From positions 1-31,111 of IMG/VR virus record IMGVR_UViG_3300034418_001534: a DNA stretch of 31,111 bases; one strand, given 5' to 3'. The DNA is from a virus. Position 1 is the first letter of the stretch; every line of letters starts with the position of its first letter. The notes under the pieces were generated by a model. It was not told where the DNA came from and made no database searches. It saw only the letters and a list, made by a program, of their open reading frames with translations. Below are positions 1-31,111 of this stretch, piece after piece. A program made the position numbers and the translations under genes.

Positions 1-1
1 A

Positions 2-1213
2 AATGTTACTCAATCAAGCGGTAGCATCTACATCCAAGATGCCCAATTAGAACAAGGTTTAGTAGCTACGGAATACATTGAATCGGGAGCGACTACGGGT
101 AAGGCGGGACTATTAGAACAAGAGCCAAGATTTGACTATAGCGGTGGGGCAAGTTGTCCGAGTCTCCTTTTAGAGCCGAGTAGGACACAACTTGTAAATC
201 AGTCGGAATACATAACTGATGGAACGAATATAACTGCCGTAAATAATGATACGCAAAGCCCCGAAGGTTTAGTAAACGCTACACGCTTTAGGTTAGGTGT
301 AGATGAAAGTGCTACAAGGCACAGAAAATTATTTACCTTATCTGCTACAAGTGGTGAAGATTATTCGTTTAGTGTATTCTTTAAAGAAGCAGATGCTCAA
401 TGGATTCAACTACTTGCCCAAACGACAAATGGTGTGTTTGATATTCAATCCTATGTAAATTTTGATTTACAAAATGGTGTAAAAGGCAATATAGGAACAT
501 CAGTAGTAGATAGTGGAATAGAAGATTACGGCAATGGGTGGTATAGATGCTATATGGTAGCAACTGCCCAAGCAACGGCAACGGGTTATTTAGAGATTTT
601 AACAACAAATAATACTGATAGCGGAAGATACCCAAGCTATGAAAACACTACTGCTATAAACTACTGCTATGTGTTTGGAGCGCAAATAGAAGAAGGCTCT
701 TACCCAACAAGCTACATACCTAACCATAGTGGCGGCAGCGTTACGAGGGAGGCGGATGTTTGTGGCGGTGCTGGAACCTCATCTACTTTTAACGATGATG
801 AAGGGGTTTTATATTTAGAGGCGAGTGCTATTGATAATGGAAGTTCGGAAAAAGCAATAGCTATAAATGACGGCACTACAAATAATCGTATAAACATAAG
901 AATAGTAAACAACACTATTAAAGGTTTAGTGATTCTTGGCGGTTCATTAGTTTGTAATATAAGCTACACCGCAACATCAGTTATAACCTCAAATAAGATA
1001 GCGTTTAAGTATAAAAGAGACGACTTTGCCTTGTGGGTTAATGGAGTTGAGGTAGGAACTGACACAAGTGGTTCAACTTTTACAGCGGACACTTTGAATG
1101 AGTTAAGTTTTGACTATGGAGGCACAAGTGCTTTTTTCTATGGTAATGTAGAGCAAGTGCTTTATTTCCCCTCTATACTAACTGATACTGAACTTGCAAC
1201 CCTAACCTCTTAA
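2..1213 (+). CDS. Tail fibre / LamG-like protein, 3' part (5' end outside window)
   Basis: The frame is open from base 2 with no start codon, so the gene is truncated by the window edge. Two carbohydrate-binding-like modules can be seen. One ends with QDAQLEQGLVATEYI and the next runs from about LVNQSEYITDG to AQIEEGSYPTSYIPN, with a GNGWYRC motif. The C-terminal ~130 residues look like a concanavalin/LamG sandwich (KIAFKYKRDDFALWVNGVEV, then a YGNVEQVLYFPSILTDTEL ending). Such modules are typical of virion proteins that bind host surface glycans. The gene beginning at 30818 has the matching N-terminal part, so both pieces are probably one gene of a circularly permuted genome. The fibre or adhesin role is inferred from modules and position after the connector genes. 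Confidence 0.75.
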   Translation, partial: NVTQSSGSIYIQDAQLEQGLVATEYIESGATTGKAGLLEQEPRFDYSGGASCPSLLLEPSRTQLVNQSEYITDGTNITAVNNDTQSPEGLVNATRFRLGVDESATRHRKLFTLSATSGEDYSFSVFFKEADAQWIQLLAQTTNGVFDIQSYVNFDLQNGVKGNIGTSVVDSGIEDYGNGWYRCYMVATAQATATGYLEILTTNNTDSGRYPSYENTTAINYCYVFGAQIEEGSYPTSYIPNHSGGSVTREADVCGGAGTSSTFNDDEGVLYLEASAIDNGSSEKAIAINDGTTNNRINIRIVNNTIKGLVILGGSLVCNISYTATSVITSNKIAFKYKRDDFALWVNGVEVGTDTSGSTFTADTLNELSFDYGGTSAFFYGNVEQVLYFPSILTDTELATLTS

Positions 1214-1217
1214 ACCG

Positions 1218-1379
1218 ATGGAAGAACTATCTAAAGGCTTACAAAAGATTTTTTTGTTCGTGTTAATTTTACCGATAAGCATCTTATTTGGCTTAATAAG
1301 TAAGATTCAAAAATTAGGAGGTGCTAAAACAACGGCAAACGATTACATAAATAGTGTACTAAAACCTTATCTAAAATGA
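1218..1379 (+). CDS. Small single-pass membrane protein (53 aa)
   Basis: This 53-residue frame starts MEELSKGLQKIFLF, five bases after the fibre gene stop, and ends in an ATGA overlap with the next gene. Residues ~11-27 form one hydrophobic segment (IFLFVLILPISILFGLI), followed by a Lys-rich tail. It lies between the fibre and lysis genes. A small membrane protein here could help lysis or sit at the host envelope, but the sequence shows only a likely transmembrane helix. No family recognised. Confidence 0.6.
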   Translation: MEELSKGLQKIFLFVLILPISILFGLISKIQKLGGAKTTANDYINSVLKPYLK

Positions 1380-1738
1380 TAACAAGAAAATACGAGTTCG
1401 TAGATGAGGCAGAAGCTAACGCCTCTATTGACCTCCTAAGAAACGAGGAAGGCAACCTTACGCAATCGGTGGTAAAGTTAGGATATTTAACTATTACACC
1501 AACGCAATATGATGAGGAAGGCAACACCATAAAAGAAGCCGTAGTATCTACAAAATACGCAGTAGATGTAAGTTGGTCTACCGAGCCTTTACAATCTTGG
1601 GATGCCTATATGGTTTTTCCTACTCCTATGGGTATTCACAACTTTGGCAGTTCAAGCCAAAGAGATGAGTATGCCAAGACTTATTGTGAGTTATATCCCG
1701 ATAGCGAGTATTGCAATCCACCCGAACCGGAAGAATAA
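1376..1738 (+). CDS. Hypothetical tail-associated protein (120 aa)
   Basis: The protein is soluble and acidic with no signal peptide. It contains an aromatic stretch around residues 67-85 (WSTEPLQSWDAYMVFPTP) and a C-terminal PPEPEE tail. Two cysteines occur near the end in ...YCELYPDSEYC.... It starts in the ATGA overlap with the preceding membrane protein and ends in a TAATG junction with the next gene, so translation is probably coupled. Position directly after the fibre gene suggests a virion accessory or fibre-assembly role, which is inference only. Family not recognised. Confidence 0.7.
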   Translation: MITRKYEFVDEAEANASIDLLRNEEGNLTQSVVKLGYLTITPTQYDEEGNTIKEAVVSTKYAVDVSWSTEPLQSWDAYMVFPTPMGIHNFGSSSQRDEYAKTYCELYPDSEYCNPPEPEE

Positions 1739-1887
1739 TGAAAGAGAAAGAATACCAACCATCTCGGACATCTCCGAGAGGCAGCAAAAGAGCTTGTTAC
1801 TGCAAGGACAAGAACACATACAGCAGAAAATGTTGTGATGGTAGCTTGTGGGCGCAAGGAATAGGAACGATATATCTGATAGACTAA
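1738..1887 (+). CDS. Small Cys-rich protein (49 aa)
   Basis: A 49-residue frame joined to both neighbours by TAATG junctions. It has a basic N-terminal half followed by a CYC motif (residues 20-22), a CC pair (32-33) and the stretch DGSLWAQGIGTIY. The same kind of short protein (CYC...YS.KCC.G..WAQGIG) recurs, as I recall, next to fibre and lysis genes in flavobacterial phages, which argues that it is real. The four cysteines could bind metal or form disulfides. Function unknown. Confidence 0.65.
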   Translation: MKEKEYQPSRTSPRGSKRACYCKDKNTYSRKCCDGSLWAQGIGTIYLID

Positions 1888-2345
1888 TGCGATTGAGTGA
1901 GAATCTAACATTACAAGAGGTAACCAAGAGTAGGACTGCAATCTCTAACGGACTCTCTAACGAGCCAACGATTGAAGCCTTGGAAAACCTTAAGGAAATA
2001 GCTGAAAACATCTTCCAACCGCTTAGAAAACGCTTTGGAGTGCCAATAGGCGTTACTTCCGGTTACCGTTCGAAAGAACTAAACACTTTGATTGGTGGTA
2101 GTAAGACATCTCAGCATATGAAAGGAGAGGCACTTGACATAGATGCACACGTCTATGGTGGAGTAACCAACAAAGAGCTTTTTAATTTCATATTAGACCA
2201 CCTTTTATTTGACCAACTTATATGGGAATTTGGTACTGAAGAAGAACCGGCTTGGATTCACGTCAGCTACAAGAAGAAGGGCAATCGTGGAGAAGTACTA
2301 CAAGCCTTGAAAAGCAATGGAAAAACGATTTACAAAAGAATTTAA
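1887..2345 (+). CDS. Endolysin, peptidase M15A family
   Basis: A 152-residue zinc peptidase that would cleave peptide cross-links in host peptidoglycan during lysis. The M15A core is clear: TSGYRSKELN, then SQHMKGEALDID with the first two zinc ligands at His77 and Asp84, and WIHVSY with the third ligand at His125. Glu114 (WEF) is the probable catalytic acid. The ATG at 1887 is preferred over an upstream GTG at 1848 because it sits in a TAATG junction with the previous stop and still includes the whole domain. There is no signal peptide, so export would depend on a holin; two small membrane genes follow at once. Confidence 0.9.
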   Translation: MRLSENLTLQEVTKSRTAISNGLSNEPTIEALENLKEIAENIFQPLRKRFGVPIGVTSGYRSKELNTLIGGSKTSQHMKGEALDIDAHVYGGVTNKELFNFILDHLLFDQLIWEFGTEEEPAWIHVSYKKKGNRGEVLQALKSNGKTIYKRI

Positions 2346-2346
2346 A

Positions 2347-2499
2347 ATGGATACTACCGACATCAAGGTATTATTCTTGAATGCTTCTACGATGGCACTA
2401 TCATTTTCGGATATTGAAGCAGCATTGAAGATATTACTACTAATTGCATCGATTGGCTACACGGCTCAAAGATGGTATTTAATGAACAAGAAAAAATGA
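2347..2499 (+). CDS. Holin-like small membrane protein 1 (50 aa)
   Basis: A 50-residue protein with one clear hydrophobic helix (residues ~23-38, AALKILLLIASIGYTAQ) and a Lys-rich C-terminus ending NKKK. An in-frame ATG at 2317 would overlap the endolysin by 29 bases. The ATG at 2347, one base after the endolysin stop, is preferred. Location right after the endolysin and before another membrane protein suggests holin or antiholin function, inferred from context. No sequence family recognised. Confidence 0.6.
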   Translation: MDTTDIKVLFLNASTMALSFSDIEAALKILLLIASIGYTAQRWYLMNKKK

Positions 2500-2672
2500 T
2501 TGATAGAATTTTAAGAAATTATAAGACAACATTGGTTGGAATTACGTTATTTGTAACGGGCATTGCACTTGTCGCATATGAAAAAGCGACACTTACTGAA
2601 GCCGGAGCGTTCTTCGGTGTAGCCTTTATGTTATTCTTCTCAAAAGATTCTATCAATGGAAAAAAGTTTTGA
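2496..2672 (+). CDS. Holin-like small membrane protein 2 (58 aa)
   Basis: It starts in an ATGA overlap with the previous gene. It encodes a short basic N-terminus (MIDRILRNYKTT) and two hydrophobic segments, ~17-35 (VGITLFVTGIALVAY) and ~43-52 (GAFFGVAFMLFF), separated by a short polar turn. Two helices with a charged tail fit a class II holin. The paired arrangement with the preceding one-helix protein resembles holin/antiholin pairs. An upstream in-frame ATG at 2472 lies inside the previous gene and is less likely. Function inferred from topology and neighbours. Confidence 0.65.
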   Translation: MIDRILRNYKTTLVGITLFVTGIALVAYEKATLTEAGAFFGVAFMLFFSKDSINGKKF

Positions 2673-2757
2673 TGACTTCATCAGCGAACTAACAAACAAA
2701 CCTCAACCAACGTGCAACATAGACAATCCCGAAGAATGCGATTCTTGTGGAAGTTAA
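2656..2757 (+). CDS. Small Cys-containing protein (33 aa)
   Basis: A 33-residue acidic frame (MEKSFDDFISEL...) overlaps the end of the previous gene by 17 bases and the start of the spanin candidate by 22 bases. It ends CNIDNPEECDSCGS, with Cys20, Cys28 and Cys31. It fills an otherwise empty interval in a tightly packed operon, which supports it. There is no recognisable domain, and it could be a chance frame. Confidence 0.4.
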   Translation: MEKSFDDFISELTNKPQPTCNIDNPEECDSCGS

Positions 2758-3152
2758 AGGTCGCAGTTGGACTGTTAATTCTAACAAGTTGTTCTGCATC
2801 GTGGCACCTCAAACGTGCGATTGCAAAGGAGCCGACCATTGTCCGTATGCAACCGGTCAGACTCGACACAACAATCGTAACAGAAATAAAGGTCGCTAAG
2901 GGCTCTTTTTTTATTGAAGCGGACACTGCCCTCGCTTTTGAGGAAAAAGGCGTTAGAACGGAAATTAGAGTGGTTAGTGATACATTCTACGTTGAAACCA
3001 CTTGCCCACCGGATACGATAACCGTATCCAAAGAAATTTATGTTCCAAAAGTTGTTTATACAGAAAAGTTCTCTAACTTTGACTTAGTTAAGCTTATATT
3101 AGTTATTATAATTATACTTAGCTTATATTCTTCTTTAAGAAGAATTAAATAG
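2736..3152 (+). CDS. Candidate unimolecular spanin (u-spanin) lipoprotein
   Basis: Read from ATG 2736, the 138-residue protein has a lipoprotein signal peptide: basic MRFLWKLK, a hydrophobic stretch, and lipobox LTSC with Cys19. It also has a strong C-terminal transmembrane helix (~116-132, FDLVKLILVIIIILSLY) and a basic RRIK end. An outer-membrane lipid anchor plus an inner-membrane anchor joined by a periplasmic linker, predicted to be mostly beta, is the layout of u-spanins such as T1 gp11, which is of similar length. A spanin would fuse inner and outer membranes after the endolysin acts. It lies in the lysis cassette. A GTG at 2712 would add eight residues but weaken the signal peptide. 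Spanin activity is inferred from topology. Confidence 0.7.
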   Translation: MRFLWKLKVAVGLLILTSCSASWHLKRAIAKEPTIVRMQPVRLDTTIVTEIKVAKGSFFIEADTALAFEEKGVRTEIRVVSDTFYVETTCPPDTITVSKEIYVPKVVYTEKFSNFDLVKLILVIIIILSLYSSLRRIK

Positions 3153-3163
3153 AAAGGGAATCA

Positions 3164-3520
3164 ATGCAATGGACAAATGAAATTGAAATCACGGTTGGAA
3201 AAGTACCTTCTCTCAATGCCTTTTATTCCTCTCGCCATTGGACGTTCAGAAAGCAACAGAAAGATACTTTTAGAGAACAAATTATCAACGAACTTAACCG
3301 TTATGACATTGTTTCTTACAGAAATGCTAAAATCCATATTAGGTGCAATTATCGGTACGACCTTGATAATAGTATTATGGTTTCAAAGTTTGTTTGTGAT
3401 TGTTTGGTTGAGCTTGGATTTCTTGCTGATGATTCCACTAAACATATCGGAGAACTCAAGCTCACGGCTGATAAAGAAATTGAAAAGAATACTGCAATAG
3501 TTAAGATATATCTACGTTAG
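3164..3520 (+). CDS. RusA-like Holliday junction resolvase
   Basis: A 118-residue protein with the RusA signature: PSLNAFY near the N-terminus and RYDLDNSIMVSKFVCDCL around residues 64-81, where Asp66, Asp68 and Asn69 begin the acidic cluster and Lys75 and Asp79 follow. A further acidic pair is Asp89/Asp90. RusA family enzymes are small metal-dependent endonucleases that cut four-way junctions; in phages they resolve recombination or replication intermediates before packaging. It is the last gene before the terminator at 3548-3580. Confidence 0.8.
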   Translation: MQWTNEIEITVGKVPSLNAFYSSRHWTFRKQQKDTFREQIINELNRYDIVSYRNAKIHIRCNYRYDLDNSIMVSKFVCDCLVELGFLADDSTKHIGELKLTADKEIEKNTAIVKIYLR

Positions 3521-3547
3521 TTCCCTTTGTAGATTAGTTGGTTGAAT

Positions 3548-3580
3548 AGCCCTCACTTCGGTGGGGGCTTTTCTTTTTTT
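3548..3580 (+). terminator. Strong intrinsic terminator ending the lysis unit
   Basis: A nine-base-pair stem AGCCCTCAC / GTGGGGGCT with one T-G wobble closes a TTCG tetraloop. It is followed by TTTTCTTTTTTT. It lies 27 bases after the resolvase gene and just before the T-run/AACCAAC leader at 3607, so it separates the late unit from the next transcription unit. Confidence 0.92.
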
Positions 3581-3604
3581 GTGTTATTTTTTTGTGTTAC
3601 CAAA

Positions 3605-3646
3605 AGTTTTTTTTAACATTGGTTGTTCAACCAACAAAAAATTACT
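3605..3646 (+). promoter_or_regulatory. Leader motif copy 1 (T-run, AACATTG, AACCAAC)
   Basis: The sequence AG-T8-AACATTG (T-run 3607-3614) is followed seven bases later by AACCAAC (3629-3635), and the ATG comes at 3647. The same arrangement occurs near 5985, 8043 and 10295. It lies directly after a terminator, so a promoter and/or 5' leader element is likely. It is not a classic Bacteroidota TTTG/TAnnTTTG pair, so the regulator could be phage-specific. Confidence 0.6.
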
Positions 3647-3850
3647 ATGGACAATTTACAAACGCAAATTAGCGAGTTACTAAATGAGAAACGGATTAGT
3701 GTTCTCAGAGGTCAAAAATCAATGCATCAAATCTTCAGTAATTTGATATGTCAAATTCACGATGTAGATGAAGATGCTGTTATCGACAGTATGGTTTTCC
3801 ACGAAATCGAGGAGGCTATTGTCAGAACTATTGAGAATTTTGAATTATGA
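3647..3850 (+). CDS. Hypothetical early protein (67 aa)
   Basis: First gene after the terminator and the first leader motif, so probably an early gene. The predicted protein is helical and mildly acidic (MDNLQTQISELLNEKRISVL...), with no membrane segment or known motif. A non-ATG start eight codons upstream (3623) would fall within the leader motif; ATG 3647 is preferred. It ends in an ATGA overlap with the next gene. Confidence 0.7.
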   Translation: MDNLQTQISELLNEKRISVLRGQKSMHQIFSNLICQIHDVDEDAVIDSMVFHEIEEAIVRTIENFEL

Positions 3851-4014
3851 AAGACGAACTAATCAAAATCTACGAGGCAGAGGTAGAAGCTCTGCGTAGA
3901 GAATTATCGCTAACGAGAGAATATATCTATCGAGATTATGATGTCCTCAAAGGCATCAGTCGTGAGACTACTCAAGATATGATTGATGAATTTATTAAAA
4001 CACAGAAATCGTGA
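3847..4014 (+). CDS. Small coiled-coil-like protein (55 aa)
   Basis: An ATGA-coupled frame of 55 residues, rich in Glu, Arg and Lys with Leu/Ile heptad spacing over residues ~4-35 (ELIKIYEAEVEALRRELSL), then a basic C-terminus. Coupling at both ends supports it as a gene. It may be a small oligomerising regulator. No family recognised. Confidence 0.6.
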   Translation: MKDELIKIYEAEVEALRRELSLTREYIYRDYDVLKGISRETTQDMIDEFIKTQKS

Positions 4015-4142
4015 TTTACACTGAGGAACAAATTGACCAATTAGTAGCTATCTCTGATGCTGATGGTGTATGGTCTTTACTAAGAGACCAAGGGCTTTAT
4101 GATGAAGCTGATTATGTAGAATCTAAATACTTTGAGTTATGA
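4011..4142 (+). CDS. Small acidic protein with GTG start (43 aa)
   Basis: The frame starts with GTG in a GTGA overlap with the preceding stop and ends in an ATGA overlap with the following gene. It encodes a strongly acidic 43-residue protein (MIYTEEQIDQLVAISDADGV...). GTG starts in four-base overlaps recur elsewhere in this genome, for example at 22934, which supports the choice. Function unknown; very small acidic early proteins in phages often bind host factors, but nothing specific is visible. Confidence 0.5.
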   Translation: MIYTEEQIDQLVAISDADGVWSLLRDQGLYDEADYVESKYFEL

Positions 4143-4372
4143 TGGCTATGAGAATAACGAGCGCACAGCTCTTGAAACAATTTGAGTCAAATCCGTACTG
4201 CACCGGTGCGTATATTTTGACTAATGATGGTCGTGTGTTCACGACTGATGAGGTCTTGGAAGATTTTGATACCTTTATCGAGGAATACAAAGACCTATTT
4301 TATGCAATCCATTGGGAGGGAGAACCCATTGAGACTGACAACGGAGAGTTTATTTTACCAATCTATAATTAA
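4139..4372 (+). CDS. Hypothetical protein (77 aa)
   Basis: An acidic, soluble protein (MMAMRITSAQLLKQFES...) that is probably part beta, part helix. ATG 4139 overlaps the previous stop; ATG 4145 is also possible. It lies six bases before the SSB-tailed gene, so it is likely co-expressed with replication functions. No motif recognised. Confidence 0.65.
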   Translation: MMAMRITSAQLLKQFESNPYCTGAYILTNDGRVFTTDEVLEDFDTFIEEYKDLFYAIHWEGEPIETDNGEFILPIYN

Positions 4373-4378
4373 CGAAAG

Positions 4379-4840
4379 ATGAAAACATCTAAGATTACGG
4401 ACGTTATGTTCGAAGCGAAGTGGAAGGACTTCGACATCTACAAACTGCAAGTGGCGAATGGTCAAACCGGTTCAATTCTAACCAAGACTTGGAAGCCACA
4501 AATTGGAGAGGAGTTCTCTTACACATACGATGTAGAGAAGTCAAGATTCAAGCGTGTTACTGAAAGCTCTTACAGCCCTCAAGGAGCTTCTAAAAGTTAT
4601 TCCGGAGGGAGTGGTTCGAAAGACAAACTAATTGTGCGTCAAGTAGCCTTAAAAGCTGCGGTTGAGTTCTCTGCCGGTCGCAACCTAAAGGCTGACCAAG
4701 TGCTACAAGTAGCTGAGATATTCAACGATTGGGTGAATACCACCGAACAACCGGCTGAAGCTCCGACTCCACCACCGTCTGCGGTGAGAGAACAAGCACC
4801 ATTACCGGTAGCAACGGACGATGATGGTCTCCCTTTCTAA
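4379..4840 (+). CDS. Single-strand DNA binding-like protein with SSB acidic tip
   Basis: The 153-residue protein ends in DDDGLPF, almost the same as the acidic tip (DDDIPF-type) by which bacterial SSB recruits partner proteins. A disordered linker rich in Pro, Glu, Ala and Thr (~120-145, including PTPPPSA) precedes the tip, again as in SSB. The first ~60 residues are predicted beta-rich (DVMFEAKWKDFDIYKLQVAN...), as expected for an OB fold. A middle helical region (~85-117) is unlike SSB. It probably coats ssDNA and recruits host or phage replication enzymes. It is followed by a terminator, and the ATPase gene comes next but one. Confidence 0.65.
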   Translation: MKTSKITDVMFEAKWKDFDIYKLQVANGQTGSILTKTWKPQIGEEFSYTYDVEKSRFKRVTESSYSPQGASKSYSGGSGSKDKLIVRQVALKAAVEFSAGRNLKADQVLQVAEIFNDWVNTTEQPAEAPTPPPSAVREQAPLPVATDDDGLPF

Positions 4841-4852
4841 GAAATAAATGAT

Positions 4853-4884
4853 GGGTGGGCAGTTTAGTCCACCCTTTTTTTTTA
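4853..4884 (+). terminator. Intrinsic terminator after SSB-like gene
   Basis: The stem GGGTGGGC / GTCCACCC (eight pairs, one G-T) closes the loop AGTTTA and is followed by at least nine T. It lies 12 bases after the SSB-like stop. The next coding frame begins only ~10 bases downstream, so some read-through or a new promoter must serve the ATPase unit. Confidence 0.9.
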
Positions 4885-4893
4885 TTATTGGGA

Positions 4894-5073
4894 ATGGAAC
4901 ACTACGAAACATTTTTACAAGAAGCGTTATGGCGAAAAGACTTAGCTTACAAGGAACTCCAAGTCGATTACTATCAACTGCAATGCGACCACGCAGATTT
5001 GCAGATGATGTACGATATGCTGAAACGCAGAATTGACTTTTTAGAAGGGAACGACAATGAAGAACACGATTGA
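4894..5073 (+). CDS. Small coiled-coil protein (59 aa)
   Basis: The start at ATG 4894 (MEHYETFLQEALWRKD...) is chosen because longer upstream starts would lie in the terminator hairpin. The protein is acidic, with regular hydrophobic spacing over residues ~5-48 indicating a coiled coil, and an EGNDNEEHD tail. It overlaps the ATPase gene by 17 bases. It may be a small partner of the ATPase, inferred only from position. Confidence 0.6.
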   Translation: MEHYETFLQEALWRKDLAYKELQVDYYQLQCDHADLQMMYDMLKRRIDFLEGNDNEEHD

Positions 5074-5983
5074 CTTCAGCAAACTGCACGAAGATTTATT
5101 AGCCGTCAAAGAAGGACGAGTTAAGGAAGGATACAAATTTGGACACGATGGTCTTGATGAATACCTAAGATTCAAACCAAAGAATTTCAACATTATTTTA
5201 GGACACGCTAACGTTGGAAAGACAAGCACCACGTTATGGCTGATGCTCGTACTGAGCCTCAAGCACGATATCAAATGGCTTATATATAGTAGCGAGAATG
5301 AGCCGTACTCTATTATGAAAAAGCTCATCGAGTTTTACAACAGCGAACCACTTGAGCATTTGAGCCACGCTAAGTTTGAGACAAGTCTTGCTTTCTTACA
5401 GCAATTCTTTGTTATAATGGACATATCGGAATTGCTTACTTACAAAAGTCTCTTGGAAAGAGCGCAAGAGGTTTATGATGAATGGCAATACCAAGGTATG
5501 CTCATTGACCCTTACAACTCCCTTGCGAAAGACAAGGACGCTCTGCAAGGATTGACCGGACACGACTACGATTATCTTGCATCAACTATGATGCGACAAT
5601 TCTGCTCCAAGAACAATGTTAGCATTTGGCTCAACACTCACGCTGTTACCGAAGCACTCCGCAGAAGCAACAAACGAGGACACCCATACGAAGGATTCCC
5701 AAGTCCACCAATGGCTGCTGATTCTGAGGGAGGCGGTAAGTGGGTGAATAGGGCTTCAGATTTTATGGTAATACACCGGTACAGCCAACACCCTACGGAT
5801 TGGATGTATAGCCACATTCACGTTCGCAAGGTCAAGGAGATGGAGACCGGTGGTAGACCCACAGCATTTGACGGTCCTATTATGATAAAGAGCTTACAAG
5901 GGAACGTAGGCTTTGAGATACACGGAGTCAATCTGATAAAAAAACTTCGAGGAAATTGGGAGCAAATGAGTATAAAGTCGTAA
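5057..5983 (+). CDS. DnaB/RecA-fold ATPase (replicative helicase-like)
   Basis: A 308-residue single-domain RecA-fold ATPase. Walker A is GHANVGKT (residues 49-56) and Walker B ends at MLIDPYNS with Asp151. SSENEP near residue 80 and NTHAVTE near 195 fit the DnaB/KaiC class, where the latter is the H-loop/motif 3 position. DnaB is larger because it has an N-terminal primase-binding domain, which this protein lacks; the size is closer to the helicase domain alone, as in several phage helicases. The likely role is unwinding DNA at the fork with the SSB-like protein encoded upstream. A RecA-like recombinase or loader is the alternative. Confidence 0.78.
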   Translation: MKNTIDFSKLHEDLLAVKEGRVKEGYKFGHDGLDEYLRFKPKNFNIILGHANVGKTSTTLWLMLVLSLKHDIKWLIYSSENEPYSIMKKLIEFYNSEPLEHLSHAKFETSLAFLQQFFVIMDISELLTYKSLLERAQEVYDEWQYQGMLIDPYNSLAKDKDALQGLTGHDYDYLASTMMRQFCSKNNVSIWLNTHAVTEALRRSNKRGHPYEGFPSPPMAADSEGGGKWVNRASDFMVIHRYSQHPTDWMYSHIHVRKVKEMETGGRPTAFDGPIMIKSLQGNVGFEIHGVNLIKKLRGNWEQMSIKS

Positions 5984-6021
5984 ACTTTTTTTAAAATTGA
6001 TAAACCAACTTAATTTACATT
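5984..6021 (+). promoter_or_regulatory. Leader motif copy 2
   Basis: The sequence AC-T7-AAAATTG (T-run 5986-5992) is followed three bases later by AACCAACTTAATTT (6003-6016), and the ATG comes at 6022. The AACCAACTTAA core is shared with the copy before 8081. It occupies the whole gap between the ATPase gene and the gene at 6022. Confidence 0.6.
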
Positions 6022-6483
6022 ATGAACATTTTCTATTTAGATGCGTGTCCCGAAAAGTCTGCAAGGCTTATGTACAACAAACACGTAGTCAAGATGATTC
6101 TCGAATCAGCACAGCTTTTATGCACAGCACATCGTGAGCTTGGTAACGACAATGTACCTTACAAGTCCACACACAAGAACCACCCTTCAGCAGTATGGAC
6201 AAGAAGTAACGCTTATCACTATGCTTGGGTTTACAATCATATGATGGCTCTCGGTGAGGAGTACACTCGTCGCTATGGTCGTACTCATCTAACAATTCTC
6301 AAATGCGAAGAACCGCTTATGGACTTACCTCCGGAGATACGACGTAACAAGCCATTTGTTCAGCCACCACAATGTATGCCCGATGAGTACAAGGCTGATT
6401 GCTCAATCAAGGCTTATTGGAATTATTACATCGGTGCTAAGCACAGCATCGCAACATCAACCGACAAATTATTATCAGTATGA
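6022..6483 (+). CDS. Conserved phage protein, possibly pyrimidine-dimer-glycosylase-like
   Basis: The 153-residue protein begins MNIFYLDACPEKSARLMYNK and contains HVVKMILESAQLLCTAHRE, THKNHPSAVW and a C-terminal AYWNYYIGAKHS. This set of motifs marks a family found widely in marine phages. The His/Lys-rich middle and the YYxxxK end recall T4 endonuclease V (pyrimidine dimer DNA glycosylase/AP lyase), but I am not certain of that link and DenV's N-terminal catalytic threonine is not evident. It heads a unit with its own leader motif. DNA repair is a guess. Confidence 0.7.
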   Translation: MNIFYLDACPEKSARLMYNKHVVKMILESAQLLCTAHRELGNDNVPYKSTHKNHPSAVWTRSNAYHYAWVYNHMMALGEEYTRRYGRTHLTILKCEEPLMDLPPEIRRNKPFVQPPQCMPDEYKADCSIKAYWNYYIGAKHSIATSTDKLLSV

Positions 6484-6623
6484 CAAAGCAAGAAATGTTA
6501 GACCTAATCAATCAAAAGCTAATTGATATGGAAACTGAAGAATGGTACACACCATTAGCATTTGTAGAGGATATTAGGAGTCTCGTTTATCACGAGGAAC
6601 TGAGAGACCAAGGTCAGCTATGA
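6480..6623 (+). CDS. Small acidic protein (47 aa)
   Basis: A 47-residue frame linked by ATGA overlaps to the genes on both sides. The protein is helical and acidic (MTKQEMLDLINQKLIDMETE...). No membrane segment, cysteines or known motif. It fills an interval that would otherwise be non-coding in this very dense genome. Confidence 0.6.
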   Translation: MTKQEMLDLINQKLIDMETEEWYTPLAFVEDIRSLVYHEELRDQGQL

Positions 6624-6865
6624 AGAAGCACACTAAAATCTACTTAGATTATTTTAATTACGGACTTGAGGACTTCATACCTTGCGAGGTGTGCGGTTCT
6701 AAAGCCGTAGACATACATCATATCGAGGCACGAGGTATGGGCGGTTCAAAATCAGCAGATACGATTGAGAACCTTATGGCTGTTTGTAGAACGTGCCACG
6801 TTAAATATGGAGATGTTCCAAGCAAGAAGGAATGGCTCAAGAAAATTCACAACAGAAACCTTTAA
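6620..6865 (+). CDS. HNH endonuclease (81 aa)
   Basis: A compact HNH nuclease: CEVCGSKAVDIHHIEARG with zinc Cys22 and Cys25 and the catalytic DIHHI (His33/His34), then NLMAVCRTCH with Asn51 and the second zinc pair Cys56/Cys59. These are the ββα-metal fold residues. At 81 residues it is close to the bare catalytic domain. Phage HNH proteins near terminases help packaging, but this one sits among replication genes, so recombination, repair or a homing-type origin are all possible. It is linked to its neighbour by ATGA. Confidence 0.88.
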   Translation: MKKHTKIYLDYFNYGLEDFIPCEVCGSKAVDIHHIEARGMGGSKSADTIENLMAVCRTCHVKYGDVPSKKEWLKKIHNRNL

Positions 6866-6878
6866 CACCAAAAGAGAG

Positions 6879-7004
6879 ATGACTGACCAAGAGAAAGCCA
6901 CAAAGATTTTATTCTACCTTTTAGCGTTTACGATAGCGATGTTTGCACTAAGTGTATTAGCATTGATGTATGTTTATGTTCACCCTACAATAACTTTACG
7001 ATGA
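6879..7004 (+). CDS. Small membrane protein (41 aa)
   Basis: From ATG 6879 the frame gives MTDQEKATKI followed by one long hydrophobic helix (~11-33, LFYLLAFTIAMFALSVLALMYVY) and a short tail. Upstream starts in the same frame would overlap the HNH gene. It ends in an ATGA overlap with the next gene. Probably an inner-membrane peptide; possible roles are superinfection exclusion or tethering replication to the membrane, neither shown by sequence. Confidence 0.6.
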   Translation: MTDQEKATKILFYLLAFTIAMFALSVLALMYVYVHPTITLR

Positions 7005-7534
7005 TAGTATTAGACCAACAACAAAAGATTGCAGATTATTGGAAGAATATATGCAAGAATTACAGCATTCAAAACAACAGACAAAGACACAACGTTATCT
7101 ACCGACACGCATTTGCAATGGCGGTTCTTGAGAACAGCGTTCTACCTATGAAGGTTATCGGCAATATGATTGACCGAGACCACGCTACGGTAATCCACGC
7201 AAGAAAGAATCATCAGACCAATTACTTGTACGACAAGAAGTATGCTGCTGCATACCTTCAGATAAGTAATAAAATCAAAGATTTTTGTGAGGAATATGAC
7301 GATAGTCTTATGGTATTGCTCAAGAGTCGAGCGGTCAAGATAACAGATGAGGGATTGCTAAGAGAACTTGAAGAAACTCAAGAACGTAAAATAAAGCGTT
7401 TAGAGGACAAATATAAGTCAGAGGCGGAAACCCTCCGCTTGGAGAACAAAGCACTCTCTAAAACGCTTACAAAAGCCTTAGAAAGAAACCATTATCTTCA
7501 CGAGGAGTTAGCAAGACTAAAGAATATAATATGA
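7001..7534 (+). CDS. DnaA domain IV-like DNA-binding protein with C-terminal coiled coil
   Basis: Residues ~28-70 match the DnaA C-terminal (domain IV) signature: VIYRHAFAMAVLE, then IGNMIDRDHATVIHARK at 53-69, comparable to the DnaA box-reading motif GGRDHTTVLHA. The AAA+ ATPase domain of DnaA is absent. Residues ~110-175 form a charged coiled coil (ERKIKRLEDKYKSEAETLRL...). It may bind DnaA-box-like sites on the phage or host chromosome and recruit replication proteins, or block host initiation. It shares ATGA junctions with both neighbours. Confidence 0.75.
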   Translation: MIVLDQQQKIADYWKNICKNYSIQNNRQRHNVIYRHAFAMAVLENSVLPMKVIGNMIDRDHATVIHARKNHQTNYLYDKKYAAAYLQISNKIKDFCEEYDDSLMVLLKSRAVKITDEGLLRELEETQERKIKRLEDKYKSEAETLRLENKALSKTLTKALERNHYLHEELARLKNII

Positions 7535-8034
7535 TTGAGGTTGCTGTAACACCTTCTATGTATAGAGCTGCTAAACAGCGTTTCGAGTTCGGAGCGTTGA
7601 GGGCTTCGATAACAAAAGGTGGAGGCAACCTTGCCGGTGCTTTGGGTGAACTTGCATATATAGAGTGGCTAACCAAACAAGGGTATAGGGTTGAGGATAC
7701 AAGCACCTACGATTATGATATAATAGTCAATGGCTTCAAGGTCGATGTCAAGACCAAGAGGATAAACAACAAACCGGCTGACAATTATCGTGTTGCTGTT
7801 GCCTCAGCAAACACAACTCAGAAGTGCGACTTCTATTTCTTTGCATATTGCTTGTACAACACGAACAAGGTTTACTTGTCGGGCTATTGTGCGAAGGCTC
7901 AATACTTCGAGAAAGCATCTTTCAGAAAGCAAGGTATGGCTGACCCAAACGGAGACAATCCTAACTACAAATTCGCTGCGGATTGCTACATTATGAAGCA
8001 TATAAGCCTAAATAAATTCAAGACTTTTGGTTAA
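7531..8034 (+). CDS. PD-(D/E)XK-type nuclease-like protein
   Basis: The 167-residue protein has GNLAGALGELAYIEWL with Glu40, then YDYDIIVNGFKVDVKTKR with Asp63, Asp72 and Lys74. The spacing fits the PD-(D/E)XK core (E in the first helix, D, then D-x-K). Downstream strands (CDFYFFAYCLYN..KVYLSGY) resemble the back half of restriction-endonuclease folds. Possible roles are host DNA degradation or a recombination nuclease. The family beyond the fold is not recognised. It is the last gene of a unit; leader motif 3 follows. Confidence 0.65.
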   Translation: MIEVAVTPSMYRAAKQRFEFGALRASITKGGGNLAGALGELAYIEWLTKQGYRVEDTSTYDYDIIVNGFKVDVKTKRINNKPADNYRVAVASANTTQKCDFYFFAYCLYNTNKVYLSGYCAKAQYFEKASFRKQGMADPNGDNPNYKFAADCYIMKHISLNKFKTFG

Positions 8035-8040
8035 TTAAAA

Positions 8041-8080
8041 TACTTTTTTTAACATTGAGTGTTTAACCAACTTAAATTTT
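8041..8080 (+). promoter_or_regulatory. Leader motif copy 3
   Basis: The sequence TAC-T7-AACATTG (T-run 8044-8050) is followed after seven bases by AACCAACTTAAATTTT (8065-8080), directly touching the ATG at 8081. It has the same spacing as copy 1 and the same AACCAACTTAA as copy 2. Confidence 0.62.
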
Positions 8081-8422
8081 ATGGAAACTGTTACAAAACA
8101 CAACTACGAAAGCGTCCAAGGATTAGAAGGTCGCTATGTAAATCAGCACTTATGGTCTGATGTTAATCCGGTAGGAAAGATTATCTCTACACGAGGTAAG
8201 AATTTCGTTACGATTCAACCAATGTCTGCCGGAGAGAACAAGACCAAGATGGAATTTGTGGTCGGAGGTTTTTCCGGTCATTGCATAAATCAGTATGCGC
8301 AGAAATACGATTTCTTTGAGGACGGAGAGCCTTATGAAGTCAGAATAAGTAAAACACAATTAGCTAATCGTTTTTGGAAAATCGAGGATAGTCCTTGCAA
8401 ATACTACGATTACAACTTTTAA
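8081..8422 (+). CDS. Hypothetical protein (113 aa)
   Basis: A soluble, probably beta-rich protein (GRYVNQHLWSDVNPVGKIIS, TRGKNFVTIQPMSAGENKTK) with a Tyr/Asp-rich end. It forms a unit of its own between leader motif 3 and the hairpin at 8431, so it may be strongly expressed. The length and beta pattern would suit a small DNA- or protein-binding factor. No family recognised. Confidence 0.7.
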   Translation: METVTKHNYESVQGLEGRYVNQHLWSDVNPVGKIISTRGKNFVTIQPMSAGENKTKMEFVVGGFSGHCINQYAQKYDFFEDGEPYEVRISKTQLANRFWKIEDSPCKYYDYNF

Positions 8423-8430
8423 TCAAAATC

Positions 8431-8455
8431 GGGAGGGTGCAAATCCCTCCCTTAT
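8431..8455 (+). terminator. Hairpin, probable weak terminator
   Basis: A perfect seven-pair stem GGGAGGG / CCCTCCC closes the loop TGCAAAT eight bases after the stop at 8422. Only TTATTA follows instead of a solid T-run, so termination may be partial, or it may act as an RNA-stabilising 3' hairpin. Confidence 0.65.
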
Positions 8456-8462
8456 TACAACT

Positions 8463-8693
8463 ATGGGAACAAATGTAAAAGTTCAAAACAAGAAGAATCT
8501 AAGACACGTAATACTATCCGGCTGTGATTGGTATATCGAGGCAGACTTCCACGAAGGACAAGAAGGTGATTGGAACAATCCTCGTATTGAGCACCATTGG
8601 GAAATCCTAACTATCTACAATAGCGATATGCAAGAGGTCTCTTATGGCGAGATATGGGACGCTATCGCAGAAAGAGCAGAGCATATATTGTAA
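8463..8693 (+). CDS. Hypothetical protein (76 aa)
   Basis: A small soluble protein (MGTNVKVQNKKNLRHVIL...) rich in Trp, Glu and His, including DWYIEADFHEGQEGDWNNP and HHWEIL. No motif recognised. It lies between the 8431 hairpin and the coiled-coil gene at 8700. Confidence 0.65.
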   Translation: MGTNVKVQNKKNLRHVILSGCDWYIEADFHEGQEGDWNNPRIEHHWEILTIYNSDMQEVSYGEIWDAIAERAEHIL

Positions 8694-8699
8694 TGAGCT

Positions 8700-8975
8700 A
8701 TGAATGGTTTTGCTACCTATGCTCTACGGGAGCAGTTGATTATCTTGTCAGAGATGATAAAGGACAACTTAGACAATCGTACTGCGGTATTACAACTCGA
8801 AGCACTTTACGCATCAATCAGCTTTTGTATCACATCAATCGAAAAGATTGAGAAGCGTATCCTTGATGCTCAAATCAAGAACGGATATCTCGAGATGGAT
8901 ATCCAAAAGCTCAAGTCTGAAAACAAGGAGTTGATAAAAAAAGTCGAGGACTTGACCGAGCGTATCGAATTATAG
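8700..8975 (+). CDS. Coiled-coil protein (91 aa)
   Basis: Six bases after the preceding stop. Residues ~45-90 form a strongly predicted coiled coil (KIEKRILDAQIK, KLKSENKELIKKVEDL). A competing frame beginning at 8693 gives a Cys/Arg-rich 52-residue product that stops at 8851 and looks like a shadow. Probably oligomeric; function unknown. Confidence 0.65.
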   Translation: MNGFATYALREQLIILSEMIKDNLDNRTAVLQLEALYASISFCITSIEKIEKRILDAQIKNGYLEMDIQKLKSENKELIKKVEDLTERIEL

Positions 8976-9006
8976 TTTATATTCCACGGTATGAACCGAT
9001 TATGGA

Positions 9007-9531
9007 ATGACGCTTCTTGACAAACTTGCAGAGAGAGATTCTGATTGGATAAGAATGGCTCAGTCTTTCGGATTAACCATTGATTCTGCAAGAGAACTTG
9101 TGCAAGATATGTACGTCAAACTCTACGACAAAACCACTCTCGATAAAATCAAGTACGGAGATGATGATGTGAACACGTTCTATGTTTACGTTACTTTAAG
9201 GAACTTATACTATGATAGGCAGAGAGTTAAGATAACCTATGTTGATTTAGATGAAGCTATCAATGACGAGCCGGATTTGATTGAGTCAAAGCATTTGCTT
9301 GAGGAATTGCTCAACGCAATATCAGACACCATAGAAGATTTGCATTGGTACGACAAGAAGATATTTGAAATCTACTACGGAGACAATAAAACAATCAGAG
9401 CCTTGAGTGAGGATAGTAAGATAAGTCAAAGTTCAATTTTTAATACACTAAAAAATGTCAGAACAAAAATCAAAGAAAACCACAAGGAAGCGTACGAAGA
9501 GTACCGCCAAGCCAAAGGTGAAAAAGAGTAG
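9007..9531 (+). CDS. Sigma-70-like RNA polymerase factor (174 aa)
   Basis: The protein has the two-helix-bundle layout of small (ECF-type) sigma factors. An N-terminal region ~10-75 (DSARELVQDMYVKLYDK, then VNTFYVYVTLRNLYYDRQR) resembles region 2. A C-terminal helix-turn-helix ~125-158 (YYGDNKTIRALSEDSKISQSSIFNTLKNVRTKIKEN) resembles region 4. It would direct host RNA polymerase to phage promoters, perhaps for late genes or for the T-run leader motifs. Phage terminase-small-subunit-like HTH proteins are an alternative. Its 3' end overlaps the next gene by 77 bases in another frame. Confidence 0.62.
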   Translation: MTLLDKLAERDSDWIRMAQSFGLTIDSARELVQDMYVKLYDKTTLDKIKYGDDDVNTFYVYVTLRNLYYDRQRVKITYVDLDEAINDEPDLIESKHLLEELLNAISDTIEDLHWYDKKIFEIYYGDNKTIRALSEDSKISQSSIFNTLKNVRTKIKENHKEAYEEYRQAKGEKE

Positions 9532-9904
9532 AGGTCTCGGAGATGATATCGAGAAGATTACAGAAGCAACCGGTATCAAGAAAGCAGTAGAATGGTTCAG
9601 CGAAGCAACCGGAATCGATTGTGGCTGTGATGCTCGTAAGGAGAAGCTCAACAGAATCTTCCCCAACAAGAGTAATGTCCTTTGCCTTGAGCAAGGAGAG
9701 TATGAAACTCTCAAGCAATTCTTCAGCAACTTTGATGGCAGAGCAATCGAGGGACAATACCAAGAACCATTAGCAAGAATACACGCAAGAGTATTCCAAC
9801 ATAAGTTCGCAGTTCCTTGTACTTGTTCTCCGAAGGAATGGAAATACCTAATCGCTGACTTGAAAGGCATATACAAATCCTATGACTCCGGAGCAACTGT
9901 TTAA
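9455..9904 (+). CDS. Basic-tailed Cys-containing hypothetical protein (149 aa)
   Basis: The N-terminal ~27 residues are disordered and highly basic (KKTTRKRTKSTAKPKVKKSR), suggesting nucleic-acid contact. The body has IKKAVEWFSEATGIDCGCDARKEKLNRIF (~41-69), a block I recall from many Bacteroidota phage proteins, and later a second Cys motif, CTC. The four cysteines might bind zinc. It overlaps the sigma-like gene by 77 bases, one of the longest same-strand overlaps here, and the next gene by 23. Function unknown. Confidence 0.72.
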   Translation: MSEQKSKKTTRKRTKSTAKPKVKKSRGLGDDIEKITEATGIKKAVEWFSEATGIDCGCDARKEKLNRIFPNKSNVLCLEQGEYETLKQFFSNFDGRAIEGQYQEPLARIHARVFQHKFAVPCTCSPKEWKYLIADLKGIYKSYDSGATV

Positions 9905-10274
9905 TATCGTCAAGATTACACACGTTCCGGATTTAAAATGGTGTGATACTTACAACGCAAAAGTCGATTGTTACTCGGAGAGGTACAAAATGGACATAGA
10001 GTTGAAGTGTCGCAATAAGCATTACGATGAGCTTATGATTGAGAAGGATAAGTATGATTCGTTGATGCAAAGGTCAAGTAGGTATAACACCACTCCTATT
10101 TACATAAACAGCACTCCTAAGGGTGTTTTTGTGTTCAACCTTGGGGCTGTGCCGGAACCTCAATGGAAAGACAAGGGTGGGCTTCCTACGACCTCACACT
10201 TCAACAACAAAACATTGATAGTCAAGACGGTAGGATTCCTACCTATTAACTTAGCTAAGAAAATAAGTGAGTAA
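9882..10274 (+). CDS. PD-(D/E)XK-like nuclease, small (130 aa)
   Basis: The motif MDIELKCRNKHYDELMIEK (residues ~37-55) has the E-L-K (Glu40, Lys42) element typical of the second half of the PD-(D/E)XK active site. Asp29, and possibly Asp17 or Asp22, are candidates for the first acid. The spacing and the following Tyr/Glu/Lys helix resemble small phage resolvase-like or VRR-type nucleases. It is the last gene before leader motif 4. The nuclease call rests on one motif. Confidence 0.55.
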   Translation: MTPEQLFNIVKITHVPDLKWCDTYNAKVDCYSERYKMDIELKCRNKHYDELMIEKDKYDSLMQRSSRYNTTPIYINSTPKGVFVFNLGAVPEPQWKDKGGLPTTSHFNNKTLIVKTVGFLPINLAKKISE

Positions 10275-10291
10275 TTTTTTTGTTAATAACT

Positions 10292-10339
10292 AAACTTTTT
10301 TTAAACTTGCTTATGGAACTAACTAAAAAACAACCAACT
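10292..10339 (+). promoter_or_regulatory. Leader motif copy 4 (extended spacing)
   Basis: The sequence AAAC-T7-AAACTTG (T-run 10296-10302) is followed 22 bases later by AACCAAC (10332-10338), one base before the ATG at 10340. AACCAAC appears again at 10506-10512 before the ATG at 10518 without a T-run. This suggests the T-run block and the AACCAAC block may be separate elements, for example promoter and translation signal. Confidence 0.5.
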
Positions 10340-10498
10340 ATGAATTATTCAATGATTATCAATCGTGTCGAGCTTGACTCTGACAATCTAAACGACCTTA
10401 TCGAGATTGCTGTCGATTATGGTGTGTGTCCATCTACCGAGATTTACAAGAATGGTGTCCCGATGAGAGAGACTATGGCAGATTTTATTCAGTACTAA
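10340..10498 (+). CDS. Hypothetical small protein (52 aa)
   Basis: The start MNYSMIINRVELDS at 10340 directly follows AACCAACT. Upstream in-frame starts would run into the T-run motif. The protein is acidic (DSDNLNDLIEIAVDYG) with a C-terminal MADFIQY. No family recognised. Confidence 0.6.
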   Translation: MNYSMIINRVELDSDNLNDLIEIAVDYGVCPSTEIYKNGVPMRETMADFIQY

Positions 10499-10517
10499 TC
10501 AATAACAACCAACTATT

Positions 10518-10844
10518 ATGACGATTGCAGAACATTTTTACAACCGTATGGAAGACATCGAGGAGATGATGATTATGCAAGACCACGAAGGTCTTGACAA
10601 TTACGGATTATCACTAACGTACAATCCCGATGACGATGAATGGGTATGGCTATTATCTTGGGGAGGTCCTTCTGAGGAGATAGTTATGATTGGCAGAGGC
10701 AACAATGCTAAGTTCAGATATATCTACAAGGATTGGTTTACGAGAAAGGAGTACGGAATTACCTCACCTATGGAGGAGGTAGCTCTCAAGACACTATTCA
10801 ATGATTGGTTTAACTGCGAAGAATTGAGAGATGTTTTACAGTAA
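10518..10844 (+). CDS. Hypothetical acidic protein (108 aa)
   Basis: The start follows an AACCAAC leader. The protein is acidic and rich in Trp and Met (MEDIEEMMIMQDHEGLDNYG, DDDEWVWLLSWGGPSEE). It sits just upstream of the exonuclease gene, so it might be a partner or inhibitor, but there is no motif evidence. The end overlaps the ATG at 10831 by 14 bases. Confidence 0.65.
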   Translation: MTIAEHFYNRMEDIEEMMIMQDHEGLDNYGLSLTYNPDDDEWVWLLSWGGPSEEIVMIGRGNNAKFRYIYKDWFTRKEYGITSPMEEVALKTLFNDWFNCEELRDVLQ

Positions 10845-11619
10845 CAAAGAAATCTTGATGCTCGATGGCATCTACCACGAGGTAGGTCATCTTGAGCAGT
10901 TAGCTAAGGAGGACGAGCATTACTACGGATACTTGGGCAAGGCAGCATTGTCCTCAAGTTCTATCAAGATGCTATTACAATCTCCCAAGACTTACCATTA
11001 TGTTACTACCTATGGTCAAGACAACAATTCCAAGGCATTGCTTATCGGTAAGCTGTTTCACTTAGCGGTACTCGAGCCACACAAGATGGACGAGGTAAGA
11101 GTCGTACCGGTCAAGAGTAGAAATACTAAGGCATTCAAGGAGGCAGCCGAAGAAGGAGGAGAGGTTATAACGGAAGCAGAAGAAAGTCAGATTAGAAGAT
11201 TGCAAGATGCGATGCTTCGCAATGAGAAGGTACTTAGTTATCTCAAAGGTGCTCAGTTTGAAATCCCTCGAGTAGATGAGCTTGATGGAATGCCATTCCG
11301 AGCTAAGGCAGATATCCTTCAAGGAGACCATATCATTGACCTCAAGACAACAAGCGACCTCAACGCATTCAAGTATTCAGCATATAAATATGGTTACGAT
11401 ATTCAAGCGTATATTTACTGCAACCTATTTGGAGTGCCACCGGAGAACTTCCATTTCGTAGCTATCGACAAAGGTAGCCTTGACATCGGAGTGTATCACG
11501 TTAGTGAGGAGTTCTATGAGAAGGGCAAGGAGAGGACTCGTAAGGGTATAGATTTGTACCGTAAGTTCTTCCAAGAAGGTATTGACTTAGACAGCTACTA
11601 TATAGAGGAGACGTTATGA
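10831..11619 (+). CDS. RecE/Exonuclease VIII-like PD-(D/E)XK nuclease
   Basis: The layout matches phage RecE/ExoVIII-type (PDDEXK_1-like) nucleases. LSSSSIKMLLQSPKTYHYV (~40-58) is followed by IGKLFHLAVLEP with His77. Then come RAKADILQGDHIIDLKTTSD with Asp161, Asp170 and Lys172, and YDIQAYIY with Gln192. These are the H, D, D-x-K and QxxxY elements. It would digest linear dsDNA from an end to produce ssDNA for annealing; the SSB-tailed protein could be its partner, though no RecT-type annealase was recognised. ATG 10858 (MLDGIYHEV...) is an alternative start that avoids overlap. It ends in an ATGA overlap with the glycosyltransferase gene. Confidence 0.85.
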   Translation: MFYSNKEILMLDGIYHEVGHLEQLAKEDEHYYGYLGKAALSSSSIKMLLQSPKTYHYVTTYGQDNNSKALLIGKLFHLAVLEPHKMDEVRVVPVKSRNTKAFKEAAEEGGEVITEAEESQIRRLQDAMLRNEKVLSYLKGAQFEIPRVDELDGMPFRAKADILQGDHIIDLKTTSDLNAFKYSAYKYGYDIQAYIYCNLFGVPPENFHFVAIDKGSLDIGVYHVSEEFYEKGKERTRKGIDLYRKFFQEGIDLDSYYIEETL

Positions 11620-12344
11620 TACCAAAGAAGATTCATCAGATTTACTTTCCGTGGAATGGTCCTTTCGAGGACATTCCTATTTTTGTTAAGAGCAGAAAGA
11701 TTATCCTTGACTTGCATCCGGATTGGGAATACAAGTTATGGGGAGAGGAGGAATCTCTTGAGCTTGTTAGGAAACACGCTCCCGATATGGAGCTATTCTA
11801 TCTTGGTCTAAGATACAACATACAACGAGTAGACTTCATCAAGTTTCTTGTTCTCAAGGTACACGGTGGATTCTATGTAGACTTAGACTCGTATTGCATC
11901 AAGCCGTTTGATGATTTAATCGGCAAGAGGTTCATACTGCATACGCTTCAGCATATGCTACCCGACCACAAGGAATTTGTGCAGAATGACTTTATGGCTT
12001 CCGAGCCTAACTTCAAGTTTTGGGATATAATCTTCAAGGAGATAGTTACCAATTATAACGAGAAGTCGAGCAACCCTATATACGACCAATGGAAAGGTCG
12101 ATTTGTTTTGCAAACCACCGGTCCCCGCTTTTTATCAAGAGTCGTTAAAAACGTCCTACCGAGCTACAAGCCACACAAAGTGGTGTGGACAAAGTGGCGT
12201 AACAATAATTGGGAACGTTTTGATAGAAACGACTATTACTTCGAATCATTTCAAACCGGCTCTTGGCTGTCTGATGTAAGCCCGAGCCTAAAAGCTAATA
12301 AATTATTCAACAAAAATGAAAACAGAGAAGATAGCGATAGGTAA
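11616..12344 (+). CDS. GT32-like glycosyltransferase (DxD)
   Basis: The 242-residue protein begins MIPKKIHQIYFPW, the start typical of capsular/Och1-type GT32 (Gly_transf_sug) enzymes. It has the family core YNIQRVDFIKFLVLKVHGGF followed by YVDLDSYC, where Asp89-x-Asp91 is the metal and nucleotide-sugar binding DxD. A later TGPRF motif (~168) also fits. In this cassette, with a second glycosyltransferase and a TET/JBP-like oxidase, the acceptor may be an oxidised base in phage DNA; host surface glycan is the alternative. The end overlaps the ParB-like gene by 29 bases. Confidence 0.85.
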   Translation: MIPKKIHQIYFPWNGPFEDIPIFVKSRKIILDLHPDWEYKLWGEEESLELVRKHAPDMELFYLGLRYNIQRVDFIKFLVLKVHGGFYVDLDSYCIKPFDDLIGKRFILHTLQHMLPDHKEFVQNDFMASEPNFKFWDIIFKEIVTNYNEKSSNPIYDQWKGRFVLQTTGPRFLSRVVKNVLPSYKPHKVVWTKWRNNNWERFDRNDYYFESFQTGSWLSDVSPSLKANKLFNKNENREDSDR

Positions 12345-12903
12345 GGTATTCTTATCTCCAACGAATCCGAGAGTAATCAAGAACGACAAGTTCAAGAAAC
12401 TTGTGAATAGCATTAGGGAGTTCCCCGAGATGCTCAAGGTTAGACCTATTGTTGTAGATGAGGACAATGTTGTTCTTGGAGGCAATATGCGATTACGTGC
12501 TTGTATCGAAGCCGGTCTGAAAGAAGTGCATATTATCAAGGCATCAGAGTTCAACGATGAGCAGAAGAAAGAGTTTGTCATCAAAGACAACAGCTCATTC
12601 GGAGAATGGGATTGGGATATTCTTGCTAACGAATGGGAGATAGAGGACTTGAATGATTGGGGATTGGATATTCCGGCATCATACTTTGATGATGATGTTG
12701 AGCCGGAGTTCGATATGGACGAGCTTGACAAAGAGCTTGATACATACATCAACGCAAAGGTCAAGCAGATTACTATGTACTTTGACAACGACCAATACGA
12801 GCAAGTTTTAAGCAGTCTACAATCTATTGCAATCAGCGAAGGTCTTGACAACAATACCGATGTTGTGTTGCACCTAATCGAAATGTATGAAGCTGAAGAA
12901 TAA
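12316..12903 (+). CDS. ParB/Srx-fold protein (195 aa)
   Basis: The N-terminal ~75 residues match the ParB N-terminal fold: LSPTNPRVIKNDKFKKLVNSI, then RPIVVDEDNVVLGGNMRLRA (residues ~43-62, the GGNxR phosphate/nucleotide loop). A linker DNSSFGEWDWDILANEW is typical of ParB-like proteins beside DNA-modification genes in phages and mobile elements. The HTH of partition ParB is not seen, so a CTP/ATP-dependent or nuclease role tied to base modification is more likely than plasmid partition. It overlaps genes on both sides, indicating tight coupling with the cassette. Confidence 0.82.
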   Translation: MKTEKIAIGKVFLSPTNPRVIKNDKFKKLVNSIREFPEMLKVRPIVVDEDNVVLGGNMRLRACIEAGLKEVHIIKASEFNDEQKKEFVIKDNSSFGEWDWDILANEWEIEDLNDWGLDIPASYFDDDVEPEFDMDELDKELDTYINAKVKQITMYFDNDQYEQVLSSLQSIAISEGLDNNTDVVLHLIEMYEAEE

Positions 12904-13618
12904 ATGGTTGGCTCTTGTTCCAAGCAAGGGCAGACCGGAGGAATTTGCCAAGAGCTGTAAGCCATTACTTGAGACATTGCCGATTGATTCGGCAGTTTTA
13001 CTTGAGAAAAGCGACTACGATAAGTACGACTATCCGAACAAGATACTACTCGACAAAGAGAACCAAGGCATCGGATATGCTATACACTTTGCTCGGCTAT
13101 GGGCAGAGGAAAACGGATACGATGTTATCTTCAAGATAGATGATGATGTTACCAAGATAGGAGCAGTCCACGAGGACTTGGAGACTATCGACCATTACCT
13201 ACATAAATATGAGGATTGTGCCGGAGTGAGCTTCCCATACTCTTTTGAGTTTTACGATGTTACCAAGAAAAAGTTGTTCAGTCATATAAATAAACGGTTC
13301 CAAACTTGTTATATAATAAAGACTAAATTCTTCAAGACAACGGAACGGCTCAAGCAGATAGAGGATTTCTTCTACTATATGATGGCTATTAGAAACAACG
13401 GATTTGTGCTGAGGTGTTCAAAACACCCTATGCACACAGCACCGGTTGGAAGCAATGAGGGAGGAGCGCAATGCTTTGACCGAGCCAAGCTTTACCTTGA
13501 GGACATAAAGTTATTTAAGGAAATCGACCCGACAATCAAGGTTATCCACAAACCGGATAAGCATTGGAAGTACGAGCCGAAACTAACTGATAAAATGTAC
13601 AAGGCTAAGCCGATATGA
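12887..13618 (+). CDS. GT-A glycosyltransferase, TET-associated type
   Basis: The protein begins MKLKNKWLALVPSKGRPEEF, a VPSxGR start seen in phage GT-A enzymes. It has NQGIGYAIHFARLWA (~59-73) and FKIDDDV with Asp85-Asp87 as the metal-binding DxD. It overlaps the ParB-like gene by 17 bases and meets the TET/JBP-like oxidase gene in an ATGA overlap. Glycosyltransferases of this sort next to TET-like oxidases are known from phage hypermodification clusters, where they glycosylate hydroxymethyl bases in DNA. The donor sugar cannot be read from sequence. Confidence 0.78.
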   Translation: MKLKNKWLALVPSKGRPEEFAKSCKPLLETLPIDSAVLLEKSDYDKYDYPNKILLDKENQGIGYAIHFARLWAEENGYDVIFKIDDDVTKIGAVHEDLETIDHYLHKYEDCAGVSFPYSFEFYDVTKKKLFSHINKRFQTCYIIKTKFFKTTERLKQIEDFFYYMMAIRNNGFVLRCSKHPMHTAPVGSNEGGAQCFDRAKLYLEDIKLFKEIDPTIKVIHKPDKHWKYEPKLTDKMYKAKPI

Positions 13619-14514
13619 AAGAACTACACCTCGAACGTAACGAGATTGATGTTGCTAAGTTCAAGAAACGAACAGCAAAACGCTCTGATGTAAGCCAAGT
13701 AATCAAAGAAGATGTAATCATCTACTGCGATAACGAACCGGTCATACTATACAAGAAGCTCAATACAGATACCTCAGCGCTTCGTTGGGCTGTTAAAAAT
13801 ATCGGCTATTCCACCGGTAAGCGTTCGAGAGGATTGGTCTCTACAAGCGCTATATTTGGTTACTCGCCACGAATAGCAATGAGGCACGACTACTGTACCG
13901 TAACGGCTATGGCTATAAACGAGAAGAAGCAACATTATGTTATCACACAATTTGCAAAGGAGCTCGTAGGATATTACAAAGAACACTTTCCCGAGAGATA
14001 CGAGTTCCATACCAAGCTCGTAGAAGAACGAGTGATGCAAGATTGGACTATCGGAGGAAGTCCGTTTACATCGGGTATCGTAAACAAGAACAATCAACTC
14101 AAGTACCACTACGATGCCGGTAACTTCAAAGGTGTGCTATCCAATATGGTTGTATTCAAGAAAGATGTGTCGGGAGGGTATCTTGTAATACCCGAGTTCG
14201 ACCTTGCACTCGAAGTAGCAGACGAGACCGTAACAATCTTCAACGGACAAGATATTCTACACGGAGTAAGCACAATAGAATACGACAACGAACACGCATA
14301 TAGATATTCTGCCGTATATTACTCACTCGAACAAATGTGGAAGTGTGAACCTCTCGATGATGAGATAGCAAGAATCCGTAAAATAAAAACCGAGAGAGAA
14401 CATAAACGTCTCGATGAGGAACACTTAGATACGCTTAGAATAAGAAAGGAAGAACTACAAGGTGCGAGTATCAACGAGCTACTGAAGAACAAGAAGAAGA
14501 ATGACAAAAACTGA
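13615..14514 (+). CDS. TET/JBP-family 2-oxoglutarate/Fe(II) dioxygenase
   Basis: The 299-residue protein carries the double-stranded beta-helix signature. YHYDAGN holds the His165-x-Asp167 iron pair with Asn170. VSGGYLVIPEF follows, then IFNGQDILHGV with the third iron ligand His216, and YRYSAVYY with Arg230 for the 2-oxoglutarate carboxylate. The HxD...N spacing and GGxLVxPE...LHGV pattern is that of the TET/JBP group, which oxidises 5-methylcytosine or thymine in DNA to hydroxymethyl forms. An N-terminal ~90 residues and a charged C-terminal helix (~245-299) flank the core. It sits with two glycosyltransferases and a ParB-like protein. No cytosine methyltransferase is seen in the window, so thymine (JBP-like) or host-made 5mC are both possible substrates. 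Confidence 0.82.
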   Translation: MKELHLERNEIDVAKFKKRTAKRSDVSQVIKEDVIIYCDNEPVILYKKLNTDTSALRWAVKNIGYSTGKRSRGLVSTSAIFGYSPRIAMRHDYCTVTAMAINEKKQHYVITQFAKELVGYYKEHFPERYEFHTKLVEERVMQDWTIGGSPFTSGIVNKNNQLKYHYDAGNFKGVLSNMVVFKKDVSGGYLVIPEFDLALEVADETVTIFNGQDILHGVSTIEYDNEHAYRYSAVYYSLEQMWKCEPLDDEIARIRKIKTEREHKRLDEEHLDTLRIRKEELQGASINELLKNKKKNDKN

Positions 14515-14848
14515 CACAACTAAAAAGGCAATGCTTCAAGCACTTGAGAAAAGTTTAGGTGTTGTTACAACGGCTTGTAAAAGCGTAGGTATCTCAAGAG
14601 AAACACACTACAAATGGCTTCGTGAGGACGAGTCCTACAAGGAGTCGGTAGATGACCTTGTGAATGTAGCTTTGGACTTTGCAGAAACACAACTGCACAA
14701 ACAAATCAGCAAAGGGAATCCCACGTCTACGATATTCTATCTCAAGACCAAAGGCAAGAACAGAGGATATATCGAGCGACAAGAGATACAGCACGATGGC
14801 GGAGAGGGATTGCGTATAGAGATTATAGATGGCAACGCTTCAGACTAA
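14501..14848 (+). CDS. Terminase small subunit
   Basis: A 115-residue protein with an N-terminal helix-turn-helix (~11-45: LEKSLGVVTTACKSVGISRETHYKWLRED), typical of small terminases that recognise the packaging site. A helical oligomerisation region (DLVNVALDFAETQLHKQISK) follows, then STIFYLKTKGKNRGYIER, a stretch common in this family. It lies directly upstream of, and overlaps by 20 bases, the large subunit gene. Confidence 0.88.
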   Translation: MTKTDTTKKAMLQALEKSLGVVTTACKSVGISRETHYKWLREDESYKESVDDLVNVALDFAETQLHKQISKGNPTSTIFYLKTKGKNRGYIERQEIQHDGGEGLRIEIIDGNASD

Positions 14849-15992
14849 TGTAGTATTTAGACATCTCCAAAATAGCGATAGCAGAATTGTTATAGAGCAA
14901 GGAGGTACACGTTCCGGCAAGACGTACAATATCCTTATATGGATTCTCACCTATTGTCTTGCTCCCGAGAACACCGGTCAAATCATTACTATATGCCGTA
15001 AAACCTTTCCGGCTGTTCGGGCAACAGTTATGAGGGACTTCTTTGAGATAATAGAACGTGCCGGTGTCTATGACCCGGAGACTCACAACAAGAGTAGCAA
15101 TGAGTATAGGCTTGGCGGTAATATGATTGAGTTCATATCGCTCGACCAACCTCAAAAGGTACGTGGTAGAAAGCGTAACTTACTTTACTTGAACGAAGCT
15201 AACGAAGTAGACTTTGAGTCGTGGCAGCAGCTTATTATGAGAACATCGGGTAAGGTTATCATTGACTACAATCCGTCTATGGAATACCATTGGATATACG
15301 ACAAGGTAATACCAAGAGATGATGCTGAGTTCTACAAGACAACATACCTTGATAATCCGTTCCTATCCAAGACGCTTATAGATGAGATTGAAAGACTCAA
15401 GCAAACCGATGAGCAGTATTGGCAGATATATGGTCTTGGTGAGCGTGGTCAAAGCAAGGCAATCATATTCCAACACAACGAGGTAGAGATGATACCCGAA
15501 GGAGCATCACTCATCTCAGCGGGTATGGACTTTGGATTTACCAATGACCCTACGACACTTGTACTTGCATATCGTAAGGACTTAGACTTGTACTTCGAGG
15601 AGCTTGTGTATCAGACCGGTTTGACAAACCGAGATATACACCATAAGCTAAGGACGATTGGCTTTGACAAGAGGACTGAGATATTTGCAGATAGTGCTGA
15701 ACCCAAGAGTATCAAGGAGCTTCAGTTGTTTGGTTGGAATATCAAGCCAACAGCCAAAGGAAGGGATTCAGTAATGGCGGGTATTGATATGCTCAAGCGA
15801 TATAGACTTAATGTAACTAAATCAAGTATTAACTTGATTAAGGAGCTAAGAAATTATAAATTCGTAGAGGACATAAATGGTAGAGTTTTGAATAAACCTA
15901 TTGACGAGAACAACCACGCTATTGATGCAGTACGATACGCAACATACAACCGACTCAGCAGACCTAACTACGGAAGGTACGCTGTAAGATAA
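14829..15992 (+). CDS. Terminase large subunit
   Basis: The packaging ATPase/nuclease, 387 residues. Walker A is GGTRSGKT (25-32), followed by a Q-rich motif and CRKTFPAVRATV. Walker B is LLYLNEANE, and IIDYNPS is the coupling motif. The RNase H-like nuclease domain begins at GMDFGFTNDPTT (first catalytic Asp), continues with IFADSAEP (second Asp) and ends at NHAIDAVRY (third Asp). All expected residues are present and the length is usual for this group (Terminase_3/6-like). It translocates DNA into proheads through the portal. Confidence 0.95.
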   Translation: MATLQTNVVFRHLQNSDSRIVIEQGGTRSGKTYNILIWILTYCLAPENTGQIITICRKTFPAVRATVMRDFFEIIERAGVYDPETHNKSSNEYRLGGNMIEFISLDQPQKVRGRKRNLLYLNEANEVDFESWQQLIMRTSGKVIIDYNPSMEYHWIYDKVIPRDDAEFYKTTYLDNPFLSKTLIDEIERLKQTDEQYWQIYGLGERGQSKAIIFQHNEVEMIPEGASLISAGMDFGFTNDPTTLVLAYRKDLDLYFEELVYQTGLTNRDIHHKLRTIGFDKRTEIFADSAEPKSIKELQLFGWNIKPTAKGRDSVMAGIDMLKRYRLNVTKSSINLIKELRNYKFVEDINGRVLNKPIDENNHAIDAVRYATYNRLSRPNYGRYAVR

Positions 15993-16007
15993 ATCAGTTA
16001 CTTGGAT

Positions 16008-16673
16008 ATGAAGGTAGACATCATTGTACCGGAAGGACTAAACGAGATTACTCTCGAGCAGTATCAGAAGTTTCTTGCTCTAAAAAGTGAGGACGATATC
16101 TTCTTGACACAAAAGTGTGTTGAGATATTCTGCAACGTGCCGTTGCTTATTGTAGACCGTATGCCATACAACAAGGTAAATAGCCTTGCTAAGCGTGTAT
16201 TTAATTACTTCGGAGGGAAGCCTTCGCTAAAAAAACAAACGACTCTTAGAAAGCGTTTATTTGGCTTCATACCGAACTTAGAACAAATAAGCCTTGGGGA
16301 ATACGTAGACCTTGACAACAACATAACGGATTGGCAGAATATGCACCGAGCTATAGCTGTGCTGTATCGACCGATAGTCTCAGAAGCAAGAGAGCTATAT
16401 GAGATAGAAGAATATGACGGCACTGATAAGTATGCCGACTATATGAAGGAGGTTACAATGGACGTGGTATTGGGAGCGTTGGTTTTTTTTTATCATTTAG
16501 GAACGGACTTAGCGACAGCTATGATGGACTATTTGGAGGAGGAGAGCAAGACCTTAGCGCACAAGCAAACTTCGGAAGAAAGTGGGGTTGGTATAGCAGC
16601 TTCTATCAACTCTCTCAAGGAGACGTTACAAGATTTGAAGCAGTTAGCCGACTTCCCTTACATACCGCATTGA
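16008..16673 (+). CDS. Probable tail assembly chaperone, zero-frame product (221 aa)
   Basis: The start is taken at ATG 16008 (MKVDIIVPEGLNEITLEQYQ); a TTG two codons earlier is less likely. The N-terminal ~150 residues are helical with no membrane segment. At 16484-16490 the zero frame reads T TTT TTT (VFF), a canonical slippery heptamer. Without slippage the protein ends in a helical YLEEESKTLAHKQTSEES region and stops at 16673. A -1 shift gives a longer protein ending at 16732. Dual-frame expression, small size and location among tail genes fit tail assembly chaperones of the lambda G/GT kind, although the gene lies upstream of the neck genes rather than right before the tape measure. Confidence 0.6.
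   Translation: MKVDIIVPEGLNEITLEQYQKFLALKSEDDIFLTQKCVEIFCNVPLLIVDRMPYNKVNSLAKRVFNYFGGKPSLKKQTTLRKRLFGFIPNLEQISLGEYVDLDNNITDWQNMHRAIAVLYRPIVSEARELYEIEEYDGTDKYADYMKEVTMDVVLGALVFFYHLGTDLATAMMDYLEEESKTLAHKQTSEESGVGIAASINSLKETLQDLKQLADFPYIPH
16484..16490 (+). other. Slippery site T TTT TTT for -1 frameshift
   Basis: A run of nine T (16483-16491) contains the heptamer T TTT TTT in the correct zero-frame phase (..GTT TTT TTT TAT). U UUU UUU is one of the most efficient known -1 slippery sequences. The -1 frame is open without interruption from here to TGA at 16730-16732. I did not fold the downstream RNA. Confidence 0.75.
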
Positions 16674-16732
16674 TGTATTTGGAGTTCGAAAAAGAGAAAA
16701 CGGATATAGAACGTAAGTTACTTAAAGTATGA
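16490..16732 (+). CDS. -1 frame extension of the 16008 gene (80 codons)
   Basis: Reading from 16490 in the -1 frame gives 80 codons, including KWGWYSSFYQLSQGDVTRF and LPLHTALMYLEFEKEKTD. This is protein-like sequence that I recall from the C-termini of Bacteroidota phage tail proteins. With the first 161 residues of the 16008 gene it makes a ~241-residue fusion. The stop TGA overlaps the next gene's ATG as ATGA, the junction used by real genes throughout this genome. A 19-codon ATG-started frame (16673-16732) is the end of the same frame and need not be separate. Sequencing error in the T-run is the rival explanation. Confidence 0.72.
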   Translation, partial: LSFRNGLSDSYDGLFGGGEQDLSAQANFGRKWGWYSSFYQLSQGDVTRFEAVSRLPLHTALMYLEFEKEKTDIERKLLKV

Positions 16733-17193
16733 GAGGATACTACGACATATTAGAAAAGCTACGCACAACGCTCGAGTCAAACGAGAGCATCAACACAGTA
16801 ACGGAAGGAGACTTACTTGATGTGGACTTAGCCAAGCAGACAATCTTTCCATTGGCTCATATCGTGATTCAGAACGTAACGTTCCAAGAGCATACTATGA
16901 CGTTCAATATGAACATACTATTTATGGACGTAGTGGACTTCAACAAGGACGAGCCTAAAGCGGGCATACCATTCCGAGGTAACGACAACGAGCAAGATGT
17001 GTTGAACACAATGCTCGCAGTAGCCAATAGAATGTGGAGTGTGCTATCAAGAGGTGGTTTATTCCAAGACAAGTTTCAGATAGAAGGCAGTCCTTCTTGT
17101 GAGCCATTCGTAGAAAGGTTTGATAACCAAGTAGCCGGTTGGGATATGACTTTGAATATCTCAATACCGAACACCGACATATCAGCTTGTTAG
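16729..17193 (+). CDS. Neck / tail terminator-like protein (154 aa)
   Basis: The protein is mixed alpha/beta: an N-terminal helix (MRGYYDILEKLRTTLESNES), then a strand-rich core (FPLAHIVIQNVTFQEHTMTFNMNILFMD). The helix-strand layout and size (~150 residues) agree with tail terminator or completion proteins that cap the tail tube. The next gene resembles the HK97 gp10 family, and these two usually sit together. ATGA coupling joins it to the frameshifted upstream reading frame. Assigned mainly from context. Confidence 0.6.
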   Translation: MRGYYDILEKLRTTLESNESINTVTEGDLLDVDLAKQTIFPLAHIVIQNVTFQEHTMTFNMNILFMDVVDFNKDEPKAGIPFRGNDNEQDVLNTMLAVANRMWSVLSRGGLFQDKFQIEGSPSCEPFVERFDNQVAGWDMTLNISIPNTDISAC

Positions 17194-17194
17194 T

Positions 17195-17722
17195 GTGGGA
17201 CTGTTCAAGACCACATACCTCAAGGAGACGTTTGAGAGCTTCGGTAAGTACGTTGTACAACAAAGCCGAAGCAACCTAACCAAAAAGAAAAAGAACGTCT
17301 CTAAGACGCTCTATGATAGTTTGGGTTACGACTTCCGAGCAAGTGGCTCGGGTGCATCGTTTAGCTTTGTGTTCGAGATGGAGGACTACGGAGAGTTCCA
17401 AGACAAAGGTGTGAGTGGTATCAAGAAGAAGTACAATACGCCATACAGCTACAAGAACAAGATGCCACCTCGAGGTCCTATTGATAAGTGGGTTGTTCGC
17501 AAAGGTCTCAAGGGAGTGCGAGATGAGCAAGGTAGATTCGTATCTCGTAAGAGTCTAAGCTATTTAATACAAAGACATCTGTACTACAATGGCATCAAAC
17601 CAAGTTACTTCTTTACAAGGGCATTCAAGTTGGGCTTTCAGAAGCTACCTTCTGACATACGAACAGCATTCAAACTTGATGTCGAAGAATTTATGAAGTT
17701 CACACTAAAAAGTATATTCTAA
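17195..17722 (+). CDS. HK97 gp10-like neck protein (175 aa), GTG start
   Basis: It starts with GTG one base after the previous TAG. The protein is very basic and has the gp10-like pattern of an N-terminal helix, a central YGEFQDKGVSGIKKKY segment around residue 70, and a C-terminal helix after PSYFFTRAF. HK97 gp10 family proteins lie at the head-tail junction. A short stretch, RKGLKGVRDEQGRF, recalls the linker seen in these proteins. Ends in TAATG with the next gene. Confidence 0.62.
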   Translation: MGLFKTTYLKETFESFGKYVVQQSRSNLTKKKKNVSKTLYDSLGYDFRASGSGASFSFVFEMEDYGEFQDKGVSGIKKKYNTPYSYKNKMPPRGPIDKWVVRKGLKGVRDEQGRFVSRKSLSYLIQRHLYYNGIKPSYFFTRAFKLGFQKLPSDIRTAFKLDVEEFMKFTLKSIF

Positions 17723-18924
17723 TGCCAAGCATTATTGCACCTTCAACACTTTCAGTCGCAAGAAGCCCGATATTCGTTACCGTTGCCGGAGCAGTAAACG
17801 AGATTCAGTCTATTGTGGACTGCACAATAAAGGTTTTTATATGGAGTGGTTCTTACTCAAGCCGTCCTACCAATCCCGACTACACGCTGTTCAGAGATAA
17901 GTTTGTTTCTAACGCAGAGGAAGTTGGGTTTGACATAGCACCTTTGGTTCGTGAAGAACTTGGTGGTGTTTTTGACACCAACATTACAAGAAACTCACCA
18001 ACATCAGAACAAAACAACAACGTTGTTTGGGTAGATGTAGATTATATAATTAACTACTATTCAGTATCAGCACCAACAGTTATAACTAACGCTACGGGAA
18101 GCTCAAGCACTTTTCCGGTTTCAGAAGGATACTATGGATACGAGCAAGACTTAGATTCAGCAGTTATCATAGCGGGTTTTTTGAACAACGCAACAACAAT
18201 ACATACCAAAACAAGTGGTAATGAAATGGTTTCTTTGTGGCTTGGTTCTTACGGAGCTGAAACGATAGATAGTGTTAGGTACAAGGTAGGTGGTGTAACA
18301 AAGCATACTTTTGATATTACAAGTTATCAAGCTAATGTTCAGCCGGAGAATCAAATTACTCGTATTCCTATCGGAGATACCGGCTTGAATAATTGGCTAA
18401 CAAGCGATGGCTATACCGGAGCATCTTCAGATAGACCTATCAATCAAGATACTTATCAAATTGTACTTGTTGATGACGGCTCAAATGAGGTAGCAACACT
18501 CAACGTAGTGAAAGAGTGTGAGCCTAAGTACACAATACAGACAATACGCTTCTTAAACAAATATGGAACTTGGGAGTTCTTGAACTTTTTCAAGCGTAGT
18601 GATGATGACTTTGAGGTGCAACACGAACAATATCGCAAGGGTAACTTGACCATAAGCAGAAGCGGAGTCTCTCACGATACTGACCTTGAGCAATACAAAC
18701 GTATCAACACAAATGGTAAACTAAAGATTACCTTGAACACCGGTTGGGTAGATGAGAGCAACAGCGATACTATCAAAGACCTTATGATGAGCGAGAGAGT
18801 TATGTTGGACACTTCTCCGGTCAATGTTATAAGTGGCTCAATGAGGCTACAAAAGTCTATTAACGACAAGATGATTAACTACACGATTGAGGTAGAACAA
18901 GCATTCGACACAAGGTATGTATAG
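17722..18924 (+). CDS. Tail structural protein (400 aa)
   Basis: A beta-rich virion-type protein (PSIIAPSTLSVARSPIFVTV) containing VKECEPKYTIQTIRFLNKYGTWEFLNF (~270-296). The CxPKYTxxxIxFxNxxGxW element is frequent in tail proteins of Bacteroidota phages. It overlaps the next tail gene by 8 bases. The exact place in the tail (distal tail or baseplate) cannot be told. Confidence 0.68.
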   Translation: MPSIIAPSTLSVARSPIFVTVAGAVNEIQSIVDCTIKVFIWSGSYSSRPTNPDYTLFRDKFVSNAEEVGFDIAPLVREELGGVFDTNITRNSPTSEQNNNVVWVDVDYIINYYSVSAPTVITNATGSSSTFPVSEGYYGYEQDLDSAVIIAGFLNNATTIHTKTSGNEMVSLWLGSYGAETIDSVRYKVGGVTKHTFDITSYQANVQPENQITRIPIGDTGLNNWLTSDGYTGASSDRPINQDTYQIVLVDDGSNEVATLNVVKECEPKYTIQTIRFLNKYGTWEFLNFFKRSDDDFEVQHEQYRKGNLTISRSGVSHDTDLEQYKRINTNGKLKITLNTGWVDESNSDTIKDLMMSERVMLDTSPVNVISGSMRLQKSINDKMINYTIEVEQAFDTRYV

Positions 18925-20938
18925 AGTAGAGCTTTACATTGATGGTGTATTAGCGGATATGTTTGGTGATGAGTCAATAGAAATGACTCTAACCACTCAA
19001 AACGTAAAAGATATATCCAAGAACTTTGGAGACTATACTAACGGATTTACGTTACCGGCATCACCTAAGAACAACGGCATATTCAAGCACTACTACAATG
19101 TTGATTTGTTAGGTGGCTTTGATGCCAACCTAAGAGTCGATGCTTTCATAGAGATAAACAACAATTTATTTCGTCAAGGCGTATTAGAGCTTGAGGAGGT
19201 TCAACTAAAGAACAACGAGCCCACTGCCTACTCCGTAACCTTTTACAGCAACACAACGTCCCTAAAGGACTTGTTTGGTGAAGATACGCTCAACGACCTT
19301 GACCTCTCAGCTCAAGACCATACTTACAACGACACGAATCTTATCAATGGGCTTGTTAATTATGTAGCCGGCACGGGAGATGCTGTAATCTACCCATTGA
19401 TATCACCGGTTCGTACTTGGTATTACAATAGTAGCGGAAGCGACCACGAACCCGAGAACATTTATTACCATTCCGGACACAACGAACACGGAGTATTCTT
19501 CTATGACCTCAAACCGGCAGTCAAACTGCAAAAGATTATAGATGCTATTGAGACCAAGTATGGTGTAACCTTTGATAGCGATTTCTTTGCAACGGCTGAC
19601 TTTGGTAAGTTGTTTATGTGGTGTCATAGGAGAGCCGGATATATGTTCAAAGACCAAGAGTTTGGGTTCACACCGACACCTATTCAGTTTACTTCAGCGA
19701 CAAATAGTAATTGGGATTTGTCAAGCCACAGCCTAACGATAGACAACACGAGTTGGACTAACGCTGCCGGACAACACATCATAGGTTACAGCTACGATAT
19801 CACATCAACCTCAGACTACAAGATACAAGCATTTGTAAACGGAGAGATGCGGACAAGCAGACCACATAGTGGTGATGTAACCGGTCAGTTTGTACGCTTG
19901 GGAGAGGTTCAGTTTGGAGATGTGATAGACTTTAGGATATCCGTTCCCGATGATTGGAACGGAAGTCCAATAACGATAAATACGATAGACTTAGACATTG
20001 ACTACTTTGATGGAACATACAAGACTATTGTTGATGTATCAAGGTCTACAAACCAATCTGTAACACGCAAAGTATTTATTGCCGACCAACTGCCCGAGCA
20101 AAAGATTACAGACTTCATAGGGAGTCTAATACGAGCCTTTAATTTGGCTATTTCAACCAAAGGAAATATGGCTTACTATGTTGAGCCGTTAGACGATTGG
20201 TATGCTGACGGAACAACACACGAAATATCTAAACACATAGACACGAGCTCAAGCTCGGTCAAAAAAACAGAATTATATCGAAGAATATCATTCAGCTATA
20301 ACGAAACGGAAGCAATTCTTGGAGAACAGTTTAGGTTGCAGAACGATATTGGCTATGGTGATTTACGAGCCGACTTCAACTATGACGGAGAGGACTTTGA
20401 TATTGAGGTTGGCTTCGACAATATGTTGTTTGAGAGACTCACCGACCAAACCGGTGGAGCATTGACAAGCATAGGAATAGGGAGAAGTGTAACAAGAGAG
20501 CTTGAGCCTTACATCGGCTCACCTTTTATCTTCTATCTTGCCGGTCAAGTTACCTCGGGAGAATCATTCGGCTACATTCCAAGTGGCAACAGCCCTACGG
20601 AAGTTGAGGTAACATCATATCACTTGCCGAGCAATGTAAATGCCCTCACAGCACCGGACGTTACCAAGACCTTGAATTTTGGAGGAGAGATTGACCCTTA
20701 CATTAGGGTAACATTTAATGAAGGTCTATACGATACGTATTGGAAAGATTATATAACAGATTTGTATGATGCGAGTCGTAGACTTTTTGTTATGAATGCA
20801 CGTTTGCCGTTGCATATAATGCTTAACTTGAAGAACAACGACAAGCTAACAATCAATGCAAGAGACTATATCATAAACAGCATAAAGATGAACCTCACTA
20901 CCGGTGAGGCATCACTCGAATTGCTCAACGATGTGTAA
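18917..20938 (+). CDS. Large tail protein, distal-tail/baseplate-like (673 aa)
   Basis: The protein begins MYRVELYIDGVLADMFGDESIEMTL and continues KDISKNFGDYTNGFTLPASP, a start common to large tail proteins of Bacteroidota phages. It then has several beta-sandwich-like stretches and a C-terminal region of mixed strands (NNDKLTINARDYIINSIKM). The position between a tail structural gene and the tape-measure gene, and the size, suggest a baseplate/distal tail component. Domain boundaries cannot be drawn by eye. Confidence 0.65.
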   Translation: MYRVELYIDGVLADMFGDESIEMTLTTQNVKDISKNFGDYTNGFTLPASPKNNGIFKHYYNVDLLGGFDANLRVDAFIEINNNLFRQGVLELEEVQLKNNEPTAYSVTFYSNTTSLKDLFGEDTLNDLDLSAQDHTYNDTNLINGLVNYVAGTGDAVIYPLISPVRTWYYNSSGSDHEPENIYYHSGHNEHGVFFYDLKPAVKLQKIIDAIETKYGVTFDSDFFATADFGKLFMWCHRRAGYMFKDQEFGFTPTPIQFTSATNSNWDLSSHSLTIDNTSWTNAAGQHIIGYSYDITSTSDYKIQAFVNGEMRTSRPHSGDVTGQFVRLGEVQFGDVIDFRISVPDDWNGSPITINTIDLDIDYFDGTYKTIVDVSRSTNQSVTRKVFIADQLPEQKITDFIGSLIRAFNLAISTKGNMAYYVEPLDDWYADGTTHEISKHIDTSSSSVKKTELYRRISFSYNETEAILGEQFRLQNDIGYGDLRADFNYDGEDFDIEVGFDNMLFERLTDQTGGALTSIGIGRSVTRELEPYIGSPFIFYLAGQVTSGESFGYIPSGNSPTEVEVTSYHLPSNVNALTAPDVTKTLNFGGEIDPYIRVTFNEGLYDTYWKDYITDLYDASRRLFVMNARLPLHIMLNLKNNDKLTINARDYIINSIKMNLTTGEASLELLNDV

Positions 20939-20941
20939 AAT

Positions 20942-21079
20942 ATGACCTACTTACGTTACTTGATAGAAGCACTTCCATACGTTGAGGCTAAAACGGAGAA
21001 CCTTGCCATTGCAAAGGGCAAGTACCAAGAGCCAAAGACTTGGACACAATACCTAAAAAAGCTAAAGAATGGCTATTAA
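20942..21079 (+). CDS. Small basic protein (45 aa) ahead of tape measure
   Basis: A 45-residue frame (MTYLRYLIEALPYVEAKTEN...) with a Lys-rich C-terminus (LKKLKNGY). It begins three bases after the previous gene and overlaps the tape-measure gene by 11 bases. It covers an otherwise empty interval, which supports it. Function unknown. Confidence 0.55.
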   Translation: MTYLRYLIEALPYVEAKTENLAIAKGKYQEPKTWTQYLKKLKNGY

Positions 21080-22937
21080 AGAAACAGTTCAGATTGATGT
21101 AGACACTAATGCCGACAAGGCAGCAGATGACCTTACGTCAGCCATTCGAGACTTGCAGAAAGCCGTTGAGCAAATGTCTACTTCTATGAATGATGGCTTT
21201 TCTGAAGCCAATCAGAACATAAGCAAGGTAGACGAAGGAATCAAAGACGTAGGGGATAGTGCTAAGGATAGTGCTAAGTCTACCGGTAAGCTCGGTAAGG
21301 CATTTGGTAATCTCGGAAAGACATCGGGTATTTTCTTCATTATAGATGGTGCGCTTAGCATCATCAAGGACTTGTTTATGGAGAACCAAATTGCCGTTGA
21401 TGCCTTCAATACGGTATTTGAGTTCCTATCTATCGCAGTAAACGACTTCATCAATTTTATTGTTGGCAACACCGACAAGGTAGTAGGCTTCTTCAAGTCA
21501 ATCTTTGATGACCCGAAACAAGCGATGATAGACTTCAAGGACGCTTTCGTTGAGAACATAATTGAGCGTTTTAATTCCTTCTTAGACACACTTGGTTTTA
21601 TCGCAAGTGCAGTCAAAAAGGTTTTTAGCGGTGATTTCAAAGGTGCGTTAGAAGATGTTAAGAATGCCGGTAAGGAAGTTGTCGATGTATTCACCGGAGT
21701 CGATGGAAGTTTCGACAAGGCTGCGGAGGCAACATCTAAATACGTCAAAGAAACGGCAAAAGCAGCATCAGAGAACGTCAAACTTGCAAAGGCGGCAGAG
21801 CTTGCCGATGTAAAGAGACAAGGACTCTTAGAGAAGTATGATTTGGAGGCTGAGAAGCTACGACAAATCAGAGACTCGGAACGCAATACTCTTGAGGAGA
21901 GAATACAAGCCAACAAAGACCTTGGCGATGTACTCGACAAGCAAGAGAAAGAGATGTTGGCTCAAGCTCAAATAAGGCTCGACCTTGCTCAAAAAGAAGC
22001 CGACAAAAAGAAGGGTAACCTCGAAGCAGAAAAAGCTCTTATAGAGGCTAAAAACGAGATGGCGGGTATCGAGGCACAGATTACCGGTATGAGAGCCGAG
22101 CAGTTATCCAACGAGGAGGCATTGCTTCGTGAATCTTTAGAGCTTACAAGAGGCAAGGCAGAAGCCGAGCAAGAGGCAGCTCAAATGGAGAAACAAGCAT
22201 TGATAGATGCGGAGATAGATGTGCTAAAACGCATTGAGCTTGAGAAAGAGTTAGCTGAGGAAGTCAAGAACGGACGTATTGGGTTGATTGATGAGGAACT
22301 TGCTATCACAAAAGAGGGTACGCTACGCTATCAAGAGTTGCTCAACGAGAGGTTACTTGCAGAAGCAGAATATCAAGCAGAAAGCAATCGTCTTGACAAA
22401 GAAACGGAAGATGAGAAGTTGGTAAGGAGACAAGAATCTCAAGCTGCCTACACACAAATAGCCTCTCAAGGCTTTGATGCGTTGTCCGCATTGTCAGAGG
22501 CATTTGCCGGAGATAGTGAGGAGCAACAAAGGAGAGCATTTGGAGTGCAAAAGGCATTGTCTATGGCTAATACTGTTATTGGCACTTACGAGGCTGCACA
22601 AAACGCATTTACAACAGCGCAGAAAAGCCCTATTACCGCAGTCAATCCGGCATATCCTTACATTCAAGCCGGTCTTGCAACAGCATTTGGTGTTGCTAAG
22701 TTAGCAAGTATTGCTCGTACAAAGTTTGATAGCTCAAGTCAGCCTTCACCCGACTCGGACTCGGGAGGTGCGCCAAGTGCTATGATACCGCAATTTAATG
22801 TTGTAGGTGCAAGTGGCACTAACGCCATTGCTCAAAGTTTACAACAGCAAGGTCCGGTACGTGCGTACGTTGTAGGAAGCGATGTAACTTCGCAACAAGA
22901 ATTAGACAGAAGAAGAATAAATAATACATCATTGTGA
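21069..22937 (+). CDS. Tape measure-like tail protein (622 aa)
   Basis: Order of features: a helical N-terminus (DKAADDLTSAIRDLQKAVEQ) with a tandem DSAKDSAKS; a hydrophobic block around residues 80-140 (IFFIIDGALSIIKDLF, FLSIAVNDFINFIVGN); a long coiled coil (~225-460) rich in Glu/Lys/Ala; and an Ala-rich C-terminus with QKALSMANTVIGTYEAAQNA and YPYIQAGLATAFGVAKLASI. The last two are typical tape-measure C-terminal elements. The protein sets tail length and is ejected with DNA; at 622 residues the tail would be short to medium. A GTGA overlap joins it to the protease gene. Confidence 0.78.
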   Translation: MAIKETVQIDVDTNADKAADDLTSAIRDLQKAVEQMSTSMNDGFSEANQNISKVDEGIKDVGDSAKDSAKSTGKLGKAFGNLGKTSGIFFIIDGALSIIKDLFMENQIAVDAFNTVFEFLSIAVNDFINFIVGNTDKVVGFFKSIFDDPKQAMIDFKDAFVENIIERFNSFLDTLGFIASAVKKVFSGDFKGALEDVKNAGKEVVDVFTGVDGSFDKAAEATSKYVKETAKAASENVKLAKAAELADVKRQGLLEKYDLEAEKLRQIRDSERNTLEERIQANKDLGDVLDKQEKEMLAQAQIRLDLAQKEADKKKGNLEAEKALIEAKNEMAGIEAQITGMRAEQLSNEEALLRESLELTRGKAEAEQEAAQMEKQALIDAEIDVLKRIELEKELAEEVKNGRIGLIDEELAITKEGTLRYQELLNERLLAEAEYQAESNRLDKETEDEKLVRRQESQAAYTQIASQGFDALSALSEAFAGDSEEQQRRAFGVQKALSMANTVIGTYEAAQNAFTTAQKSPITAVNPAYPYIQAGLATAFGVAKLASIARTKFDSSSQPSPDSDSGGAPSAMIPQFNVVGASGTNAIAQSLQQQGPVRAYVVGSDVTSQQELDRRRINNTSL

Positions 22938-23842
22938 GAATAGTAGAACTTATACTTGACGAAGAAGAAATGCTGAGTGGCGTACAAGCCATTAGCATCG
23001 TAGAATATCCGGCAATAGAATCTGACTTCATAACGCTATCGAAAGAGCAAGAGATAAAACTTGCAGAGGTAGACAAGGAGAAGCGTATTCTTATGGGACC
23101 GGCATTGATACCTAACAAGACAATCTTTCGCAAGAAAGAAGATGACGAATACTACATATACTTTTCTAAGGATACGGTACGCAAGGCAAGTGAGTTGTTC
23201 CTAACGAGAGGCAATCAAAACAAGAGCACACTTGAGCATAGCTTCGAGCTTCAAGGCTTGAGTGTTGTTGAGTCTTGGATTGTTGAGAGTGATGAGGACA
23301 AGAGCAAGGCATACGGATTTGATGTTCCCGAAGGAACGTGGATGGTAAGTATGAAAGTCTACAACGATGAGGTGTGGGAAGATTACGTCAAAGAAGGTAA
23401 GGTCAAAGGATTCTCAATAGAAGGTTACTTTGCCGACAAGGTAAATATGAGTGCCGAGAGTGAGGAGGAAATGGAAGCTCAAATTAAATTAGATAGTATT
23501 AAAAATGTTATTTTAGAGGCTTTAGGGAACAAATCACATAAATTAGAACTGAATATCCTTAGTGACTTTACGTTAGGTTCAATGGATTTGAAAAAGGCAG
23601 TGGAAAAACTTGAGACTGAGCTAAAGGAAGTTAGCAGAACAGTTTCTTCTATGGTAAAAAATATTGAGAGTGATTTTTCTAAGGCTGAAAATGCTTATAA
23701 AGAAATACAGAAAAAGTCAAAAGAGTTGGGTATTTCATTTAAAGATTTAGCGGGACCAATTTCTATTAAGGTTTTTGAAGAGGCTAAAAATAATTACAAA
23801 AAGTACAAAAATATCGCTAAACAGATTTCTAAAATAAGTTAA
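22934..23842 (+). CDS. XkdF-type prohead protease with helical C-terminal domain
   Basis: GTG start in a GTGA overlap. Residues 1-~170 match the XkdF/S78-like phage serine protease: SGVQAISIVEYPAIESDFI, STLEHSFELQG with His102, DVPEGTWMVSMKVYNDEVW, and KVKGFSIEGYF with Ser161. It would process the scaffold and capsid proteins. Residues ~185-302 form an added helical/coiled-coil domain (SFKDLAGP near 250). The DNA encoding it (about 23478-23842) is clearly more AT-rich than the protease part and has no CCGG, which is otherwise common. This hints that the C-terminal part has a separate origin. Confidence 0.8.
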   Translation: MRIVELILDEEEMLSGVQAISIVEYPAIESDFITLSKEQEIKLAEVDKEKRILMGPALIPNKTIFRKKEDDEYYIYFSKDTVRKASELFLTRGNQNKSTLEHSFELQGLSVVESWIVESDEDKSKAYGFDVPEGTWMVSMKVYNDEVWEDYVKEGKVKGFSIEGYFADKVNMSAESEEEMEAQIKLDSIKNVILEALGNKSHKLELNILSDFTLGSMDLKKAVEKLETELKEVSRTVSSMVKNIESDFSKAENAYKEIQKKSKELGISFKDLAGPISIKVFEEAKNNYKKYKNIAKQISKIS

Positions 23843-23846
23843 GGAT

Positions 23847-24239
23847 ATGAACGAAAAAGAAGCATCTCTAAAAATAAACCTTATTCGTGCCCTCATCAAT
23901 GAAGAACTTCTTGAAGAAAAAGGTATCGAACTTGAAAGTTACTCGGACTATGGTGAGGGTGTTCGTAACAATGCAAAGAAAGGTATTGAGATGAACAAAA
24001 AGGTGGACAACAAATGCGCCACGCAAGTGGGCAAGGTACGTGCTCAGCAACTTGCTAACGGAGAGAAGATAACAGTCGCTACGATTAAAAGAATGTATTC
24101 GTATCTTTCACGAGCAGAACCTAACTATGACCCGAGCGACTCTAAGGCTTGTGGTACTATTAGCTTCTTGCTGTGGGGAGGCAAAGCCGGACTCGGTTGG
24201 TCAAGAAACAAGCTAAGAGAATTAGGAGAGATAGAGTAA
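23847..24239 (+). CDS. Conserved head-gene-cluster protein (130 aa)
   Basis: The protein has the pattern YGEGVRNNAKKGIEMNKKVDNKCATQVGKVRAQQLANGEKI, then IKRMYSYLSRAEPNYDP and a C-terminal CGTISFLLWGGKAGLGW. I recall this block as a stand-alone protein or as a domain fused to phage head proteins and proteases. A role in capsid morphogenesis is likely from position between protease and scaffold; the biochemical function is unknown. Confidence 0.68.
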   Translation: MNEKEASLKINLIRALINEELLEEKGIELESYSDYGEGVRNNAKKGIEMNKKVDNKCATQVGKVRAQQLANGEKITVATIKRMYSYLSRAEPNYDPSDSKACGTISFLLWGGKAGLGWSRNKLRELGEIE

Positions 24240-24275
24240 AAATGAAACAAGTAAAAAACAAATAGTTAATTAGTT

Positions 24276-24875
24276 ATGAGTGCAAAAGAAACCTTATCTA
24301 AGATTGCCGGTATGCTGAATGTAGACTTGGCAGAAGAAATCGCTTTAGAGAGCGTTAAATTAGAAAACGGGGCAGTGCTTGAGGCGGAGAAGTTCGAAGC
24401 CGGAGAGAGTGTCTTTATAGCCACAGAGGACGAGAAAGTCGCTGTACCTATTGGCGAGTACAAAATGGAAGATGGTCGTACCCTCGTTGTAGAAGAAGAA
24501 GGTTTGATTGCTTCTATCCTTGAAGCCGGTGAGGAGAAAGAGGAAGAAGAAGTCGAAGTCGAGGCTGCTGAAGAAGAAGAAAAAGAGGAAGAAATGGCTT
24601 ACGCTACCAAAGAAGAATTAGGAGCTGCGATGGACGAACTCAAAGAGATGATTGAGGAAGTCAAGCAAATGGTTTCTCCAAAAGAGGAGAAAGAAGATAT
24701 GAGCGCAGAGGAGACTGTTGTGGAAGATACCAAAGAGGAACTTTCAGCACAAGAACCGGCTGCGAAACCTATTAAGTCAAATCCGGAAGCTAAGGCTAAA
24801 AAGGATATGATTCAGTTTGGCTCAAATCGTGGTCAATCTACATTAGACCGTGTATTCTCTAAAATGTCAAGATAA
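24276..24875 (+). CDS. Scaffold-like acidic head protein (199 aa)
   Basis: The protein is strongly acidic and helical. Residues ~88-110 are nearly all Glu (EEKEEEEVEVEAAEEEEKEE), followed by a coiled coil (MDELKEMIEEVKQMV), a disordered Lys/Glu/Ser linker and a basic C-terminus (LDRVFSKMSR). This arrangement (acidic helical body, basic end) and position between protease and capsid genes fit a scaffolding protein. Cleavage by the XkdF-type protease would be expected. It meets the next gene in a TAATG junction. Confidence 0.7.
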   Translation: MSAKETLSKIAGMLNVDLAEEIALESVKLENGAVLEAEKFEAGESVFIATEDEKVAVPIGEYKMEDGRTLVVEEEGLIASILEAGEEKEEEEVEVEAAEEEEKEEEMAYATKEELGAAMDELKEMIEEVKQMVSPKEEKEDMSAEETVVEDTKEELSAQEPAAKPIKSNPEAKAKKDMIQFGSNRGQSTLDRVFSKMSR

Positions 24876-25270
24876 TGAAGCAAGTTCAAAAAGTATGGGA
24901 GCAGTTAGCTTCCCAAAAGGTAGAGCTTAGCAAGATTCAAGACCTAAAAGCTCTTGCACAAGAGGCAAGGTCGCTTCCAAGTTTTATGGAAATCACCTCT
25001 GACCTTGACAGAATTTCGGGTATGTTAAACGAAATGACAAGAGAAGCAAGAAGGGTAGTGACTGATGCTCGAAGCATTACTAAAGAATACGGCTCTCTTG
25101 TTCGTGAAATAGAAGCAACAGCGAAAGAACTTGGAGTTAGTTACAACGACTTAGGAATCCAAAGCGATATGGAGGCTTTGACTAATGTAGAGTTGGATAT
25201 GGAATTGTACGAAGCGTTAGATGCTGAACTACCGATAGCAAAAAGAGCTATTGACGATTTAATGATGTAA
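24875..25270 (+). CDS. Helical head-region protein A (131 aa)
   Basis: An all-helical protein starting MKQVQKVWEQLASQKVELSK. It shares ATAKELGVSYNDLG (~87-100) with the C-terminal domain of the protease gene (KKSKELGISFKDLAG) and, more weakly, with the next gene (ERVLKDLGMDV). The two stand-alone genes also start alike (MKQVQKVWEQ versus MKKIESVWAD). This suggests tandem duplication of one helical module in the head cluster. Function unknown; an internal head or scaffold-related protein is likely. Confidence 0.68.
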   Translation: MKQVQKVWEQLASQKVELSKIQDLKALAQEARSLPSFMEITSDLDRISGMLNEMTREARRVVTDARSITKEYGSLVREIEATAKELGVSYNDLGIQSDMEALTNVELDMELYEALDAELPIAKRAIDDLMM

Positions 25271-25272
25271 TT

Positions 25273-25686
25273 ATGAAGAAGATAGAATCAGTATGGGCGG
25301 ATATTACCGCCAAGAATGAAGCGTACAAGCAGAAATTCTCCAAGCAAGAGAAGGTAGATTTATCTGAACTTGAGAAGGTAGAACTTGGTGTTATTGATGA
25401 GCTAAAGTCTCTTGAGAAACAAGCTCGTGATATTGCCTCAGACCGTATTGCAGAATCAAAAGAAGTTGAAAAACTATATCAGCGAGTAAACAAAGAAAAC
25501 TTTGCAGCAAAAGAAAAGATTGATGGGTTTAGAAAAGAGGCTTTCAGAATAGCTATGGACGCAGAACGAGTTTTAAAAGACTTAGGAATGGACGTTCCAA
25601 ATGAGCTTTTTACAAGAGTCGATGCCGTTGCTGAAGCCGGTGGCAAAATACCTACAAGTAGAAACGCTAATGTTTTTTCAATTTAA
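25273..25686 (+). CDS. Helical head-region protein B (137 aa)
   Basis: It begins MKKIESVWADITAKNEAYKQ two bases after its neighbour and is almost wholly helical (LKSLEKQARDIASDRIAESK, EKIDGFRKEAFRIAMDAERV), with a short non-helical end (GKIPTSRNANVFSI). The start and a C-terminal LGMDV motif resemble gene A, indicating paralogy. Function unknown. Confidence 0.68.
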   Translation: MKKIESVWADITAKNEAYKQKFSKQEKVDLSELEKVELGVIDELKSLEKQARDIASDRIAESKEVEKLYQRVNKENFAAKEKIDGFRKEAFRIAMDAERVLKDLGMDVPNELFTRVDAVAEAGGKIPTSRNANVFSI

Positions 25687-25699
25687 TAAATAAAACAAA

Positions 25700-26128
25700 A
25701 TGGCAATAACAAACGTAGACACCACGCATTCGGTGTCAAACATATCAAACCCTCCGACAAGAATCGCTCTTGAAACGAACACTATCAGCGCATCAGCAAC
25801 CCTTACCAAAGGAGATAGCGGTGAAGTTTTCTTTTTAAGCGGTGCAGTTGGTGGTACTGTTACAATGCCGGCACCCTTTGCCGGTGGGCGAGTAAAGTTT
25901 GTAATGACTGAAAATGACCCTACAACAGCTTTCACTATTGATTGTGGTGCGGGGTTGCTTATGGGTAACTTACAAAACGCATCGGGACACGCAAGAGCAA
26001 ACAACGACCAAAACGTTGTGTTTGGAACAACATCAGTAAAAGGAGACTTTGCAGATTTTTGTTCTGACGGAACAAATTGGTATGTTGCTGCAACAACAGC
26101 AATCAGTGGAGCAATTACATTTAGTTAA
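25700..26128 (+). CDS. Capsid decoration-like beta-rich protein (142 aa)
   Basis: A Gly/Thr/Ala-rich, beta-strand-rich protein with no helix of note (TNTISASATLTKGDSGEVFF, GGTVTMPAPFAGGRVKFVM). It has few charged residues, as in capsid-surface or decoration proteins, and it lies directly before the major capsid gene. A conserved GTNWYVAATT near the end is seen in phage head-fibre or decoration proteins. Assignment depends on composition and position. Confidence 0.58.
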   Translation: MAITNVDTTHSVSNISNPPTRIALETNTISASATLTKGDSGEVFFLSGAVGGTVTMPAPFAGGRVKFVMTENDPTTAFTIDCGAGLLMGNLQNASGHARANNDQNVVFGTTSVKGDFADFCSDGTNWYVAATTAISGAITFS

Positions 26129-26152
26129 AAATAAAAATAATCAATAATTAGT

Positions 26153-27112
26153 ATGGCAACAACTACTAACATTACATCTACTTATGCCGGTGAATTTGCC
26201 GGTAAGTATATTAGTGCAGCGTTACTTTCTGCTGACACTATCGAGAACGGTGGTATTACCGTTAAACCTAACGTGAAGTACAAAGAGGTATTGAAAAAGG
26301 TATCAACAGATGACATCGTAAAAGATGGCTCTTGTGATTTCTCTGATACTTCTACATTGACTCTTACAGAGCGTATCCTTCAGCCGGAGGAGTTCCAAGT
26401 AAACTTGGAGTTATGTAAGCAAGACTTCCGTTCAGATTGGGAGGCTATTCAAATGGGATATTCTGCATTTGACTCTTTGCCACCTTCATTCTCTGACTTC
26501 CTTATCGGACACGTTTCTGCAAAGGTAGCTCAGCGTATGGAAACAAACATTTGGAATGGTACTAACGCAACTGCCGGTCAGTTCGATGGTTTCCTAACAA
26601 CATTAGCTGCTGACTCTGACGTTGTAGACGTATCCGCTGCGACAATCACTGCTGCGAACGTTATCGCTCAGTTAGGTGCTGTTGTAGATGCTATTCCTAC
26701 TACTGTTTACGGTAAGGAAGATTTACACGTTTATATTGCACCAAACATAGCTCGTGCTTATGTTCGTGCTTTAGGTGGTTTTGGTTCTATAACAAACGGA
26801 ACGGGAGCAACTCAATCCGGTGCAGCCGGTGCTAATGGTGTAAACAACCAAGGTACATTGTGGTACGGAATGGGACAAAACTTGGCTTTCGATGGTGTTA
26901 AATTGTTCGTTTGTCCGGGCTTACCGGATAACCGTATGGTTGCAGCTCAGAAAGAGAACTTGTTCTTCGGTACTTCATTGCTTTCTGATATGAACGAGGT
27001 TCGTGTCTTAGATATGGCTGACCTTGATGGTTCTCAGAATGTGCGTGTAGTAATGCGTTTTACTGCCGGTATCCAACACGGACTCGGTTCTGAAATTGTA
27101 TTATACTCTTAA
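26153..27112 (+). CDS. Major capsid protein (HK97-fold type)
   Basis: A 319-residue protein with no coiled coil at its N-terminus. RILQPEEFQVNLELCKQDF (~84-102) is typical of Bacteroidota phage capsid proteins. The middle holds Ala/Gly-rich variable loops (NGTGATQSGAAGANGVNNQ), and the end is RFTAGIQHGLGSEIVLYS. The gene uses codons ending in T for Gly, Arg and Ala more than its neighbours, as expected for the most abundant protein. It follows protease, scaffold and decoration genes and is followed by a terminator. The HK97 fold is inferred from length and context. Confidence 0.85.
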   Translation: MATTTNITSTYAGEFAGKYISAALLSADTIENGGITVKPNVKYKEVLKKVSTDDIVKDGSCDFSDTSTLTLTERILQPEEFQVNLELCKQDFRSDWEAIQMGYSAFDSLPPSFSDFLIGHVSAKVAQRMETNIWNGTNATAGQFDGFLTTLAADSDVVDVSAATITAANVIAQLGAVVDAIPTTVYGKEDLHVYIAPNIARAYVRALGGFGSITNGTGATQSGAAGANGVNNQGTLWYGMGQNLAFDGVKLFVCPGLPDNRMVAAQKENLFFGTSLLSDMNEVRVLDMADLDGSQNVRVVMRFTAGIQHGLGSEIVLYS

Positions 27113-27135
27113 TAAGAGAATTTGAATAATAATTA

Positions 27136-27170
27136 AAGGGGTAGGTGGGTACAATCTGCCTACCCTTTTT
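27136..27170 (+). terminator. Intrinsic terminator after major capsid gene
   Basis: The stem GGGTAGG / CCTACCC (27139-27145 with 27159-27165), extended inward by wobble pairs, is followed by TTTTTT. It lies ~25 bases after the capsid stop. It may limit read-through into the tail-tube/portal part of the operon, so capsid transcripts outnumber downstream ones. Confidence 0.85.
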
Positions 27171-27184
27171 TAATAAGAAATAAT

Positions 27185-27736
27185 ATGGCGTGTGATTTAA
27201 CAAAAGGACGTATCGTTCCTTGTCGTGATTCGGTTGGTGGGATTGCAGAAGTTTACTTCGTAGATTACGGAGACTTAGGTAATATCACTGTTGCCGCTGA
27301 TGATGAGGTTACAGATGCAGACGGTACGTTTAATGCGTATCAATACTTACTCAAGGGCAATAGCTCTTTGACACAAAACGTTACCGCTTCTCGTGAGAAC
27401 GGTACGGTATTCTTCGAGCAAGTTCTTGAGCTTACCTTGCCTAAGATGAGTAAAGAGGACAACAAAGAATTGAAGTTGTTGGCTTATGGTAGACCTCACA
27501 TTGTTGTGGTAGACTATAATGGTAATGCTTTTATGATGGGACGTGAGCACGGTTGTGATGTAACCGGAGGTACAGTAGTTACCGGTGCAGCAATGGGAGA
27601 CTTGAGTGGCTACACTTTATCTTTCTCTGCAATGGAATTGGCTCCGGCTAACTTCATAGCTTCTCCGGCAGCCGGTAATCCTTTCAATGGCTTAACAAGT
27701 GCTGTTGAAACTATTGTAGCCGGTACGGACTTCTAA
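27185..27736 (+). CDS. Tail tube-like or head-associated structural protein (183 aa)
   Basis: It begins MACDLTKGRIVPCRDSVGGI and has NAYQYLLKGNSSLTQNVTAS, FFEQVLELTLPK and ELKLLAYGRPHIVVVDYNGN. These recur in a conserved family of Bacteroidota phage structural proteins next to the capsid gene. The beta-rich composition and length suit a tail tube protein; a capsid-associated role is the alternative. It is bounded by terminators on both sides, so it is probably made in large amounts from its own short transcript or by read-through. Confidence 0.65.
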   Translation: MACDLTKGRIVPCRDSVGGIAEVYFVDYGDLGNITVAADDEVTDADGTFNAYQYLLKGNSSLTQNVTASRENGTVFFEQVLELTLPKMSKEDNKELKLLAYGRPHIVVVDYNGNAFMMGREHGCDVTGGTVVTGAAMGDLSGYTLSFSAMELAPANFIASPAAGNPFNGLTSAVETIVAGTDF

Positions 27737-27758
27737 GAGTTCATTGGTTTATAACAAG

Positions 27759-27786
27759 GGGAGGGCTAAGGCTCTCCCTTTTTTTT
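27759..27786 (+). terminator. Intrinsic terminator after 27185 gene
   Basis: The eight-pair stem GGGAGGGC / GCTCTCCC (27759-27766 with 27771-27778, one G-T) closes the loop TAAG, then TTTTTTTT. It lies 22 bases after the stop and ~30 bases before the next ATG, so the portal unit needs read-through or its own promoter. Confidence 0.9.
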
Positions 27787-27817
27787 GCAAAATACTTTTT
27801 ACAATCGTTACTTAGGT

Positions 27818-28153
27818 ATGCACATAGTAAGTACAACAGACAAGACAATTAAATTTGTTCCAAGAAAGGTGCAAACAGATTTGTCTATTAAGATTACGGA
27901 CGAGCAAGAAAACGATTCTGCATTGGAAAGCGTAACCGGTGGTGATAGCGGTAACTTTGTCAAGATTGCACCGACATATACATTCAAAGAAGGAAGGTTT
28001 TACTATATTGTAATTACCGGAACTGATGAAGAAGAATTGTATCGTGGTAAAGTTTTTTGTACCAATCAAACAGATTTTGATAAGTTTACGGTCAATGAGA
28101 ATGTATATACTGAATATGAAAAGGCAAATGCCAATGAATACATTGTAATATGA
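27818..28153 (+). CDS. Hypothetical structural-region protein (111 aa)
   Basis: The start is ATG 27818 (MHIVSTTDKTIKFVPRKVQT); an in-frame TTG at 27785 would lie in the terminator T-run. Beta-rich (LSIKITDEQENDSALESV, RFYYIVITGTDEEELYRGKV) with an acidic end. It is ATGA-linked to the portal gene. A head or neck accessory role is suggested by position; no family recognised. Confidence 0.65.
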   Translation: MHIVSTTDKTIKFVPRKVQTDLSIKITDEQENDSALESVTGGDSGNFVKIAPTYTFKEGRFYYIVITGTDEEELYRGKVFCTNQTDFDKFTVNENVYTEYEKANANEYIVI

Positions 28154-30018
28154 AGCTACACGCTATAAATCTTGCGAGTTATACGAAGCCCGAAATCATA
28201 GAGAGAAAGAATCGTGATTGGGTAGAGTACGGAGCTGACAACGACTACTATCAGTATTTGATAGACCGATTCAACGGCAGTCCAACAAACAACGCCATTA
28301 TAAACGCTATCAGCGACCTTATCTACGGAAAAGGTATAGATGCTACGGACAGCAATAGAAAGCCCGATGAGTACGCTAAAATGCGTTCTTTGATTAAAGA
28401 AGATTGCTTGAGAAAAGTAACGAGTGATTTGAAGTTGATGGGACAATGTGCCTTTCAGATTATCTACACCAAGACCGGAAGGCAGATTGCTCAAGTAGAA
28501 CACATTCCTATTCAGACTCTAAGGGCTGAAAAGATGAATGAGGAAGGGGATATTGAGGCTTACTACCATTGTGCTGATTGGTCGGAGTTAAAACCGGCTG
28601 ACGTGCCAACACGCATACCGGCATTCGGTACATCAAAAGAAGCTATTGAGATATATTGTGTCAAGCCATATCGTGCCGGATACTATTACTATTCTCCGGT
28701 AGACTACCAAGGTGGTATTCCGTATGCTGAACTCGAAGAAGAAGTAGCAAACTACCATATCAACAACATCAAGAATGGTCTTGCACCTTCGATGATGATA
28801 AACTTCAACAACGGAGTTCCCGATGAGGAGGAGCGTATGTTGATTGAGTCGAAGATTAGAGACAAGTTTAGTGGCTCAAGCAATGCCGGTAACTTTATAC
28901 TTGCTTTCAACGAGAGCAAGGAGTTAGCTGCAACTATTGATGCTGTTCCATTGTCTGATGCACCGGCACAATACGAGTTTTTATCCTCAGAAGCAATGCA
29001 GAAGCTAATGGTTGCTCACCGAGTAACATCACCTATGCTTTTAGGTATCAAGGATAATAGTGGACTTGGAAACAATGCGGAAGAAATAGAGACTGCAACG
29101 TTGTTGTTTGACAACACGGTTATCCGTCCGTTCCAAAACTTGATTATCAAGGCATTAGAGCAGATTCTTGCTGTAAATAGCATCAATCTTGACCTATACT
29201 TCAAGACACTACAACCTCTTGAGTTTACTGACCGAAGTGCAGCGGTAACAAAAGAGGAGCAAGAGAAAGAAACCGGAGAGAAATTGTCTGCACAAGATTG
29301 TGGTTGCAAGACTGAACTGAAAGATGACCCTTGTTGGGACGGCTATGTAATGGTCGGATTCAAGGAGAAAGACGGAAAGAAAGTTCCTAACTGCGTACCG
29401 GAGGAGAGCATCAATGCTAATGCAGATGCTTTGATTGACTTAGGAGAGGACATAAACCTTGACGAGTGGGAATTGGTAGACGAAAGAGACGTGGACTACG
29501 ACCAAGAGGAAGCTCTTGACAAGATGATTGGTCTTGCCTCGACCGGTTCTGCCCGTCCTAATGCGAAAAGCTCTCAAGACGGCTCTAACGCTGAAGGAGA
29601 TAAGTTCTTGGTTCGTTACCAATACTCTCCGCTGAAAGCCGGAGCGAATAGTCGTGAGTTCTGCAAGAAAATGGTCGCTGCGAAGAAGGTCTATCGCAAG
29701 GAAGATATCATAAGAATGGAGCAACTTTCAGTCAATGCCGGATTCGGACCTAACGGCTCGAACAATTACTCGGTATGGCTATACAAAGGAGGAGCTCGAT
29801 GCCAACACAAATGGGTTCGCAAGACCTATATGTATAAGAATGGTGTGAAGCCGGACGTAAAAAGTCCTAATGCTGAAACTATCAGCACTACCAAGGCAAG
29901 AGGTAAAGGTTTTAGAGCACCGGCAAACGAGAACAAGGTAAGCGTTGCACCAAACAAGATGAAAAACAAGGGATTCATAAACCCACCAAGTAAAAAAGAC
30001 ATACAAGGAGGAATATAA
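28150..30018 (+). CDS. Portal protein with C-terminal extension (622 aa)
   Basis: Residues 1-~360 read as a portal: NAIINAISDLIYGKG, LKLMGQCAFQIIYTKTG, EHIPIQTLRAEKM, NHINNIKNG-like (~202-210), TSPMLLGIKDNSGLGNNAEE and the helical stem IRPFQNLIIKALEQIL. After that come a WDGYVMVGFKEKDGKKVPNC motif (~396-415) and a Cys-containing region, FLVRYQYSPLKAGANSREFC (486-505) to KGGARCQHKWVRKTY. Portals are usually ~400-500 residues, so ~260 residues are added. The extension resembles domains found in phage head-morphogenesis proteins and may tether internal proteins or guide assembly. Confidence 0.85.
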   Translation: MKLHAINLASYTKPEIIERKNRDWVEYGADNDYYQYLIDRFNGSPTNNAIINAISDLIYGKGIDATDSNRKPDEYAKMRSLIKEDCLRKVTSDLKLMGQCAFQIIYTKTGRQIAQVEHIPIQTLRAEKMNEEGDIEAYYHCADWSELKPADVPTRIPAFGTSKEAIEIYCVKPYRAGYYYYSPVDYQGGIPYAELEEEVANYHINNIKNGLAPSMMINFNNGVPDEEERMLIESKIRDKFSGSSNAGNFILAFNESKELAATIDAVPLSDAPAQYEFLSSEAMQKLMVAHRVTSPMLLGIKDNSGLGNNAEEIETATLLFDNTVIRPFQNLIIKALEQILAVNSINLDLYFKTLQPLEFTDRSAAVTKEEQEKETGEKLSAQDCGCKTELKDDPCWDGYVMVGFKEKDGKKVPNCVPEESINANADALIDLGEDINLDEWELVDERDVDYDQEEALDKMIGLASTGSARPNAKSSQDGSNAEGDKFLVRYQYSPLKAGANSREFCKKMVAAKKVYRKEDIIRMEQLSVNAGFGPNGSNNYSVWLYKGGARCQHKWVRKTYMYKNGVKPDVKSPNAETISTTKARGKGFRAPANENKVSVAPNKMKNKGFINPPSKKDIQGGI

Positions 30019-30518
30019 TGGCAACAGCATTATTTATAACACGAACCGACCTTGTTAGAAACACTTTCCTATCGGGAAATGTAGATACTGACAAGTTCAT
30101 TCAGTTTATTAAGATAGCACAAGAGATACACGTTCAGCAATATCTCGGCTCGAAGCTATACGACAAGATAGCAAACGACATAATAGCTGACTCACTTACC
30201 GGAAACTATCAGAGTTTGGTGAATGATTATATTCAGCCAATGTTGATTCACTATGCTATGACTGAATACTTACCTTTTAGTGCGTTTACAGCATCGAATG
30301 GTGGTGTGTATAAAAAGACTGTTGAGAACGGAGAAACAGCTACTCGTAACGACCTTGCTTTTTTGATAGAAAAAGAGCGTAATCTTGCCGAGTATTATAC
30401 TCGTAGGTTTATAGACTATATGTCTTTCAATCAGAACCTATTCCCCGAGTACAATCAGAACGTAAATGACGATATATATCCTTCAAAGGATAGCACTTTT
30501 AACGGATGGGTATTATAA
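30018..30518 (+). CDS. Head-tail connector-like protein (166 aa)
   Basis: The helical pattern fits gp6/gp15-type connector proteins: ALFITRTDLVRNTFLSGNVD, then FIQFIKIAQEIHVQQYLGSK (~28-47) and YIQPMLIHYAMTEYLPFSAF. Each helix has a hydrophobic face suited to ring assembly below the portal. A TAATG-type junction joins it directly to the portal gene, consistent with a head-completion role. Confidence 0.75.
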   Translation: MATALFITRTDLVRNTFLSGNVDTDKFIQFIKIAQEIHVQQYLGSKLYDKIANDIIADSLTGNYQSLVNDYIQPMLIHYAMTEYLPFSAFTASNGGVYKKTVENGETATRNDLAFLIEKERNLAEYYTRRFIDYMSFNQNLFPEYNQNVNDDIYPSKDSTFNGWVL

Positions 30519-30598
30519 AAACATACAAACCAAAAGCTACCAATGTAAAGAAACTCAAGGTTTACTTATCAAAGGTTGCGAAACGAGATAAGCAATGA
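30506..30598 (+). CDS. Tiny basic protein (30 aa)
   Basis: A 30-residue frame (MGIIKTYKPKATNVKKLKVY...), more than one third Lys/Arg, overlaps the connector gene by 13 bases and the next gene by ATGA. It fills an interval otherwise without a gene. Very short Lys-rich frames arise by chance in AT-rich DNA, but the coupling at both ends argues for translation. Confidence 0.45.
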   Translation: MGIIKTYKPKATNVKKLKVYLSKVAKRDKQ

Positions 30599-30813
30599 GT
30601 GATTTAGAAGGATACGGTAAAATCTATGATTCTACTTGGTGGGGAGTAGGCAGAGATAACAACATTAGTTGGGGTATTGTCTATGCCAATTTAGGAAGCA
30701 TTGCACCTCAATTAGTTAGTGCTTTTAAGACTCGTGTAGAGGCTGATGGTGGTAGCGTAGAGAATACTGCTTGTCTTACTACTGATGTTGAATTTCTAAC
30801 TCAAAACCCTTAA
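30595..30813 (+). CDS. Small conserved phage protein (72 aa)
   Basis: It begins MSDLEGYGKIYDSTWWGVGR and contains ISWGIVYANL, an aromatic-rich YGxIYxxxWWG pattern found in small proteins near fibre genes in flavobacterial phages. No membrane helix or signal. Position between connector and fibre genes suggests a virion accessory protein; function unknown. Confidence 0.65.
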   Translation: MSDLEGYGKIYDSTWWGVGRDNNISWGIVYANLGSIAPQLVSAFKTRVEADGGSVENTACLTTDVEFLTQNP

Positions 30814-30817
30814 CGAT

Positions 30818-31111
30818 ATGAGTTTTTACGATGATGCAAGTTTAGTATTCTTACCAAGCGGAGGAGCGGGAAAAGACACTAAAGCGTATAGCATAAAGCC
30901 TACAAATGGAGATGGGGACTTCACCTTTTCAAGAGGTTCAAACCTAACGGCTACAAGGGTAGATAGCAACGGACTGATAGAGAAAGGAAGGGAGAACTTG
31001 CTATTACAAAGTAATCAGTTTGATACTACTTGGAGGTTTTATGATGTAAGTGTAACAAGCGGACAATCGGGTTATGATGGTTCTACAGATGCGTGGCTTT
31101 TAGATATTAGC
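30818..31111 (+). CDS. Tail fibre / LamG-like protein, 5' part (runs off window end)
   Basis: The start MSFYDDASLVFLPSGGAGKD is followed by FTFSRGSNLTATRVDSNGLI and ENLLLQSNQFDTTW, the usual opening of modular carbohydrate-binding fibre proteins of flavobacterial phages. The 98 codons end in-frame at the window edge. The 3' part at 2-1213 begins inside the same kind of module. Joining base 31111 directly to base 1 breaks the frame, so bases are missing between the window ends if the two parts are one gene. Aligning the two modules suggests roughly 100-120 missing codons. Confidence 0.75.
   Translation, partial: MSFYDDASLVFLPSGGAGKDTKAYSIKPTNGDGDFTFSRGSNLTATRVDSNGLIEKGRENLLLQSNQFDTTWRFYDVSVTSGQSGYDGSTDAWLLDIS

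Follow-up and report, generated by a model that had tools for sequence, protein, structure and literature searches.

A probable unimolecular spanin with a fixed periplasmic cysteine and a cysteine-rich gene nested in a second reading frame

Here we report that the 138-aa product of positions 2736 to 3152 of the window, by which we mean the whole 31,111-nucleotide stretch of viral DNA analysed, is very probably a unimolecular spanin and that the same DNA, read in frame +2, encodes a second predicted protein, B, which together we consider the best explanation of this locus. The host probably belongs to the Bacteroidota, judging from the relatives of the terminase (among the matches listed, almost all from Bacteroides phages, at about 39% identity), of the endolysin (best-scoring relative among the matches listed from a Flavobacterium phage) and of one other phage protein of the window, whose matches lie in Nonlabens phages only.

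Lysis cassette and spanin anchors

The cassette, encoded entirely on the + strand, opens with an M15-type endolysin of 152 aa without a signal sequence (1887 to 2345), which matches Pfam Peptidase_M15_3 (PF08291; E 8.9e-20, 71.3 bits against a gathering cut-off of 23.2) and the PHROG endolysin family phrog_894 (E 1.7e-33). From its sequence and the features of the family, we take SQHMKGEALDID and WIHVSY to hold the expected metal-ligand pattern. It is followed by a 50-aa protein with one hydrophobic helix (2347 to 2499), which gave no matches in Pfam and PHROG searches and has relatives in 34 of the 81 loci described below, and by a 58-aa protein with two hydrophobic helices (2496 to 2672; relatives in 29 of 81 loci), the reading frame of which shares an ATGA overlap with the preceding one. 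Their position makes both holin candidates, the first, given its hydrophobicity, either a holin or a holin partner. Gene A (2656 to 2757; 33 aa, acidic and Cys-rich, MEKSFDDFISELTNKPQPTCNIDNPEECDSCGS) overlaps the start of the spanin gene by 22 nt, and gene B (2747 to 2899; 50 aa, basic and Cys-rich), for which we predict a GTG start in the window, lies inside it. An earlier note on this DNA had listed four consecutive products, namely an M15 endolysin, a pair of small membrane proteins and a protein that combines lipobox LTSC with a C-terminal helix; all four ORFs are present as described, but genes A and B, which both overlap the spanin gene, had been overlooked.

Several features of the surroundings were recorded alongside the cassette. 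Just 5' of the endolysin gene lies a 49-aa Cys-rich ORF (1740 to 1887; SRTSPRGSKRACYCKDKNTYSRKCCDGSLWAQGIGTIY), which is also found in loci L001 and L002. Downstream of the spanin gene, a RusA-like Holliday junction resolvase gene (3164 to 3520; PHROG E 2.5e-11) has relatives 3' of the spanin in 46 of the 81 loci, in many cases behind a 58-aa ORF absent from the window. Directly after it, a hairpin with a T tract resembling an intrinsic terminator (3548 to 3579; one site found, 1.5 expected by chance) probably ends the transcript, and the Bacteroidetes promoter motif occurred at chance level only. Further away, a queuine tRNA-ribosyltransferase-like gene (13615 to 14514; phrog_6059, E 9.5e-41) is possibly tied to modified bases.

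The spanin carries the lipobox LTSC, in which the cysteine to be lipidated is residue 19 (codon 2790 to 2792), and, at the C-terminus, a hydrophobic stretch (KD 2.26 over 19 residues) with a positively charged tail. An AlphaFold model of low overall confidence (mean pLDDT 65.5) places a helix at residues 115 to 137 (3078 to 3146; pLDDT about 87-94 in the helix) and predicts six beta strands in the periplasmic part at pLDDT about 50-67; Foldseek returned no useful matches with this model, the low confidence of which makes it too weak for such use. An ORF combining a lipobox with a C-terminal helix also appeared in 2 of 12 dinucleotide-shuffled windows, so that two anchors by themselves are weak evidence and the case for a spanin depends on conservation and position.

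Relatives were found in uncultured viral contigs, where a first scan yielded 2, a scan with their alignment 16 and a query with an alignment of 14 members 145, from which 80 loci were retained. Together with the window these make up 81 loci. The distinct spanin sequences compared number 103; codon statistics were computed on 38 representatives under 85% identity and tail statistics on 37 complete representatives. Every complete homologue among the 80 further loci retains both anchors (the gene of L076 runs off its contig), which makes a unimolecular spanin the best reading. The lipobox ends in SC, GC or AC with an invariant cysteine, and every one of the 37 complete representatives has a tail with a net charge of +1 to +3, in keeping with an N-out/C-in orientation of the single helix. 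None of the 37 has an acidic residue at positions +2 to +6 after the lipidated cysteine, and the spanin thus lacks the K-(D/E)2-type surface-export signal known for Bacteroidetes (PMC5080379). Upstream, M15 endolysin relatives are found in 35 of the 81 loci and amidase relatives in 29, several contigs beginning too near the gene to tell. The earlier note had proposed a unimolecular spanin and had named homologues without a lipobox or a C-terminal TM as the finding that would speak against it; the homologues keep both, beside an M15 or an amidase endolysin, and this conservation in a locus adjoining the endolysin supports its reading. As a positive control, our anchor scan recovers T1 gp11.

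In addition to the anchors, the family has a second fixed cysteine, Cys90 (codon 3003 to 3005), which in 102 of the 103 distinct sequences lies exactly 71 residues past the lipidated one, with no indels; the exception, L182, carries Ser. A disulfide, probably between molecules, would be a plausible use of Cys90.

At the sensitivity used, no relatives of the spanin were detected by tblastn against 50,697 GenBank phage records or by pattern scans of 84,980 GTDB genomes; tblastn of genes A and B against the GenBank phages also found none, and Pfam and PHROGs gave no convincing family for the spanin, A or B.

Coding constraint on a nested gene and its stand-alone relatives

Over the core of B, the codons of the spanin gene are nearly fixed, with Arg encoded by CGT in 102, Ile by ATT in 98 and His by CAC in 97 of the 103 sequences. 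Among the 38 representatives, the same codon is used at rates of 0.95 for Arg (0.22 expected), 0.95 for Ile (0.35 expected) and 0.93 for Gly (0.40 expected), and these rates drop to near background downstream of the B region. Frame +2 is open in 36 of 38 representatives, whereas 2000 rounds of synonymous resampling gave a mean of 6.5 and never more than 14; the motif [WF]C...P..C.C occurs in 35 of 38, compared with a resampled mean of 0.14 and a maximum of 2. L025, in which frame +2 is closed, is the sole sequence with AGA, ATA and CAT. The starts of B are conserved as well, and in L058, L060, L066 and L071 its ATG immediately follows the stop codon of A; a fusion of A and B by frameshifting is therefore not favoured. 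Constraint on B as a coding sequence is thus evident at the sequence level, and we read it as a separate Cys-rich protein with the predicted sequence MEVKGRSWTVNSNKLFCIVAPQTCDCKGADHCPYATGQTRHNNRNRNKGR, in which neither a signal peptide nor a lipobox is present. Gene callers that forbid nested genes miss it.

Gene A, which ends in CDSCGS in the window, lies upstream of the spanin in all 81 loci, although their relative frame varies by lineage (68 versus 13). In L076, A ends 5' of the spanin start; there A retains a CEACGS end and the spanin has no MRxLW start. Further A loci were located by a DNA pattern, and 80 of them have no spanin of this family, which rules out A as a spanin-specific gene. 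In these 80, the last 20 codons of A show 11753 synonymous versus 5236 nonsynonymous differences.

B also occurs on its own. Within the 80 loci that have A but not this spanin, a six-frame scan gave 18 occurrences of the B motif, all of them on the + strand close to A. When 13,553 ORFs were ranked by a profile of nested B, the top 15 were all adjacent to A (best E 8.8e-6). A separate scan for B only recovered 42 loci; 32 of these were new, and each of the 32 lacks this spanin and has an A-type motif a short way upstream. Ahead of the aromatic-Cys pair (W/F/Y-C), the residue in stand-alone B is K, N, R or V, and in nested B it is nearly always one encoded by xTG, where xTG preserves the TGT codon of the lipobox cysteine; the lipobox is therefore selected in its own frame. 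Since this residue sets nested B apart from stand-alone B, we conclude that the spanin and B frames are both under selection. As a further observation, in most of the loci L092 and L212-L243 the place of this spanin behind the A-B pair is taken by a 121-aa membrane protein (MNPLITKLLGKSAQ...), and B overlaps the start of the gene for that protein.

Proposed mechanism and alternative explanations

We infer a course of lysis in which the membrane proteins would let out the M15 endolysin, which would then cut the peptidoglycan. The spanin, presumably sorted to both membranes, would subsequently collapse or cluster and fuse with or disrupt the outer membrane, as proposed for T1 gp11, and its molecules would probably be joined through Cys90. 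B would be translated from frame +2 directly behind A, the N-terminus of the spanin having been overprinted on B. One could go further and suppose a single functional lysis unit made up of A, B and the spanin, in which the spanin arose by overprinting an older A-B pair and B, perhaps with A, controls when the spanin acts or its redox state; we regard this extension as rather unlikely. If true, it would mean that a membrane-disrupting protein and its regulator are made from one stretch of DNA. Moreover, since B also occurs in related lysis regions as a stand-alone gene next to A, the order of overprinting events is open to examination.

The absence of family matches and of homologues of tested function would also suit a double-anchored envelope lipoprotein with a role outside lysis, for example in superinfection exclusion. 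We think this improbable, since the gene is linked to an endolysin of either type and to small membrane genes across diverged loci, and its anchors and length fit the plan of a unimolecular spanin. The product could alternatively be one half of a two-component spanin, with a coiled-coil protein as its inner-membrane partner: a coiled-coil protein with an N-terminal TM is encoded in 28 of 81 loci and gave a weak match to an Rz-like PHROG (E 1.2e-4). However, blastp found no relative of it in the other 53 loci, which include the window and some short contigs, and the lipoprotein, unlike o-spanins, has an inner-membrane anchor of its own, so that we consider a two-component system extremely unlikely. 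In L002, the coiled-coil protein with this weak match (4421 to 4732) is encoded beside the unimolecular spanin.

It is also conceivable that the conservation of frame +2 reflects a DNA or RNA signal within the spanin gene and no protein, given that the strongest constraint is limited to about 11 codons and that B lacks a family match. Yet the frame stays open far past the constrained core, the starts are conserved down to an ATG directly behind the stop of A, and loci that lack this spanin encode stand-alone B proteins, in different DNA, next to A; folding is not unusual (mean z -0.65), and an Rfam search gave no matches. Such a signal is therefore a very unlikely source of the constraint, and we retain the reading of a unimolecular spanin whose gene also encodes B.

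Comparison with known spanins

The earlier note had presented a two-anchor spanin in a Bacteroidota phage as rare and novel, a claim that was overstated and is out of date because such spanins had already been annotated in the Cellulophaga phages Nekkels and Ingeline (Bartlau et al., PMC8776804) and because a 2025 survey reported the unimolecular type to be the only one used by Bacteroidetes phages (PMC12596118). Two Bacteroides phages with an M15 endolysin, L018 and L019, have a coiled-coil gene with an N-terminal TM right after the endolysin gene (2125 to 2730 and 4390 to 4977, respectively), and we found no unimolecular spanin candidate near the endolysin in either region; these genes sit badly with the claim that only unimolecular spanins are used. 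The Nekkels and Ingeline proteins share a common plan with the spanin described here but no visible sequence relation. Our anchor scan gave one candidate in Nekkels (40598 to 41071; 157 aa, lipobox MMGC) and none in Ingeline_2. The Nekkels candidate also bears a periplasmic cysteine, which may therefore not be limited to the present family.

Like T1 gp11, the spanin combines an N-terminal lipobox with a single C-terminal TM, is of similar length (138 aa, 133 aa in T1) and is encoded next to the endolysin gene (PMC6139136); its periplasmic part may likewise be rich in beta structure, as a low-confidence model predicts. The 58 unimolecular spanins in 13 families catalogued in 2018 include none with a periplasmic cysteine (Kongari et al. 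2018, PMC6139136), which distinguishes them from the protein with Cys90, although the absence there is descriptive and not definitional. A sequence match to T1 gp11 was not found: T1 is among the phages searched, and four spanin members used as tblastn queries gave no T1 match up to E 1 or E 10. Homology to any tested unimolecular spanin was likewise not detected. The present system further differs from T1 in its periplasmic cysteine, in the nested gene in frame +2 and in a cassette that pairs an M15 or amidase endolysin with several small membrane proteins.

To our knowledge, the way in which Bacteroidota phages open the outer membrane has been little tested, and for that step the family supplies a candidate that is conserved, consists of a single gene and has a directly testable cysteine. 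It also provides a clear example of a spanin gene with a small, conserved gene inside it. In lambda Rz/Rz1, a small gene likewise lies within a spanin gene in another frame, and its product is the o-spanin; nested B, in contrast, has neither signal peptide nor lipobox, and the outer gene itself bears both anchors. Relative to known unimolecular spanins, what is new here is the fixed extra cysteine together with a second conserved small gene inside the spanin gene, in another frame.
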